NCBI RefSeq assembly: GCF_002959915.1 | Contig: NZ_PPDE01000003.1 | Span: 1-64,000, forward strand | Reading direction: 5' to 3' | Length of the DNA: 64,000 nt | DNA from: Veillonella atypica KON | GTDB lineage: Bacteria > Bacillota > Negativicutes > Veillonellales > Veillonellaceae | Shown here: positions 1 to 64,000 of the stretch, piece after piece | Position numbering within the stretch: the first letter of the stretch is position 1 | Layout: every line of letters starts with the position of its first letter | Notes under the pieces: model-generated | The model's database searches: none | What the model saw: the letters and a program-made list of their open reading frames with translations, nothing else | What the model was told of the DNA's origin: nothing | Made by a program: the position numbers and the translations under genes

Positions 1-20
1 GCCCTCTAAAGAGGGCTTTG
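1..20. terminator. hairpin at window edge, possible terminator
   Basis: GCCCTC and GAGGGC (1-6 and 11-16) pair around a four-base loop and are followed by CTTTG. It may end a gene that lies left of the window. The T run is weak, so the role is uncertain. Confidence 0.35.
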
Positions 21-81
21 AATGATCTGACAACCACTCTATTACCACTGGCTGCCCCCTACTCGGGGGCTTTTATTTTGC

Positions 82-552
82 CTATTTTACCGGCTCACCC
101 GTAAACGGGTCGGTATATTCTTTAAAGTTTAATGTATCTTGTGCTATATCTTCTTGTAATTGATTGCGAATATACTCTTTTATCGCTCCTTCGTATCTTC
201 CCACTGTATCCACATAATATCCTCTACACCAGAAATGTCTATTTCCATACTTATATTTTAAATTTGCGTGTTTATCGAATATCATGAGGCTACTTTTGCT
301 TTTTAAATATCCCATAAAACTTGATACACTTAAATGTGGTGGAATAGTTACTAACATATGAATATGATCCGGACAGCATTCTGCCTCTATAATCTCTACA
401 TTTTTTCTATTACATAAATCTCTTAAAATTTTACCTACATCAGCTTTTATCCGTCCATAAATTATTTGCCTTCTATACTTTGGTGCAAAAACAATATGAT
501 ATTTACATCTCCATTTACTATGTGATAAGCTTTTTACGTCATTCATTGACAT
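82..552 (-). CDS. tnpA: IS200-type transposase TnpA (HUH/Y1)
   Basis: Single-strand transposase of 156 aa, the usual size. It has the HUH motif as HIH at residues 63-65 (CPDHIHMLV) and the expected catalytic tyrosine at residue 127 in EYIRNQ, the same position as in characterised IS608-type TnpA. The frame is open upstream to 705, but AGGAGG (557-562) sits just before ATG 552 (and a second ATG at 546), so the protein starts there. The ribosome site can pair with an upstream complement (see the leader entry), which fits the tight translational control known for IS200. The gene is complete and probably functional. Confidence 0.9.
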   Translation of the reverse strand: MSMNDVKSLSHSKWRCKYHIVFAPKYRRQIIYGRIKADVGKILRDLCNRKNVEIIEAECCPDHIHMLVTIPPHLSVSSFMGYLKSKSSLMIFDKHANLKYKYGNRHFWCRGYYVDTVGRYEGAIKEYIRNQLQEDIAQDTLNFKEYTDPFTGEPVK

Positions 553-553
553 T

Positions 554-615
554 GAACCTCCTATGTTGAAATGTTGTGGTTGCCAGACCAACTTCATTTT
601 ACCACTAGGAGGTTC
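554..615 (-). promoter_or_regulatory. tnpA leader hairpin hiding the ribosome site
   Basis: In the tnpA mRNA, GAACCTCCTA (plus-strand 606-615) is perfectly complementary to TAGGAGGTTC (554-563), which contains the Shine-Dalgarno sequence. Folding would block initiation at 552/546. A comparable RBS-sequestering stem is established for Salmonella IS200; its operation here is inferred from the complementarity. Confidence 0.7.
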
Positions 616-692
616 TTTCCTTTTCTCTAAGAATTTTTTACCGACCCCCAGTTTAACTGGGGGTTTAGTCATGCCTATTCGGCGTACAATAA

Positions 693-720
693 GAAAAACC
701 CGCACAACCGTGCGGGTTTA
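693..720 (-). terminator. terminator of tRNA-Lys
   Basis: CCCGCAC (699-705) pairs with GTGCGGG (710-716), extended by AAA/TTT, and is followed on the minus strand by TTTTTCTT. It lies directly after the tRNA 3' end. Confidence 0.85.
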
Positions 721-723
721 TTT

Positions 724-799
724 TGGTGGACCACCAGGGGTTCGAACCCTGGACACCCTGATTAAGAGTCAGGTGCTCTGCCAGCTGAGCTAGTGGTCC
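724..799 (-). tRNA. tRNA-Lys (anticodon CTT)
   Basis: The minus strand folds as a full cloverleaf: acceptor GGACCAC/GTGGTCC, D arm GCTC...GAGC, anticodon stem CCTGA/TCAGG with loop CTCTTAA (anticodon CTT, reads AAG), and T arm with GGTTCGAACC. The 3' CCA is encoded (724-726). An intrinsic terminator follows at once, so it looks like a single-tRNA transcript. Confidence 0.95.
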
Positions 800-906
800 A
801 TGACATGAATTATTATATGCTTATTTTATAGGAATGTAAAGAATATTTATTACATTCCCATAAAATATATCAATTTGATTTATACCATATCTATATGCAT
901 AGGATA

Positions 907-1209
907 TTAGAATTCTAGCATCCAATTCTTTATCGTTTCACAAGCCTCTGTAGGAATGATATCCGTAGTTCCCACACATACATCGCCATGATAAATTTGA
1001 ATGACGCTATGGGTACGACTTACTTCTTTCACAATGATGTCTGTTACATCAGCCTTAGGCACGCTAAATTGTAATCCATAACGGCCTATATAGGTAAATA
1101 TAAGTTTTTGTGTATCGTATTCCATGTGGACTTGTAACATTTTACCACCAGGCCAACAGGATTCGACAAACTCTTTATTTCTCGGTTTCAGAAAATCAAA
1201 GAATCCCAT
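907..1209 (-). CDS. small protein of unknown function downstream of moaA
   Basis: A 100-aa soluble protein beginning MGFFDFLKPR. I do not recognise the family. The predicted pattern is mostly beta strands with a C-terminal helix; no catalytic motif, signal peptide or membrane segment is visible. The start at 1209 is chosen because GGAGGATAG lies just before it and overlaps the end of moaA; a longer frame reaching 1323 would lie inside moaA. It is very likely translationally coupled to moaA and last in the MOSC-moaA operon. A role in molybdenum cofactor metabolism is suggested only by position. Confidence 0.75.
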   Translation of the reverse strand: MGFFDFLKPRNKEFVESCWPGGKMLQVHMEYDTQKLIFTYIGRYGLQFSVPKADVTDIIVKEVSRTHSVIQIYHGDVCVGTTDIIPTEACETIKNWMLEF

Positions 1210-1210
1210 A

Positions 1211-2176
1211 CTATCCTCCAATGCGCCACATAGGGCGTTCTGGTTGATCCATAGTAACACCATCATGACGTTCTTGTTTACGTTGTAGTGCCCATTCAAT
1301 ATGACTAGCGAGTTCAGTTTCACTTAAACCTCGACGTACAAGAGACACTAAATCGGCCTCATCATCACGTAGAAGGCAGAGTCGCATTTGACCATCTGAG
1401 GTAAGGCGAACGCGATTACATGTATCACAATAACTATGAGACATGGAGAAGATAAAACCAATCTCCTTACCACTCGGTAAATTATAATACGTGGCAGGTC
1501 CAAAGCCGTATACATCGTGATTTTCAGTGAGGATACCACCACTGACGCGTTCTAATTGAGCCTTCCATTCATCAAAAGTCGGCCCATGAAACGCATCGCC
1601 TTGAAATGGCATATACTCGATAAAACGCCAAATCACCGGCCAAGTTTCTACATACGTTAGCAAATCATGAACTTCATCATCAGTCCAGTGACGTGAAAGG
1701 ACAGTATTGATTTTAACAGAAGTAAAACCAGCATCAATAGCACTTTGAATACCATTTAGAACGGAATCTAGCTGGTTAGCTTTGCCCACACATAGAGCAA
1801 AGGCATCGCTATCAAGGGAATCAAGGCTAATATTTACACGATTTAAGCCAAGTTCTTTTAATTTAGTAGCTCTAGGTGCCAATAAACTACCATTAGTAGT
1901 CATGGATATATCTTCAAACCATCCGGTCTGCTTGATACGTGCTAATAACTCTTCAATATGAGGATATAATAACGGCTCACCACCAGTAAGGCGTACAGCT
2001 TTCACCCCCACTTGATGAAATGCCCCTAAAATAGTCATCCATTCATCCACAGATAGTAGTTGATGTTGGCTTTGTGGTGTAATCTCTGCTGGTCGACAAT
2101 AAGGGCAGCAAAAATTGCACGCGTCCGTCAACGACAGACGTACATATTCAATTGTTCGGCCCCATGCATCCTTCAT
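1211..2176 (-). CDS. moaA: GTP 3',8-cyclase MoaA
   Basis: Radical-SAM enzyme for the first step of molybdenum cofactor synthesis (GTP to 3',8-cyclo-dihydroGTP). The 321-aa protein has the N-terminal CxxxCxxC cluster motif (C20, C24, C27), the GGEP SAM-binding motif, a second cluster in the C-terminal part (CDTCNRVRLT then RLCLL), and ends in GG, the conserved tail needed for activity. GAGGTG precedes ATG 2176; the in-frame ATG at 2188 is too close to this site to be used. It lies 20 nt after the MOSC gene in the same operon. No moaC or moaE is in the window. Confidence 0.95.
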   Translation of the reverse strand: MKDAWGRTIEYVRLSLTDACNFCCPYCRPAEITPQSQHQLLSVDEWMTILGAFHQVGVKAVRLTGGEPLLYPHIEELLARIKQTGWFEDISMTTNGSLLAPRATKLKELGLNRVNISLDSLDSDAFALCVGKANQLDSVLNGIQSAIDAGFTSVKINTVLSRHWTDDEVHDLLTYVETWPVIWRFIEYMPFQGDAFHGPTFDEWKAQLERVSGGILTENHDVYGFGPATYYNLPSGKEIGFIFSMSHSYCDTCNRVRLTSDGQMRLCLLRDDEADLVSLVRRGLSETELASHIEWALQRKQERHDGVTMDQPERPMWRIGG

Positions 2177-2196
2177 AGTACACCTCATTTACAACA

Positions 2197-2637
2197 TTAT
2201 TTAATAATCGATACTTCATCCCCTACGTTAATTGTACCATTTTTTAGAACTTTACCAAAAATTCCTTGCGTAGGCATAATACATGATCCAACTTGTTTCA
2301 TAATTTCACAGCCGTGATGGCACTCTTTACCGATTTGTGTTACCTCAAGCAATACCTCATGGCCTAATTGCAGTTTAGTTCCTACCGGCAACTCGTACAA
2401 CACAATGCCTTCAACAGTGATATTCTCAGCAAAATCTCCAGGCTTTACATCGGCCCCTTTATCACGCATATGCTCAATACTTTTAATGCCGAGCAAACTA
2501 ATTTGACGATGCCAATTACCTGCGTGTGCATCGCCTTCCATGCCGTAATCTACGATGAGATTAGCAGATTCAATATTATGTTTCTTTTGCCCTTTTTTCT
2601 CGCTAATCGAGATGGCAATAATCTTACCTTCAGCCAT
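2197..2637 (-). CDS. MOSC domain protein
   Basis: A 146-aa stand-alone MOSC domain, a fold found in Moco sulfurases and related sulfur carriers. Visible features are the GMEGDAHAG motif near residue 32, GDFAENIT, and the cysteine segment GKECHHGC, which holds the cysteine expected to carry sulfur. AAGGAG lies just upstream of ATG 2637. It heads the operon with moaA, which supports a role in molybdenum cofactor modification; the actual acceptor is unknown. Confidence 0.88.
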   Translation of the reverse strand: MAEGKIIAISISEKKGQKKHNIESANLIVDYGMEGDAHAGNWHRQISLLGIKSIEHMRDKGADVKPGDFAENITVEGIVLYELPVGTKLQLGHEVLLEVTQIGKECHHGCEIMKQVGSCIMPTQGIFGKVLKNGTINVGDEVSIIK

Positions 2638-2750
2638 AAACTCCTTCCCTTCTTATGGGAACAAATCATCTAAATTTATCAATTTATTATAACATAGTAT
2701 ATAGGTGTACCCCCTGTGAGTTTAGTCACTATTTCAAGATTATTACTTTC

Positions 2751-2785
2751 AAAAAAAGAACCCTACCCATGATGAGTAGAGTTCT
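2751..2785 (-). terminator. terminator of the NCS2 permease gene
   Basis: GAACCCTAC (2758-2766) and GTAGAGTTC (2776-2784) pair with one mismatch, followed on the minus strand by seven T. Confidence 0.75.
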
Positions 2786-2810
2786 TAATATTAATAATGG
2801 TGAAAGCCGA

Positions 2811-4133
2811 TTAACGACGGCCCATTTCTTTAAATTCATCGCCCTTATTCACGCCATTGAGCAATAAGTTAAGGAGGATGGCCATGATACTACCAAAGGT
2901 AATACCAGATTTTAATAAAATTTGAGCCCATGCAGGGAAATGTGCATAGAATGTTGGTGCCGCAATAGGAATCATGGATACGCCAATACTAATAGCAACG
3001 AGCATCAAGTTTTGATTACCCTCAAAATTAACTTTACCAAGCGAACGGATACCGCTAGCAATAATCATACCAAACATAGCAATACCAGCACCGCCGAGCA
3101 CTGAATTTGGAATGCTTGCTACAACAGCCGCCAATTTAGGGAATAAACCTAATAGAATTAAGATTACACCAGATGCAGCTACTACAAAACGACTTTTAAC
3201 GCGTGTTACAGCGATAAGACCAACGTTTTGAGCAAATGCTGTATATGGGAAACTATTAAGAATACCACCAATAACAGTGGAAAGACCATCGGCACGGATA
3301 ATGGATGCCAATTCCTTACGATCGATTTTTTTATCTACAATCTCACCGATAGCAATACTATCGCCAGTTGTTTCAACCATAACAACGAGCATAACGACTA
3401 CCATGGAAAATACGGATGCCCAATCAAATGTAGGCATACCAAAGTAGAAAGGTTCAATCATAGCTACCCAATGAGCTTTGCCTACCTCAGCAAAATTAGC
3501 TACTCCCATGGCAAAGGCAATAGCCGTACCACCAATAAGACCAATTAAAACGGAAAGATTACCAAGAAAACCTTTGGCAAATTTATAAGTAAAAATAACG
3601 ATTAAGAATGTAAGGAACCCGAGTCCTATGTTGGTAAGACTACCAAACTGCGGATTACCTACACCGCCCCCCATCCAGTTGACGGCAACTGGCATAAGGT
3701 TAATACCAATGATTGTAATAATGGTACCTGTTACAACCGGTGGGAACAAACGAATCAAACGACTAAAAAACGGTGCCACTAAGAATGTAAAAATACCGGC
3801 TATGATGATGGCACCGTAAATAGCGGTCATGCCATGTTGAGCACCAATCATGGCCATCGGACCAACAGAGGCAAAGGTTACGCCTTGAATCATCGGGATT
3901 CGACCACCAATATTACCAAACCCTAATGTTTGAATAAGTGTGGCAATACCGCAAGTAAATAAGTCCGCTGTAATAAGTCGGATTAAATCCTCTACAGGCA
4001 AATGCATAGCTTGCGCAATAATGATTGGTACCGCTACAGCACCGGCATACATTGCTAATACGTGTTGTAAACCGTAGGCAAACAGCTTAGGTATTGGCAA
4101 CATAGAGTCAACAGTATTGTTTTGTTCTGACAT
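2811..4133 (-). CDS. pbuX: NCS2 purine (xanthine/urate-type) permease
   Basis: Inner-membrane nucleobase:cation symporter of 440 aa with the family's 14-helix pattern. The segment NVGLIAVTRVKSRFV (about 300-315) and the TGDSIAIGEI stretch match the xanthine/uric acid branch rather than uracil permeases, where the conserved acidic and Q/N residues of helices 8 and 10 bind the base. It is a single-gene unit between two terminators. The 80-nt leader shows no purine riboswitch. Substrate assignment is by family resemblance and the symbol is tentative. Confidence 0.85.
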   Translation of the reverse strand: MSEQNNTVDSMLPIPKLFAYGLQHVLAMYAGAVAVPIIIAQAMHLPVEDLIRLITADLFTCGIATLIQTLGFGNIGGRIPMIQGVTFASVGPMAMIGAQHGMTAIYGAIIIAGIFTFLVAPFFSRLIRLFPPVVTGTIITIIGINLMPVAVNWMGGGVGNPQFGSLTNIGLGFLTFLIVIFTYKFAKGFLGNLSVLIGLIGGTAIAFAMGVANFAEVGKAHWVAMIEPFYFGMPTFDWASVFSMVVVMLVVMVETTGDSIAIGEIVDKKIDRKELASIIRADGLSTVIGGILNSFPYTAFAQNVGLIAVTRVKSRFVVAASGVILILLGLFPKLAAVVASIPNSVLGGAGIAMFGMIIASGIRSLGKVNFEGNQNLMLVAISIGVSMIPIAAPTFYAHFPAWAQILLKSGITFGSIMAILLNLLLNGVNKGDEFKEMGRR

Positions 4134-4208
4134 AATGGTCTCCTGTTTTCTAAACTACAAACATTACACTTATATTCTACGTTATTATTCGGATTTTAAC
4201 AATAGAAA

Positions 4209-4243
4209 AAGAAAAACCTTAGAAATTTTATTTTCTAAGGCTT
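4209..4243 (-). terminator. terminator of fchA
   Basis: CCTTAGAAA (4217-4225) and TTTCTAAGG (4232-4240) form a perfect stem, followed on the minus strand by TTTTTCTTTTTC. Confidence 0.8.
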
Positions 4244-4296
4244 TCTATTTTATTTTTTCCCGAACATTCTTAGTGTAAAAGTATGTTATCGTCCAT

Positions 4297-4914
4297 TTAT
4301 TTGTACAAGGCTAAAACGGATGCTTCCTTTTCGTCTAGTTCAGATTCTATTTGATTCATTTGCGCTTTCAAATCAGCTACATAGCTTTCATCCTTAATGC
4401 CAGATATATTGATACGCACATTTAAAAAGGCTGCCTTTACCGCAGCTCTTGCATTAATAGCTGCAATAATACCATCGGTAATGAGATTTTGGTTGCCCTT
4501 CGTAGCCGCAACATAGGCAAGATCAAATATTTCATAACTAATCATGCCTATTTCTAAAGGTACATTAGCTGCATCCTTATAAGCCTGTTGAATCGCAGCA
4601 GTACGCACTAGTTTTTCTTCATCCGTATTTTTTGGCAATGCCAAGGCATCCATAAACAAATTAAATACATTAGCATCTGCTTGTGCTAGTGAAAGCGCTT
4701 TTTCTCGAATAAACTCTGCTTTCTGTTGTAAAAGATGCATCTCCTCTTGCACATCTTCGTACCCTTTTTTATCAAAGGTTAAATTCGCTACCATTTCAGC
4801 TAACGCTGCACCTGTGGCGGCCGTCAATGCTGCAATAGCACCGCCACCTGGAGTTGGCTCCTTTGAAGCGGTTGCCGCTACAAAATCTTTTACAGAACTC
4901 GTCAATAAATCCAT
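4297..4914 (-). CDS. fchA: methenyl-THF cyclohydrolase / formimino-THF cyclodeaminase
   Basis: Cytosolic 205-aa helical protein of the cyclodeaminase family. The N-terminal PTPGGGAIAAL loop (about 21-31) is the folate-binding signature. It interconverts one-carbon forms of tetrahydrofolate. It lies downstream of fhs on the same strand, about 85 nt away with a hairpin between, so the two genes form a formate-to-methylene-THF unit. Whether it uses 5-formimino-THF or only methenyl-THF cannot be read from sequence; no histidine-degradation genes are nearby, which favours the folate-interconversion role. Confidence 0.85.
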   Translation of the reverse strand: MDLLTSSVKDFVAATASKEPTPGGGAIAALTAATGAALAEMVANLTFDKKGYEDVQEEMHLLQQKAEFIREKALSLAQADANVFNLFMDALALPKNTDEEKLVRTAAIQQAYKDAANVPLEIGMISYEIFDLAYVAATKGNQNLITDGIIAAINARAAVKAAFLNVRINISGIKDESYVADLKAQMNQIESELDEKEASVLALYK

Positions 4915-4929
4915 ATATACTCCTCAATA

Positions 4930-4952
4930 ACAAAAGGGGCCATCGCCCCTTC
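4930..4952 (-). terminator. hairpin between fhs and fchA
   Basis: AAGGGGC (4934-4940) pairs with GCCCCTT (4945-4951), followed on the minus strand by TTTTG. The short T run suggests partial termination, which would lower fchA expression relative to fhs. Confidence 0.65.
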
Positions 4953-5000
4953 TGTATACTATGTCAATAAAAATACTATGTCGATTACAATACCATATTA

Positions 5001-6671
5001 TTAGAATAAGCCTTTAATAGTGCCGTCTGAATCAATATCCATGTTAAGTGCGGCAGGACGTTTAGGTAAACCTGGCATAACCATAACATCACCTGTGCGG
5101 CATACGAGGAATCCTGCACCATTAGCAACGCGAATATCCGTTACATTGATTGTAAAACCTGTTGGTGCCCCTAATAGAGCTGGGTTATCAGACAAGGAAT
5201 ATTGCGTTTTTGCCATACAAACAGGTAGATTATCAAGGCCCCAGTCTTTTAATTGAGCGATTTGTTTTTTCGCCTTTGCCCCAAATGTTACGCCATCACC
5301 ACCGTAAATAGTGCGAACGATTTTACCAATTTTATCTTCAATACTATCTGTTAATTCATATACGAATTTAGGTGTTGGTTCGCTGCCTTCCACGAGTTCC
5401 ACAACGCGTTTAGCCATATCGATACCGCCTTCGCCACCTTTTTCCCAACATTCATTGAGCTCTACAGGCACGCCATAGTCATTGCACAAACGAGTTAACT
5501 CCGCAATTTCTGCATCCGTATCGGTAACGAATTTATTGATGGCAACCATAACAGGTACACCGAAGAAGCGCATATTTTCAATAGCTTTACGCAAATTGCT
5601 GAAGCCCTTTGTTACAGCCTGTACGTTTTCTGTATTCAATTCTTGTTTTGACACGCCACCATGCATCTTAAGAGCGCGCAATGTAGCGACGATGACAACA
5701 GCATTTGGGAAGATATCGCCATAACGGCATTTAATGTCGAGGAACTTTTCTGCCCCTAGATCAGCGCCGAATCCAGCTTCTGTCACCACGATATCACCAA
5801 GTTTCATGCCGAGTTTTGTAGCCACCACGGAGTTACAACCATGTGCAATATTAGCAAATGGACCGCCATGAACGATGGCAGGTGTATGCTCCAATGTTTG
5901 TACAAGATTTGGTTTAATAGCATCTTTCATAAGAAGTGCCATCGCACCTTCACATCCGAGTTGATGTACATATACCGGTTCACCTTTAAGATTTGGGCCG
6001 ATGACGATGCGACCAAAACGCGCTTTTAAATCTTCTAAATCCTTAGCTAAACATAAAACAGCCATGATTTCAGAGGCAACGGTAATCATAAAATGATCTT
6101 CCCGAGGGAAACCACATACCTTGCCCCCCAGTGCGACAGTTACATTGCGCAATGCACGATCATTCATATCGAGAACACGTGTCCAAGAAATTTGACGCAA
6201 ATCGATTTGGAGCTCATTACCTTGGTGGATGTGATTATCAATCATAGCGGACAACAAATTATTTGCCGCTGTAATGGCGTGCATATCACCGGTAAAATGA
6301 AGATTAATATCATCCATTGGTACTACTTGGGCATAACCGCCACCAGCAGCGCCGCCCTTGATACCGAATACAGGTCCCAAGGATGGCTCGCGAAGTGCGG
6401 CGATAGCCTTCTTACCAATTTTATTTAATGCTTGCACCAAACCGATGGTAGTTGTAGATTTCCCTTCCCCTGCTGGCGTTGGTGTAATAGCCGTAACGAG
6501 AACTAATTTCCCGTCTTTTTTATTTTCTAAACGCTTAATGGCATCAAAAGAAATTTTTGCCTTATAATGACCATATTGCTCTATATCATCAGGTGTAAGA
6601 CCACATTTATCAGCAATAACCTGAATTTTTTCCATCTTATTTTGTTGAGCTATTTCAATATCGGTAAGCAT
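5001..6671 (-). CDS. fhs: formate-tetrahydrofolate ligase
   Basis: ATP-dependent activation of formate to 10-formyl-THF. At 556 aa it has the family's normal length. The nucleotide-binding loop [15 protein letters not shown] lies at about 65-79, and further family blocks such as [19 protein letters not shown] and [14 protein letters not shown] are intact. GAGGAGG stands before ATG 6671 and a good promoter lies 67-95 nt upstream. With fchA it supplies one-carbon units for purines, serine and methionine; Fhs is also used in acetogenesis, but nothing in the window points to that pathway. Confidence 0.96.
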
Positions 6672-6737
6672 AATTCCTCCTCATATCCACCTGTTTTGTC
6701 TACTGTGAATGTATATTTGTACACTCGTTACTTTTCT

Positions 6738-6766
6738 ATTATATGTGAAAGTATGGATTATGTCTA
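6738..6766 (-). promoter_or_regulatory. sigma-70-type promoter of fhs
   Basis: On the minus strand, TAGACA (6761-6766) is followed after 17 nt by TATAAT (6738-6743). The start of transcription would leave a leader of about 60 nt before the fhs ATG. Confidence 0.7.
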
Positions 6767-6843
6767 ATCATTTCTTACTTATATGTATATTGCTCTTTCT
6801 AATCAATAGGCTAAGGCACACATAGTCTAAGGAGTTCAACAAT

Positions 6844-6870
6844 AAAACCGCCACCAACGGTGATGGTTTA
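6844..6870 (-). terminator. terminator of the SLC13 transporter gene
   Basis: AAACCGCCACC (6845-6855) pairs with GGTGATGGTTT (6859-6869) with one G-T pair, then TTTTATTG on the minus strand, 35 nt after the stop codon. Confidence 0.75.
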
Positions 6871-6904
6871 ATATCACTTACTATATAAAATTACTTTGTA
6901 CATA

Positions 6905-8173
6905 TTAGAACGGGAATAGGATTGGCAATAATACTAATGCTACAATACTAGACACGACAATGAGTGGTAAACCAGCTTTCACATAGTCCATGAAGCTATA
7001 ACCAGCTATATTATATACCATAGTATTGGCCGGCATACCAATTGGTGTAGCATATGCTAAGGAGCTAGCGATTACGATAGCTGCAAGCACCGCTTTTGGA
7101 TCGAATCCCAATTGAGATGCTAAGCTAAGACCGATTGGTACCAATAATGCACAGGTAGCAGTATTAGACATGAAGTTCGTCATGAACACACCAAGTACAA
7201 AGATTACTACTAGAACAACAATTGGAGATGGACTAGCACCAAGGCTGTTTACGATAAGATCTGCAATTACAGAACCAGTACCTGTTTTAACCATTGCGTC
7301 CCCAAGGGCCATAGAGCCAGCGAAGAGCATGATTGTTTTCATATCTATAGATTTAACAGCTGCACTTTCACTAATAACATTAGTAGCAACTAATACAAGC
7401 GCACCTATCCAGGCACTTACATAAAGTTTTACACCTAATTGTTTTTCAAAGATCATAGCACCAACTGTCAAAATTAATACAATTGCAGCAGTCCATTTTT
7501 TCCAAGATGGTACATGACTATAATCATCATTACCTTCAAAGGCACCATCTGGTTGATGACTTGGAGCATCTGGTAAGAAACGTTTACCAATTGTAGCATA
7601 GAAAATAGTACCAACAATTAGAATTGGCAAACCTACTAGACCATAATCAAAGAAACCAAAAGAGCCTAGGCCCGCTTGTTGTAAGCCCGCTTGCGCAATC
7701 ATATTGCCAGGAGCGCCGATAAGTGAAATATTACCACCCATAGCTGCAGCAAATACAAGAGGCATCAATAATTTAGTTTGTTTAAAACCACTTTTTTTAC
7801 AAATACCAATAATTACAGGAATTAGTACAGCAGCTGTACCAGTATTAGATAAGAAACCAGATAATATACCTGTAATCATCATAACAGCAACGAGCAAAGA
7901 CGTTTCAGTTTTGGCAAACTTATGAACTACATTACCTACACCCACTGCTACACCAGTTGCAAAGAAGGCTTCACCAATAACAAACATGCCCATAAATAGT
8001 AAGACATTTGGATCTACAAAACCGGCGAATGCTTCTTTAGCGGATAAGACTCCACTTAAGTGCAAACCTACTGCTACAACCATAGCAGTAATAGATAATG
8101 GGATTTTCTCCCATGCAAACATGACGATGGCAAATACCAAGAAGCCAAGAGTTATCATTACACTCGTATCCAT
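6905..8173 (-). CDS. SLC13/DASS-family anion transporter
   Basis: Inner-membrane sodium:dicarboxylate-type symporter of 422 aa. It has two homologous halves, each with an SNT motif (LSNTGTAAV and MSNTATCALL), which in this family bind substrate and sodium. The start at 8173 follows GGGAGG; the longer frame to 8233 has no ribosome site. It stands behind the class I fumarase genes, which predicts uptake of fumarate, malate, tartrate or a related acid. A hairpin in the 100-nt gap may reduce read-through. Confidence 0.85.
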   Translation of the reverse strand: MDTSVMITLGFLVFAIVMFAWEKIPLSITAMVVAVGLHLSGVLSAKEAFAGFVDPNVLLFMGMFVIGEAFFATGVAVGVGNVVHKFAKTETSLLVAVMMITGILSGFLSNTGTAAVLIPVIIGICKKSGFKQTKLLMPLVFAAAMGGNISLIGAPGNMIAQAGLQQAGLGSFGFFDYGLVGLPILIVGTIFYATIGKRFLPDAPSHQPDGAFEGNDDYSHVPSWKKWTAAIVLILTVGAMIFEKQLGVKLYVSAWIGALVLVATNVISESAAVKSIDMKTIMLFAGSMALGDAMVKTGTGSVIADLIVNSLGASPSPIVVLVVIFVLGVFMTNFMSNTATCALLVPIGLSLASQLGFDPKAVLAAIVIASSLAYATPIGMPANTMVYNIAGYSFMDYVKAGLPLIVVSSIVALVLLPILFPF

Positions 8174-8211
8174 ACATACCTCCCAATACGTGTAAATCCC
8201 TAAAAAAGGGT

Positions 8212-8250
8212 ACAAAAAAGGAGGATTGTACAAAATCCGTATAATCCCCC
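8212..8250 (-). terminator. hairpin between fumarase and SLC13 genes
   Basis: GGAGGATT (8220-8227) pairs with AATCCCCC (8243-8250) with one G-T pair, followed on the minus strand by six T. It could terminate most transcripts after the fumarase genes. Confidence 0.6.
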
Positions 8251-8275
8251 TATTAAATTGAAGATCACAATTCGA

Positions 8276-8887
8276 TTATTTAATGAAGCTTACGTGTTTA
8301 TAAATCTCTTCTAACACTTCATCTTTCTTCGCATTGTATTCTACTTTTTTATTTTCAAAGTAGTTATTCCCTTCCGCATCGATGGATACGATGAGTGGAC
8401 CAAATTCTTTTACACGGCAAGTCCACAAGGTTTCAGGCATACCGAGTTCACGCCAGTTCGCAGATTCGATTTCTTCTACTTCTGTAGCAGCAAGTACGGC
8501 ATTACCTGCTGGGAATACGCAGTGAAGAGCACCAAAATCTTTACATGCACGCGTTGTTTCAGGACCCATGCCACCTTTACCAACGATGAGGCGTACACCT
8601 GTTTGTTTTACGAATTCATATTCGAATTTTTCCATACGCATAGATGTAGTAGGACCTACGGAAATCATTTCGAATTTATCATCCCCATGGTCACGCACGA
8701 TTGGACCTGCATGTAAAATGGCACCATTACGAACATCTACTGGTAATTCACGACCATATTCAACAAGACGACGATGAGCTACATCACGACATGTTGTGAT
8801 GTGACCATTTAAGTAAATAATATCCCCTGCTTTAATTCCTTTAAGATCAGATGCTTGGATTGGTGTTGTCAAAATATGTTTAGCCAT
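8276..8887 (-). CDS. class I fumarase / L-tartrate dehydratase beta subunit
   Basis: C-terminal (beta) subunit of 203 aa of the two-subunit iron-sulfur hydro-lyase. The family's swivelling domain is recognisable by [15 protein letters not shown] near the start and [15 protein letters not shown] in the middle. Its ATG shares one base with the stop of the alpha gene (TAATG), so translation is coupled. The pair hydrates fumarate to malate, or dehydrates tartrate to oxaloacetate; sequence alone does not separate these, though a fumarase role suits an organism that ferments organic acids. Confidence 0.88.
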
Positions 8888-9789
8888 TAGAATGTCACTC
8901 CTTTGTGAGATAAAATTTCGTACTTACCGTCTTTATCAAATACCATATGTCCGCGACGATGGTTCCAGCAACCAACGTTAACAGCTACGGAAATTACAGA
9001 TGGATGGCGAGAACCATGTTCGATGTTTACACCCATAACAGATTTGTCACCACCCATACCTTGAGGTCCAAGGTGCAATGCATTAATACCGTCTTCAAGT
9101 AATTGTTCCATGTACGCTGCTTTTTCATTATCTGCTTTGGAGGATACAGGGCGCATCAATGCTTTTTTAGACATAGTTGCTGCTGTATCGATAGATGTAG
9201 CAATACCTACACCAACCAATAATGGAGGACATGCATTCAAACCATAACTTGTCATCAAGTCCAATACGAATTTAGCTACCCCTTCATAACCTTCGCCTGG
9301 CATCAATGTTTTACCAGATCCTGGCAAGGAACAACCGCCACCGGCCATATATGGGAAAATTTCTACATCATCACGATCAGGTACGATATCCCATGTAATG
9401 TAAGGTGCAGTGCGACCAATATTTTTACCAGTATTGAATTCATCAAATGTTTCTACACAGTTATGACGAAGTGGCGCATCTTGCGTAGCTTGATATGTGG
9501 CATTGCGCAAGATTTCTTCAAGTTCACCAATTAATGGATAATTAGAACCAACCTTCACCCAGAATTGCAATACTCCTGTATCTTGGCAAGAAGGACGATT
9601 CAATTCATACGCAAGGTCCATATTTTTATGCATCGTTTCATAAATTGTTTTAGCTAATGGATTCTTTTCATCGGCTGCCAATTCTTTAATTTTAGCTTCC
9701 ACATCATCAGGTAATTTCTTTGCCATATAAGCAATGAACTTAGCAATGACATTCGTCATCTCTTGTACTTGTTGTTCTTTCGTACTCAT
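8887..9789 (-). CDS. class I fumarase / L-tartrate dehydratase alpha subunit
   Basis: Catalytic alpha subunit of 300 aa that carries a 4Fe-4S cluster. The three likely cluster cysteines are in RPSCQDTG, the segment following [12 protein letters not shown], and [15 protein letters not shown] precedes ATG 9789; the longer frame to 9813 includes that site and is rejected. It is first in the operon, with the beta subunit and then the SLC13 transporter. The promoter carries a 14-nt motif shared with the SemiSWEET gene. A second, oxygen-stable fumarase (fumC) is at 29740-31095. Confidence 0.88.
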
Positions 9790-9869
9790 CGTAAACCTCC
9801 AACAGGACTTCATTATTTAAAACTTAGCATTTATTTTGTATCGGAACCTTAGCTCCTTTCGATGATTTC

Positions 9870-9901
9870 ATTATACTCTTTTTTCAGGATATAACTATCC
9901 A
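9870..9901 (-). promoter_or_regulatory. fumarase operon promoter with putative activator site
   Basis: On the minus strand a perfect TATAAT (9870-9875) has no good -35 box. Instead the motif TGGATAGTTATATC (9888-9901) ends 12 nt upstream, covering the -35 position. The same motif at the same spacing stands before the SemiSWEET gene (11703-11716). This is the geometry of a promoter driven by an activator bound next to RNA polymerase; the AraC-type proteins encoded alongside are candidates. Confidence 0.6.
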
Positions 9902-10174
9902 ATATACAAGTTGATTTTTGAGAGTGAAATCCCTATGCAATCATAATGAATCACCTATATAAGTAAATTTTAACGCATACAAAATATACAATTTAACCTA
10001 TATACAAGCACAAAAAGAGCACTACCTATCAAAAAGTAGTGCTCTTTCAGGATCTAATGACCAATTACTTTAGAATATACAAAATTACCTATACCTAATG
10101 ATTGTATATCTCCCTAAATTTAAAACGCAAAACCATAAAATTATAACAATTTACAATGGCTGTACTAATTAAGG
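9902..10174. other. gene-free stretch downstream of the first araC gene
   Basis: Apart from the terminator at 10010-10048 I see only AT-rich sequence. No open frame or tRNA-like fold is present. Part of it may hold distal regulator sites for the fumarase promoter. Confidence 0.5.
10010..10048 (-). terminator. terminator of the first araC gene
   Basis: AAAGAGCACTAC (10014-10025) and GTAGTGCTCTTT (10036-10047) form a perfect 12-bp stem followed on the minus strand by TTTTTG. A related but weaker hairpin follows the second araC gene. Confidence 0.8.
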
Positions 10175-11197
10175 TTAGGATTGTAATTTTTTAACAACAG
10201 ATTCAAGCTGTTCTCTAACAACTTGTAATTTTTGATTCGCTTCCTCTAGCTTTAACTTATAACTAGAATCATGTTCATAAGGCAAACAAGATTGCAGTAG
10301 TTCTACAATATCTTCCTCTTGTGTAGATATAATCTCTTTCCAATTATGTAATTTGGTCTTACGCCCTAACTCTTTTGCTTGCTTACGATATTCTGATGGT
10401 GTCGTATGAAAGTGCTTTTTAAAGGCAACATTAAAGGCTTTAATATCTGCAAAGCCACAACTACTTGCAATATGAGCAACCCCATCATCAGAATTAGCTA
10501 AACGAACTGTAGCCTCCCTTAGCCTCATCCGCAAGAGATACTCTAAAAAGGAAACGCCTAATTGGCGTTTAAAGAACTGAGATGTATAGTTCACATTATA
10601 ACCACCGATTTGGGCAATATCTTCTAATTCAATCTTTTGCTGATAATTTTTATCTATATAGGCAATCATCTTATCAAAGGTAGCTACTGTCATATCAACA
10701 GGCTTACCATGAATCGACTTAACCGCATCAATTTCATCATATACCTCACTGGCTAATGCTAAATAGTAATGTTCTAACCACATCTGATTAATGGGGCTTT
10801 CACCATTAGACTTAATCAACATCATCATGGCTGCGTGATGTCGTAAAGAGGTAAAGAACGGATTATGCCGATTAGACTTATCAGAGCGTATCACAAATTG
10901 ATACATTCCAAAGTTCGGATCAAATTGTTGAAAGAAATCCTTACCTACATGAATAACCAATGCCGTCGTATCCTGCTCTAATGCCAACGTAGCGTGCCCC
11001 ACTTGAGGAGAAATAATGATAGAGTCGAGAGGTTCCATTGTGAAAACCTCACTATTACAACTCATCTCGATACGGCCCTTTAGCAAAATAAGAATTTCCG
11101 TTTCTCCATGCCAGTTGTAATGATAAGTACTAACCTTGTATATATGGCTACTGAAATCTATATGATTATGTTTATATGTATAGTAAAAGTAATCCAT
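10175..11197 (-). CDS. AraC-family regulator, copy 1
   Basis: Cytosolic 340-aa regulator: an N-terminal cupin sensor (about 20-110, with HWHGETEILILLKG-like ligand-pocket residues), a linker, two helix-turn-helix motifs (about 180-280, with IAQIGGYNV and IASSCGFADIKAFNVAFK), and an uncommon C-terminal tail of some 55 residues rich in charged residues, probably coiled coil. GAGGTAATT precedes ATG 11197, and the same start in the paralogue at 12997 supports it. Copy 2 has the same length and is similar throughout. The leader has a promoter and hairpin also conserved between copies. Likely target: the fumarase and SemiSWEET promoters. Confidence 0.88.
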   Translation of the reverse strand: MDYFYYTYKHNHIDFSSHIYKVSTYHYNWHGETEILILLKGRIEMSCNSEVFTMEPLDSIIISPQVGHATLALEQDTTALVIHVGKDFFQQFDPNFGMYQFVIRSDKSNRHNPFFTSLRHHAAMMMLIKSNGESPINQMWLEHYYLALASEVYDEIDAVKSIHGKPVDMTVATFDKMIAYIDKNYQQKIELEDIAQIGGYNVNYTSQFFKRQLGVSFLEYLLRMRLREATVRLANSDDGVAHIASSCGFADIKAFNVAFKKHFHTTPSEYRKQAKELGRKTKLHNWKEIISTQEEDIVELLQSCLPYEHDSSYKLKLEEANQKLQVVREQLESVVKKLQS

Positions 11198-11218
11198 AAT
11201 TACCTCATCTTCTAACAT

Positions 11219-11284
11219 AAAAATGCATCCCTAATAAATCCAAGGGATGCATTTATTATGATATATATAATTAAAAATGGTCAA
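11219..11284 (-). promoter_or_regulatory. promoter and 5' hairpin of araC copy 1
   Basis: Minus strand: TTGACC (11279-11284), 18 nt, CATAAT (11255-11260), then a perfect 12-bp inverted repeat (11221-11232 with 11243-11254) and five T. The expected transcript starts inside the left arm, so the mRNA would begin with a hairpin. The second araC gene has the same layout with a different stem sequence. Confidence 0.65.
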
Positions 11285-11365
11285 CAGCATTTTAAGATTA
11301 TTTATTGATTTAGTCACATCAAGTCCCACGAAAGAGAACTCGATGTGAAATGCTTATGTAGAAAA

Positions 11366-11632
11366 TTACATAAGAGCTGTAATAGCTGCTGCTAAACCGA
11401 AGAAGATGCCTGGTGCATTGGCCAATGCAACTGGAATATCTCTATGTTCTTTAAACAAGCCATATGCTACCCATAATGTGCAGTTGATAGCTGCTACTAA
11501 TGGTTGAATCCAATCGCCTGTGCCTGGATGAGCTAGGTTGTTCATAATTTGTGGGAAATAAGATACATACATTGCTACTGCTGTAACTGTTGCAACTTTA
11601 CCTACGTTTTCCATGAATTTAATACGAGTCAT
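11366..11632 (-). CDS. SemiSWEET-family small transporter
   Basis: An 88-aa membrane protein with three predicted helices, the size of bacterial SemiSWEETs, which dimerise to carry sugars. The first helix contains YVSYFPQIMNNL with the PQ pair; the second segment INCTLWVAYGLF and third APGIFFGLAAAIT fit the family, including the Asn in helix 3's approach (VALANAPG). GGAGG (11638-11642) precedes ATG 11632. It has its own promoter carrying the motif shared with the fumarase operon and lies between two AraC paralogues. Because of that linkage the substrate may be an organic acid-related compound rather than sugar; this is inference. Confidence 0.85.
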   Translation of the reverse strand: MTRIKFMENVGKVATVTAVAMYVSYFPQIMNNLAHPGTGDWIQPLVAAINCTLWVAYGLFKEHRDIPVALANAPGIFFGLAAAITALM

Positions 11633-11684
11633 TATATCCTCCAAAATTAGTAACTCAATACGTGTTTGTTATCTGATGAATCAT

Positions 11685-11716
11685 ATTCTACTCGTTTTGG
11701 TCGATATAACTATCCA
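11685..11716 (-). promoter_or_regulatory. SemiSWEET promoter with putative activator site
   Basis: Minus strand: TAGAAT (11685-11690) preceded, after exactly 12 nt, by TGGATAGTTATATC (11703-11716). Motif and spacing are the same as at the fumarase promoter. There is no good -35 box. Confidence 0.6.
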
Positions 11717-11974
11717 TATTAAAAGGTAATTTATTTAGGTAAAATCATAGAAAACATATGGAATCATTACTATTTTCTCATTTTGATCAATCTAAAATCT
11801 ATAGATTTTCCTATAATAAGAGCACTACTTATCAACAGTAATACTCTTCTAAGAAATATATGATTTTTAAATATATAGAAAATCACCTAGGTCTAATTTT
11901 TCTATATGCTACAAAAAATATTTTGCATGAACAGCAAAAGTTCCATCATTGCCACACCATACTATAGATAGTAA
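11717..11974. terminator. gene-free stretch with imperfect hairpin after araC copy 2
   Basis: AGAGCACTAC and the partly matching AGTAATACTCT (about 11819-11849) form an imperfect hairpin resembling the terminator of copy 1. It may end araC copy 2. Nothing else is recognised in this AT-rich stretch. Confidence 0.45.
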
Positions 11975-12997
11975 TTATAATTCGCTAACAACATCGGCAA
12001 GCTTCGCTTTCAATGATTCTAGCTTGTGGCTCATGTACTCTAACTCCGCCTTTGCTCTAGCATCATCTTCATAAGACAGGAAGGATTGTAATAGGTCTAG
12101 TACATCTTGATTTTCAACCGAAATAATTTCCTTCGAATCTTGTACCATTGTTTTACGTCCAATTTCTTTCACTTGCTTACGATATTCTGTTGGCGTCATA
12201 TGAAAATGCTTTTTGAAAGCTACATTAAAGGCCTTGATATCTGCAAATCCACAACTACTTGCAATCCTTGCAACAGACTCATCCGTACTAGTTAATTGTG
12301 TCGTAGCATCTCGCAGTCTCAACCGCAATACATAGTCCACAAAAGAAATGCCCATTTGCCGTTTAAAGAATTGTGATGTATAGGCCACATTATAGCCACC
12401 TATTCTCGCAATATCTTCTAGTTCTAACTTTTGTTGGTAATGTTCGTCGATATACTCAATCATTTTATCAAAGGTAGCCGGTTTAATATCACCAGGTCTT
12501 GCATTTTCATGGATTTTTTTGACTGGATCAAATTCTCTAAATACATCCCCCGCTAAAGACAAGTAATGATGCTCTATCCACATACGATGAATTGGGTTTT
12601 CACCTTTATTCATTAATAACATCGTCATGGCCGCATGATGACGTAATGTCGTAAAAAATTCATTACGACGTGTGCTCGCATCGGAACGAATAACAAACTC
12701 ATACATGCCAAAATCCGAATCATACTGTTGATAAAATTCATTACCTACTTGAATAACAAAGGCAACCACATCCTCTTCAAGAGCGAGTGTTGAATGTCCC
12801 ACTTGAGGAGAAATAATAACAACATCAAGAGGTTCCATCGTAAAAACCTCATCATTACAACTCATCTCAACACGACCCTTTAAGAGAATAAAAATCTCGG
12901 TCCCTCCGTGCCAATTGTAAGTATAAGTACCAACCTTATATATACTACTGCTAAACTCTATATAATTGTGCTTATAGGTATAATCAAAATAATCCAT
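11975..12997 (-). CDS. AraC-family regulator, copy 2
   Basis: A 340-aa paralogue of the regulator at 10175-11197, with the same cupin, double helix-turn-helix (IARIGGYNV; IASSCGFADIKAFNV) and charged C-terminal tail. The two differ mostly in the linker (about 165-180) and tail. Effector pocket residues near HWHGGTEIFILL are almost the same, so the ligands may be alike. Promoter, 5' hairpin and gene body are all duplicated, pointing to a local duplication of the whole unit followed by divergence. Probably regulates the intervening SemiSWEET gene or the fumarase operon, or both. Confidence 0.88.
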   Translation of the reverse strand: MDYFDYTYKHNYIEFSSSIYKVGTYTYNWHGGTEIFILLKGRVEMSCNDEVFTMEPLDVVIISPQVGHSTLALEEDVVAFVIQVGNEFYQQYDSDFGMYEFVIRSDASTRRNEFFTTLRHHAAMTMLLMNKGENPIHRMWIEHHYLSLAGDVFREFDPVKKIHENARPGDIKPATFDKMIEYIDEHYQQKLELEDIARIGGYNVAYTSQFFKRQMGISFVDYVLRLRLRDATTQLTSTDESVARIASSCGFADIKAFNVAFKKHFHMTPTEYRKQVKEIGRKTMVQDSKEIISVENQDVLDLLQSFLSYEDDARAKAELEYMSHKLESLKAKLADVVSEL

Positions 12998-13019
12998 AGC
13001 ATCTTAACCGCTCCATATG

Positions 13020-13085
13020 AAAAAAGCATCTCATTCCAATCAAAGAGATGCTTTAATTATGATATATTCATTCAATTACGGTCAA
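13020..13085 (-). promoter_or_regulatory. promoter and 5' hairpin of araC copy 2
   Basis: Minus strand: TTGACC (13080-13085), 18 nt, CATAAT (13056-13061), then AAAGCATCTC/GAGATGCTTT (13023-13032 with 13045-13054) and six T before the araC start. It matches the copy 1 leader in layout, with base changes in both stem arms. Confidence 0.65.
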
Positions 13086-13132
13086 TATCATCTTTATTTT
13101 TTAATATCGATTCCGATACATACTGTTCCCAA

Positions 13133-13462
13133 AATTAGTACAGGCCTGTTCTATTTGCAACGAGCCTATACATAGGGTCCTAGAATTAGTACAGGCCTGT
13201 TCTATTCGCGATGAGCCTATACATGCAGTCCTAGAATTAGTACACGCCTGTTCTATTTGTAACGAGCCTATACATATGGTTCCAAAATTAGTACAGGCCT
13301 GTTCTATTTGTAACGAGTCTATACATAGGGTTCTAAAATTAGTACAGGCCTGTTCTATTTGCAACTAACCTATACATATGATCCTAGAATTAGTACAGGC
13401 CTGTAGTATTTGTAACGAGCCTATACATATGGGCCCAGAATTAGTACAGGCCTGTACTAATT
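13133..13462. repeat. array of six 51-bp repeats plus a terminal half-unit
   Basis: Units begin at 13133, 13184, 13235, 13286, 13337 and 13388, exactly 51 bp apart, with a final 24-nt half-unit at 13439. Each begins with a near-palindrome, TTAGTACAGGCCTGTTCTA, and the last half-unit is a perfect 24-bp palindrome. The second part of each unit (GAGCCTATACAT) is also conserved while the last 10 nt vary. The array fills the gap between the araC copy 2 promoter and the moeA terminator. Confidence 0.95.
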
Positions 13463-13490
13463 TAAAAAGGGACTCATACATGAGTCCCTT
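13463..13490 (-). terminator. terminator of the thiT-mobAB-moeA operon
   Basis: AAGGGACTCA (13467-13476) and TGAGTCCCTT (13481-13490) form a perfect stem 9 nt after the moeA stop, followed on the minus strand by TTTTT. Confidence 0.85.
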
Positions 13491-13498
13491 GCAATTTA

Positions 13499-14734
13499 TT
13501 ATATTGTTGGTATGAGGCCTAGCAAATATACCTTAAATATATCTCCTTCATGTACCTCATGTACGCCTTTAGGAATGCAGGCTAAGGCATTAACGGTATA
13601 TAATCCAAGCATGCTGCTACTGTTAAAGTGACGATTTGCCACAAAACGAGGTTGTCCATCACCAAATATGACCTTGCCTTGCACGTAGCGATCAAAGGCA
13701 TTACGTTTAGATAGATCACAATCCATTACACAATTAAGTACTGGGGTGGACCAATTTTTAATACCTTTATATCTACGCAAGGTAGGAACCACTAATAGGT
13801 GCCAACCATTAAAGGCTGCACCGGGATTTCCCGATAAACCAAAGATAAGTTGACCTTTAGGCGTAACGGACCCATAGGAGGCTGCACCGGGACGCATTTG
13901 GATACGACCGTATAAGGTTTTAGCTCCTAACTTTTCATATATAAGAGGCATTGTATCAAACATACCTACAGATACTCCGCCTGAGCTGATGATAATATCT
14001 GCTTGTTCACTGAGTTCAAGAACGCGTTCAATTTCTGCGTATAGTCTATCCGGTGCATCACTCACATGATAATGGGTAACGCGCCGAAAACCTAAATCAG
14101 CAAGTAAACTACAAATCATCATGCGATTTGAATTGTAAATTTTTCCTGCAGTTAAGGGTTCGCCCGGCTCAATAACTTCATAGCCTGATGTAAGAACCAG
14201 TATACGTGGCATCGCATACACAGACACATCGATGCAACCAAGTCCGGTCAAAATTGTCTGCACCGTAGAGGTTATTTCTGTCCCCTTTGGAATAACAACG
14301 GTCCCTGCGGAACATTCTTCACCACGAGGGATAATATGGCTACCCTTTTGTTGCGTACCTTGTATAGTAATCGTAGCCCCTACTTCGCCAGTACCTTTCA
14401 CTTGTTCTTGCATGATAACTGTATCACAAGTACTTGGTACAGGAGCACCTGTCATGATACGTACGGCATGGCCAGTCGTTACAGGCTTATCCCATACGAC
14501 ACCAGCGCCGATGATACCATCGACGATATAGGTATCACAATTAGGATCATATGCTAAGGCATACCCATCCATTGCAGATTTATGAAAAGCGGGCACATCG
14601 GTAGGTGCCAAAACATCTTCGGCTAACACACATCCTTTTGCGTCGCCAACGGCAATGGATTCGATGCTATGATGTTGTTCTCGTAAAGCCTCATTCCACA
14701 AATGAAGCGCTTCATCAACAGTAACGGCTATCAT
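13499..14734 (-). CDS. moeA: molybdopterin molybdotransferase MoeA
   Basis: Inserts molybdate into adenylylated molybdopterin, the last common step of Moco synthesis. At 411 aa it has all MoeA parts: N-terminal domain with SAMDGYAL (about 53-60), the MPT-binding domain with ISSGGVSVGMFD (about 245-256) and LSGNPGAAFNG (about 310-320), and a C-terminal beta domain. The ATG at 14734 lies 20 nt inside the end of mobAB, so the genes are translationally coupled. Confidence 0.95.
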   Translation of the reverse strand: MIAVTVDEALHLWNEALREQHHSIESIAVGDAKGCVLAEDVLAPTDVPAFHKSAMDGYALAYDPNCDTYIVDGIIGAGVVWDKPVTTGHAVRIMTGAPVPSTCDTVIMQEQVKGTGEVGATITIQGTQQKGSHIIPRGEECSAGTVVIPKGTEITSTVQTILTGLGCIDVSVYAMPRILVLTSGYEVIEPGEPLTAGKIYNSNRMMICSLLADLGFRRVTHYHVSDAPDRLYAEIERVLELSEQADIIISSGGVSVGMFDTMPLIYEKLGAKTLYGRIQMRPGAASYGSVTPKGQLIFGLSGNPGAAFNGWHLLVVPTLRRYKGIKNWSTPVLNCVMDCDLSKRNAFDRYVQGKVIFGDGQPRFVANRHFNSSSMLGLYTVNALACIPKGVHEVHEGDIFKVYLLGLIPTI

Positions 14735-15839
14735 CTAAATTCCTCATCATACTTTGTATTCGACATACCAAAGTTGGTATGCATTGATCTAATTTAGTAA
14801 CCTCTATGGTCTCTACGCGTTCTATATCACTGGATATCAGTGATTCTGTATACCCCTCTCTGGTTACCTCTACAATCGGAAATATACCTTGAGATCTCGT
14901 TTCTAGTATAGCAATATCTACAGGTAATTGCTGTACCAAATCATACAGATTAGATTGTTTTTCAGTGCGTATGCGTATGGCCGTTTCCGTTGGGCCTGCA
15001 ATGGCTACGGCCGTGGCGCCTGCTTTCATAGCAAGATCCGTATCAGTTCCTTCATAATCCATGTGAAAACCATGTTTATCGCTTTTTACAACGCCTACAG
15101 AGAAACCAATTTGTTCTAATTCCTTAACGAGTCGCGTTACCACCATAGTTTTACCAGTCTTACGTTTTTCAGCAACCACGCTGATAAGTGGAACTTGACG
15201 ATTAGCATTAACAGCCTCTGCACGAGCCCACTTATAAGCCTCTATATGATTTACATTACGCAAATGATGACCGTAATCACCTGTATCGATAGTTACCACA
15301 GACCCTACAAGGTCTAATGCGTGATGCAAGGATACATCGTCTCCTGCTAACGCAGTTTGTAGTAAAGGAGCAATAGACGGTTTATATATTCCCGCCATCG
15401 GCTCAAAGCGTCCGCTTTCACCAACAGGCACAATAACACGCCAGTCATCGCCCTCTACTTGGTAGAGCCAATCGTAATATAAATTAAAATCCATAAATGG
15501 CATATCTACGGCTAACACCGCATAAGCATGACTCTTGCCTACGGCCAATGTGCTATATAATCCGCCTAATGGACCACTTCGAGGAACAGAATCCCGAACG
15601 ATAGAAACTTTTTCTTTCTCTTTATTCGACAATGTGTCGATAATATTAGCCTGAATGGCTTGGCCTAGACTTTCATCGTCACCGATAGAAATGAGAATGT
15701 CATTAGCATCATGTTCTAATGCATTGCGCAACGCATGAGAAATGAGACTTTCACCATTCGTCCAAGGCAATAAAGCCTTAGGATATCCCATGCGTGAACT
15801 TAGGCCACCAGCCAAAATAATTACGCCTAAATTAAGCAC
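14715..15839 (-). CDS. mobAB: MobA-MobB fusion (molybdenum cofactor guanylyltransferase)
   Basis: A 374-aa fusion of two Moco proteins usually encoded separately. Residues 1-200 are MobA, which attaches GMP to Moco (LAGGLSSRMGYPKALLPW at the N-terminus is the GTP-binding signature; DMPFMD binds metal). Residues 212-374 are MobB, a P-loop GTPase-like partner (AEKRKTGKTMVVTRLV). Indicates that at least one enzyme in this organism uses the bis-MGD form of the cofactor, as in DMSO-reductase-family proteins. It overlaps thiT by 8 nt and moeA by 20 nt. Confidence 0.92.
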   Translation of the reverse strand: MLNLGVIILAGGLSSRMGYPKALLPWTNGESLISHALRNALEHDANDILISIGDDESLGQAIQANIIDTLSNKEKEKVSIVRDSVPRSGPLGGLYSTLAVGKSHAYAVLAVDMPFMDFNLYYDWLYQVEGDDWRVIVPVGESGRFEPMAGIYKPSIAPLLQTALAGDDVSLHHALDLVGSVVTIDTGDYGHHLRNVNHIEAYKWARAEAVNANRQVPLISVVAEKRKTGKTMVVTRLVKELEQIGFSVGVVKSDKHGFHMDYEGTDTDLAMKAGATAVAIAGPTETAIRIRTEKQSNLYDLVQQLPVDIAILETRSQGIFPIVEVTREGYTESLISSDIERVETIEVTKLDQCIPTLVCRIQSMMRNLDDSRYC

Positions 15840-16362
15840 CGCGTTTCAACCCTCTTTTTACCCCTTGGTAAATAAACAACAACACAACAATATTAAGAAT
15901 TCCATCTGGCACCATATAAGATGCATTATAAATCATAGAGTAGATCCATGGATTTTGACCTTGCGGTGCATAACTAGCAAATACAACAGCACCACTTGTT
16001 ACGGACACAAACCAACGAAGCGCAATAGCAACAATAGATCCGCTAACAAGACCTGTCATATTATCTTTGAAATACCCGCACACACCAATAACACCGTAAG
16101 CAAAAAGATAGTCTAGGATGATGCTTAGATAATGGATAGATGATTTAAAACCGAGCAAAAAATGAAGTATACCATATACAACGCCAGCCAAAATACCGCG
16201 TGCACCACCCCAGCGATATGCAAAAATCATGAGAGGTACCATGGATGCGGCCTTAATGGAACCGCCTTGTGGCATATGAAAAAGTGTAATGAAAGATAAT
16301 ACTTGTGCAATAGCAATAGCTACACCAGCTTCTGCTATCATGCGTGTCTTGGAATGCTCCAT
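15832..16362 (-). CDS. thiT: ThiT-like thiamine-binding S component of an ECF transporter
   Basis: A 176-aa membrane protein with six predicted helices. MPQGGSIKAASM near residue 30 and the C-terminal NPWIYSMIYNASYMVPD block match ThiT, where the Trp, Tyr and Asn of the latter line the thiamine site. It depends on EcfA/A'/T proteins encoded elsewhere. Unusually, it heads the mobAB-moeA operon and overlaps mobAB by 8 nt. No TPP riboswitch is visible in the leader; AGGAGG precedes the ATG. Confidence 0.82.
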   Translation of the reverse strand: MEHSKTRMIAEAGVAIAIAQVLSFITLFHMPQGGSIKAASMVPLMIFAYRWGGARGILAGVVYGILHFLLGFKSSIHYLSIILDYLFAYGVIGVCGYFKDNMTGLVSGSIVAIALRWFVSVTSGAVVFASYAPQGQNPWIYSMIYNASYMVPDGILNIVVLLFIYQGVKRGLKRGA

Positions 16363-16483
16363 TAAAATAACCTCCTATTAATATAATGTTTATATAATGG
16401 GCTGAACATAGAGAAAATGTACAGACAAGCTACCTATAAAATTGTATAATAACTATATGAGTGTTTTTAATATTCGGAATGTA

Positions 16484-16512
16484 TTGAAAATTGAAAACAA
16501 ATTCAGTATAAT
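16484..16512 (+). promoter_or_regulatory. promoter of guaC
   Basis: TTGAAA (16484-16489), 17 nt, TATAAT (16507-16512), about 45 nt before the guaC start. AAGGAG at 16540-16545 is the ribosome site. Confidence 0.75.
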
Positions 16513-16556
16513 GGTACAGGTTCAATTTATTATACCTCAAAGGAGATATAGAAACT

Positions 16557-17543
16557 ATGATTAATACAACTAACATCTTCGATTATGAAGACGTACAACT
16601 GATTCCTAATAAATGTATCGTAAACAGCCGTAGCGAATGTGATACTCATGTTAAACTAGGTAATCGTACATTTAAATTGCCTGTAGTTCCTGCCAACATG
16701 CAAACTATCATTGATGAAGAGTTAGCTGAAAAACTAGCAGAAAAAGGCTATTTCTATATCATGCATCGTTTCCAACCTGAACGCCGTCTCGACTTTGTAA
16801 AACGCATGCAAGAAAAAAACTTATATTCTTCTATTTCCATCGGCGTAAAGGAAGAAGAATTTGCATTAGTTGATGAATTAGCAAAAGCTAACCTTATTCC
16901 TGATTATATCACAATCGATATCGCTCATGGTCATTCCAATGCGGTTATCAATATGATTCAATATATTAAAAAGAATTTACCAACAACATTCGTTATCGCT
17001 GGTAACGTAGGTACTCCTGAAGCAGTTCGTGAACTTGAAAACGCTGGCGCTGATGCTACAAAAGTAGGCATCGGTCCTGGTAAAGTTTGTATTACGAAAT
17101 TAAAAACTGGCTTTGGTACTGGCGGTTGGCAATTAGCTGCTGTACGTTGGTGTGCAAAGGCAGCTACGAAACCTATCATCGCTGACGGTGGTATCCGTGA
17201 TCATGGCGACATTGCTAAGTCTATCCGCTTTGGCGCTACTATGGTTATGATTGGTTCTCTATTCGCTGGTCATCAAGAATCTCCAGGGGAAGAAAAAATT
17301 GTTGACGGCCAAGCTGTAAAAGAATACTTTGGTTCCGCTTCTGAATTCCAAAAAGGGGAACGTAAAAATGTAGAAGGCAAAAAAATCTTCATTCCTTCCA
17401 AGGGCTCCATTTTCGATACATTAATCGAAATGGAACAAGATTTACAATCTGCTATCTCCTATGCTGGCGGTACTACTCTACAAGCTATCCGCAAAGTAGA
17501 CTACGTTCTTGTTAAAAACTCAATCTTCAACGGCGACCGCTAA
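16557..17543 (+). CDS. guaC: GMP reductase
   Basis: NADPH-dependent deamination of GMP to IMP, for rebalancing purine pools. The 328-aa protein lacks the CBS domains of IMP dehydrogenase. The loop [17 protein letters not shown] (about 178-194) carries the catalytic Cys, and the [18 protein letters not shown] segment is typical of the GuaC2 branch found in Firmicutes. Monocistronic, with its own promoter and terminator. Confidence 0.94.
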
Positions 17544-17561
17544 TCGGTTACTAACATACCA

Positions 17562-17606
17562 AGAGAGGCTGCGATTCACACGAATCACAGCCCCTCTTCT
17601 TTTTTA
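17562..17606 (+). terminator. terminator of guaC
   Basis: A long stem between AAGAGAGGCTGCGATTC and GAATCACAGCCCCTCTT, with two mismatches, followed by CTTTTTT. Confidence 0.85.
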
Positions 17607-17617
17607 TGCTCTATAAA

Positions 17618-18802
17618 CTATTCTTCTAGTCCACAATCTTTGCTCATTAAATGATATGCATATTTACCGATACCCGCACTAATAACAAGCAATGCAGTCA
17701 ATACAATAAATGCAATAGTAAGGCTTGTACCATGAGCGATGAAACCAATTAATGCAGGCCCCATCAAAATGCCCATATAGCCAAGCATAGTAGATGTTGC
17801 TACAGCTTGTGTCATAGGAATAACATTTTGTTCCCCCATAGCGGAGAATAGATTTGGCACAACCATGGCTAAAGAGATACCTAATAATAGATAAGTATAC
17901 ATGGAAGCATAGCCAGGTAAGAATACGATGAGTGCCATTGCAATAGCACCTAGTAAGTACCCACCTACAACGACTTGCTTAGATGTTACATGTTTACCGA
18001 TTGTATTACCAAGGAGACGACCAATACACATAGTGCCATTAAAAAGCATGACGCCCATGACAGCTTCTTGAATAACAATACCTTTATCTTCAAATAAGTA
18101 AAGCGCACTCCAGTCACCTACGGCCCCCTCTACTAAATAGGATACAAAGGATAAGAGACCAAAAATAATGGCAATTGGATGAAATGATAATGGGCTTTTA
18201 GATTTTTTTACAACCTTTGCATTTGGATCGCTACCAAAGGTTAACATAAATTGACTAACTACGACCATCGCAATAAAAAGTATGATGAGAAGTCCCCAAA
18301 TACTTTCATTCACAGGCAAAGATAATATTTTTAAAAGAACAAGCAATACACCGGCACCTGCAAAGCCACCTAAGCTCCACCCACCGTGATAAGCACCCAT
18401 TAAATGCTTTTTACTTACCTTTTCGGTTAAAATAGCTTGTAAGTTGGCAGAAGCACCACTAAGGCCTACGCCAATGCCAAAGAAAAATAATGCTATTGTG
18501 GTTGTCACAATTGTAGAACACATGGTAACAATAGCCAGAGACAACATGCCGATAAAACTAGCTAATAAAACGACTCGCTTACAGCCAAAGCTTTCTACAA
18601 GTTTACCAGCTATAGCCATGGATAAACAAGAACCTACACCGAGCAACAAAATCATGGAACCTAATACATCCTCACCGATGATTAGTTTCGCTTTTAAATA
18701 TGGCACAAATCCGGCCCATAAGGCAGTGTACATACCAGGGATAAAAAATGCACCAAATGCACCACGAATATTAGATTTTGAAACAGAAACTTGTTCGCTC
18801 AT
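17618..18802 (-). CDS. MFS transporter (YbjJ-like)
   Basis: A 394-aa inner-membrane protein with twelve predicted helices. The segment GVGLSGASANLQAILTEK followed by HGGWSLGGFAGAG in the first half resembles the YbjJ branch of the major facilitator superfamily, whose substrates are poorly defined. The start at 18802 (MSEQVSV) lies next to AAGGAC; a second ATG is at 18805, and the longer frame to 18874 is unsupported. No neighbouring gene suggests a substrate. Confidence 0.8.
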   Translation of the reverse strand: MSEQVSVSKSNIRGAFGAFFIPGMYTALWAGFVPYLKAKLIIGEDVLGSMILLLGVGSCLSMAIAGKLVESFGCKRVVLLASFIGMLSLAIVTMCSTIVTTTIALFFFGIGVGLSGASANLQAILTEKVSKKHLMGAYHGGWSLGGFAGAGVLLVLLKILSLPVNESIWGLLIILFIAMVVVSQFMLTFGSDPNAKVVKKSKSPLSFHPIAIIFGLLSFVSYLVEGAVGDWSALYLFEDKGIVIQEAVMGVMLFNGTMCIGRLLGNTIGKHVTSKQVVVGGYLLGAIAMALIVFLPGYASMYTYLLLGISLAMVVPNLFSAMGEQNVIPMTQAVATSTMLGYMGILMGPALIGFIAHGTSLTIAFIVLTALLVISAGIGKYAYHLMSKDCGLEE

Positions 18803-18928
18803 CATGTCCTTTCTGGTTTCTAGAACCGTTCGGCGAAGAAAGGCCCTTTTGTATCCGCTAGGCCGCGATAACATGCGTTTCTAGGGGAAACCATTTTAAC
18901 TACAAGAAAATTATATTGAGAATATAGT

Positions 18929-18959
18929 AACCCTCTTTACACATAATGTAAAGAGGGTT
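18929..18959. terminator. terminator hairpin after the DUF554 gene
   Basis: AACCCTCTTTAC (18929-18940) and GTAAAGAGGGTT (18948-18959) form a perfect 12-bp stem 15 nt after the DUF554 stop. The following T tract on the minus strand is poor. Confidence 0.65.
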
Positions 18960-18973
18960 CTTAAAATTTAAAT

Positions 18974-19690
18974 TTAAATTAAAAACGTAAGGCCCATAGC
19001 GATAAAAATAGCAGGTAATAAATTAGCTAAACGAATCTTATTAGGCCAAATAATATTAATGCCTACACAGAAAATTAAGATGGATCCTACATAGGATAAA
19101 TTGTCGATAGCCTGCTGTGTCATAAGTGGTGCCGCAACATGCGCTAAGGCCGTAATCAACCACTGCGTGATACCTACAGGAATGAAGGAAAACAATGCGC
19201 CCTTCCCCATGGATGAGGTCATAACCATAACGATAACACCATCAAGAATTCCTTTGAGTAGCAAGGTTTGGTAATCTCCTGTCAATCCATCTTGAATTGA
19301 ACCGAGCACGCCCATCGCACCAACAGTAAACGTAAGTGATGCAGTGATAAACGCTTGCGTAAACTTAGGGTCCCCTGTATTACCGGTTTTATCTTTCACC
19401 CAGTCACCAAAGACCGTAATCCATCGGTCTAAATCAATGATTTCACCAATCACAGCACCAACTACCATGCTGATAATCATCAACAAAGGTCCAGTAGTTT
19501 GCAAGGAACCATTAACGATAACCAGCATAAATTGCATGGCTCCGCTCATCCCTAGTAACAGCACGATGATACCACATACTACCATAAGGGTTTGTTTTAA
19601 ATTGTCCTTCATAAATCGGCCGCACGTGAGCCCAATAATACTACCACCGATAATGAGCCCCATGTTGATAACCGTACCTAAACCAATCAT
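18974..19690 (-). CDS. DUF554 membrane protein
   Basis: A 238-aa protein with about seven hydrophobic segments. The start MIGLGTVINMGLIIGGSIIG and the middle block FITASLTFTVGAMGVLGSIQDG are the signature of the DUF554 (YdfK/YqgA) family. Function unknown; a transport role has been proposed for the family but not shown. It stands alone between two terminators. Confidence 0.82.
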   Translation of the reverse strand: MIGLGTVINMGLIIGGSIIGLTCGRFMKDNLKQTLMVVCGIIVLLLGMSGAMQFMLVIVNGSLQTTGPLLMIISMVVGAVIGEIIDLDRWITVFGDWVKDKTGNTGDPKFTQAFITASLTFTVGAMGVLGSIQDGLTGDYQTLLLKGILDGVIVMVMTSSMGKGALFSFIPVGITQWLITALAHVAAPLMTQQAIDNLSYVGSILIFCVGINIIWPNKIRLANLLPAIFIAMGLTFLI

Positions 19691-19773
19691 CTTCTTATCC
19701 TTTTCCTTACGTATGAAAGTTATTATGAAAGTAGTATATCAACTATATCGATAACAATCAATATAAAATATCA

Positions 19774-19809
19774 CAAAAAAACCGTATCTATGTTTCAGTA
19801 GATACGGTT
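19774..19809 (-). terminator. terminator of tag
   Basis: AACCGTATCTA (19780-19790) pairs with TAGATACGGTT (19799-19809), followed on the minus strand by seven T. Confidence 0.85.
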
Positions 19810-19818
19810 CTATTTATA

Positions 19819-20415
19819 TTAATCATCTATTGTCATATAAACCACAGGATTAGCCTCATTGATTTCATTAAAACAAGGGCAATCCTTACCGTGATCGTTG
19901 ATGAGACCACTAGCTTGTAAATGGGAATAGATGGTCACAGGTCCTACAAATTTGAACCCTCGTTTCTTAAGATCTTTGCTAATGCGCGTAGATAATTCAT
20001 TTTTAGCAGGCACCCTTCCCTCAGAATGGCCTTCATAGATAAGAGTCTTATGATTGGTGAAAGCCCATATATATTCGCAAAAGGATCCAAATTCGTCTTG
20101 AATGCGTTGGAACGCCTGTGCATTATTGATGATGGCCTCAATCTTCTTGCGGGATTTTAACATTCCCTCTGTACTCATAATGCGCTCTATATCTGTTTCC
20201 GTATATTCAGCTACTGCATCAACATCAAAATAATCAAAACACTGACGTATAACGTCTCGTTTATTTAAAATCGTAAGCCAACTCAGACCGCATTGTAGGC
20301 TCTCCAAACATAAATGTTCAAATTGATGTTGATCATCATGAATAGGACGCCCCCATTCATAATCATGATACGCCTGATACAGTGGCGTTGTGGGCCAGGA
20401 ACAAGTGACTTTCAT
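19819..20415 (-). CDS. tag: DNA-3-methyladenine glycosylase I
   Basis: Base-excision repair enzyme that removes 3-methyladenine. At 198 aa it has the normal length. Zinc-binding residues are visible at both ends: the N-terminal Cys5 with the HDYEWG segment, and the C-terminal NDHGKDCPCF. QCGLSWLTIL (about 41-50) is the family's substrate-pocket motif. Single gene with its own terminator. Confidence 0.93.
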   Translation of the reverse strand: MKVTCSWPTTPLYQAYHDYEWGRPIHDDQHQFEHLCLESLQCGLSWLTILNKRDVIRQCFDYFDVDAVAEYTETDIERIMSTEGMLKSRKKIEAIINNAQAFQRIQDEFGSFCEYIWAFTNHKTLIYEGHSEGRVPAKNELSTRISKDLKKRGFKFVGPVTIYSHLQASGLINDHGKDCPCFNEINEANPVVYMTIDD

Positions 20416-20589
20416 GAAGGCTCCTTTCTATGCTACAACTAGCCTGTTACTAGAAATCGCGCTATACATACAATAATACCCATGCTCACTAGATTTGTAA
20501 AGAATACCATACGTCGTATTCACCGCCCCTAATATGTAACTCATCTATTAATAATTTAAATGTTTTTAAAATAAAATTGTAGAAATTCA

Positions 20590-20618
20590 TTTACAATTCA
20601 CGAAAAATGTTATATTAT
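20590..20618 (+). promoter_or_regulatory. promoter of the autotransporter gene
   Basis: TTTACA (20590-20595), 17 nt, TATTAT (20613-20618). The transcript would have an AT-rich leader of about 170 nt. The rest of the 20416-20793 gap holds nothing else I recognise. Confidence 0.55.
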
Positions 20619-20793
20619 TTTAAATATATTTTAAATGTGTCTGACACAAAGTCTTTATAAAGCGAGTATATATCTATCTTTCATTATATAAGAGAGTATT
20701 AAATCAACCGATAGCTATATATTCATTTATGAAGAGTCTTTCACAATATAAAAATAAATTACAAATTAAGTAATATAGTTGAGGTGTAAGAGA

Positions 20794-23061
20794 ATGAGAG
20801 CGAGAAATAAGATGTTATTGTCCGCTGTAATGATGACTATGTTATCATCTACAGTGGCCCTCCCTAGCACGTGGGCGGCAGCAGGCCTTGGTTCTAATGG
20901 CAATGTGTTTGCCGTAGGTTCTGAAAGTAAATTTGAAAGCACTGGCAATACGACGGCAACAGGTGTTATTGCATCAAACGGCGGTCAAGTGACTATTGCC
21001 TCCTTAGATACGCCTGATCAAAATCAATTACCTAAGCGCCATCGCCAACCAGCTTTCATTACAGGCATGCTAGATAATAGTTCCATTCAAGTGGATGGCG
21101 GAGTTATGAACGTGAATACCGCTCCATGGGATGCACCCTATCCACTAGCATTTGCCTATAATAGTAAAATTAATCTTGGTGTCGATGATGCAGGCACTGT
21201 AAAGCACAAAGTGTTCAATATGCAAGGTAATGTGCTCGTGTCCGACAAAACAATGCCTCCATATCAACAACAGCAACCATCTGTGATTAACATCGGTCTA
21301 GGCCGTGCTCATAATAGCCCTAACCAATTTACCGGCAAGGCTGTGAATACCTTAGAAGATAAGGGCGGTGAAATCAATATGACCTTTGATGGTGGTATGT
21401 GGAGCCACGATAACATGGGTGGCTTGGAGGCATTCCAAATTAAAGGCAACGAAGCGCGCAGCAGTATCAATACACTCAAAGGCACTCGTACACGTGAAGG
21501 ATTCAGCCGTATTTCTCAAGATTCTCGCAGCGACATCCACGTTAATAATTTAGACGGCCACATCAATGTCATTTACGATATGAGCGCTGGTACTGGTTTG
21601 AACTTCGCTAAACCAGCCGCTCAAAAAACAGGCCTTGATGCATCTGACATCGAAGGCGGTAACTTCATCGTAAAATCCGCTACAACAGGGTCTGGGGTAC
21701 ATGGCTATGTAACAGGCGATCATCTCGATACGTCCTCTGAAAGCAATGTAAACAAGATTCTAGATAACTTGGCGCATAAATTCTATTACGAAAATTATAT
21801 GAATGGTGAAAGAAACCTTTCTGGTACTGTATCCATCGCTTCTAATGGCATCGTGTCAAGCTTCAAAAAAGCGTTAACTACAGACCAAAAAGAAGGTGCT
21901 ATTACATGGCAAAACGGTAATGGTCAAGGTTCCTATTCGGCTCCTACTCCAACGCCTACGCCAGCTCCAACACCAGTAACTCCAGTTACTCCGGCACCTA
22001 GCCCTGTGACTCCAACACCTCCCCCTGTAACTCCAGTTACTCCGGCTCCTAGCCCTGTTACTCCAGTTACGCCAACACCTTCTCCTGTTACTCCGGTAAC
22101 TCCAGCACCTAGCCCTGTGACACCTGTAACTCCTGTTACACCGGCACCTACTCCGATAACTCCAGGTGCTTACGATACACCACAAATGCGCGGCATTCGT
22201 TCTGCTGTAGTTGGTAATATCAACGCATGGCGTACAATGACGAGCGATATGAATCGTGCTAACCAATTACAACAAGGTTCCCCAACAGGTATTTGGGCTC
22301 GTATTGGTGGCGGTAGATATAATTATTCTAATGACGGTATCAATACAGCTACTGATTACACAAGCATCCAAGGCGGTTATGATACTAAAACTATCCGTGA
22401 CTGGACCGTTAGTGGCCAAGTTTCTTACCTACGCGGTTCTGAAGATTATGTATTCAATGGTTCTGGCAAGGTAAAATCCTTTGCTGTTGGCGCTTATGGA
22501 TTGAAAGACCTTGGTAAGGATCAATACGTACATGTAGAATCTCAAGTAGGTCGTATCTCTAATGAATTTACAGCGCGTAATGAAATCGGCCAAGCTAAAT
22601 CTGGCGATGTAAAATCCAATGCGTATAGCTTCGGCGTTCGCTACGGCAAAACTATAAAATCTGCTAATGGTTTCTATGTAGAACCACAAGCACAGTTGAA
22701 CTATACACACTTCGGTGGTCGTGACTTTACAGCAGGCAATGTTTCCGTTAACCAAGCTGGTGTAAATAGCACCTCCGGCAAACTAGGCCTCGAAGTAGGC
22801 AAACAATTTGGCAATGGTAACCTATATACACGCTTTGCTGCAGGTCATGCTTTCACAGGCAATGTGAAAACTACCTATGCTAGCGGTAATGCCGTAAAAT
22901 TGACAGAACAAGACCTCAAAGGCACTTGGACTGAACTCGCATTCGGCGGCCGTTATGGTTTCAATACGAACAACAGTGTATATGCAGACGTTACTACCGG
23001 TCTATCTGGTGATTATCAAGCTGACTGGGGTGTAAACGCAGGATTTACTCATAAATTCTAA
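20794..23061 (+). CDS. autotransporter adhesin (type Va)
   Basis: A 755-aa surface protein. Order: signal peptide (1-30, cleavage after TWA or AAA); passenger (about 31-385) rich in Asn, Ser and Gly with IQVDGGVMNVN-like strands as in pertactin-type beta helices; a proline-rich linker of repeated PSPVTPVTPAPSP (about 387-455); a linker helix; then a 12-strand type barrel (about 488-755) ending in GFTHKF, whose final Phe is the BAM recognition signal. GAGGTG precedes ATG 20794. Role in adhesion or coaggregation is inferred from the family; the ligand is unknown. Confidence 0.9.
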   Translation: MRARNKMLLSAVMMTMLSSTVALPSTWAAAGLGSNGNVFAVGSESKFESTGNTTATGVIASNGGQVTIASLDTPDQNQLPKRHRQPAFITGMLDNSSIQVDGGVMNVNTAPWDAPYPLAFAYNSKINLGVDDAGTVKHKVFNMQGNVLVSDKTMPPYQQQQPSVINIGLGRAHNSPNQFTGKAVNTLEDKGGEINMTFDGGMWSHDNMGGLEAFQIKGNEARSSINTLKGTRTREGFSRISQDSRSDIHVNNLDGHINVIYDMSAGTGLNFAKPAAQKTGLDASDIEGGNFIVKSATTGSGVHGYVTGDHLDTSSESNVNKILDNLAHKFYYENYMNGERNLSGTVSIASNGIVSSFKKALTTDQKEGAITWQNGNGQGSYSAPTPTPTPAPTPVTPVTPAPSPVTPTPPPVTPVTPAPSPVTPVTPTPSPVTPVTPAPSPVTPVTPVTPAPTPITPGAYDTPQMRGIRSAVVGNINAWRTMTSDMNRANQLQQGSPTGIWARIGGGRYNYSNDGINTATDYTSIQGGYDTKTIRDWTVSGQVSYLRGSEDYVFNGSGKVKSFAVGAYGLKDLGKDQYVHVESQVGRISNEFTARNEIGQAKSGDVKSNAYSFGVRYGKTIKSANGFYVEPQAQLNYTHFGGRDFTAGNVSVNQAGVNSTSGKLGLEVGKQFGNGNLYTRFAAGHAFTGNVKTTYASGNAVKLTEQDLKGTWTELAFGGRYGFNTNNSVYADVTTGLSGDYQADWGVNAGFTHKF
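21945..22165 (+). repeat. proline-rich repeat tract in the autotransporter linker
   Basis: Imperfect repeats of PTP, PSPVTP and VTPAP units encode a rigid stalk between passenger and barrel. Near-identical 12-30 nt units such as CCTGTTACTCCAGTTACTCC make the tract prone to length change by slippage. Confidence 0.85.
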
Positions 23062-23461
23062 TTTATATAACATACCGTTATATACGGCCATATAGTTGTA
23101 CAACCATAGATATCTCCCCTGTATATCCCTTGCATATCTATGAGAGACGCATCCTAATATATTTCCCCTTTTTATGCAATACTACTCCCATAGGATGCTA
23201 CTTTCCCCTCTTATCGTAAGCTGTATGGCCTTATATACATACATTTAGATTCCGTCTAAATGTTTACTAACTTTCTTACTACAATGCAAAACGCCCCCTT
23301 CATTGGCAGCCTTAGATGGTTGCTGTGAAGGGGGCGTTTTGTTTTGCTAATAGTCATTTTATTAAGAAATATTAGATTACCATGTAAAATGTATACCTAT
23401 AGCTATATTTTACATTATAATGTATGTAATTATAAAATTTGACAATAAAGGAGGTGATGCT
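23062..23461. other. gap between autotransporter and HipA-like gene
   Basis: Contains the strong terminator at 23287-23345 and the short AT-rich promoter region of the HipA-like gene. No frame, RNA or repeat was recognised in 23062-23286. Confidence 0.6.
23287..23345 (+). terminator. terminator after the autotransporter gene
   Basis: CAAAACGCCCCCTTCA (23287-23302) and TGAAGGGGGCGTTTTG (23326-23341) pair perfectly over 16 bp, followed by TTTT. Confidence 0.85.
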
Positions 23462-24598
23462 ATGTGTACGTATATCCTAATGCATAAAAATATTCCTGTG
23501 TTAACAGCAATATTAGATGATACGTTAACAGTAACCAAGGTTACTGAAATCATAAATCCAGACCGCAAACCATTGAATATGATGGTCATGGACAACCAGG
23601 AAATCGCACTTAATGATTTTTTAAGGTATCATGCTATACCAAGCTCTAGACCTAATTTAGAAGATCTACTAGAGGCCTATCACGCATCAGATGCATTAGA
23701 ATTTTCATTAAAATCATATCAACTTAATCTATCTGACCACTATTGGATGAAACCAATACACTCTAATTTAGATTGGGATACTATCAATTTTTATGACCAT
23801 CCTATAATTGACACGCCTTTATTCTTATCTGATTCTGATGATATCGATATCGATTTAATTACACCGAATTCATCTGTAAACGGTTCTCTTCGTCAGATGT
23901 GGGTGCAACAAAAAAAAGGTATTCGCCTATTAAAAGCTGGAAACTTCCTCAATCAACAACCATTTAATGAAGTATTTGTGTCAAAATTATGCAAAGAACT
24001 AAACTTTCACCATGTACCATATGAATTAGAAACGATCGCATCTGGTGAAATCGTGTCATCTTGCCCACTATTTACGAGCGGAGACATTGAATACATCCCT
24101 GCCTGGCACATAGCAGCGCCACTTAAACGACGCGATAATAAATACCAAGCGTTCTTAGATCAGTGTACACATTTTTCAATTCCAAATGTGAAAGCTCATT
24201 TAGATGCAACACTTACTTTGGACTATCTAACATTAAATGACGACCGTCACTACGGTAACTTTGGATTCTTACGGAATTCTACAACACTTGAATTCCTTGG
24301 CATGGCCCCTATCTTCGATAATGGCAATACCCTATGGTACAACGAAATGACGATTAATCCACATAGACCATTCCATACGTATCCATCATTACCGTTTAAA
24401 TCGAAACATGATAAGCAAATAAAGTATGTAACAACACCACTAACAATTCCGCAGTCATTGTCTAAAACAGCAATGGAATTGATGGATTCCATATATGCAA
24501 AAAATTCAAATATTACGGAAGATCGTCTTACTATGATGAAAACATTATTTACTGAACGGTTAGACATGCTAAATGCATATCTAATAAAATTAAAGTAA
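23462..24598 (+). CDS. orphan HipA-like kinase-fold protein
   Basis: A 378-aa protein with a HipA-type C-terminal kinase core. VNGSLRQMWVQ and IRLLKAG (about 140-165) fit the nucleotide loop and lysine, LTLNDDRHYGNFGFLRN (about 258-274) is the catalytic loop, and MAPIFDNGNTLWY (about 282-294) holds the metal-binding Asp. GGAGGTGATGCT precedes ATG 23462. There is no HipB-type antitoxin next to it, and no second gene in a cassette, so whether it acts as a toxin is unknown. Similar stand-alone proteins occur in many Firmicutes. It is AT-rich and begins the accessory island. Confidence 0.72.
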   Translation: MCTYILMHKNIPVLTAILDDTLTVTKVTEIINPDRKPLNMMVMDNQEIALNDFLRYHAIPSSRPNLEDLLEAYHASDALEFSLKSYQLNLSDHYWMKPIHSNLDWDTINFYDHPIIDTPLFLSDSDDIDIDLITPNSSVNGSLRQMWVQQKKGIRLLKAGNFLNQQPFNEVFVSKLCKELNFHHVPYELETIASGEIVSSCPLFTSGDIEYIPAWHIAAPLKRRDNKYQAFLDQCTHFSIPNVKAHLDATLTLDYLTLNDDRHYGNFGFLRNSTTLEFLGMAPIFDNGNTLWYNEMTINPHRPFHTYPSLPFKSKHDKQIKYVTTPLTIPQSLSKTAMELMDSIYAKNSNITEDRLTMMKTLFTERLDMLNAYLIKLK

Positions 24599-24655
24599 TA
24601 AAATATGTAAATGTCAATATAAGAATGTACAATTTTGACGATGTACAATGTACAG

Positions 24656-25411
24656 TTATTCCTTCTGTTGCATATGGTTTCGTAACCGGTATGAATCTCC
24701 AGTTATGCTAATCACATGTGCATGGTGAAGTAATCGATCAACAATAGCATTAGCTACTCGCTCATCATGTAAAATGGTAGCCCACTCATCAAAATTAATG
24801 TTAGACGTTACGATGGTACTTTTCTTTTCGTACCGTCTATCAATAATTTGAAATAGTAAGTTAGCATCACCTGGTTGTAACGGTAAATAGCCAATTTCAT
24901 CAATGATGAGTAATTGGTAGCGTGCATAATGCTTGAGCCGAGTTTCTAATCGTCCTTCATCTTTTGCACTCTTAAGGTTTTGAATTAAATCATGGCATTT
25001 AATAAAATAGGTGCTTCGTCTGTTACGAGAGCTTTCAATACCTAGTGATGTAGCTAAATGTGTTTTCCCAACTCCGCTAGAGCCAAGAAATACAATGTTT
25101 TCAGCTTGTTCCATGAATCCTAATGATGCTAAATCCTTAATTTGCATTTCGTTAATTTGTGGTTGAAATGAAAATTCAAAATCAACTAGTGTTTTCAAAT
25201 GAGGAAAATTACTAATTTTCACCATATGGTTAATTACGTTTTGTCGTTTAATATCAACTTCGTAATCACTCAGCTTCAATAACCACTCAATATGAGATAA
25301 GCTCTGTGTATTAGCTAATTCAATTGTTTCATCTAGGTGTAACATGCATTGTTTTAGTTTTAGATATGCTAGATTATCTTGTAAGCGTTGGTAATTAGTC
25401 TGTAGTGTCAT
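24656..25411 (-). CDS. istB: IS21 helper ATPase IstB
   Basis: AAA+ transposition helper of 251 aa. Walker A is GSSGVGKTHLATSLG (about 107-121) and Walker B LLIIDEIGYLPLQ (about 166-178); the C-terminal VDRLLHHAHVI is the IstB signature. Intact, overlapping the 3' end of istA by 17 nt. Confidence 0.93.
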   Translation of the reverse strand: MTLQTNYQRLQDNLAYLKLKQCMLHLDETIELANTQSLSHIEWLLKLSDYEVDIKRQNVINHMVKISNFPHLKTLVDFEFSFQPQINEMQIKDLASLGFMEQAENIVFLGSSGVGKTHLATSLGIESSRNRRSTYFIKCHDLIQNLKSAKDEGRLETRLKHYARYQLLIIDEIGYLPLQPGDANLLFQIIDRRYEKKSTIVTSNINFDEWATILHDERVANAIVDRLLHHAHVISITGDSYRLRNHMQQKE

Positions 25412-26694
25412 AGATAGCTCCTATCTTTTCCAAATTAGATTTTGCTTTAGCTTTCACATCTTCAGAACTTAGATAAGGAATTGTTTTCTGCAATTGTGCC
25501 TCATAATGAGAAGGCAAATAGTTAACCTTCTTATCACTTAATGGGTGCTGTGCAATCAATTCTGTGCTATCATATATGTATAGCATCTTATCTATGGTCT
25601 TTAAGGTCATAGATTTGGCCACATATCCTGGCGGTACAGAATAGTGGCTACCACGAAAGCTAATGAGATTACTTGCTGAAACCTTAGCTTTTGGGTGATC
25701 TATGCGGTAGGAATCTCTTATCACTTTTGTTGGAAGTGGGGTAAGAGATTCCTTTTCTTTTTCAAGCAGTGCAGACGGTATTTGTCTTGTAGCTTGAGAA
25801 ATCGCTAGATTACTACGTAAAATAATTTTTTGAATCTGTTCTTCCACTTCTTGTATTGTTAATTTTCCTTGGTACGCATGAATTTCATCTAGAATTTTCA
25901 TTTGGCTTTCTACTTTGCCTTTCGTTTGTGGACGGCGCGCCATACACGGCTTAAATGTAAAGCTAAAGTCACTTGAAAATTGGTTCTGCTTTGGTATGAA
26001 GCTGTCCTTTAGTTCCAGCTAGCCTCGGTTGTACCATCACGGTTTTCATATTATCTGTTAATAGTACATGCGGAACACCTTGTAATTGTTCAAAGAATTC
26101 TACCAATGCATCTTGTAGTGTTTCAGTAGTTCTATCGAAAGTGACCTTTGCTAATTTGTATCGAGAATAGCCTAATGTCATCAGCAATATATTAAAAGTT
26201 ATGTGTGTGCCATCATGTAATAGGAATTTAATATTCTCTTTCCAATCAACTTGAGCCTGTTCAGCTGGTGCGGTTTCAAAGCGAATCGTATGCTGTGTGC
26301 TAGGCGATGTATGTTTTCTATCAAAATAGGATTGAAATACTGGTATCTTTAAAATATAACCGCGAAATGTAGAGTAAGCAGCTGTGAGTCCATGGTTATC
26401 TACCAAGTATTGCCACAAGACACGCTTATAATAAAATTGTTGGGGCGTATCATCAGATAATAAAGTCTGTATTACGTCATAAAATTTATCAATCATAGAT
26501 GGTTTATGACGATGTGGATCAGGCGTTCCATTTTCATAATGAGATTTTATGGTGCGTCTATCATAGCCTAATTCACGACCTAGTAAACTATAATTAGGTT
26601 TCAAATTGCAAGCCTCCAGAATGTCTCTTAATAATGGTAAGTCTAATAATGATGTTACAGTAAATGAACTGTTAATAGCGTATACGTATTGCAT
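25395..26694 (-). pseudogene. istA: IS21 transposase IstA, frameshifted
   Basis: Two frames give one transposase. The upstream part (25969-26694, 241 aa) has the N-terminal DNA-binding region and the first two acidic residues of the DDE core (QVDWKEN and LTDNM). The downstream part (25395-25943) supplies RPQTKGKVES with the catalytic Glu. The frames differ by one base; reading through in the second frame across 25944-25980 gives FSSDFSFTFKPCMARRPQ, which is normal IstA sequence. A small indel near 25975 therefore separates the catalytic residues. A programmed frameshift is unlikely because IS21 does not normally use one here. Confidence 0.85.
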
Positions 26695-26866
26695 GTTGTT
26701 ATCACCTCAACTATAGTATCGGTGATACAATCAAAATTGTACATTCTTATATCATCATTTTTGTACATTCTTAGAGTATCATTTACATTTAGTTGATGAA
26801 TTCAGAAAGTTTAAGATTGAAGTAGTAGAGTTAATTCAATATGTAAGTAAATTTAAAACACTTACG

Positions 26867-27775
26867 ATGAATATACAAACTTATCTTTCAATAGCTCTAC
26901 TAGTTTTTTTAGGGATAGATACTAATGTATTTATACTATCTCTTATTCCGGGGATAACGTATACACAATATGATTACAATATGATATCTTATGTTGGTGC
27001 TATTCTTTATGCTCTTTATATATTTAGTATAAATTATATGAGATTGAATTATTATGAAAAAGATTCTTTTAATTGGCTTAATGTCGTTATAATAATTTTT
27101 TTAATAGTGGTTTTGCTATTAGGGAATAGTATTACTATTTCTAGTTCTAATTTTAGGTTTGCAAGCACTACTGACTATATATTTGGGAATGAGGTACTAT
27201 GGAGCGTAGATACACCTGAATTGTTCTTTCCTTTTTTGTACGGGACTCTTCTACTTTTTACATTTGGAATTGACAAATTATGGTCTAACCCTGATGTTAT
27301 TGAAACTAATGGGATTATTTTTGATAATAAAGTTATTGATGTATGGTGGGGAAACAGAAATGATTTAACCGATGGACAGATTAAGACTTTAAAGTTGTAT
27401 TATAGCCGTCAAGATAACTATCCTTTCTGGGTTGATATTTATAAAAGTATTTTAATTGATAGCCTATGGTTTTATGGGCGTAGTACTGTTCGTCAGTGGG
27501 GTATGTTTAATGTATTTTTAGCTTTTATTATATATAATTTTGTTGTAACTTATACTATTGAGCCATTCATTATAAGATATGCTTTATACATTTATCTCAC
27601 ATATACTGTATTTACTATGATATGTAGACGCTTGATAGATAGCAATAGCAGTATTTTCTGGCTTTTGTGTTTGTTTGTGCCTTTAGTTAATATATACGTA
27701 CTATACTTGTTATATAATAAAACTTCGGCAGTATATGATCAGGAAAGTAACTCAATCTTTTATTATCCTTTATAA
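26867..27775 (+). CDS. membrane protein with DUF805-like C-terminus
   Basis: A 302-aa AT-rich protein with about three N-terminal hydrophobic segments, a soluble middle (about 125-205), and a C-terminal membrane part where CRRLIDSNSSIFWLLCLF resembles the RRLHD...GWWLL pattern of DUF805. Function unknown. ATG 26867 has no clear ribosome site, and the frame stays open upstream to the IS21 right end (26782 and beyond, with protein-like sequence EFRKFKIEVVELIQYV), so the gene may have lost its 5' end to the insertion. Confidence 0.6.
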   Translation: MNIQTYLSIALLVFLGIDTNVFILSLIPGITYTQYDYNMISYVGAILYALYIFSINYMRLNYYEKDSFNWLNVVIIIFLIVVLLLGNSITISSSNFRFASTTDYIFGNEVLWSVDTPELFFPFLYGTLLLFTFGIDKLWSNPDVIETNGIIFDNKVIDVWWGNRNDLTDGQIKTLKLYYSRQDNYPFWVDIYKSILIDSLWFYGRSTVRQWGMFNVFLAFIIYNFVVTYTIEPFIIRYALYIYLTYTVFTMICRRLIDSNSSIFWLLCLFVPLVNIYVLYLLYNKTSAVYDQESNSIFYYPL

Positions 27776-27836
27776 CTAAAAGAGGGGTTGGGATGGAATC
27801 TGATAAACTTATATTTCATCTGCCCCCCTTTTCACG
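27776..27836 (+). terminator. long hairpin after the DUF805-like gene
   Basis: AAAAGAGGGG (27778-27787) with CCCCCCTTTT (27823-27832), extended inward by GGATGGAA/TTTCATC with mismatches. Probable terminator. Confidence 0.55.
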
Positions 27837-27840
27837 TTAA

Positions 27841-27954
27841 TTAAGCAAATGGTTTGAAAATGGCAAGCGTAATAATTTTAATATCAGTATTTATATGGTG
27901 AATGGTAGAGAGCATATTCGACGAGATAAATTATGGAGGAATAAACATCAATGA
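27841..27954 (+). pseudogene. putative toxin C-terminal remnant
   Basis: A 37-codon frame with no start, ending KLWRNKHQ. It reads as a basic, protein-like tail (KWFENGKRNNFN, REHIRRDKLW) and its TGA overlaps the ATG of the next gene (ATGA). This is how 3' ends of displaced polymorphic-toxin domains sit before their immunity genes. No conserved toxin domain could be assigned from so short a piece. Confidence 0.4.
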
Positions 27955-28202
27955 GTGACTCAGATGCTTCTTTATATGATGAAGTTATTGAAGGTTTGAG
28001 GTGTAACAGGGAGTTAGAAATATATTATAATGATTCCACATATGGGCTTGTTACTTATGGGGCGTTATGGCAACTCTGGAAAGATGAGGATCTTTTAGCA
28101 GAATGTAATGATTTTTTACCATTATTAGAAAATCTGTTAATAAATGGGAGGAGTTTAAAAGATATTATAGAGCAGAGAGAGTGTGGATTACTTTTAATGT
28201 AA
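27951..28202 (+). CDS. small acidic protein, candidate immunity protein
   Basis: An 83-aa soluble acidic protein (MSDSDASLYDEVIEGLR...). No family recognised. Its ATG overlaps the stop of the upstream toxin-like tail and GGAGG lies 12 nt ahead. Acidic composition, small size and this coupling fit an immunity protein, but this is inference from context. Confidence 0.6.
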   Translation: MSDSDASLYDEVIEGLRCNRELEIYYNDSTYGLVTYGALWQLWKDEDLLAECNDFLPLLENLLINGRSLKDIIEQRECGLLLM

Positions 28203-28246
28203 GAAGGCCTGAATTATAATCTAATGAAACTATAGAAGGAATGTAG

Positions 28247-29080
28247 ATGATAGAATTAGAACCTATTAAGCAGATAAAAAGTCCAAGTTCAGAAAATGTT
28301 ATAATTTTTGCTTTGCGATGTGTAAATTATATGATTATAAATGATAAACTTAATGGTTTAATTGTTTTGGACCTAGAGTGGAGAGAAGTTAATAGAATTT
28401 ATATAGGCGAACAATTATTACTTATTGAAGCAATTTACACAGATATGGTGAGAAATAAAATTGTATTTAAGTTAGAGTCGTCTTTATGCTTTGTAGATAT
28501 TGATGCCCATTTTGTTAAGTTAATACCTATTCCAAAAAATATTAAGGAATTCTATTTTTATCAGTTATATAAATTTAGTGATGACATAATTTTAATGCGT
28601 ACCAACAAAGGCATAGTATCTTTGTCATTGATTGATTATTCTGTTCGTATTATAGATGAAATAGCAGACTATGATGAAAAATTTGCATATTTTGTTTATG
28701 AAAGTGAAATAAAAGAGTCATTTCCTCATAATGAAAAATTAGTGTGTTTGGATACAAATAATATTACGATATTAGATGATCTTAAAAAGATTCAGATTCA
28801 AAACCCTATTTCTGTTCCGTATTTTGACGTATTTGTGACTGATAAATATGGTTTAGCTGTTGCAGAGAATCAATTACAGATTTTTAATCTCAATGGAGAT
28901 ATAAAAAGCAAGATATTATCATATAAAAGACCATGGTATGGTGGGCGAGCTGATATAGTTGAAAAAGATGATGGACTTCATTTATATGTTATAAGCCATA
29001 ATGATTTGGAAGAATTAACAAGTCTTTCAGAATATATAATTCCATTTGATAAGATACCTAATCATGTAGTGTTATTATAA
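28247..29080 (+). CDS. protein of unknown function, beta-rich
   Basis: A 277-aa soluble protein of low GC content. It has repeating strand-like segments (LNGLIVLDLEWREVNRIYIG, SSLCFVDIDAHFVKLIPIP, KGIVSLSLIDYSVRIIDEI), each about 45-50 residues apart, suggesting a beta-propeller-like fold. GAAGGAATGTAG precedes the ATG. It lies between two toxin-like remnants and may be another immunity or cargo gene; no family was recognised. Confidence 0.55.
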   Translation: MIELEPIKQIKSPSSENVIIFALRCVNYMIINDKLNGLIVLDLEWREVNRIYIGEQLLLIEAIYTDMVRNKIVFKLESSLCFVDIDAHFVKLIPIPKNIKEFYFYQLYKFSDDIILMRTNKGIVSLSLIDYSVRIIDEIADYDEKFAYFVYESEIKESFPHNEKLVCLDTNNITILDDLKKIQIQNPISVPYFDVFVTDKYGLAVAENQLQIFNLNGDIKSKILSYKRPWYGGRADIVEKDDGLHLYVISHNDLEELTSLSEYIIPFDKIPNHVVLL

Positions 29081-29093
29081 GATTTATATTTAG

Positions 29094-29192
29094 AAAGTCG
29101 TTGCTAGAAATGTCGGTTCTTTTGTATCTGTTACGGTGAGTGAGCGTGTGCTACAGATAAAATTAAATCTGATTAAAAAAGGATATAGATAG
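29094..29192 (+). pseudogene. putative toxin C-terminal remnant
   Basis: A 32-codon frame without a start, reading KVVARNVGSFVSV...NLIKKGYR, with a TAG 3 nt before the next ATG. It looks like the end of a larger protein placed directly before a small membrane protein gene, as in orphan toxin-immunity cassettes. Identity of the toxin is not known. Confidence 0.4.
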
Positions 29193-29195
29193 GTA

Positions 29196-29537
29196 ATGCT
29201 TCAGGACTTAATTATAATAATAGGAATAATATTTTTTGCATACAAATTAATTACTCATGAAGGTAAGCTTTCATTAGCCAGAATTGTGGCAATGTTAGGT
29301 ATGTCTATATGGCTTGGGTTAGGTTTACTTCATGAAGTCGTTTCGATATTTGTATTATTCTTTTGGTCTTCAGTTGTTATGGGGATTTCTTTAATCGGAA
29401 TGTATTATATACCTAGTAGTGAAAATTATGATGCGGTTGAAACACAAAAGCATCAAAAATTATTTAAAGGCGCTTTATACTCTTGGTTATTTCTAGTAGC
29501 CTTATACATATATTTATATGTTTTAACCTATTATTAA
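29196..29537 (+). CDS. small membrane protein, candidate immunity protein
   Basis: A 113-aa protein with four predicted membrane helices (about 3-20, 28-46, 48-68, 90-110) and no recognised family. AAAGGATATAG lies before the ATG. Coupling to an upstream toxin-like tail suggests a membrane immunity protein against a pore-forming or periplasmic toxin; unproven. Confidence 0.55.
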   Translation: MLQDLIIIIGIIFFAYKLITHEGKLSLARIVAMLGMSIWLGLGLLHEVVSIFVLFFWSSVVMGISLIGMYYIPSSENYDAVETQKHQKLFKGALYSWLFLVALYIYLYVLTYY

Positions 29538-29615
29538 ATATTATACTTTTACTTGGATTTGCTTGGTGGGAGTTTTTGCAAGGGAGAGAATTTGTGAGAA
29601 ATAAGGTGAAACCAC

Positions 29616-29684
29616 AAAAGGACGCTATAGTCTAATCTTCAGTAGTATATACTGAATGATTTAGAACTATGGCGTCCTTTTTTC
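29616..29684 (+). terminator. two-part terminator hairpin closing the island
   Basis: AAAAGGACGCTATAG (29616-29630) pairs with CTATGGCGTCCTTTT (29667-29681) with one bulge; inside it TTCAGTA/TACTGAA forms a second stem. Six T follow. Confidence 0.75.
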
Positions 29685-29739
29685 CGTTCATTTGAGGTAT
29701 GAGAGGATGTTATAGATATGTCAAAGAGATGTGAGAGGT

Positions 29740-31095
29740 TTATTTCATGCGAACTGCTTCAGCAAATTCGTCTTCGGTCATGAGTTTTTCTTCCAAGATG
29801 ATTTCTTTAATAGAGCAACCGCGTTTGTATGCTTCTTTTACGACCTTAGCACTCTTATCGTAGCCGATGTATGGTGTTAAGGAAGTAGCAATCATAAGGG
29901 ATTGTTCTACGAAGAATTTAAGTTTTTCAGGTACGAATTCTACGCCGTCGATGCAGTGTGTAGTGAAGGAATTCATCGCATCTGCGAGGAGGCGACAGCT
30001 TTCAACAAAATCATAGATCATGATAGGCATGTACACGTTCAATTGGAACGCACCGCTACCTGCACAAAGTGTCATGGTTGTATTGATACCGAATACTTGG
30101 GCACATACCATAGCAAGAGCTTCGCATTGGGTAGGGTTAACCTTACCTGGCATGATGGAGGAGCCTGGTTCGTTTTCAGGAAGATGCCATTCGCCATAGC
30201 CACAGCGAGGGCCGGATCCTAAGAAACGGACATCGTTCGCAATCTTAAACAATGTAGTAGCCAATGTGTTAAGTGCGCCGTGAGCCATCATGAACGCATC
30301 TTTTAAGGATAGGCCTTGGAATTTATTATTCTTAACGCGGAATGGAGCGCCTGTTACTTCTGGCAATACGGTTTCCATAACGTCTAGATATCCCTTAGGT
30401 GTGTTCACACCTGTACCAACGGCAGTGCCGCCAAGGGCAACGTCGAGTAGGTAGTCAGCGTTTTGAAGGAGCATAGTTTTGGCAGTTTTTAGGCCGTCTA
30501 CAAAGGCGCTAATTTCTTGATCCACCATGATGAAAGTAGCATCTTGTAGGTGAGTACGACCAACCTTTTGCAAGCCTATACCTTTTTCTTGCAATTTTTC
30601 AAAGGATACAATAAGGCCGTCCAATGCAGGAATTACGCGTTTTGTAATTTCAAAGTACCCGCAGATATGCATTGCTGTTGGGAATGTATCATTTGTACTT
30701 TGGCCGCGGTTTACATCGTCGTTAGGATGAAGTGGATTAGCTTCATCTAACTGCTTAGCCCGGTGAGCGATAACTTCGTTCACATTCATGTTTGTTTGTG
30801 TGCCAGAGCCTGTTTGGAATACGGTCAATGGGAATTCCTCATCCCATTTGCCATCTACGATTTCATCTACTACTTGGGCAATGAGTTTCGCTTTTTCCTC
30901 AGTTACTGCGCCACATTTTGCATTGGTTAAAGCACATGCTTTTTTGACAAGCGCAAGCGCTTTGATTTGTTCAATAGGGATGCGGTGGTCACCGATCTTA
31001 AAGTTATTGAACGAGCGTTGCGTTTGAGGTCCGTAAATTCGTCTAGCGTCGACTTCGACTGGTCCCATTGAATCATATTCAATTCTTGTTTCCAT
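29740..31095 (-). CDS. fumC: class II fumarate hydratase
   Basis: Cofactor-free fumarase of 451 aa, cytosolic. GSGTQTNMNVNEV (about 96-108), the active-site HP region NPLHPNDDVNRGQSTNDTFP, and the mobile loop GSSIMPGKVNPTQCEA (about 317-332) identify FumC rather than aspartase. Start at 31095 chosen because GGAGG lies just upstream; the frame to 31122 includes that site. With the iron-sulfur fumarase at 8276-9789 this gives the organism an oxygen-sensitive and an oxygen-stable enzyme. Confidence 0.94.
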   Translation of the reverse strand: METRIEYDSMGPVEVDARRIYGPQTQRSFNNFKIGDHRIPIEQIKALALVKKACALTNAKCGAVTEEKAKLIAQVVDEIVDGKWDEEFPLTVFQTGSGTQTNMNVNEVIAHRAKQLDEANPLHPNDDVNRGQSTNDTFPTAMHICGYFEITKRVIPALDGLIVSFEKLQEKGIGLQKVGRTHLQDATFIMVDQEISAFVDGLKTAKTMLLQNADYLLDVALGGTAVGTGVNTPKGYLDVMETVLPEVTGAPFRVKNNKFQGLSLKDAFMMAHGALNTLATTLFKIANDVRFLGSGPRCGYGEWHLPENEPGSSIMPGKVNPTQCEALAMVCAQVFGINTTMTLCAGSGAFQLNVYMPIMIYDFVESCRLLADAMNSFTTHCIDGVEFVPEKLKFFVEQSLMIATSLTPYIGYDKSAKVVKEAYKRGCSIKEIILEEKLMTEDEFAEAVRMK

Positions 31096-31292
31096 AATGT
31101 TTACAACCTCCTTAAAAGACATGCCGACCTATCGTCGGTTCCTTTCTATTATATACAGAAAAACGAAAAAATATAATAGAAAATGATAATAAATACCAAT
31201 TAGATATAATGCGTACATGGCTATTACCTTTATACATATTTGATTTATATCTATAAATTTGTGTATACATAGCACATATATGGTTATATTTA

Positions 31293-31321
31293 TTGTCAAC
31301 ATCGCTTTAACACGATAAAAT
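31293..31321 (+). promoter_or_regulatory. promoter of the OPT transporter gene
   Basis: TTGTCA (31293-31298), 17 nt, TAAAAT (31316-31321), followed by a leader of about 45 nt with GAGGAGG before the ATG at 31374. Confidence 0.65.
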
Positions 31322-31373
31322 GAATATAGCTTATAGTTAGTTTTATTTAATTTATAAGAGGAGGTAAGTACTT

Positions 31374-33458
31374 ATGAAACATGATTTTATGAGCCATGAC
31401 CTTCACTTGCCGGAACTTACGTTGCGTGGGATGTTATTAGGTGCATTGATCACTCTAATATTTACGGCATCTAACGTATACTTAGGTTTGAAGGTCGGTT
31501 TGACATTCTCGTCATCCATCCCGGCAGCCATTATCTCAATGGCAATTTTACGTTTCTTCAAGGATTCTAACGTTCTTGAAAACAACATGGTACAAACGCA
31601 AGCATCTGCAGCTGGTACCTTATCTGCAATTATTTTTATCTTGCCAGGTCTTTTAATGCTTGGTTATTGGCAAGGGTTCCCATTCTGGCAAACATTCTTG
31701 ATTTGTGCATGCGGTGGTTCCCTCGGTGTGTTATTCACCATTCCATTGCGCCGTGCCATGGTAGTGAACAGTGACCTACCATATCCAGAAGGCCGTGCAG
31801 CAGCCGAAATCTTGAAGGTCGGATCTCATAATGGTGGTGAAGTTGCTAAATCTGGTTCCGGTATGGCAGACATCGTTTCCGGTGGTGCTGTAGCTGGTAT
31901 CATCAGCCTTTGTGCTAACGGCTTCAAAGTTCTTGGCGATAGCATGAGCTTCTGGCTTCCAGTAGGTAGCAAAGGGATTACTCAAATTCCATTGGGATTC
32001 TCCACAGCGTTGTTAGGTGCTGGTTACCTTATCGGTATCGCATCTGGTATCGCTATCCTCGTTGGTGTTCTCATCGCATGGGCTGGCTTTGTGCCTTACT
32101 TGACTAATGTATTTGCTCCAGATGGTGGTGCAACTGCAAAATTTGCTATGGGTATCTGGAAATCTAAAGTTCGCTTTATTGGTGCTGGTGCTATCGGTAT
32201 CGCAGCGATTTGGACATTGATTACCTTGATTAAACCTATCATCGAAGGTATGAAAATTTCCGTTAAATCCATGAATAGCAGCGCTGCTGAACGCGAAACG
32301 CATCGCATGGATACAGATATGAGTACAAAATCTGTATTGATCGTATTTGCCATCATCCTTATTGGTTTGGTTATTACGTTCTGGGATTTCGTATCCGCTG
32401 TACCTATTAGTGCAGGTTTAATGTGGACTCTTGTTGTTGTAGGTGTTGTAGTAGCTTTATTAATCGGCTTCTTCGTAGCTGCAGCATGTGGTTACATGGC
32501 AGGTCTTATCGGTACATCTGCATCTCCAATCTCCGGTATTGGTATCCTAGCAACTATTATTTCTTCTCTAGTGGTATACTTCATCGCTTCTGAAAATAAT
32601 TTGTTTGCTACCGAAGCAGGCGTTCAATTCGCTACAGCTATGGCTATCTTCATGACATCCGTAGTTATTGCTATTGCATCTATCTCTAACGATAACTTGC
32701 AAGACTTGAAAACTGGTCAACTCGTTGGTGCTACACCTTGGCGTCAACAAATTGCATTGTTACTTGGTTCCGTAGCCGGTGCTATTGCGATTGCTCCAGT
32801 TCTTAACTTGTTATACCAAGCATATGGTTTTACAGGTGCGTTGCCTCGTGCTGAAATGGATCCAAATGCTGCATTATCTGCTCCACAAGCAACATTGATG
32901 ACTACAATCGCTCAAGGTATTTTCAATGCTAGTATGGATTGGAATTACATCTTGATCGGCGTTGGTGTTGGCGTAGTAGCAATCATTGTTAACTTGATTC
33001 TTAAGAGTACAACTGCTTCCTTAACATTGCCTCCATTGGCTGTTGGTATGGGTATCTACTTGCCTCCAACATTGGAAGTACCTCTTATTATCGGTTCTTT
33101 CTTGAGCTATTTCGTAGGTCGTTACCTCATCGCTCGCGCTAAAATGCGTGCTGGTGAATTGGCTGAATACGATGTAGAACAATCTAATCGTCGTGGCGTT
33201 CTCTTTGCGTCTGGTTTGATTGTTGGTGAAAGCTTGATTGGTGTAATCATAGCTGTTATTATTGTATTGTCAGTTACAACTGGTGGTGGTGAATCTCCAC
33301 TTGAATTAGTTGGTCCTGAATTTGAAAGTACAGCTGGTTGGTTAGGTCTACTTGCTTTCATCTTCTCTGCACTCTATCTAGTTCGTCGTGTTGTAACTCA
33401 CAAATTTGATAAAGCAGAAGCTCTCGCTATGAAAGCAGAGCAAGAACAAGCAAAGTAA
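31374..33458 (+). CDS. OPT-family oligopeptide transporter
   Basis: A 694-aa inner-membrane protein with some 16 helices. SNVYLGLKVGLTFSSSIPAA near the N-terminus and NSDLPYPEGRAAAEILKVG (about 132-150) are hallmarks of the prokaryotic OPT branch, thought to import peptides or iron chelates. The ATG at 31374 follows GAGGAGG. It is in an operon with the secreted protein that starts 10 nt later. Confidence 0.9.
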   Translation: MKHDFMSHDLHLPELTLRGMLLGALITLIFTASNVYLGLKVGLTFSSSIPAAIISMAILRFFKDSNVLENNMVQTQASAAGTLSAIIFILPGLLMLGYWQGFPFWQTFLICACGGSLGVLFTIPLRRAMVVNSDLPYPEGRAAAEILKVGSHNGGEVAKSGSGMADIVSGGAVAGIISLCANGFKVLGDSMSFWLPVGSKGITQIPLGFSTALLGAGYLIGIASGIAILVGVLIAWAGFVPYLTNVFAPDGGATAKFAMGIWKSKVRFIGAGAIGIAAIWTLITLIKPIIEGMKISVKSMNSSAAERETHRMDTDMSTKSVLIVFAIILIGLVITFWDFVSAVPISAGLMWTLVVVGVVVALLIGFFVAAACGYMAGLIGTSASPISGIGILATIISSLVVYFIASENNLFATEAGVQFATAMAIFMTSVVIAIASISNDNLQDLKTGQLVGATPWRQQIALLLGSVAGAIAIAPVLNLLYQAYGFTGALPRAEMDPNAALSAPQATLMTTIAQGIFNASMDWNYILIGVGVGVVAIIVNLILKSTTASLTLPPLAVGMGIYLPPTLEVPLIIGSFLSYFVGRYLIARAKMRAGELAEYDVEQSNRRGVLFASGLIVGESLIGVIIAVIIVLSVTTGGGESPLELVGPEFESTAGWLGLLAFIFSALYLVRRVVTHKFDKAEALAMKAEQEQAK

Positions 33459-33468
33459 GAGGTTAACC

Positions 33469-34296
33469 ATGAAATTAAAACAGACTGTTCTCATCATGAT
33501 GGCTGCCGCATTGCCACTCACATCTATGGCAGCCGCTAGTGAAACGATTCCTGTAACAAAGGATACTGGTGCTGTAGTAGCACAAAATAATCGTCACGAT
33601 GTGACATATCGTCTTTCTAGCACGGCTACGCCAGAGCAAAACAAAAAATTACGTTCCGTAGCGAATAAAACTGATCGTGGTACTATCGAAGTGGTAGCGC
33701 CAAATGCAGATCGTTATATGGATCGTAAAGAGGTAGGCGTATCTCCTGTAGATGCGACTACAGATCATTTGAATCTCGTATTCCCAGAGGTTAAATCTGT
33801 TAGCCCTATCGTTGAAAAAGCCATTAATACAACGATTAAGAAATACGTGTCCAAGGTTCAAAATGACACTCAAAAATTGAACGAAAAAGAATCCAATAAA
33901 ACGAATGTCATCATGTATTATGATGTAAAAACGGATAAAAATGGTATCTTTAGCGTTTTGATTCACACCTATACAATGCGTGATGGCGATGCAAATGGTG
34001 TAAATTATGTAAAAGGCTTTACATTCAATACTACAACAGGTCGTCAATTATCCTTGTATGATCTTGGTGGTTTGAATAAGAAGGAACTCGTTAATGCTAT
34101 CAATAATAATCAACAAGTGAAGGATGCCGTTGGTGCGAATGCTACATTCGACAAAATGCCATCTGAATTCTACACAACTGAAGATTATTCGGTAGTGATG
34201 ATTCTTCAACAAGATGTGGATACAATCCATAGTGCTGGTACCGTATATGTACCAGTTGGCAATTTGCGCGACCGTCAAAATGATGTGACCAAATAA
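33469..34296 (+). CDS. secreted DUF3298-like protein
   Basis: A 275-aa exported protein: signal peptide 1-22 (cleaved near SMAAA), a low-complexity region to about 95, then a domain (about 98-270) whose NLVFPEV, TYTMRDGDANGVNYVKGFTFNTTTGRQLSLYDL pattern resembles the DUF4163/DUF3298 pair of RsiV and PdaC. Function unknown; the operon with OPT suggests a role at the periplasmic side of transport, as inference only. Confidence 0.7.
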   Translation: MKLKQTVLIMMAAALPLTSMAAASETIPVTKDTGAVVAQNNRHDVTYRLSSTATPEQNKKLRSVANKTDRGTIEVVAPNADRYMDRKEVGVSPVDATTDHLNLVFPEVKSVSPIVEKAINTTIKKYVSKVQNDTQKLNEKESNKTNVIMYYDVKTDKNGIFSVLIHTYTMRDGDANGVNYVKGFTFNTTTGRQLSLYDLGGLNKKELVNAINNNQQVKDAVGANATFDKMPSEFYTTEDYSVVMILQQDVDTIHSAGTVYVPVGNLRDRQNDVTK

Positions 34297-34398
34297 CAAA
34301 ACTAACTATATGTGTCTGTATTGTTAAACAATGCAAGGTGCGTAGCACCAAAAAGGGTACACAGACTGTTTTATGTGGTATAGAACTTAATACTTACT

Positions 34399-34433
34399 AA
34401 AAAGCCCCTCCGCGATGTGCGGAGGGGCTTTTG
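34399..34433 (+). terminator. terminator of the OPT operon
   Basis: AAAAGCCCCTCCGC and GCGGAGGGGCTTTT pair perfectly, then TTG. Confidence 0.85.
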
Positions 34434-34470
34434 TGCGTATTATCCTGTATGAAGAATAGGGGGATAGGAC

Positions 34471-34496
34471 AAAAAAGACAGCCCCGAAGGGCTGCC
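34471..34496 (-). terminator. terminator of the first SLH gene
   Basis: CAGCCC (34479-34484) pairs with GGGCTG (34489-34494), followed on the minus strand by six T, 8 nt after the stop codon. Confidence 0.8.
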
Positions 34497-34503
34497 TAAT
34501 TGA

Positions 34504-35823
34504 TTATTTTGTTGGTTTTAATGGTAATGGGAATTGGATTGTCGTAGTCGGAATTTCCTCAGGCGGTGTTTGAACAATTACCTTCTTACCAAATTTCTTT
34601 TTAAATGCCTTTACTGTTCCAGGTTGTACAGAATCAGCCGTAATAACTAATACAGATGCATCATCTGTTGGTAAAATACTAATGATTTTACCTTGAGGTT
34701 CTTTGTTTTGATAAAGTGCCAATGCATCGGATTGGAGGTCTTCTAATTGGGCTTGTGTCAATTTGCCTTGGCTTACAATTAATGCATTATCGAGTTGTGG
34801 ATCGTGAGCGTCAGCTAGTGCTGTATGAACTGTATCGAAGTGTTTTTTGTCCACTACAGAAACGTGCAATTTACCTTCCTTCCAGAAGAGAGCACCATCG
34901 TTTCTAAATTGTGTGAAGTCTTGACCATAGTGAAGGGCGTGGCTGATGACATTGGATGTTTTTTGTTCCACTTGTTGACGGTAGAGCGCATTGTGGAATG
35001 CCAATGCTTGTGGTGTTTGTGTCATACGGTAGGAAATTTCAGCCGCCTCTGCACGGGTTACGTATTTTTCTGGGTTAAACATCGTGCCTGGTGCATAGTT
35101 GGTAAATCCTAAGTATGCTAATTCACGGACTGCATCTTGTGCCCAAGGGGCTACGAATTTTTGGTCCCCATACGCTACTTGATCGAGTACAGTAGGATCA
35201 TCTGTTGTATAGCCTAGATAATGTAGGTAGTTATCTGCTACCACAGCAAATTCTTGGCGGGACATATATTTTTCAGGTTTATATGTAGTGTCGCCATAGC
35301 CAGAGATGATATTCTTGCGCGCTACTGATTCAATAGCGAGGGCAGACCAACGGTCGGATGTAATATCTTTAAAGTGACTAGAGATGAACGCTGCTTGGCC
35401 ATCATCGGTAATGTTGTTGAATAGGGAGGCCACTTCTTCGCGTGTCATTGGTTGATTAGGACGGAATGTGCCATCCGCATAGCCTTTCATCAATTTAGCC
35501 TTTGCTACGGCACTAATTGATTTAGAAGCCCAAAAATCACTTGGTACATCGGAGAAGATGTATGGTCGCACATCTTGGATATCCTTTGGAGACGTAACAA
35601 CACCGGAGCGAAGTTGTTGGTTAACAACAGTATTAGCAGGTACAGCAGTTTTATTTTGTTCAGTAGCTGTTGTATCTTGAACGGTTGCCGTTGTTGTTAC
35701 AGTATGTTGCGCTGGAGTAGCGCTTGGTGTTTGTGCCGGTGTAGCGGCAAATGCCATACCGGATGTAGTAAGTAAAGCGGACAGGATGAGAGCCCGTAAT
35801 GTGTGTTTTGATACCTGTTGCAT
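34504..35823 (-). CDS. SLH-domain envelope protein
   Basis: A 439-aa exported protein: signal peptide 1-27 (MAFAA), a Thr/Ala-rich linker, three SLH domains (about 88-135, 150-205, 215-270; DVPSDFWASKSI, GYADGTFRPNQPMTREEVA, GYGDTTYKPEKYMSRQEFA), then a C-terminal domain of about 165 residues without a known family. In Veillonella relatives SLH domains bind the polyamine-modified peptidoglycan and tether outer membrane. No barrel is visible, so it is not an OmpM-type porin. Paralogue of the next gene, sharing the C-terminal domain layout. Confidence 0.85.
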   Translation of the reverse strand: MQQVSKHTLRALILSALLTTSGMAFAATPAQTPSATPAQHTVTTTATVQDTTATEQNKTAVPANTVVNQQLRSGVVTSPKDIQDVRPYIFSDVPSDFWASKSISAVAKAKLMKGYADGTFRPNQPMTREEVASLFNNITDDGQAAFISSHFKDITSDRWSALAIESVARKNIISGYGDTTYKPEKYMSRQEFAVVADNYLHYLGYTTDDPTVLDQVAYGDQKFVAPWAQDAVRELAYLGFTNYAPGTMFNPEKYVTRAEAAEISYRMTQTPQALAFHNALYRQQVEQKTSNVISHALHYGQDFTQFRNDGALFWKEGKLHVSVVDKKHFDTVHTALADAHDPQLDNALIVSQGKLTQAQLEDLQSDALALYQNKEPQGKIISILPTDDASVLVITADSVQPGTVKAFKKKFGKKVIVQTPPEEIPTTTIQFPLPLKPTK

Positions 35824-35855
35824 ACATATCCTTCCTAATCATGTGGTAAATATAT

Positions 35856-35885
35856 CAAAAACAGCGTTAGATAACGCTGTTTTTG
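35856..35885 (-). terminator. terminator of the second SLH gene
   Basis: AAAAACAGCGTTA and TAACGCTGTTTTT form a perfect stem with T-rich flanks on both strands. Confidence 0.75.
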
Positions 35886-35927
35886 AAGTCTCCTTAAGGA
35901 CTAAAGTATATCGGAGTTTTGTCGCTA

Positions 35928-37538
35928 TTAGCGTTTTACAGTCATTTTAACTTTGGAACCAAATACCTTGGAAATACCTTGTTGTGTTTCTTTGCTTGCA
36001 GTGCTAACTACAGCGTATAATTGATTATTTTCAACGTCTGGGAATACGGCGATAATATTGCCACCTTTTTCGTTTTTGCTGTAGTAGTTACGGAAATTAG
36101 ATTCGATAACATCGTATTCAGTTTGGCTGTATTGAGATGGTTCAACTACTACATAGTTGTTGATAGTAGCATTGCCTTGGCTTGCCAAATTAGCTTTTAC
36201 TGTATCCAAATCGGAATTAGATTTCAAAGCTACGTGCAATTGATTGTCTCTCCAGTACATAACACCATAGTCTTGGAACGCTTCTGGTGTTTTATATGTT
36301 TTGTTGAGTTGAGTGAATACATTGTTTTCCAATGTTTCTTGTTGTTTTTGATCGAGTGGTTTTAATGTGCTGCGACGTACAGGTCGAACGATGCGTGGAG
36401 ATTGTTCTGCTTTAGACTCAGAAACCTTGTCAGATTTTTTAGCCTTAGCTTCTTTTTCTACCTTTTTCGCATCAGCATCAACTTTTTTAGCATCAGATTT
36501 CACAGCAGCATCAGCTTTTTTTGCATCTGCCTTTGCAGCAGTATCCACTTTCTTAGCATCCGCTTTTACGTCTTTAGCGACTTCTTTTTCAACGGTTTTA
36601 GTTTTGTTTTCAACCTTTTCAGCGTCTTGCTTTGTATCTTCTTTAATAGCGGTAGCCTTGCTAGTAGTAGGGGCTGTTTCACCGTTTAAGATGCGGTTTA
36701 AGATTGTTGCCGCTTGTGCGCGTGTTACAGGTTGTGTTGGGTTAAAATCTGTTGTTGCACCGGATGCTACATAGCCGCGTTGTGCCATGTATTCGATATC
36801 CGATACATATGCTTTGGAAATGCTAGCACTGTCTTTGAATGTAACCTTTTCAGATTTTACAGGTGCATCAGGTTTTATTTTCTTTACTAAATTAGCTGCG
36901 GAAGCAACGAATTCTTCGCGGTCCATCGCTTTAGCAGGGGCAAATGTAGATTTTGTTGTACCTTCCATAACGCCAGCAGCACCAACTAATTTAATAGCTG
37001 TATTGGACCAACGGTCGCTTTCAACATCGGAATAGGAAACACCATTTTCTTTTGTTACTAAGTCAGCAAGTTCTTGCTCGTTCATATTGTGTTGCAACAC
37101 TTTGCCGTAAATGGCTGCTGCTTGTTCACGAGTAATACTTTTACCAGGGCGGAATGTGTTATCTGCATAGCCGGATAAGTAGCCAGCCTCTGTCATTGCT
37201 TGGATGGCATCGCGAGCCCAGTTATCCTTTGTATCTGGGTATACGCCAGCTGGCAATGTTTCTTTAGCCTTTGCAGGAGCCTCAGATTTTTGTGTTGCTT
37301 TTGCAGTTGTTGTAGTTTTATCTGTAGTTGTAGTAGATTTAGCTGTCGCTGCTGGTGTAGTTTTCGCAGCAGTTGTTTTTGCATGTGTTGTCTTAGCAGT
37401 TGTAGTATGTGCAGATGCTTTTGCATTCGTTACAACTGGTGTTTTCGTAGTTGTTGTAGTTTCTGCATGAGCCATGCCGAATGTAGATCCTAGCGCCAAT
37501 GTAATCGCTAGAGATAAGGACAATTTATTGAGTTTCAT
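35928..37538 (-). CDS. SLH-domain envelope protein with Lys/Ala-rich linker
   Basis: A 536-aa exported protein: signal peptide 1-25 (MAHAE), Thr/Lys/Ala-rich segment to about 95, three SLH domains (about 100-290; GYADNTFRPGKSITREQAA, FAPAKAMDREEFV, FNPTQPVTRAQAA), a highly charged Asp-Ala-Lys-Lys-Val repeat (about 305-385, probably a long helix), and a C-terminal domain like the one in the neighbouring SLH protein. The helix could span periplasm between peptidoglycan and membrane. Function is inferred from SLH family knowledge only. Confidence 0.85.
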   Translation of the reverse strand: MKLNKLSLSLAITLALGSTFGMAHAETTTTTKTPVVTNAKASAHTTTAKTTHAKTTAAKTTPAATAKSTTTTDKTTTTAKATQKSEAPAKAKETLPAGVYPDTKDNWARDAIQAMTEAGYLSGYADNTFRPGKSITREQAAAIYGKVLQHNMNEQELADLVTKENGVSYSDVESDRWSNTAIKLVGAAGVMEGTTKSTFAPAKAMDREEFVASAANLVKKIKPDAPVKSEKVTFKDSASISKAYVSDIEYMAQRGYVASGATTDFNPTQPVTRAQAATILNRILNGETAPTTSKATAIKEDTKQDAEKVENKTKTVEKEVAKDVKADAKKVDTAAKADAKKADAAVKSDAKKVDADAKKVEKEAKAKKSDKVSESKAEQSPRIVRPVRRSTLKPLDQKQQETLENNVFTQLNKTYKTPEAFQDYGVMYWRDNQLHVALKSNSDLDTVKANLASQGNATINNYVVVEPSQYSQTEYDVIESNFRNYYSKNEKGGNIIAVFPDVENNQLYAVVSTASKETQQGISKVFGSKVKMTVKR

Positions 37539-38038
37539 GAGAAAGCTCCTTTCAAATTACGTTTATATACATAAATTATAGCACTTTTATGAAATAACCA
37601 CTACTATAAGAAAATGTAATATATAAGGATAAAAATTAGATGAATAATGGTGAAAGTTACATTTTCATTATAGCAAATGAGAATGGTGCAATTTTGGGAC
37701 TAAAAAATATCTACTTGATAAACATTTGCAAATAAAGAAAACACGGGAGTTATAGAAAAAATTTATAAAGCAGTACGTGAGTGTGATAAAAATCAATTTT
37801 GATTATTACTTTTAGTCATAAGGATATGATTTATACAACCCTAAATACGAATATAGCAATTGCTTGGACATTTATGGTGCCCTTATTTATAATTATATCG
37901 AAATGTTCTTTAAATATAACACTTTAAAGATCGTCAATTTATTGTATAGGCTGATAATTTGTGAAATTTTATCGACCTAAATGGATACATATCAAAATTT
38001 TTTTTGAGTTAAGTACTAGAAAAGTTGAGGACGAAAAT
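37539..38038. other. 500-nt gap upstream of lutABC
   Basis: Divergent promoter region for the SLH gene and lutABC. I see AT-rich sequence and a short dyad ATCAA-TT-TTGAT at about 37790-37801 that could bind a regulator, but no confident promoter or gene. Confidence 0.4.
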
Positions 38039-38776
38039 ATGAAAATTCATCTTTTCCAACAGTGTTTGATTGATATGTTCTACCTTCATGTTGGCATGGC
38101 TGGTGTAGAAGTACTTGAGAGACTAGGTTGCGACCTTGTAGTGCCTAAGAAACAAGTATGCTGTGGACAAATGTTCACTAACTCCGGTTACAATGATGCG
38201 GCTATGGATGCTATTAAGAATACAATCGAATGCTTCGAAAACGCTGACTATGTAGTCAGCATGTCTGGCTCCTGTGCCTTTGCTATTCGCGATGAATACC
38301 AACACTTCTTGGAAGGTCAACCTGAATGGCAACAACGCGCAGAAAAATTGAGCGGAAAAATTTATGAATTCACTGAATTCATTACCGATGTATTGGGTGT
38401 AGAAGACGTTGGCGCACGCTTTGACGAAACTGTTACATACCATACATCTTGCCACGTAACTCGCTTGATGGGTGTAAAAGAACCACCTTTCAAACTCCTT
38501 CGCAATGTAAAAGACCTTAAGTTGATTGAATTACCTCGTGCAGACCGTTGCTGCGGTTTCGGCGGTACATTCTCCGTTAAAAACCCAGAAATCAGCGAAG
38601 TAATGACACGCGAAAAAGCTTTGGAAATCGCTAGCACTGGTGCTAATGTAATTTCCGGTTCCGACCAAGCTTGCTTGATGAATATTGCAGGTATGCTTGA
38701 CCGTCTTCATAAAGATGGTGAAATCGATCGCCGTATCAAAGTAATGCATATTGCTGAAATCTTAAACTGCCGCTAA
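38039..38776 (+). CDS. lutA: lactate utilization protein LutA
   Basis: A 245-aa cytosolic subunit of the LutABC L-lactate dehydrogenase. Two CCG domains are present: CCGQMFTNSGY (about 41-51) paired with SGSCAF, and TYHTSCHVTRL with CCGFGGTF (about 165-171), which together bind iron-sulfur clusters. Start at 38039 follows GAGGAC; the frame to 37961 lacks a ribosome site. First of three tightly packed genes that oxidise lactate to pyruvate, the main growth route of this genus. Confidence 0.93.
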   Translation: MKIHLFQQCLIDMFYLHVGMAGVEVLERLGCDLVVPKKQVCCGQMFTNSGYNDAAMDAIKNTIECFENADYVVSMSGSCAFAIRDEYQHFLEGQPEWQQRAEKLSGKIYEFTEFITDVLGVEDVGARFDETVTYHTSCHVTRLMGVKEPPFKLLRNVKDLKLIELPRADRCCGFGGTFSVKNPEISEVMTREKALEIASTGANVISGSDQACLMNIAGMLDRLHKDGEIDRRIKVMHIAEILNCR

Positions 38777-38788
38777 GGAGGAGACGAC

Positions 38789-40234
38789 ATGGCACTTATA
38801 TATGACAATCGCCCCTATAAAACACGTATAAAAGAATGTTTGGCTGACGATTTCAAAGTTGCAGCTATCAAAAAAGCACAAGACGTGTTTTATGACAAAC
38901 GTAATACAGTAGTTGCGGACGTTCCTGAATGGTTAGATTTCCGCGCAGAAGCAGCTAAACTTCGTGATCACGTTCTTAACAATTTGGATTACTATGTAAA
39001 CCAATTCGCTGAAAACGCTGAAAAAGCTGGTTCTAAAGTTCACTTTGCATTCGACGATAAAGAAGCGACTCAAATCGCTTTGGATATCCTTCGTGAACGC
39101 GAAGCCAAAATGATCGTTAAATCCAAAACTATCTTAACTGAAGAAATTGGTTTGAACGAAGTTCTTGAAGAAGCTGGTATTGAAGTAAACGAAACTGACT
39201 TGGCGGAATTCATTTTGCAAACAGCAGTGAGCCCACCATCTCACATCGTAGTACCAGGCCTTCACTTTGAACGTAATAAAATCCGCGAAATTTTCGCTGA
39301 AAAATTAGGTTATACAGGTACTGAAAACCCTACTGAAATGACTCACTTCGTACGTGGTTATGTACGTGAACGCTTCTTGAAAGCTGACGTAGGTGTTAAT
39401 GGTTGTAACTTTGCAGTTGCTGCATCTGGTACTTGTACTATCGTTTCCAACGAAGGTAACGGTCGTATGTCTAGTTCCATTCCTAAGACTCAAGTAATCT
39501 TCTTGGGTACAGAACGTATCGTTCCTGACTTCAAAGCTCTTGACGTAATGATGGAAATGTTGAACCGCTCTGCAGTAGGTGCTAAAATTTCCAACTACTT
39601 CTCCATGATGACTGGTCCTGGTCGTGCTGGCGAAGCTGACGGTCCTGAAGAAACTCACATCATCATTATCGATAACGGTCGTTCCGGTATCTTGGGTGGT
39701 ACATTCCAAGAAATGTTACGTTGTATCCGTTGTGGTGCATGTATGAACATCTGTCCTGTATACCGTCACATCTCTGGTCACGGTTATGGCTCCGTATATC
39801 CAGGTCCAATGGGTGCTGTATTGACTCCATTGTTCAAAGGTTACGACGTAGCAGGCGATCTTCCATATGCTTCTACATTGTGCGGTGCATGTACAGAAAA
39901 CTGTCCAGTAGCTATTCCATTGCATGAATTATTGATGGAACACCGTCATATTATGGCTGACATCGAAAAAACTCGTCCGAAAGCAGAAGAAGCAATCTTC
40001 ACTGCAGCGGCTAAGATGTTTGGTAACTCCACATTATTCGACCTTGGTACAAAAGCTGGTGCTATCGGCATGAACTTGATTAGTAATAAAGAAGGTAATA
40101 TGCCTGCATGGACTCAAGCTGTGCCTGTAATGAATGGCTGGACTAAGTCTAAAGAATTGGGTTCCTTGAAATTCAAGAAATTCCGCGATTTATATGCTGA
40201 ACATGAAAAGAACAAGAAGAAGGAGAAAAAATAA
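38789..40234 (+). CDS. lutB: lactate utilization iron-sulfur protein LutB
   Basis: A 481-aa protein with an N-terminal LUD domain (about 60-300) and two 4Fe-4S motifs, CIRCGACMNICP (about 311-322) and CGACTENCP (about 363-371), passing electrons from lactate. AAGGAGGAG precedes the ATG, 12 nt after lutA. Confidence 0.94.
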   Translation: MALIYDNRPYKTRIKECLADDFKVAAIKKAQDVFYDKRNTVVADVPEWLDFRAEAAKLRDHVLNNLDYYVNQFAENAEKAGSKVHFAFDDKEATQIALDILREREAKMIVKSKTILTEEIGLNEVLEEAGIEVNETDLAEFILQTAVSPPSHIVVPGLHFERNKIREIFAEKLGYTGTENPTEMTHFVRGYVRERFLKADVGVNGCNFAVAASGTCTIVSNEGNGRMSSSIPKTQVIFLGTERIVPDFKALDVMMEMLNRSAVGAKISNYFSMMTGPGRAGEADGPEETHIIIIDNGRSGILGGTFQEMLRCIRCGACMNICPVYRHISGHGYGSVYPGPMGAVLTPLFKGYDVAGDLPYASTLCGACTENCPVAIPLHELLMEHRHIMADIEKTRPKAEEAIFTAAAKMFGNSTLFDLGTKAGAIGMNLISNKEGNMPAWTQAVPVMNGWTKSKELGSLKFKKFRDLYAEHEKNKKKEKK

Positions 40235-40962
40235 TGGATGAAGCTAAACGTAAACAATTTATTGCACGTTTATCTCGTGCATTAGGCCGTGATCAAGAAA
40301 TGTGCCCTGACTATGTAGAGGATTTTGATTACAGCCATGGTCCTCAAGAAACTATGTTCAAAGATTTGAATCAAGATCAAATTTTGACAATGTTTAAGGA
40401 ACAATGTCAACGTGTTGGTACAAAATTCGTTGAAACTACACCTGATAAATTAGGTGAAACAATTTTGGCAGCTATCGAAGATTGGGGCAATGGTAAGATT
40501 GTATTCCCAAGCACTCCTGAAGTAGACGAATATAAATTAAAAGAATTATTCGAACAAGATGCAGCTAATAATGGCGGCACTCGTACATACTTCCAATGGG
40601 ACCCAGCTAAAGGCCGTGAAGAATGTATTTCTAATACTGCAAATGCAGATATTGGTATTACATTCCCATACTGCGGTATTGCTGAAACAGCTACTGTAGT
40701 ACAAGCATCTGGCGAAGAATCTGGTCGTGCTATCAGCTTGTTGCCTACAACTCACATTGCTGTATTGTACACTGATACAATCAACCCACGCATGACACAA
40801 ACAATGGAACATTTGGCTGAACGTTACCACAATGATCCAGCTAATTTCCCTACAAATATCTGCTTGATTTCTGGTCCGTCTCGTACGGCTGATATCGAGC
40901 TCGTTACTGTAGATGGTGCTCATGGTCCTATCCAAGTAACATATGTCCTTGTTAACAGATAG
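40234..40962 (+). CDS. lutC: lactate utilization protein LutC
   Basis: A 242-aa LUD-domain protein, third part of the lactate oxidation complex. Its ATG shares one base with the lutB stop (TAATG). GITFPYCGIAETATVV and ISGPSRTADIELV (about 205-217) are typical of the LUD fold. Confidence 0.92.
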   Translation: MDEAKRKQFIARLSRALGRDQEMCPDYVEDFDYSHGPQETMFKDLNQDQILTMFKEQCQRVGTKFVETTPDKLGETILAAIEDWGNGKIVFPSTPEVDEYKLKELFEQDAANNGGTRTYFQWDPAKGREECISNTANADIGITFPYCGIAETATVVQASGEESGRAISLLPTTHIAVLYTDTINPRMTQTMEHLAERYHNDPANFPTNICLISGPSRTADIELVTVDGAHGPIQVTYVLVNR

Positions 40963-41000
40963 TCCTAATACTAGAGGCTTAATATAACTAAAGACTGTAT

Positions 41001-41032
41001 AAGGCGATCTTCCGATGGAAGGTCGCCTTTTT
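41001..41032 (+). terminator. terminator of lutABC
   Basis: AAGGCGATCTTCC and GGAAGGTCGCCTT pair with one mismatch, followed by TTT. Confidence 0.85.
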
Positions 41033-41166
41033 GCACCTTTGTATAGAATGCAAAATAGGCATACATCTATTTATAGAAATTTCGATATAGCACTTGTAAA
41101 TTATTCGATATATGATATACTAAGTTCATAACCTATTATTTTAATATGAATTAAACGAGGTGTATT

Positions 41167-42558
41167 ATGAATATTCCATTCTTTACGGATTACCTCATGC
41201 TAAGCAATTCATTGAGTATTGGTATTATCGCAGTGTTTGTACTTGCCTTAATCGGTATTTATGTATTGCAACGTAAGGGTACATCCTTTGGTAATCTTGT
41301 TATTATTGGCACTATTATTGGTGCCGTATTAGGCGTAGCAATTCAAGTTATTGCTGGTTTTCCTGATGATCCGTCTAAGGTGGTCTACATCAAGGAAAGT
41401 ACGAAGTGGTTCTCCCTTGTGGGTGGGGGGTTCATCGACTTAATCCGCATGCTTGTTATTCCTATCGTATTTATCTCCATCGTCCATGTTATTTTACACA
41501 TGGAGGCAGGGGCTAATCTTAAGAAATTAGTAGTTGCCATGGTGTCCACTAACCTCGGCATGGTGGCTGTAGCCGCTATCGTAGGCCTTATCCTCGGTAA
41601 TGCTTTTGGATTAGGTCAAGGTTTTGATATTGTTGAGTCCGGTAAAAAAATCCGTGAAATCAAACCGATGGTGGATACATTCCGTGCTTTGATTCCTAGC
41701 AATCCTATTCAAGCTGCTGCAGAAACAAATGTTATTGGCATCGTAGTATTTGCCATCATCTTGGGCAGCGTAGCCCGTCTCTTAAAACAAACGGGCACCA
41801 ATAACATGGAAATCTTTACAAAGTTATTTGATGAGCTTCATCAATTGATTTCCTGGGTTGCCGATTTCATTATTGGCCTTATGCCATACGGCGTAGTTGC
41901 TTTATTGGCATCTACATTGGCGACACGTGGCTTGCAAGCCATCCTCGACATGGGACTTTTCGTAGTATTGCTTTACGTAGGTCTTTTGATTATGTTCGTC
42001 GTTCAAGCTATCTTAATTGCTAGCTTTGGTTACAACCCGATTACATACTTTAAAAAAGCGAAGGCTCCATTGTTGTTGGCCTTCACATCTCGTTCCTCTA
42101 TGGGCGTATTGCCATTGACTGTTGAAACATTGACAAAACGTCTTGGCGTAAATGCTACAACTGCTAATACAGTAGCATCCTTTGGTACTACTGCAGGCAT
42201 GCAAGGTTGTGCCGGCGTATTCCCAGCCCTTGTGGTAGTTTACATTTCTAATGTAGCGGGTATTCCATTTGACTTGACAATGTACATCATGAGCGTTATC
42301 GTTATCGCTATTGGTTCCGTTGGTATTGCAGGCGTTCCTGGTACGGCTACAATGGCTGCATCCGTATCCCTTAGTGGTACTGGTCTTGGTGCATACTTCA
42401 CATCCATCAGCCCGATTCTTGCTATCGATCCATTAATCGACATGGGACGTACATGCTTGAACGTATCCGGTTCCTTAACAAATGCACTTGTGGTAGATAA
42501 AATTATGGGCACCATTGATAAAGATGCGTATAACAATCCTACACAAGGTGAGGAATAA
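41167..42558 (+). CDS. DAACS-family symporter, TcyP-like (cystine)
   Basis: A 463-aa SLC1-type inner-membrane symporter. The segment SRSSMGVLPLTVETLTKRLG followed by SFGTTAGMQGCAGVFPA is the helix-hairpin region of the TcyP cystine branch, rather than the NMDGT type of glutamate carriers, and the length equals that of TcyP. GAGGTG precedes the ATG. The next gene is a sulfite/nitrite reductase, which suits a sulfur role; substrate remains a prediction. Confidence 0.8.
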   Translation: MNIPFFTDYLMLSNSLSIGIIAVFVLALIGIYVLQRKGTSFGNLVIIGTIIGAVLGVAIQVIAGFPDDPSKVVYIKESTKWFSLVGGGFIDLIRMLVIPIVFISIVHVILHMEAGANLKKLVVAMVSTNLGMVAVAAIVGLILGNAFGLGQGFDIVESGKKIREIKPMVDTFRALIPSNPIQAAAETNVIGIVVFAIILGSVARLLKQTGTNNMEIFTKLFDELHQLISWVADFIIGLMPYGVVALLASTLATRGLQAILDMGLFVVLLYVGLLIMFVVQAILIASFGYNPITYFKKAKAPLLLAFTSRSSMGVLPLTVETLTKRLGVNATTANTVASFGTTAGMQGCAGVFPALVVVYISNVAGIPFDLTMYIMSVIVIAIGSVGIAGVPGTATMAASVSLSGTGLGAYFTSISPILAIDPLIDMGRTCLNVSGSLTNALVVDKIMGTIDKDAYNNPTQGEE

Positions 42559-42582
42559 TAGTTAAATAATCATATTGATTGT

Positions 42583-42616
42583 GAAAGCAGCAGACATTAG
42601 GTCTGCTGCTTTTTGC
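42583..42616 (+). terminator. terminator of the TcyP-like gene
   Basis: AAAGCAGCAGAC (42584-42595) and GTCTGCTGCTTT (42601-42612) pair perfectly, followed by TTTTT. Confidence 0.85.
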
Positions 42617-42846
42617 GTAGTTGGACTATGTGTTGTAGTAGAATGCATAGATTGTAATGCAATTGATTTTATACCCTTCTTCGGTGCAATCGAAAATAAT
42701 TATTATTACATTTTGTAATATCAAAATACAAATATTTATATATATAATTGTGACTATGGATACGTTTTCAAGTATTACATAAGCGTATAATGTACATATA
42801 AAAGTTTCTATATATGCTTAATAAATATAAGCCAAGAGGTAGTACT

Positions 42847-44400
42847 ATGATTACAGAAGAAGTAAAAGAACGTTTAATTGCAGATTATCCAAAGTTTGAA
42901 GATATGACACGCAAGTTTTATAAGAAAGAGATGTCTATTGCGGACTATAAGGGCCAGTCCGGCGCATATGGTAGCTACGCCGAACGTGGTGCTGCTACGG
43001 GCATGAGCCGTTGGCGTTTTAATTGTGGTCGCATCAAACAAGAACAAATGCGGTTCTTAGCAGATACTATCCGCAAGTACAATCTTACACATATTCATTT
43101 CACAACTGGTCAATGCTTACAAATGCATGGACTCGATGGGGAAACTATTTTACAGCTCTTCAAGGAATGTTATGAACATGGCATTTATAATCGCGGTGCA
43201 GGCGGCGATAATCCAAATGTAGTAGCCAGTATCTTACGCGGCATTGATCCTCGCGAGACCTTTGACATTTCACCATATGCGGCAGCCATTAGCGAATTTC
43301 TTATGGAGCAAATGTTTTATATCAAGATTCCCCGTAAATTTAAGATGGGTATCGATAATGGATTTGATAGCACACCACATGCTACCTTTAAGGATCTGGG
43401 ATTCAATTTAACAAAACATCATACCTTTGATGTATATGCGTGTGGTGGTATTGGTCCTAATCCTCGCATCGGTATTCCCGTAGCTCGTGATGTGCAACCT
43501 GAGGATGTTTTATATCATGTGAAAGCTATGCTCATGGTATTTGCAAACCATGGTAACTTTAAAAATCGCGGCAAAGCACGTACCCGTTATATGCCTGCAG
43601 AAATGGGGGGCGCGGAAGCTTTCATCAAAACCTATGAAGAAACATTGGCAATGGTGAAAGAGGTTGAAAAATTGACCATTAATCCTGCAGATTATGCTTA
43701 TGAAATTACGAAGACGGGCAAGCGCGATGATTCGGTAGAAAATCATCGTATTCATCGTCAAAAACAAGAAGGTCTGTACTTTGTAGAATACCACCCAATT
43801 GGTGGCGATGCGAACGTTGAACATATATTGGCGGCCCTTGATTATGCTGTTACATTAGACCAAGTGGAGGCTCGCATTGCACCGGATGAAGCCTTGTTTT
43901 TCATCAATTTGACCGCTGACGAAGCTAGAAAAATTGCGGAATTAACAGATGATAGCGCACGCGATGATTTTCGTCGTTCCGTATCCTGTGTGGGCTCTAC
44001 AGTTTGTCAAATCGGAATGCAAGATTCTAATGGTTTGCTAAAGGCTGTCTTTGATCATCTTGAAGAAAAAGGTATTGATACGAAAAAATTGCCGCGAGTA
44101 CATATTTCTGGTTGCCCACATTCTTGTGGGACTCATCAAATTGGGGAAATTGGATTTCACGGTGCTGTAAAACTCGTAGATAAGAAACCACAACCTGCTT
44201 TCATCATCGTAGATGATGGTTCAGAACATATGGGTTCTGAAAGTTTTGGTAAAATGGCTGGGAATATTGTAGCTGCAAAAATTCCAGCATTTATGGAGGC
44301 GTTAGCCAATATACTTAATGAGGCACCAGAAGCGGATTTTGGTTCTTGGCGATTGACTCATAAGACTCAATATATGGAACTTGTAAAAGCATTTGAGTAA
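42847..44400 (+). CDS. siroheme sulfite/nitrite reductase
   Basis: A 517-aa assimilatory-type reductase with two ferredoxin-like half domains. The coupled 4Fe-4S/siroheme site is given by C381-X5-C387 (CVGSTVC) and C423-X3-C427 (GCPHSC). The start at 42847 follows AGAGGTAGTACT. Sulfite and nitrite enzymes of this family are hard to separate; the neighbouring cystine-type symporter slightly favours sulfite. Its last codons are part of the long inverted repeat that follows. Confidence 0.88.
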   Translation: MITEEVKERLIADYPKFEDMTRKFYKKEMSIADYKGQSGAYGSYAERGAATGMSRWRFNCGRIKQEQMRFLADTIRKYNLTHIHFTTGQCLQMHGLDGETILQLFKECYEHGIYNRGAGGDNPNVVASILRGIDPRETFDISPYAAAISEFLMEQMFYIKIPRKFKMGIDNGFDSTPHATFKDLGFNLTKHHTFDVYACGGIGPNPRIGIPVARDVQPEDVLYHVKAMLMVFANHGNFKNRGKARTRYMPAEMGGAEAFIKTYEETLAMVKEVEKLTINPADYAYEITKTGKRDDSVENHRIHRQKQEGLYFVEYHPIGGDANVEHILAALDYAVTLDQVEARIAPDEALFFINLTADEARKIAELTDDSARDDFRRSVSCVGSTVCQIGMQDSNGLLKAVFDHLEEKGIDTKKLPRVHISGCPHSCGTHQIGEIGFHGAVKLVDKKPQPAFIIVDDGSEHMGSESFGKMAGNIVAAKIPAFMEALANILNEAPEADFGSWRLTHKTQYMELVKAFE

Positions 44401-44665
44401 ATATGCTTTCCGCTTGTGATAGGGCCCCAGCAATTGAGCAGATATTATGTCGTTTGCTATGAGGCCCCGTTTCACTACGACAACTTAATTAAAAATAAAA
44501 CTAGGTATCTCCTTGCTCCGTCCTTCGTAAAGTCGCTGCAGAAATACCTAGTTTTATTTTTATAACACCTGCTATGAATTAGTCCCATAGCAATCGACTA
44601 TTTTCTCTATATATTGCTGGCTCCCTATCACAAGCTACATTTGATCTTTACTCAATATGCTTTTA
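44384..44665. repeat. long inverted repeat A with conserved tip
   Basis: A ~280-nt imperfect palindrome. The central 17-bp perfect stem (44492-44508 with 44544-44560) surrounds a 35-nt loop whose complement reads TGCAGCGACTTTACGAAG then GACGGAGCAA. Outer arms also pair: 44412-44433 with 44613-44635, and 44384-44400 (the last codons of the reductase gene) with 44648-44665. Element B has the same loop in the other orientation. Confidence 0.9.
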
Positions 44666-44684
44666 TGTGATGGGGAAAGGGAGA

Positions 44685-44795
44685 GACTAGCCTTCGGCTA
44701 GTCCTTCCCCTACGGTGGGCATGGCATCACTACTCTAAAGCCTAGCCGCAGGCTAGCTTCTTCCAGATGGAGGGCGTGGCGCCATTAGTTTAAAG
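44685..44795. repeat. imperfect tandem 56-bp repeat between A and B
   Basis: Two units (44685-44740 and 44740-44795) agree at about 70 percent of positions. Each starts with a CTAGCC/GGCTAG hairpin and ends in TAAAG. Confidence 0.7.
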
Positions 44796-44807
44796 CTTTT
44801 TTATATA

Positions 44808-45048
44808 AATCAATCGGGTTATCTAGGTGTTATGTGTTTAAAGTGTGTAGTTCTATTTTGATGGGACGCCTTTATAAATATGGTTATAAAAAAGTACGAA
44901 TATACTTGTGCAGCGACTTTGCGAAGGACGGAGCAAGCAAGTATATTCGTACTTTTTTAACTAGGTTGTAGAAATGAAATGGGGCCCCATCAAAATAGGG
45001 AGAATAACCTTGAAAAGCATATGTTGCCTAGATAACCCTTGATTGATT
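44808..45048. repeat. long inverted repeat B with conserved tip
   Basis: A ~240-nt imperfect palindrome. A perfect 21-bp stem (44888-44908 with 44938-44958) holds a 29-nt loop containing GCGACTTTGCGAAGG and ACGGAGCAAG. Outer pairs: 44808-44827 with 45027-45048, and 44853-44865 with 44986-44998. The right arm reaches the promoter region of the next gene. Confidence 0.9.
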
Positions 45049-45091
45049 GTGTTATAATAGGCTTTATAGTAGTGTTTGGAGGATTTATCAG

Positions 45092-45907
45092 ATGTTATTT
45101 ACCGTCAATACAGAAGTCTGTACACGATGCGGCCTTTGCGTAGCTGACTGTCCGACAGGCTTGCTAGTGATGTCCGAGAATGGGCCTGTGACTGGCAAGG
45201 GAGGTTGTATCTCCTGTGGGCATTGTATTTCCGTATGCCCAACGCTTGCTCTTGATAGTGATATGACACCACGTAAAGAGCAAATCGATATCACAAAAGA
45301 ACAAAAATTAACGCCAGAGCAAGCTGAGTTATTCTTGCGCAGCCGTCGCTCTATTCGTAATTATTAAAATAAACCAGTTCCTGCTGAATTGATTCGCAAG
45401 GTATTGAATGTGGCTCGTATGGCGCCAACTGCGACAAATACGCAAGGAATTTCATATATCGTGATTCGGGATAAACAAAAATTACGCCGCATTGCAGATC
45501 TCGTTCTTGAGTGGATGCATTTAGCGGCAAAAACTGTGCCGATTATGCGTCTTTATGCTCGTGCAGCACAAGCTGAAGTGGATAAGGGTAAGGAATACAT
45601 CTTGCGCGATGCGCCTGCGTTAGTAGTGGCTATCGGTTCTAAAAAGGATATTCATCGTACTCACGATAGTGGTCATTCTTGCTTGTCTTATGCAGAGTTG
45701 TATGCACCAACATTAGGATTAGGTACTTGTTGGGCAGGCTTCTTTGAACATGCTGGGGAAGCAGAATATGAACCATTATTGGACCTATTAGGTGTACCTG
45801 AGGATAAAATCATTGCTGGTGGTATCTTGATGGGCTATCCAAAGGTTCGTTACCGCAATATTGTGGAACGCCAACCATTGGATGTTACATTCGATACTGA
45901 AGAATAA
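45092..45907 (+). pseudogene. ferredoxin-nitroreductase fusion with internal stop
   Basis: The frame would encode a 271-aa protein: two 4Fe-4S motifs (CTRCGLCVADCP at about 9-20 and CISCGHCISVCP at about 41-52), then an FMN nitroreductase domain from RSRRSIRNY onward. Codon 92 is TAA (45365-45367), in the same frame on both sides; NY-stop-NKPVPAELIR continues the family consensus, where the stop replaces a residue commonly Lys (AAA). A ribosome site GGAGG precedes ATG 45092. Either a recent nonsense mutation or a sequencing error; the downstream part could be re-initiated at ATG 45389. Confidence 0.85.
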
Positions 45908-45933
45908 ACGTGATTGATACTGAAGAATAAAAT

Positions 45934-45974
45934 AAAAGCGATACTCTAAAAAAAGTTAGAGTATCGCTTTTTGT
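45934..45974. terminator. bidirectional terminator between nitroreductase and metQ
   Basis: AAAAGCGATACTCT and AGAGTATCGCTTTT form a perfect 14-bp stem with T-rich tracts on both strands. Confidence 0.85.
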
Positions 45975-46792
45975 TAGTTTGCAGAGGTAATGCTACCTTT
46001 GAAAGTATCGTTGATGAATTGTTTGATTGCATCAGATTTGTAGATGTCTGCAATTTTTTTGTATGTTTCGTTATCTTTGTCTTGGCTACGTACAGCAAGT
46101 ATCATAACAGCTAAAGGTTCGTCTTTAGGTTCTAAGAAGAAACCTTGTTTTTCTACGTTAAGGCCTGCGCTTTGAACATAGTTCATAGGAATTGCTGCCA
46201 CAACAACATCATCTAAGCTGCGTGGCAATTGAGCTGCTTCAAGCTCTTGGATTTGAAGGTTTTTAGGATTAGATGTAATATCTGCTACTGTTGCTTTAAA
46301 GCCAACGCCCTCTTTCAATGTAATGAGGCCCGCTTTAGCAAGTAATGCAAGACCGCGACCGCCGTTTGTTGGATCGTTAGGAATCGCTACGATAGCGCCG
46401 TTTGGTACATCTTGTGCACTATGTACAGAGTTACTATACAATCCCATAGGCATTAAAATCGTTTTGCCAATAGCTACAAGGTCGGAACCATTTTGTTTGT
46501 TAAAGTTTTCCATAAATGGAACGTGTTGGTATGCGTTGAGTTGGATATCTCCATCAGCCAATGCTTTGTCTGGTGTTACATAATCGGAGAATTCCACAAC
46601 CTTAAGGTCGATACCTTGCTTTTGAGCCTCTTTTGCTACAGCTTCTGCTACTTGAGCGTGAGGACCAGCAGTAGCACCAATTTTAATTTCCTTTGGTGTC
46701 TGACTAGATTGATTTGTATTTGTGCCACAGCCTGCGATGGCGAATGCTAAAACGCCAACGAGAAGCGGGGCAATAAATTTCTTTAATTTCAT
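45974..46792 (-). CDS. metQ: MetQ/NlpA-family substrate-binding lipoprotein
   Basis: A 272-aa lipoprotein: signal with lipobox AIAGC (Cys21), then the NlpA fold (KIGATAGPHAQVAEAV, LNAYQHVPFMENF). It would deliver methionine (or a related amino acid) to a MetNI ABC transporter, but no metN or metI is in the window. Start at 46792 follows AAAGGGATG; the frame to 46837 is not supported. No SAM riboswitch or T-box is visible upstream. Confidence 0.88.
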   Translation of the reverse strand: MKLKKFIAPLLVGVLAFAIAGCGTNTNQSSQTPKEIKIGATAGPHAQVAEAVAKEAQKQGIDLKVVEFSDYVTPDKALADGDIQLNAYQHVPFMENFNKQNGSDLVAIGKTILMPMGLYSNSVHSAQDVPNGAIVAIPNDPTNGGRGLALLAKAGLITLKEGVGFKATVADITSNPKNLQIQELEAAQLPRSLDDVVVAAIPMNYVQSAGLNVEKQGFFLEPKDEPLAVMILAVRSQDKDNETYKKIADIYKSDAIKQFINDTFKGSITSAN

Positions 46793-47045
46793 GTGAACAT
46801 CCCTTTCTATATACATATAATGGATATATCCTATCATGTAAATGGGGTTTTGTATATAGATAAAAATATAAGGGTTGGATATAGATTAAAACTATGGCTC
46901 CTACGATGATTGTAAAGTAGAGTTATTAAGTAATTGAAAGTAGCGTTATCTAGATATATCTAAAAAAATCGAAATATGATATAATACAGATAAGTTTTAT
47001 ACAATTAAAGCGGTGGAATACAAATATAATACTTAGGAGGTCCCT

Positions 47046-48212
47046 ATGTTTAACTTTGATTTTTATAACCCTACACATATCGTATTTGGTAAAGATCGTT
47101 TAGGTGAATTAGATACATTGGTACCAAAGGATGCAAAGGTGCTCATTACTTACGGCGGTGGATCTGCTGTGCGCAGTGGTCTGATTGATCGTATTGTGAA
47201 AGCCCTTGGCAACCGCAAGGTAGAGCAATTCGGCGGTATTGAGCCAAACCCATCCCTTGAAACGTGTGAACGTGCAGTAGCTTTCATTAAAGAACATGGC
47301 GTAGATTTCGTTCTCGCTGTAGGCGGCGGTTCTGTAGTAGACGCTACAAAACTTATCGTTATGGGCGCTACTTATGATGGTCCTGTCGTTGAAGTTATGA
47401 AAGCTGGTGTACCAGAGGTTCCAGTGGAAATGGTGCCAAATCCATTACCATTTGGTACAGTTATGACTCTACCTGCCACAGGTTCTGAAATGAACAATGG
47501 TGCCGTTATTACTTATGGTGATGGTAAATATCCTGTGTTCAGTAGCTTAGTATTCCCTAAGTTCTCCATGCTTGATCCAATATTGACTTTCACATTGCCT
47601 GAAAAACAAGTTAAGAACGGCGTAATCGATACCTTCGTGCATACCACAGAGCAATATTTAACATATCCTGTAGAGGGCCGTATTCAAGATCGTTTCAGCG
47701 AAGGCATTTTGAAAACTATGATTGAAATCGGCAAAGAAACGGTAGAAAATCCAGAAAACTACGATATTCGTGCTAATCACGTGTGGGCTTCTACCTTGGC
47801 ATTAAATGGCTTGATTGGTGCCGGCGTGCCACAAGACTGGGCCACACATCTTATTGGTCATGAGTTAACTGCGGCGTACCATCTTGACCATGGGATTACA
47901 TTAGCTATCGTATTGCCTGCATTGTTAGAAGTGAAAAAAGCAGACAAGCTTGAAAAATTGGCACAATATGCTACACGTGTATGGCATATCACAGAAGGTA
48001 CAACAGAAGAAAAAGCAGATAAGGCTATCGCTAAAACGCGCGAATTCTTCGAGTCCCTTGGTGTATCTACGCATTTGAAAGATTATGGTCTAGGCGAAGA
48101 CGCAGTTGATAAAATTGTGAAACAATTAGAAGGTCATGGTATGACACAACTTGGTGAAAACGGTGATATTACACCAGAAGTGGCTCGCGAAATTTTAACG
48201 CGTGCCTTATAA
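47046..48212 (+). CDS. iron-containing alcohol dehydrogenase (YqhD-like)
   Basis: A 388-aa cytosolic NAD(P)H-dependent alcohol dehydrogenase of the group III family. GGGS...DATK nucleotide motif at about 95-105 (AVGGGSVVDATKLI), metal ligands in VIDTFVHTTEQ (about 195-203) and HELTAAYHLDHG (about 268-279). Similar to YqhD/BdhA, which reduce aldehydes. GGAGG lies before the ATG. Single gene with a terminator. Confidence 0.9.
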   Translation: MFNFDFYNPTHIVFGKDRLGELDTLVPKDAKVLITYGGGSAVRSGLIDRIVKALGNRKVEQFGGIEPNPSLETCERAVAFIKEHGVDFVLAVGGGSVVDATKLIVMGATYDGPVVEVMKAGVPEVPVEMVPNPLPFGTVMTLPATGSEMNNGAVITYGDGKYPVFSSLVFPKFSMLDPILTFTLPEKQVKNGVIDTFVHTTEQYLTYPVEGRIQDRFSEGILKTMIEIGKETVENPENYDIRANHVWASTLALNGLIGAGVPQDWATHLIGHELTAAYHLDHGITLAIVLPALLEVKKADKLEKLAQYATRVWHITEGTTEEKADKAIAKTREFFESLGVSTHLKDYGLGEDAVDKIVKQLEGHGMTQLGENGDITPEVAREILTRAL

Positions 48213-48236
48213 TTAGTAGAATAGTGTATATATTAG

Positions 48237-48264
48237 AAAAGACACCTGGTAGGTGTCTTTTCTT
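48237..48264 (+). terminator. terminator of the alcohol dehydrogenase gene
   Basis: AAAAGACACCT and AGGTGTCTTTT pair perfectly, followed by CTTTG. Confidence 0.85.
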
Positions 48265-48349
48265 TGTACATTGTATGGAGAATATGATGGTATTATATAC
48301 ATTTTATGAATATCATAATCTAGTGTAAATGAAAGAAGGCGATATATTA

Positions 48350-49066
48350 ATGGAACAATTACATAAAGGGCGTCAAGCTTTTAGTTATGCTTTTCCTATT
48401 ATGATTCCTATGGGCATAAGCTTCTTTTTCATAGGCTTAGGATTTGGTTTATATGCTACGAGCCAAGGGTTCCCTTGGTGGACACCACCTGTTTTGGCAG
48501 CAACCATTTTTGCAGGATCCATGGAGTTTGTAACGATAGGTATGTTGATGGCTGGATTTGATCCTATTAATGCCTTTGTTTTAACCATGTTCGTTAATGG
48601 TCGTCATTTTTTCTACGGTTTATCTGCGCTACAACGATATGTTCATATGGGTTGGAAGTGGTTTCCTACCGTTGCTTGGATGTGTGATGAAAGCTTTGCT
48701 ATCAACATGTCTACAAGATTACCGGATGATGTGGATAAAAAATGGTTTTACTTCCACGTGTCTTGGCTTAACTATGTGTTCTGGGTATTTAGTACCTTTG
48801 TAGGTGGTCTATTTGGTAATCTATTGACTTCTGTAGATTTACGAGGTATTGATTTCGTGTTACAAGGGCTATTTATTGTGGTATTTCTTGAAATGCTACT
48901 TAATGCAAAGAATAATAAGATTCGAGCCTTTGGTGTAGCAGGTGCAGCTATAGCGGTAGCCATGCTCTTATTGGTGGGGAAATCTCTCTTTATGCTTCTA
49001 TCTATGAGCTGTATGCTCGTAGTTTGCTATCTTGCGTACAAATGGGGAGGTGTGCGCCTTGACTAA
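48350..49066 (+). CDS. azlC: AzlC branched-chain amino acid exporter subunit
   Basis: A 238-aa membrane protein of the AzlC/YgaZ family; PIMIPMGISFFFIGLGFG near residue 20 and FAGSMEFVTIGML (about 58-70) are typical. It works with AzlD to export branched-chain amino acids or analogues. ATG 48350 is preceded by GAAGGCG; an upstream ATG at 48329 is less likely. Confidence 0.85.
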   Translation: MEQLHKGRQAFSYAFPIMIPMGISFFFIGLGFGLYATSQGFPWWTPPVLAATIFAGSMEFVTIGMLMAGFDPINAFVLTMFVNGRHFFYGLSALQRYVHMGWKWFPTVAWMCDESFAINMSTRLPDDVDKKWFYFHVSWLNYVFWVFSTFVGGLFGNLLTSVDLRGIDFVLQGLFIVVFLEMLLNAKNNKIRAFGVAGAAIAVAMLLLVGKSLFMLLSMSCMLVVCYLAYKWGGVRLD

Positions 49067-49382
49067 TATAGAAATGGTTATGACCATTGCTATCGTAGTA
49101 GCAGGTACATTATTGACTCGCTTTGGAGCGTTCCTCATATTCCCACCTGGGAAAAAGGCGCCAGATTTTGTACTCTTTTTAGGCAAAGCATTACCTGCTG
49201 CCGTTATGGGTATGCTCGTCGTATATACCTTTAAGGAAACCGTCGTTTTAGCATACCCATATGGTATCCCTGAATTGATAGCATTACTGGTTACAGTAGG
49301 ATTACATCTATGGAAACGGAACATGCTCGTATCCATTGCCGTAGGTACTATAGTGTATATGCTTATCGTACAAAATATTTAA
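49059..49382 (+). CDS. azlD: AzlD branched-chain amino acid exporter subunit
   Basis: A 107-aa partner protein with three to four helices; GTLLTRFGAFLIFPPG fits AzlD. The best start is TTG 49059, placed 8 nt after GGAGG and giving the family-like N-terminus MTNIEMVM; it overlaps azlC by 8 nt. The alternative ATG 49074 would remove these residues. Confidence 0.82.
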   Translation: MTNIEMVMTIAIVVAGTLLTRFGAFLIFPPGKKAPDFVLFLGKALPAAVMGMLVVYTFKETVVLAYPYGIPELIALLVTVGLHLWKRNMLVSIAVGTIVYMLIVQNI

Positions 49383-49393
49383 TATTTCTCTAA

Positions 49394-49712
49394 ATCAAAG
49401 AGCGTTTTTGGAAAAGTTCTCTATTGTCTGTTGCTTGAAAGAATTTTAAAATGATATGACACAGATTTTGAATTGCTTCTTTAGAAGAATTTGCTGATGG
49501 TGTGATGAAGAAATCCCCCTTTCGTCAAACGACTTTGGCCCTGCGGAGCCCGCAGGGCGGAGTCAGACCTGGCCGGTGGAGGCTTGACGGAAGGGGGATT
49601 TCTTTACAATGCAATAAATGATTTCTTAGAAGCAATTCAGCAAGTTATTTTAGTTTTAAAATTCTTTCAAGCCCCGCAGCAGTATGATGATTTTCCAAAA
49701 ACGCTCTTTGAT
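49394..49712. repeat. long inverted repeat C at the end of the aldo/keto reductase gene
   Basis: A ~320-nt palindrome. Central stem of 21 bp with one mismatch (49508-49528 with 49584-49604); 55-nt tip containing CGACTTTGG and GGCGGAGTC plus an inner GCCCTGCGG/CCGCAGGGC hairpin. Outer arms: 22 bp perfect (49394-49415 with 49691-49712), 18 bp perfect (49434-49451 with 49654-49671) and 11 bp (49470-49480 with 49628-49638). The right arm includes the last 68 nt of the reductase gene. Confidence 0.92.
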
Positions 49713-50496
49713 CAAGTAGCTCCATGAGATCCATATCTGTAATGGATAATTTGAAGTCAAAGACGTCAAAGTTAGACTTCATATGCTCTAAGCTTGTTGC
49801 CTTTGGCAATGGAATGATGCCTCGTTGGATGTGCCAACGTAAAATAATTTGGTGCTTACTAACGCCGTACTTTTCAGCCAAGCTCTTGATGATAGGATGG
49901 TCCAATACAGGTTGGCGATCACGAGTAAATGGAGACCACGCCATACCTACTACTTGATGCTTACGCATTAATTGTAATAAGGATTTACGTTGGTTGAATG
50001 GGTGGCATTCGATTTGGTTTACCACAGGTTTTACATTGCAGTGGTACAGCAAGTCGATTAAGCGGTCTTCGTAGAAATTAGACAGACCCAACCCGCGTAG
50101 CACGTTTTGGTCGTATAACTCCTCCATGGCGCGCCAAGAGCCGTAGTAATCACCTATTGGTTGGTGAATAAGCATGATATCTATATAATTAGTATTTAAC
50201 TTCTTTAGAGAACTTTCAACAGCACGCATCGTAGCATCGTAACCGGCATTGGTATACCAAATTTTAGTGGTTACAATGATGTCGGACCGATTAATACCAG
50301 ATGCACTCATGCCCTTGCCGACGGCTTCTTCGTTATCATAATAAGCTGCCGTATCGAGTAAACGGTATCCAGCCTGTAAGGCATTCGTTACAGCTTGCTC
50401 CGTTTCCTCCGACGTTCCTGTTTTGTAGGTGCCAAATCCGATGGATGGCACAAAGCTACCATTATTTAAAATTCTAAAATCCATACGTTCTTCCAT
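49645..50496 (-). CDS. aldo/keto reductase
   Basis: A 283-aa NADPH-dependent oxidoreductase. GFGTYKTG at the N-terminus; catalytic tetrad in RLLDTAAYYDNE (Asp, Tyr), IIVTTKIWY (Lys) and DIMLIHQPIGD (His). Resembles the 2,5-diketo-gluconate reductase/YtbE branch; the natural substrate is unknown. GGAGG precedes ATG 50496. The end of the coding sequence is present as an inverted partial copy on the far side of repeat C. Confidence 0.9.
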   Translation of the reverse strand: MEERMDFRILNNGSFVPSIGFGTYKTGTSEETEQAVTNALQAGYRLLDTAAYYDNEEAVGKGMSASGINRSDIIVTTKIWYTNAGYDATMRAVESSLKKLNTNYIDIMLIHQPIGDYYGSWRAMEELYDQNVLRGLGLSNFYEDRLIDLLYHCNVKPVVNQIECHPFNQRKSLLQLMRKHQVVGMAWSPFTRDRQPVLDHPIIKSLAEKYGVSKHQIILRWHIQRGIIPLPKATSLEHMKSNFDVFDFKLSITDMDLMELLDQRAFLENHHTAAGLERILKLK

Positions 50497-50664
50497 GAGA
50501 AACCTCCATATGTATACTTGTTCAGGAATATTATATCAGATATTATTTCTGACTAGTAATATCTAATCATATAGGGAATTAGCTTTCATACAATTCTTAT
50601 TGATTTTGTGATATACTAAGGTATTGATAAAAATCAATACAATGGATAGAGATAAGGTGAAAGT

Positions 50665-51789
50665 ATGAACAAATTTCGACTTGGTGCTGTAATGGCACTA
50701 TTGGTCATTGTTGTATGTGCGATTGCAGGTTGTGGTACATCTACGGTATCCGTTGCCGATGTTACTTATAAAGATATGCCGTTACAAATTCATAATGAAG
50801 CGAATGTAACAGCTCTTAATAAGTCCACTATTACGCCCGCTGTATCAGGTGCGGCTACGTATGCTGTGAAGGTAGGCGATAAGGTAACACAAGGTCAAGT
50901 GGTGGCGACGATTGATACGTCGGCATTGCAACAACAATTAGCGTCCTTACAAGGTCAGCTTAGTGCGGCCCAATCCTATACGCCTGCTGTTGAAACAACG
51001 ACGACAACGACGGCGCCTACGGTTAGCAGTGCTCAGCTTGAAAGTGCTCGCCAAATGCGCGAGGCTGGTAATATTACAGAAAAGGAATATAATCGTATTC
51101 TAGAACGGTCTCGACCTCAAACTGTGACAACCACAACTGGTGGTGGCGGTGGTGGCAACGGTGCTAGTGTTGCTGCTATTGAGGCACAAATTGCTCAGGT
51201 GTCCGCACAAATAGCTGCCGCTAATATTACGGCTCCTATAGCTGGTGTGGTGACTGCTATTTACAATGAAGATCGTCAAATGGCGATTGCAGATCGTCCA
51301 TTTATGTTGATACAACAAGAGACGCCTATGGTAGCATCCTTGAGTATTCCTCGTGATGCGGCTATGAAATTAGCTAGCCCAGAGGCAAAATCAAGTATTA
51401 AAGTGTCTTTGCATGTCGGTGATTCAGATATTCCAGGTGAGTTGACCTATATAGATACAAACCAGCCTGAAAATGTACCAAGTGTACTAGTTAAGGCTAC
51501 TTTCAACAACGAAAAAGGAGCTATTAAGGCTGGTGAATTTTATAGTTTGACCATCGAATCTAGTGCTCAAGCTAAGATGCTCGTTGTTCCTGCTGCGGCA
51601 GTACGTGAAAATCAAGATGGTAAATATGTATATGTATTAACCGCTGATAATACGGTAGACGTACGTGTCGTTGAAGTAGGGGATGAACAAGATGGGTATG
51701 TGTCCATCATGACAGGCCTCAATGAAGGCGAACAAGTTATTACAACCAAGGGAACCTTTGAACTAGGTGAAAAGGTGAAGGTTCAATAA
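50665..51789 (+). CDS. periplasmic adaptor lipoprotein (RND/HlyD type)
   Basis: A 374-aa membrane-fusion protein: lipobox AIAGC (Cys23), lipoyl-like half ALNKSTITPAVSGAATYAVKVGDKV (about 52-76), a coiled hairpin interrupted by a Thr- and Gly-rich loop (TTTTTT and GGGGGG), second lipoyl half NITAPIAGVVTAIY (about 191-204), then beta-barrel and membrane-proximal domains. It would link an inner-membrane pump to an outer-membrane channel, but no pump gene is beside it. Confidence 0.85.
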   Translation: MNKFRLGAVMALLVIVVCAIAGCGTSTVSVADVTYKDMPLQIHNEANVTALNKSTITPAVSGAATYAVKVGDKVTQGQVVATIDTSALQQQLASLQGQLSAAQSYTPAVETTTTTTAPTVSSAQLESARQMREAGNITEKEYNRILERSRPQTVTTTTGGGGGGNGASVAAIEAQIAQVSAQIAAANITAPIAGVVTAIYNEDRQMAIADRPFMLIQQETPMVASLSIPRDAAMKLASPEAKSSIKVSLHVGDSDIPGELTYIDTNQPENVPSVLVKATFNNEKGAIKAGEFYSLTIESSAQAKMLVVPAAAVRENQDGKYVYVLTADNTVDVRVVEVGDEQDGYVSIMTGLNEGEQVITTKGTFELGEKVKVQ

Positions 51790-51819
51790 ATATCTTATGA
51801 GTAGCTAGAAACTAGCACC

Positions 51820-52764
51820 ATGAATGTTAAAAAGGAGGAGATTATTATTTTAGAATTTAAACGTTTTGAATTAAGAGATAAACCATTAATCGATAAATAT
51901 TTTGAACAACATCATTACGAAGCGTCGGATAATTGCTTTACTACATTGTATATGTGGCAAGAAGCCTATGGCATTCGTTGGGCTGAAGAAAATGGCGTAT
52001 TGTACATCCAAGGTGGTGGTAAGCGCGATCCATTCCTATTACCTCCATTTGCTGGTAAGGATGCGAAGTTCCTCGATGGTTTATTGCGTGCAAAAGAATG
52101 GTTTGTAGAAAATAAATTACCATTCATTTTCAAAGGTGTTAGCAAGGTTGTGAAAGAACGGATGGAGGAACTATGCCCAGGCCGTTACGTATTCACACCT
52201 GACCGTGATAACTACGAATATATTTATAAGTCTGAAGATCTTATCAATTTGTCCGGTAAGAAATTCCGTCAAAAGAAAAATCACTTGAATCAATTCCGTA
52301 TGCAATATTCCAACTATGAATATGTGCCAATTACAGAAGACATCATTCCATTGTGCCGTGAGACAGCAGCGTCTTGGGTGGAAACTCATCACGAAGAAGG
52401 TATTGAAGATGAATTAGTGGCGATTAATTTACTCTTTGATCATTGGGATGTCTTAGGCTTAAAAGGCGGCGCTATTAAGTTGTTTGGTCGCGTAGAGGCT
52501 TTCAGTATCGGCGAATTAATGAATGATAGAATGGCTTTAATTCACATTGAAAAAGCCAATCCGGATATTCGCGGTTTGTATCAAGCAATTAATAATGAAT
52601 TCATCCGCCATGAATTTAGCAATGTAGAGTTTATCAATCGTGAAGAAGATATGGGTTTGCCTGGTCTTCGTCAAGCGAAGGAATCTTATAATCCTGATCA
52701 TTTTGCAGAAAAATATGATGCTGTATATGCTAATGAAGCAGATAATGCAACGGGCGGTAAATAA
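51820..52764 (+). CDS. DUF2156 acetyltransferase-fold protein
   Basis: A 314-aa cytosolic protein. KKFRQKKNHLNQF (about 145-157), the IHIEKANPDIRGLYQAIN segment and NREEDMGLPGLRQAK match DUF2156 proteins, which have a double GNAT fold like the aminoacyl transferase domain of MprF. Substrate unknown. Start is uncertain: ATG 51820 has no ribosome site, whereas a strong AAGGAGGAG (51832-51840) is followed only by ATT codons, the region where homologues of this family begin. Confidence 0.72.
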   Translation: MNVKKEEIIILEFKRFELRDKPLIDKYFEQHHYEASDNCFTTLYMWQEAYGIRWAEENGVLYIQGGGKRDPFLLPPFAGKDAKFLDGLLRAKEWFVENKLPFIFKGVSKVVKERMEELCPGRYVFTPDRDNYEYIYKSEDLINLSGKKFRQKKNHLNQFRMQYSNYEYVPITEDIIPLCRETAASWVETHHEEGIEDELVAINLLFDHWDVLGLKGGAIKLFGRVEAFSIGELMNDRMALIHIEKANPDIRGLYQAINNEFIRHEFSNVEFINREEDMGLPGLRQAKESYNPDHFAEKYDAVYANEADNATGGK

Positions 52765-52788
52765 TTAGGTCAATTTAATAACGAATAT

Positions 52789-52820
52789 GAGAGTGGTACT
52801 GTATGGTGCCACTCTTTTCC
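52789..52820 (+). terminator. terminator of the DUF2156 gene
   Basis: AGAGTGGTAC and GTGCCACTCT pair with one G-T or mismatch, followed by TTTT. Confidence 0.75.
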
Positions 52821-52907
52821 GTTATAATAAAGGGTAGAGTGTGTGAAGTACATTCTACTACATGAAATATATAGCTCTAGAGCTATTTAGGATAGAAAGG
52901 AAATCGT

Positions 52908-54101
52908 ATGGATTTTAGAATTGCTACATCACAAGATACCCCTCAAGTTGAAGCGCTATGGGCGTATTGCTTTGAACCAAAAGAAGATCCCTTCTTTCAA
53001 TATTATTTTTCTAACTGTTATGAACCGGAGAATACTGTCGTAGGTATCCAAGAAGGTCAATTGCTCTCCACTGTTCATTTACGTCAATACAACATCAATG
53101 TGCGCGGCGCTATCTTGCCTACTAGCTACATGGTTGGTGTTGCCACTCATCCAGCCGCACGTCGTGGCGGCGTAGGTGGTGCATTATTGTTGCACTCCTT
53201 AGAAGAATTGCGCCGTCGTGGTCAAGGCATTACCATTTTAATGCCTTCTAAAGCGGGATTTTATCAACAATATGGCTGGGATTTGTACGCTCATCAATGG
53301 GTACAGACCATGCCATTAGAGAGTTTGCGTCCTTTGACGGATAAAACCTTATCCTTTGGATTGCTAAATGATGTAGAGCAATGGACATTGCTTGCTCCTG
53401 TTTACAAAGCCTATACAAAGGACTTGTGCGGCTATGCAGAGCGCGGCGAGAAGGAGTGGAGACGTCTATTAGGCAGTTTCTTTGCTGAAGGTGTGAATAT
53501 TGCGGTCGTAAAAAATGATGAAGGTCAAATCGAGGGCTACGCTGTCTATCGTTTGGGGGCCCCTGAAATTCCAGTTACAGAATTTGTATACACAACACGT
53601 CGTGCTCAACGTGGTTTGCTTAATTATTTTTATAACCATCGTTCTCAAGGTGAAAGCATTCGCTGGAATGAAGGATTGCATGATACGGGTTATAGATTTG
53701 TTCCTGATGGAAAAACAGGTCATACAACGATGCCGTATATGATGGCGCGTATCGTAGACGTAGAAACAGCGTTGACTACGGTACCTGTTAATCTAGAAGC
53801 CGTTATGATGCCAATTACCTTAAACATTAAGGTTACCGATACATTATGCGATTGGAATCATGGCGTATTTGCCCTTAGCCTAGGTGAAAGCACTTTACCT
53901 AACGTAAAACGCGTTTCTGCTGAATCTGTGGATGAAATCGATATCACCATAGACATTGGCGGTCTAACAGTCCTGTTGATGGGGGCTGTATCAGCTAAAG
54001 ATCTTGTGTTTGAAGGTAAATTACAAGGCGAATCTCATTGGATTGATTATCTAGATATGGTATATCCTAAACAAAATACATATATCAATGAATGGTGGTA
54101 A
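52908..54101 (+). CDS. Eis-like GNAT acetyltransferase
   Basis: A 397-aa cytosolic protein with the Eis layout: N-terminal GNAT domain (1-130; GVATHPAARRGGVGGALL is the acetyl-CoA motif at about 77-94), a second GNAT-like domain, and a C-terminal sterol-carrier-like domain (from about 300). The C-terminal carboxylate typical of the family is present as NEWW. Eis proteins acetylate amines and aminoglycosides; the native substrate is unknown. It is followed at once by the RluA gene. Confidence 0.82.
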   Translation: MDFRIATSQDTPQVEALWAYCFEPKEDPFFQYYFSNCYEPENTVVGIQEGQLLSTVHLRQYNINVRGAILPTSYMVGVATHPAARRGGVGGALLLHSLEELRRRGQGITILMPSKAGFYQQYGWDLYAHQWVQTMPLESLRPLTDKTLSFGLLNDVEQWTLLAPVYKAYTKDLCGYAERGEKEWRRLLGSFFAEGVNIAVVKNDEGQIEGYAVYRLGAPEIPVTEFVYTTRRAQRGLLNYFYNHRSQGESIRWNEGLHDTGYRFVPDGKTGHTTMPYMMARIVDVETALTTVPVNLEAVMMPITLNIKVTDTLCDWNHGVFALSLGESTLPNVKRVSAESVDEIDITIDIGGLTVLLMGAVSAKDLVFEGKLQGESHWIDYLDMVYPKQNTYINEWW

Positions 54102-54102
54102 T

Positions 54103-54990
54103 ATGAGCTGGAGAACATATACAGTAAAAGAAGAGGTAGATACAACAGTATCTGCTTATGTAAAAGAGCGATTTTCTTTATCCTCTCGAAATGTGCAGAT
54201 GATATTTCGTAAGAAACGGGTGAAGGTCAATAGCCGCGTTGCTCATTCCAAGCGTATGCTAAGAAAAGGGGATGTTATTACTATTGAGTTACCACAAGAT
54301 AAGGGTTATGGTGTAGAGGTTGAAAAAGGACCTATAGAGGTTCTCTATGAGGATGAACACACACTTGTGGTGTATAAGTCTCCATTTATGCTGGTTCATC
54401 CAGCAGGTCAAACGAAATATCATACATTGAGTAATCTGGTGGCTGGCTATTATGCTAAACGCGGCGAAGTTCATAAAATTCGGCCTGTTCATCGCTTGGA
54501 TCGAGATACAACAGGTGTTATTATGTTTGGCAAAACCCGTGAGGCAGAACAATATTACACTAAACAGCTACAAGAAGGTCGAATTCACCGTGTCTATCGC
54601 GGTCTCGTAGAAGGAAAGATTACATCTGATGGTGTGGTGAATGAACCTATCGGTGTGGATCCGGTATTTGATAATCGCCGTTGTGTTGATGAATTTGGTC
54701 AAGATGCTGTAACCGAATATCATGTGATTGAATATGATGATGTACAATCGTTGTTAGAGTTTACATTGCTAACCGGACGAACTCATCAAATTCGCGTTCA
54801 TATGGCTCATATTGGTCACCCTATCATTGGCGATGCCATGTATGGTATGCGGAAAAAACCGTATACGAGACAGGCCTTACATGCCTATTCGTTGACATTT
54901 ATACCATATGGACAATCTGAACTGGTGACTGTTATCGCACCTGTACCATCTGATTTAGGTCGTGAACTACAAACTAAAAAGCTGCCCTAG
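54103..54990 (+). CDS. RluA-family pseudouridine synthase
   Basis: A 295-aa enzyme: S4-like N-terminus (about 14-65), then the catalytic domain with HRLDRDTTGVIMF (Asp is the catalytic residue, about 133-140) and GRTHQIRVHMAHIGHP near the end. Modifies rRNA or tRNA uridines; target not predictable. Its start is 1 nt after the stop of the Eis-like gene. The stop codon lies inside the terminator. Confidence 0.9.
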   Translation: MSWRTYTVKEEVDTTVSAYVKERFSLSSRNVQMIFRKKRVKVNSRVAHSKRMLRKGDVITIELPQDKGYGVEVEKGPIEVLYEDEHTLVVYKSPFMLVHPAGQTKYHTLSNLVAGYYAKRGEVHKIRPVHRLDRDTTGVIMFGKTREAEQYYTKQLQEGRIHRVYRGLVEGKITSDGVVNEPIGVDPVFDNRRCVDEFGQDAVTEYHVIEYDDVQSLLEFTLLTGRTHQIRVHMAHIGHPIIGDAMYGMRKKPYTRQALHAYSLTFIPYGQSELVTVIAPVPSDLGRELQTKKLP

Positions 54991-55003
54991 GGCAGCTTTT
55001 TGC
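54976..55003 (+). terminator. terminator overlapping the rlu stop codon
   Basis: AAAAAGCTGCCC (54976-54987) and GGGCAGCTTTTT (54990-55001) pair perfectly with the TAG stop in the loop. Confidence 0.85.
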
Positions 55004-55026
55004 ATAAGTGTATAGGTTTAGCAACG

Positions 55027-55057
55027 AAAAAAGGACTCCTGATGGAGTCCTTTTTCA
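55027..55057 (+). terminator. second terminator hairpin
   Basis: AAAAAAGGACTCC pairs with GGAGTCCTTTTT about 25 nt after the first, as a back-up terminator. Confidence 0.75.
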
Positions 55058-55080
55058 TGTAAGGGGAGTGTTAGTATTAA

Positions 55081-55212
55081 CATCAAATGACCTATGTATT
55101 TAAACAAGTAGTAGGTTTGGGGTTAGTATTACTTGTCGGGAGATAAATACATTAAGTAATCAGGGAATATTTACTTATAATTATCATTTGATGTAGTAAT
55201 TATAAGTAAATA
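55081..55212. repeat. nested inverted repeats in a 360-nt gap
   Basis: TATTTACTTATAATTA (55168-55183) and TAATTATAAGTAAATA (55197-55212) pair perfectly over 16 bp; CATCAAATGA (55081-55090) pairs with TCATTTGATG (55184-55193), which lies in the loop of the first. The two folds compete or form a pseudoknot-like layout. No gene was recognised in 55058-55416. Confidence 0.65.
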
Positions 55213-55416
55213 CCATGAAGGTAAAATGAACTTCTAAAAAATATTTTATGAAATTTAGATGAAATGTAAAATTCGTTTATTAAATGTTGATAAATGCCAT
55301 ACTTCTTGATATGATAATAGAGGAGGATAATATCTTCTCTTTATTTTTTTTAAAAATATTTAAAAAAATCGTTCTAGTTATAAGACTTTTGTTGTTGGGT
55401 TAGAAAGGGGGCCACT

Positions 55417-55779
55417 ATGAAGTTGCTTATAGCTTTGATGGCCTTTTTTTGCCTCATAACATATTCGAATACGGCACAAGCGACTGATTGGTACTATGTA
55501 AGTCCTGATGACAAAGGTAATCAACTCTTTATAGATAATGATAGTGTTCAAAAAAGCGATTATGATGCTGTTCTTTGGCTAAAGGTTAATGAACCAGGTG
55601 GCGATGAACTTCGCTATAAGGTATATATTAGCCGTTATAATCGGACCATGGAAATTCTAGAAGTAGATGCGTATATGCCAAACGGCACTCAATATGATAA
55701 TGTTGATTATGATAAAGATCCTGAACCGATTGAAGGCAATACGAATGGTCAAGCCATCTATAGATTGTTATGGCAATAA
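55417..55779 (+). CDS. small secreted protein, surface-adhesin E-like
   Basis: A 120-aa exported protein: signal peptide 1-22 (cleaved at AQA-TD), then WYYVSPDDKGNQLFIDNDSV and a strand-rich domain ending YRLLWQ. The pattern (WYYV, FID-SV, W-K) resembles the adhesin-E fold of surface protein E homologues. Length is normal for that domain. AAAGGGGG precedes the ATG. Function inferred weakly. Confidence 0.6.
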   Translation: MKLLIALMAFFCLITYSNTAQATDWYYVSPDDKGNQLFIDNDSVQKSDYDAVLWLKVNEPGGDELRYKVYISRYNRTMEILEVDAYMPNGTQYDNVDYDKDPEPIEGNTNGQAIYRLLWQ

Positions 55780-55827
55780 ATAGCTTGAATTTAATATTTT
55801 AGATATAAATTTAAAAAATTAAATATA

Positions 55828-55867
55828 AAAATACCTAGCTAGACAGCAACTAGCTAGGTATTTTTTA
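55828..55867 (+). terminator. terminator of the adhesin-E-like gene
   Basis: AAAATACCTAGCTAG and CTAGCTAGGTATTTT pair perfectly, followed by TT. Confidence 0.85.
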
Positions 55868-55961
55868 TGTGTAAATGTATTGTAAACACGCAGAGGTGCT
55901 ACAGTCTTTGTAGATAGGTAAAATTTAAGATATCCACTAGTGATTGGTAACAACCGTTAGT

Positions 55962-56987
55962 TTATAGCTGAGCGGCTGTACGGGTTAATTCCAAATCATT
56001 AATCATTTGTAAATCGTCTTGCGGGGATCTACCGCCGGTTGTTAAGTAACCGCCTACCATGATGCCGTTAAGACCACCTTTTAGTGCGTACGATTGTAAA
56101 TCGCGTAGATTTACTTCTCGACCGCCTGCGGTGCGAATTAATGCATGAGGTAAAATGAAACGGAATACAGCGAAGGTACGTAAAATTTCCATCGGTTTTA
56201 ACGCTTTGTTATGTTCGAATGGAGTACCCTTGATCGGATTTAATATGTTTAATGGTATGGAATCAATGTTGAGGCGTTTAAGTTCAAACGCCATTTCTAC
56301 GCGTTGTTCTAGCGTTTCGTTTAGACCTAAGATACCGCCAGAGCAAACGCGAATGCCAGCTTTTTTGGCATTTTCTATGGTAGACATCTTGTCCTCATAG
56401 GAATGTGTGGAGCAGATGTCAGGGAAATGACTTGGTGCAGTTTCGATATTGGAATGATAGCGAGTAACACCAACTTCTTTTAATTGAAGAGCTTGTTCAT
56501 AGGTTAACAAACCAAGGGAACAACAAATTTCTAAACCAATTTTTTCGCGGATTTCTTTTAATACGCGTAAGATTTGGTTGAATTCATTAGGGTTGGAAGT
56601 GTTGCGACCGCTTGTAACAATAGAGAAACGAATAGCACCAGCTTCTTTTGCTTTTCTAGCAGCCTCTAAAATCGATTCATCATCCATAAATGGATATTCT
56701 TGAACGCCTGTATTGTGGTGTGCCGACTGTGCACAGAATTTACAGTTTTCAGGACATTTACCAGAACGAGCATTTACAATCGCGCAAATGTCGACGGAAT
56801 TATCGTTGAAATGTTGTTTTATTTTATCTGCCATAGCCAATAGAATCATGGTATCTTCATCGGATGTATGGATTAAATCGATGGCTTCCTCTTTAGTGAT
56901 TTCCCCACCATGTAATATACGATTGGCAATAGTTAATATTTTTTCATAAGAACCCACCTGGGTTTGTTGCTCTACTGGAAGTGCCAT
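55962..56987 (-). CDS. bioB: biotin synthase
   Basis: Radical-SAM enzyme that inserts sulfur into dethiobiotin. At 341 aa it has the cluster motif CPENCKFC (C78, C82, C85), and C-terminal YLTTGGRSPQDD for the 2Fe-2S region. GGAGG precedes the ATG. A BirA-type operator covers its promoter. No other bio gene is in the window. Confidence 0.95.
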   Translation of the reverse strand: MALPVEQQTQVGSYEKILTIANRILHGGEITKEEAIDLIHTSDEDTMILLAMADKIKQHFNDNSVDICAIVNARSGKCPENCKFCAQSAHHNTGVQEYPFMDDESILEAARKAKEAGAIRFSIVTSGRNTSNPNEFNQILRVLKEIREKIGLEICCSLGLLTYEQALQLKEVGVTRYHSNIETAPSHFPDICSTHSYEDKMSTIENAKKAGIRVCSGGILGLNETLEQRVEMAFELKRLNIDSIPLNILNPIKGTPFEHNKALKPMEILRTFAVFRFILPHALIRTAGGREVNLRDLQSYALKGGLNGIMVGGYLTTGGRSPQDDLQMINDLELTRTAAQL

Positions 56988-57039
56988 TATAGCCTCCTTG
57001 TTATTGTTAACTTATAAAAACGAATATATTTACAATGTA

Positions 57040-57094
57040 ATTGTAGTATTCTTGTATACTAATTGTCAACTGTATAAATTAATTAGTTTACAAT
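57040..57094 (-). promoter_or_regulatory. bioB promoter with BirA-like operator
   Basis: Minus strand: -35 TTGACA (57064-57069), 18 nt, -10 TACAAT (57040-57045). The dyad ATTGTCAAC-N15-GTTTACAAT (57062-57094) fits the BirA consensus TTGTNAACC-N14..16-GGTTNACAA and overlaps the -35 box, so biotin should repress bioB. Confidence 0.8.
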
Positions 57095-57171
57095 ATGATA
57101 TCTTACATATTATATAGAAATATATAGTATAATTAGATATTAGTATTCTATAAGTTAGGAAAGGAGACAAT

Positions 57172-58437
57172 ATGCAACCCTTTCGTTTTATACATTGTGG
57201 AGACCTTCATTTAGGGGCTCCTTTTCAATATGCTATGGGGATGAGTCGGCATGTAGATCGTGCTGTCGCAGAAGCAACTTATGAAGCTTTCAATAATATC
57301 ATTGAAATCGCTGTGCGCGAACGCGTTAATGCAGTTGTGATTAGCGGTGATGTTTATAATAGTGAAGATCATAATTTAGAGGCTCAGGTCCGATTTGTGC
57401 GTGCTATGTATCGCTTGTGGGAGGCGCATATTCCCGTATATATGGTGCAAGGTAATCATGATCCTGCTGAAAGCTGGCGCGCTGGCTTATCAATGCCTGA
57501 TAATGTACATGTGTTTTCGGATACACAGGTACAACGATTTCCGTTGATGGTTAATAATATTGAAGTTGGTGGTGTTTACGGCATCAGTTGTGGCCATGGC
57601 AATGAACAATCTAATTTTGCTGCACAATATAAAGCCTTTGAACGAGATGAGTTTTCCCTTGCTGTCATGCATGGAACGGTTGGATCTAGTGTGGGCAGTG
57701 AACATCATGATGTAACAGGGCCCTGTAATTTGACGGATATCATGCAAGGCGCTATGGACTATTGGGCACTAGGTCATATCCATAAATCACAGGTGATTTC
57801 AGAAGACCCTATGGTCGTATATGCGGGCAATCCTCAAGGATTACATCGCAAGGAATCTGGCGCTAAAGGATGCTATATGGTCAACGTATCACATAATGGA
57901 CATTGTGAACTAGAATTTATTGAGACCAGTGCCATTCGTTTTGAAGATATAAAGATCGATATTGCAGGCATACAAACTGAACGTGAGTTATTAGATTTGT
58001 TGAGCCATAAAAAGCAGTCCTTACGTAAAAAATATAATAAGAATACATTGGTATCGGTCCATTTAGTAGGAACTGGTCCAATTCATCGCTTATGCGTGGA
58101 TGAGTCCGTTCGAAAATTATGGCTACGGGAGACGCAGGCAGAGGAAAAGAGTAAATCTATTTTTGTTATGCCATACCGCATGATTGCTAAAACGCGTCCT
58201 ACTGTTAATTTGGCAGAGCGCCGTTTATTGTCCGACATGGTAGGCGATTATCTACGTGCCTATGATGAAACCGTTACTGATATTGAGGCCGTACGTCAAA
58301 TCTTGGTCGATCGTCCTGAGTCTAAACGACTTGGCAGTTATTTAGATTTATTATCAGACGATGTATTGAAACGAGTTATGGAACGCAGTGAAATGGAAGG
58401 GGTTACGGTGTTAATGGGGGTAAACGATGAACATTAA
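57172..58437 (+). CDS. yhaO: YhaO-like metallophosphoesterase (SbcD family)
   Basis: A 421-aa DNA repair nuclease subunit. Metal motifs in order: GDLHLG (about 10-15), SGDVYNSED (about 59-67), GNHDP (about 94-98), and GHIHKSQ (about 202-208). Overlaps the next gene by 11 nt; together they resemble the B. subtilis YhaO-YhaN pair, an SbcCD/Rad50-Mre11-like complex. The N-terminal domain is complete; the C-terminal capping domain is from about 300. Confidence 0.88.
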   Translation: MQPFRFIHCGDLHLGAPFQYAMGMSRHVDRAVAEATYEAFNNIIEIAVRERVNAVVISGDVYNSEDHNLEAQVRFVRAMYRLWEAHIPVYMVQGNHDPAESWRAGLSMPDNVHVFSDTQVQRFPLMVNNIEVGGVYGISCGHGNEQSNFAAQYKAFERDEFSLAVMHGTVGSSVGSEHHDVTGPCNLTDIMQGAMDYWALGHIHKSQVISEDPMVVYAGNPQGLHRKESGAKGCYMVNVSHNGHCELEFIETSAIRFEDIKIDIAGIQTERELLDLLSHKKQSLRKKYNKNTLVSVHLVGTGPIHRLCVDESVRKLWLRETQAEEKSKSIFVMPYRMIAKTRPTVNLAERRLLSDMVGDYLRAYDETVTDIEAVRQILVDRPESKRLGSYLDLLSDDVLKRVMERSEMEGVTVLMGVNDEH

Positions 58438-61282
58438 ACAGATTCGACTCGACTCATTTGGGCCGTATGAAAACTGGACATTTACATCCGGTCCTAACGG
58501 TGTACAGCTTGTATATGGCGCTAATGAAAGTGGGAAAACCTCCTTATTAGAAGGTATGCGTTCTCTTTTATTTGGCGGTAAACATAAAAAATATGGTTAT
58601 GTAAGTGGATCTCTTGAGCTCGACAAAGAGGGGACGGCTTATCATTTAGGCCGACAAAACAAGAATTTAGATTTTTATTCTCCTGGTGAGCCTAGCATAA
58701 AGGTCGAGCCGAATCAATTGTGGTGGCATGGGCTCGATAAAAAAACGTATAACCGCATATTCGGCCTTACGTTAGAGGACCTTCAAGGCGTAGATATACT
58801 CAATGAAGTAGATGTACGAGCTAGATTCTTTGGCGCCGAAGGGGGCGAGCAACTCGGTGGTGTAGTAAAAAGCATTGAAACCAATGCTAATGACTTACTG
58901 GTTGCGTCTGCATCAGGCAAACGCCGCATCAATGTTTTGATAGATCAATTACAAGAAAATAAGGCTCGTTTATCCGCACTGGGTGAACATGAAACGCAAT
59001 ATGTAGAATTACAACAAGCGTTGAAGGCTTCCGAGGATACAGAAGCAGAAATTCAGAATCAAATCAAAGAATGGCAAGATTATCGTGAAGGCGTAGAGAT
59101 GGTGCTTCGTGCATGGGATACATATCGACGTAGCGAAGAGGCGCGTCGTCGTATGCAACAGTTTACATCTCCTGATACACTAGATCGCGATGCGTTTTTA
59201 AGTATCGATGAGGGCCTTCGTGAAGCTCGTCAGAATATGCAACTTTGGCTTGATAAAGAAGAAGCACTAAAACCGGAAAATTTTGATCCTAATAGTCCAT
59301 TTACTACCTATGGCCAAGATATAGAGGATTTGATTCAACAAGGTGCGAAGTGGGAACAATTGCGCCGTGAGTGTGAAGAAGGCGAAGCCTACATTGCTAA
59401 GGTTAAAGAGCAACTTGATTTCTCGAGAGGGTTACAATCTTCATGGCGCAAGGATGAATCGGTGCCAACTGATGTGAATTGGTTTGAAGGGGAACGTTTA
59501 TCCAAACGATTGCGTACCGCAAAGGACCAATTATTATATTGGCAAAGCCAAGCACCATCCTTGCAAAAAGAACCAAAAATAAGTGAAGATAGTTCATCTG
59601 TTGACACTGGTGAAAATAGCCCTGTTAACACCTGGGCTCAGCAAGAGTTGCAGGCTGTTATGACTGATATTGCAGATCTAGAGTCTCGACTTGGAGAACA
59701 TGGTTCCATACGTATGGCCACGATGCCGATTTGGTTGCAACGTATTGGGGGGATTGGAGCCGTCGTTGGTGTATTGATGTCTCTGGCAGGACTTATTGCA
59801 CTGGAATCTGTACTATATAGCATCGGTGGTATTATTCTATTAATACTTGGACTGGGATTGTTCTGGTATGGATGGCGCCTTCGCCATGTAGATGATTCCG
59901 ATGTAGCTCGGTTGATGCGTGAACTAGAACGCTTACAGCAACGTAAGTCGTATTTGGAAACACAATTGGATGCACCTTTACCTGTGGCGTCAGATGTACC
60001 GAACTTGGAAACGGCAGCTATTGAGCAACGTTACAATGATGAAGGTAAACAATTACAGGCTAATTATGAAAAAGCCTTGGCTGAATGGCAAGCATGGATT
60101 CCTGAAGGGGCTGCCAAGAGTCTCGATGAAGATGATTTCTTTAGTATGAAGCATGAATATGACCAGTACTCTGAACAATTGCGGACCATTGAAGGATACG
60201 AGAAACGCTTAGATGAACATAAGGAATCTTTGCGCCTTATAGAGGACCAAGCTGTTACCTTATGGTATAACCTTGGTGTTGAAGCCCCTGTGTCTCCTAC
60301 TGAGCTAAAACGTATTTATAACCAATATAAAAACTTTCAACAACAAATGATTCGTTGGGAACAAAAAGAATCACAGCGTAAGAGCTACCGTATGGAGTAT
60401 GATAATTGGCATCGCAAGGAAAAAGAGCTTTTACTAGAACAAAAAGCATTGCTTGAAAAAAGCGGATTATCCGGGGCCAATGAATATCGTCAAAAACTCA
60501 TTGATGAAGATCAATTTAAGCAATGGGAAACGATTTACAAACAAAGCCAAGTACAGCTTGATTTGTTAACTCCAGATGGTGAAAATAAAGATTTATTCTA
60601 TCGCCGCTTGCGTGAGGGGAATAAAGAGAATTGGACTGATGAATTAGCCCATGCAGATCAAGAGCTGAATGCGCGCAAGGATGCGATGGCTAACCTCTAT
60701 GAGAAACGAGGCCAAATCGTGGAAGCTATGCGTGCATTGGGTTCAGATCAGGAGCAACGGGAAGCCATTCAACAACGACAAGAGTTAGAATCTGAATTGG
60801 AATCTGCCTTGGAAGATTGGGCCACTCAAGTTGTCATCGCTCATTGTATGGAACGAGCGCAACAATCATACGAAGAAGAGTCACAACCAAAGATGTTAGA
60901 ATTAGCATCTCAGTATATTAAACGTTTAACGAATGGTGCTTATACATTTGATATGTGGGGATTGCAAGACGGTTTAGCCCTTTTGAATGAACGGGGTGAA
61001 CGATTACCGATTTATCATTGGTCTAGTGGTTTAGCGGATCAGGTGTATCTCGCGCTGCGTTTGGCACTAGCAAAGGTCTTTTCGTACCAAGTGGATGCAT
61101 TGCCAATCATATTAGATGATATCCTAGTCCGATTTGATGAAGATCGCCAAAAGAGTGCACTTGAGTTGTTAGCTGAACTTGGTGAACATCAACAAATTTG
61201 GTTGTTTACATGTCAGCAACAAGTGTATTACATGGGTCAAGCTATTGCTGGTATAGATACGCATATATTACAACGTGCATAA
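58427..61282 (+). CDS. yhaN: YhaN-like ATPase (SbcC/Rad50 type)
   Basis: A 951-aa SMC-like ATPase. Walker A GANESGKTSLLEG (about 33-45), long coiled coils (about 180-430 and 520-830), two hydrophobic segments between them (about 440-485: IGAVVGVLMSLAGLIAL, IGGIILLILGLGLFWYG) as in YhaN, then the signature SSGLADQVYLALRLA and Walker B LPIILDDILVRFDEDR near the end. It would bind the YhaO nuclease for DNA end processing. Confidence 0.88.
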   Translation: MNIKQIRLDSFGPYENWTFTSGPNGVQLVYGANESGKTSLLEGMRSLLFGGKHKKYGYVSGSLELDKEGTAYHLGRQNKNLDFYSPGEPSIKVEPNQLWWHGLDKKTYNRIFGLTLEDLQGVDILNEVDVRARFFGAEGGEQLGGVVKSIETNANDLLVASASGKRRINVLIDQLQENKARLSALGEHETQYVELQQALKASEDTEAEIQNQIKEWQDYREGVEMVLRAWDTYRRSEEARRRMQQFTSPDTLDRDAFLSIDEGLREARQNMQLWLDKEEALKPENFDPNSPFTTYGQDIEDLIQQGAKWEQLRRECEEGEAYIAKVKEQLDFSRGLQSSWRKDESVPTDVNWFEGERLSKRLRTAKDQLLYWQSQAPSLQKEPKISEDSSSVDTGENSPVNTWAQQELQAVMTDIADLESRLGEHGSIRMATMPIWLQRIGGIGAVVGVLMSLAGLIALESVLYSIGGIILLILGLGLFWYGWRLRHVDDSDVARLMRELERLQQRKSYLETQLDAPLPVASDVPNLETAAIEQRYNDEGKQLQANYEKALAEWQAWIPEGAAKSLDEDDFFSMKHEYDQYSEQLRTIEGYEKRLDEHKESLRLIEDQAVTLWYNLGVEAPVSPTELKRIYNQYKNFQQQMIRWEQKESQRKSYRMEYDNWHRKEKELLLEQKALLEKSGLSGANEYRQKLIDEDQFKQWETIYKQSQVQLDLLTPDGENKDLFYRRLREGNKENWTDELAHADQELNARKDAMANLYEKRGQIVEAMRALGSDQEQREAIQQRQELESELESALEDWATQVVIAHCMERAQQSYEEESQPKMLELASQYIKRLTNGAYTFDMWGLQDGLALLNERGERLPIYHWSSGLADQVYLALRLALAKVFSYQVDALPIILDDILVRFDEDRQKSALELLAELGEHQQIWLFTCQQQVYYMGQAIAGIDTHILQRA

Positions 61283-61422
61283 ATTTCTATCCCTAAAAAT
61301 ATAGATAATAAGTGGCTTTGCATATTCATCACTTTTGGGGTACACTTTTAATATAAGCGTGACATTCTAATAAAAAATCTTATATACATGTATGGGTGTG
61401 TTTTGTAGAAAGGGGTGGAAAT

Positions 61423-62469
61423 TTGAATACTGCTTATTTAGATATGATTCAGGGCAAGAACCCTGGCATAACACCGGTATGGTATATGCGCCAAGCAGGG
61501 CGCAGTCAGGCTGCATATCGTAAGATAAAAGAGAAGTACACATTGTTCGAAATTACCAAACAACCAGAACTTTGCGCACAAGTGACAGAACTGCCTGTTA
61601 AAGAATATGGCGTTGATGCGGCTATTCTTTATAAGGATATTATGAGCCCTATGGTGGCTATTGGCGTGAATGTGGATATTAAACCTGGTGTAGGTCCTGT
61701 ATTTGATACTCCAATACGCCGTATGGAAGATATTGAACGATTATATGCGTTTGATGCAACAAAGGTAGAGTATATTTCCAAAACTATTGAGTTGTTGACT
61801 ACTGAGGTGCTTGATGTACCTCTTATTGGCTTTTGTGGTGCACCATTCACTATCGCGTCTTACCTTATTGAAGGAGGTCCTACGAAAAGTTATAACAAAA
61901 CTCGTGGGATGTTAATCAGCGAACCCGAAATTTGGAATAGACTAATGGAAAAACTAGCGGATATGTCCATCGAGTATTTGTCAATGCAAGCGCGCGCTGG
62001 TGCTAATGCTTTACAAATCTTTGACTCTTGGGTGGGGGCCGTTAATAGTACAGAATATGAGCAAGCTATTTTCCCTCATATGAAACGTATTATTTCCACA
62101 GTAAAATCTAGATTCCCTAACTTGCCGCTCGCTATGAATGGTGTCGGTACAGACCACCTTGTTTCTACTTGGGCTAAATTACCTCTTGATGTTATCGCCT
62201 TAGATTGGCGAAGCTCTCTTGGGGCGGCTAAGGATAGAGGTGTTACACAAACAGTACAGGGAAACCTTGATCCGGCTTATTTATACGGGGATACAAAAAC
62301 AATAGCCAAGGTGGTAGATGAAATCTTAATGGATGGCGTTCGCCATGGTAAACATGTATTTAACTTAGGGCATGGCGTATTCCCTGAGGCAGACCCAGCA
62401 AAATTACATTGGTTGACAGACTATGTTCATGAAAAGAGCCGTGAATTGTGGGCTCGTGAAAGCCGATAA
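61423..62469 (+). CDS. hemE: uroporphyrinogen decarboxylase
   Basis: A 348-aa enzyme converting uroporphyrinogen III to coproporphyrinogen III. PVWYMRQAGR near residue 19-28 holds the catalytic arginines, and the family's IGFCGAPFTIASYLIEGG block is present. TTG 61423 follows AAAGGGGTGG and gives MNTAYLDM; the longer GTG-started frame from 61396 includes that site and is rejected. First of hemE-hemH-hemY. Confidence 0.93.
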   Translation: MNTAYLDMIQGKNPGITPVWYMRQAGRSQAAYRKIKEKYTLFEITKQPELCAQVTELPVKEYGVDAAILYKDIMSPMVAIGVNVDIKPGVGPVFDTPIRRMEDIERLYAFDATKVEYISKTIELLTTEVLDVPLIGFCGAPFTIASYLIEGGPTKSYNKTRGMLISEPEIWNRLMEKLADMSIEYLSMQARAGANALQIFDSWVGAVNSTEYEQAIFPHMKRIISTVKSRFPNLPLAMNGVGTDHLVSTWAKLPLDVIALDWRSSLGAAKDRGVTQTVQGNLDPAYLYGDTKTIAKVVDEILMDGVRHGKHVFNLGHGVFPEADPAKLHWLTDYVHEKSRELWARESR

Positions 62470-62470
62470 T

Positions 62471-63352
62471 ATGAAGCAGGCTATACTGTTATTATCTTTT
62501 GGTACACCTCGTCAACCATCTGATTTATTACCCTATTTGACGAGCATTCGACGCGGAAAAATTCCGACAGAACGAGAGTTGAAGGTTCTAACTGCTCGTT
62601 ACGATGCCATCGGACAATGGGATAATAAGCTGTTGCAAACGATGGGGGAAGAGCAAAAGAAAACTCTTAAATCCCTATTGGCGATAGACGCGATGTATTT
62701 GGCCTATCTTCATATGCCTAATAGTATGGAACAAGCTATAGAATCCATAGCAACTGCAGGGTATACTTCTATTTTATGTATTGTCACATCGCCGTTTTAT
62801 TCTATGATTGGAACAGGCGCGTATGAACGGAAATTACATTCTATATTACGAGCGTATCCGGATATATCTTGTGAAATTATCAAATCTTGGTGGAATAGAC
62901 CACAGTTTTTTGAATACTGGCGTTCACAGTTGATGGCCGCGAATCCATTACAAGCTGATACAGCCTGTATTTTCTCTGCCCATAGTGTACCTACTTCAAC
63001 GGTTGGTAGCTATGAAGATGAGGTCATGTCCGCATCAAATCAAATTGCAAAAATGGTAGGCCTTAATCACTGGTATCAGGCATGGCAAAGTGCGGCGCCC
63101 TATGGTGAATGGTTAGGTCCTACCATTGAAAGTGTCATTGAACAGGCTCTTATAGATGGAGCAAAACGGATTGTATGTATTCCTTTTGGGTTTGTTAGCG
63201 ATCATGTAGAAATTTTGTATGATAATGATATTATTTGTCGGAATATCGTTGAAAATGCTGGGGCTACATATGAACGTCTGCCTATGCCCAATGGAAATAC
63301 CCTATTTATGGAGGCCATGGCAAAGGCTATACGAGAAAGGATTAATAAGTGA
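62471..63352 (+). CDS. hemH: ferrochelatase (HemH/CpfC type)
   Basis: A 293-aa enzyme inserting iron into a porphyrin. SAHSVP (about 175-180) holds the catalytic His and FVSDHVEILYD (about 245-255) the conserved acidic residues. Begins 1 nt after the hemE stop. At this length it resembles Firmicutes coproporphyrin ferrochelatases, though the pathway branch is not certain. Confidence 0.9.
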   Translation: MKQAILLLSFGTPRQPSDLLPYLTSIRRGKIPTERELKVLTARYDAIGQWDNKLLQTMGEEQKKTLKSLLAIDAMYLAYLHMPNSMEQAIESIATAGYTSILCIVTSPFYSMIGTGAYERKLHSILRAYPDISCEIIKSWWNRPQFFEYWRSQLMAANPLQADTACIFSAHSVPTSTVGSYEDEVMSASNQIAKMVGLNHWYQAWQSAAPYGEWLGPTIESVIEQALIDGAKRIVCIPFGFVSDHVEILYDNDIICRNIVENAGATYERLPMPNGNTLFMEAMAKAIRERINK

Positions 63353-64000
63353 AGGTAACGATTGTTGGTGGTGGCCTTACGGGGCTTACTGCAGCCTATT
63401 ATTTAGGCCATGCCAAACCAGATTGGCAGATACAATTATATGAACAGGCCCCTCGATTTGGCGGTAAAATTCAAACGCAACAAGTAGATGACTTTGTTGT
63501 TGAGTTAGGACCGGATTCCTACTTGGGCCGCAAAACGGAAATGACGGATCTCATTACAGATCTTGGTCTAGCAGATACGCTTGTATCCAATGAAACGGGG
63601 CAGGCCTATGTGTATGACCGCGGTAACATTCACCCAATTCCAGGTGGTTCCATCATGGGCGTTCCTACGGAAATGATGCCTTTTGTGAAAGCGACCTTAA
63701 TTTCCTGGGCTGGTAAAGTGCGTGCTGGTCTTGATTATTTTAAGAAACCGTATCCCTTAGATGCTCACGGTGATGTATCGATTGGTCATTTCTTCCGCTA
63801 CCATTTAGGTCAAGAAATGATGGATAAATTAATTGAGCCATTATTGGCGGGTATTTATGGTGGCGATATTTATAAAATCAGTCTATTATCTACGTTTCCA
63901 CATTTTATTCAAGTAGAACAAAAATATGGCAATATGGTTAAGGGCATGATTGCTGCTAAGATGAGCCATCAAAAGGCGGGGGTATCTAAGGCTGCTAAAG
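63349..64000 (+). CDS. hemY: protoporphyrinogen/coproporphyrinogen oxidase, 5' part
   Basis: Starts at GTG 63349, overlapping the hemH stop by 4 nt (GTGA), and runs off the window after 217 codons. The N-terminus KVTIVGGGLTGLTAAYYLG is the FAD dinucleotide motif; YEQAPRFGGKIQT and VVELGPDSYL fit the HemY/CgoX family. Without the C-terminal half it cannot be said whether it acts on copro- or protoporphyrinogen. Confidence 0.9.
   Translation, partial: MKVTIVGGGLTGLTAAYYLGHAKPDWQIQLYEQAPRFGGKIQTQQVDDFVVELGPDSYLGRKTEMTDLITDLGLADTLVSNETGQAYVYDRGNIHPIPGGSIMGVPTEMMPFVKATLISWAGKVRAGLDYFKKPYPLDAHGDVSIGHFFRYHLGQEMMDKLIEPLLAGIYGGDIYKISLLSTFPHFIQVEQKYGNMVKGMIAAKMSHQKAGVSKAAK

Follow-up and report, generated by a model that had tools for sequence, protein, structure and literature searches.

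A dispersed palindromic repeat of Veillonellaceae with a conserved centre and variable arms that may be maintained by DNA-level copying

Integron attC sites combine variable paired arms with conserved unpaired parts and lie in sense orientation behind genes. REPs show a similar sense placement behind genes to that reported here (PMC3733652), and template switching between inverted repeats is reported to homogenise the arms and invert the spacer (PMC8604942), as well as to create and maintain perfect stems (PMC8794818). Here we describe a family of palindromes, represented by two copies in a 64,000-nucleotide stretch of the Veillonella atypica KON genome (the window), which is similar to REPs and MITEs in how large its members are, how they are dispersed and where they lie, but reverses the usual rule that the arms are conserved. 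Searching open-licence papers, we found no earlier account of Veillonella repeats or of elements with a conserved loop and variable stems; this is apparently the first description, in the literature searched, of a dispersed Veillonellaceae repeat family with the reverse of REP and MITE anatomy.

Two nested palindromes beside nirA

Elements A (44384-44665, plus strand) and B (tip at 44909-44936, minus strand) are inverted, nested palindromes. They are flanked by a nitrite/sulfite reductase-like gene (42814-44400) on one side and, on the other, by a ferredoxin/nitroreductase gene starting near 45093. Gene calls were ORF-based, and the identities of both genes were read from their own sequence. 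The features of the locus are as follows.

42814..44400, plus strand: nitrite/sulfite reductase-like gene (nirA), upstream of A
44384..44434, plus strand: outermost left arm of A, with the 3' coding end of the reductase gene at 44384-44400
44459..44489, plus strand: left flanking block of A (GAGGCCCCGTTTCACTACGACAACTTAAT...), aligning with the blocks at nir B, dnaB, hcp, hydE and ligA
44490..44511, plus strand: inner left arm of A (22 nt)
44513..44540, plus strand: conserved tip of A
44541..44562, plus strand: inner right arm of A, with one C-A mismatch against the left arm
44563..44590, plus strand: right flanking block of A, terminating in GTCCCAT and aligned across loci
44613..44665, plus strand: outermost right arm of A, mirroring the gene end and the bases beyond it
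44728..44744, minus strand: shorter second mirror copy of 45058-45074 (16/17 nt)
44783..44827, minus strand: outermost arm of B, mirroring 45027-45074 (score 36, shuffle maximum 25)
44853..44873, minus strand: middle arm of B with the GTCCCATC end, placed by pairing and cross-locus alignment
44887..44908, minus strand: inner arm of B (3' arm on the minus strand), perfect over 22 bp
44909..44936, minus strand: conserved tip of B, located by pattern match
44938..44959, minus strand: inner arm of B (5' arm on the minus strand)
44960..44998, minus strand: flanking block and middle arm of B (GATGGGGCCCCATTTCATTTCTACAACCTAG), placed by pairing and cross-locus alignment
45027..45074, plus strand: extended -10 promoter-like region of the ferredoxin/nitroreductase gene, which is also the outermost arm of B, with its mirror copy at 44783-44827

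The original prediction described two inverted copies with a common tip and common flanking blocks, and both were found in place: the 28-nt tip TTGCTCCGTCCTTCGNAAAGTCGCTGCA occurs without mismatch at 44513-44540 (plus strand) and 44909-44936 (minus strand), where shuffled sequences gave an expectation of 0.00 matches. Its description of the stems as unrelated and perfect needs one amendment. The inner arms, 22 nt each, are indeed unrelated in sequence between A and B, and those of B (44887-44908/44938-44959) are 100% complementary; those of A (44490-44511/44541-44562), however, are 95% complementary, with a single C-A mismatch near the tip. Additional paired layers lie at 44412-44434/44613-44635, 44853-44873/44978-44998 and 44816-44827/45027-45038, and the RNA folding z-scores of A and B are -12.0 and -13.0, respectively.

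Two features of the palindromes were overlooked in the original prediction. The outermost left arm of A takes in the 3' coding end of the reductase gene, its 51 nt scoring 49 when aligned with the reverse complement of 44613-44665 (shuffle maximum 28). B extends to 45074 and mirrors the promoter-like region of the next gene, in which TATAAT stands at 45053-45058, preceded by TG. The same reductase gene, nirA, also neighbours the other Veillonella copies at the nir locus. As a separate observation, a premature in-frame stop splits the ferredoxin/nitroreductase gene after B (45047-45367 and 45389-45907), and its orthologues at the other nir loci of Veillonella have no stop at that point.

Conserved centre, range and placement of the family

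A full-length core of about 145 bp is common to six loci (nir A, nir B, dnaB, hcp, hydE and ligA) and is laid out as GATGGGGCCCC - ACAACTTAGTTA - arm - CTTGCTCC...AAGTCGC - arm - TTATAAC - GTCCCATC; with arms, elements measure up to about 280 bp. Across the six-locus alignment, conservation is confined to the unpaired parts and does not extend to the arms. The conserved centre spans 28-40 nt, with GCTCC and AAGTCGC enclosing a variable apical loop, and 7-bp ends (GATGGGG/GTCCCATC) are common to the aligned copies. Divergence per site is 0.04 in the tip against about 0.14 in the arms at nir B, and 0.045 against 0.10 at glmM; between loci it is 0.095 against 0.57. Conservation of the tip thus exceeds that of the arms 2-4-fold within loci and 6-fold between them, and the tip does look like the part that has been selected, or that is shared by descent. 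Downstream of glmM (L181-L190), several genomes also carry a structured, GC-richer block, GAGCTTGCGACGATGAAGCCCACACATCACTTTGTTCCGAGCG...CAGCGAGGAACC, beyond which the genes differ among genomes, resembling an insertion hotspot.

The original prediction stood to fall if related genomes held no further copies. Allowing up to 3 mismatches, the tip occurs twice in the window's genome and is present in 11 of 14 Veillonella genomes, and in none of the other genera tested within the order; named matches are V. rogosae, V. parvula SKV38 and Veillonella sp. T11011-6. Covariance models, the first built from 25 gap-free aligned copies and the second from 66 copies, detect far more divergent copies than the tip pattern does. 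In these the apical loop has been swapped for other hairpins, while GCTCC on its 5' side and AAGTCGC on its 3' side are retained. At E≤0.001 the second model had hits in 21 of the 28 genomes from the window's GTDB family, against 0 of the 33 remaining genomes of the order; the E-values are rough, and copies may be missed since only the best candidates per genome were scored. Copies number about 1-30 per genome at a looser limit, a count that includes some second-strand matches of the same palindrome. According to the covariance-model matches, the tip motif is also present in other genera, with unrelated arms.

Rfam searches at the gathering score and at E≤10 or E≤5 gave no credible match, the weak ones being to unrelated families. 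The exact tip pattern was not found in viral contigs, and blastn against phage and plasmid records returned no match. The sole exact match outside Veillonella, in an Acidobacteria MAG, is apparently coding (lon-like by eye) with no visible hairpin, and we dropped it as a chance hit.

With ORFs of 90 codons or more counted as genes, the gene 5' of a copy is on the same strand for 111 copies and on the opposite strand for 21. Counted as independent co-directional neighbourhoods, placement is sense in 37 and antisense in 6 (p=1.6e-6), element B being among the antisense exceptions. Copies follow the stop codon at a median distance of 54 nt, often within 15 nt, and 89 of 134 stems are followed by a T-run; many of the copies that lie 3' of genes with a T-run may thus also terminate or protect transcripts. 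At hcp the element is situated past that gene's own simple terminator, and so is not simply the hcp terminator. Replication as the determinant of orientation was set aside after inspection of complete-genome coordinates, which gene direction appears to fit better. Intrinsic termination alone was rejected, because the tip is missing from simple hairpins at the same genes and their mismatch spectrum is different. Downstream of hcp (hydroxylamine reductase-like; L227-L238) there is, separately, a conserved hairpin with a near-constant loop, CCCCTCTCTYTTATATGAT, whose arms appear to covary; it precedes the simple terminator in most Veillonella genomes and is possibly a small RNA or 3'-UTR element.

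Covariation, mismatches and marks of template switching

Stem covariation, which the original prediction had put forward as a test, is strong. Among 25 copies, 20 of 27 pairs have changed on both sides and 95% of cells pair, giving a covariation score of 0.715, compared with 0.202 in shuffles and at most 0.203 for slid partners. Selection on an RNA fold tolerates G-U pairs and removes A-C on the transcribed strand. Scoring G-U and A-C alike, we counted 2258 Watson-Crick pairs, 39 G-U, 61 A-C and 9 others in 115 distinct tip-bearing stems, whereas a small control set of 39 simple tip-less hairpins behind genes at the same loci gave 582 Watson-Crick pairs, 32 G-U and 4 A-C on the sense strand. 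With related stems collapsed, the counts become 32 G-U and 36 A-C distinct events, which differ from the control (p=2e-5); with one representative per cluster they are 11 and 14 (p=4e-4). Unlike simple terminators, the 115 tip-bearing stems thus show no G-U preference on either strand, so RNA-strand selection does not explain their pairing, which looks as though it was made at the DNA level. As an aside, ordinary Veillonella terminators (L175, L177, L192 and others) are often unusually long, near-perfect hairpins of up to about 20-24 bp, and their arms are wholly different between species at the same gene.

Several loci carry marks of such a process. A single pair at nir B is G-C in G000, A-C in G011 and A-U in G018, which reads as the path of one arm-homogenisation change. 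At hcp, the 145-bp cores of G016 and G010 match at 97% identity after one is inverted but at only 69% in direct alignment; their flanks are collinear, at 89% and 92% identity, and one base pair differs between the two genomes in both arms. Host sequence is mirrored in the outer arms at the nirA end (A), at the ferredoxin/nitroreductase promoter region (B) and at the dnaB end, the last by a one-point margin (score 29 against a shuffle maximum of 28). The corresponding alignment at hydE scores 34, under its shuffle maximum of 37 (2000 shuffles), and is only suggestive of a mirror copy. Half-elements at hcp and hydE start or stop near the tip or within a flanking block. Together, the inverted core, the host mirror copies, and the half-elements and empty sites support a DNA-level origin of the pairing.

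These observations leave two parts of the original prediction without support. It had taken the kept pairing as an argument for selection on the fold; the failure of G-U to exceed A-C, the spacer inversion and the host-copied outer arms do not bear this out, being signatures of template switching between palindrome arms, which yields covariation even where nothing is selected. A structured RNA, which it had also offered, finds no support in the mismatches of the stems when these are set beside the control, though the tip may still be one. Covarying stems are the standard proof of selection on an RNA fold, and the strong covariation of this family bears the marks of mutation instead. This makes the family well suited to gauging how far replication by itself can generate covariation.

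The copies also differ in their presence among genomes. At ligA-gatC the element is found in G014 and G015, and 12 orthologous sites are empty; no clean target-site duplication was seen at ligA, the single insertion site examined closely. At hydE the whole element is present in G014 and G015, a remnant remains in G018, and the other genomes shown lack it. Unrelated simple hairpins occupy dnaB and glmM in other species, and at dnaB in G017 a different core stands within the same outer arms. These empty sites, remnants and replaced cores indicate that copies have spread and been replaced, and the empty sites and dispersed copies favour the mobile hairpin that had been among the possibilities raised for A and B.

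We found no enzyme that would mobilise the element. Y1 transposases of the IS200 type, present in 12 of 14 genomes, do not track copy number among them; we rejected them as the motor because they are absent from the copy-rich G008 (about 30 copies) and G014 (about 14). The window itself holds an IS200-type Y1 transposase domain at 160-516 (minus strand), and there are 12 matches in this genome. Elsewhere, tip-bearing hairpins with long apical arms bracket the dnaA-dnaN-recF region (L084, 680-797 on the plus strand and 7078-7195 on the minus strand), the DNA between them holding these ordinary genes and no visible transposase. Similar tip-bearing hairpins lie near the dnaA-proximal contig end in other genomes (L089, L092 and L156), and several of those in the dnaA region are not behind a sense-oriented gene.

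Origin of the arms and comparison with known systems

On balance, we think that A and B are probably copies of a REP/MITE-like dispersed element in which centre and unpaired blocks are conserved, while copying at the DNA level keeps the arms perfect and extends them. Arm sequence would then be arbitrary, rather than inherited as a sequence paired by selection. A hairpin formed during DNA synthesis would allow the polymerase to switch template and copy one arm onto the other. Such switching would keep the arms perfect while letting both drift jointly, would occasionally invert the core, and would lengthen the palindrome outward into mirror copies of adjoining host DNA. The conserved unpaired blocks beside the centre are GATGGGGCCCC...ACAACTTAGTTA and TTATAAC...GTCCCATC. 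We infer template switching as the process behind the arms, and the tip is probably the part that is recognised or selected, as the site for a mobilising or binding protein or as a hairpin-forming feature. The main fact that template switching leaves unexplained is the strict sense orientation. This would fit a role at transcript level, and could reflect a transcription-linked bias in where insertions occur, damage done by copies placed otherwise, or a transcript-level role of the tip. We also entertain, more tentatively, a mobile 'seed', heritable only as hairpin centre and unpaired blocks, that builds its arms by copying local DNA backwards; were this so, every copy would wear host-derived arms, and the structure would be inherited but the sequence would not.

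Selection on a transcript, by contrast, strikes us as unlikely to have produced the stems. A 3'-UTR or terminator-linked hairpin, with a protein binding its tip or an RNase cutting it, would be expected behind genes in sense orientation, and copies there do often stand within 15 nt of the stop codon, carry T-runs after 89 of 134 stems and covary strongly; their conserved unpaired blocks beside variable helices also resemble a structured RNA. Yet neither strand of the stems prefers G-U, as nearby simple terminators do (32 to 4), the core is invertible, the hcp element lies beyond its gene's own simple terminator and no Rfam family matches. It is highly improbable that the copies are merely generic terminator hairpins of the genus, their tip common through recent recombination among loci. 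Long, fast-changing simple hairpins are indeed common at the same genes in tip-less species, but these differ in mismatch spectrum, other genera also carry the tip motif between unrelated arms, and the flanking blocks are present at six loci.

Selection on folded single-stranded DNA, as a site for a recombinase or HUH transposase of attC-like or REP-like kind, agrees with mismatches that have no strand bias, with the conserved centre and unpaired blocks, with dispersed copies and empty sites, and with a sense position behind genes, as in REPs (PMC3733652). We nevertheless regard it as unlikely, considering that no partner enzyme was found, Y1 transposases do not track copy number, no GTAG or CGTC foot motif was seen, and selection alone leaves the mirror copies of coding DNA unexplained. 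A folded-DNA recognition site or an RNA role of the tip may nonetheless hold alongside the preferred reading of DNA-level copying, with which each is compatible.

Like REP, BIME and REPIN sequences, the members are short, non-coding, dispersed palindromes, mostly behind genes and often neighbouring in opposite orientation (PMC3733652); inverted pairs occur, and placement downstream is mostly sense (37 against 6 antisense). REPs, however, have an unpaired GTAG/CGTC tag at one end and sequence-defined arms, whereas here the centre is conserved, the arms are locus-specific, there are few copies and we found no RAYT partner. Inspection of the alignments revealed no GTAG/CGTC foot tag, the common motifs being GCTCC...AAGTCGC and GATGGGG/GTCCCATC, and no linked Y1 (RAYT) transposase was encountered, the Y1 domains being IS200-like and missing from the copy-rich G008 and G014. 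With MITEs and other small mobile sequences (RU, NEMIS/Correia type) the family shares a length of 100-280 bp, non-coding content, dispersal, inverted ends (GATGGGG...GTCCCATC) and insertions with empty sites (ligA-gatC and hydE). MITEs retain terminal inverted repeats and make target duplications, whereas here the arms are rewritten and can consist of the host DNA next to them, with no clean target duplication at ligA. Variable paired arms, conserved unpaired parts and a sense position behind genes recall integron attC sites, but here the tip is conserved instead of base boxes, and the neighbours are core genes rather than cassettes.

The remaining likeness is to quasipalindrome correction by template switching. 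The family shows both outcomes that PMC8604942 reports, homogenised arms and an inverted spacer, together with perfect stems and compensatory changes like those of PMC8794818. In contrast to known template-switch mutation, the process would here operate time after time on a single dispersed family whose centre is conserved, and would extend its arms into the ends of host genes.
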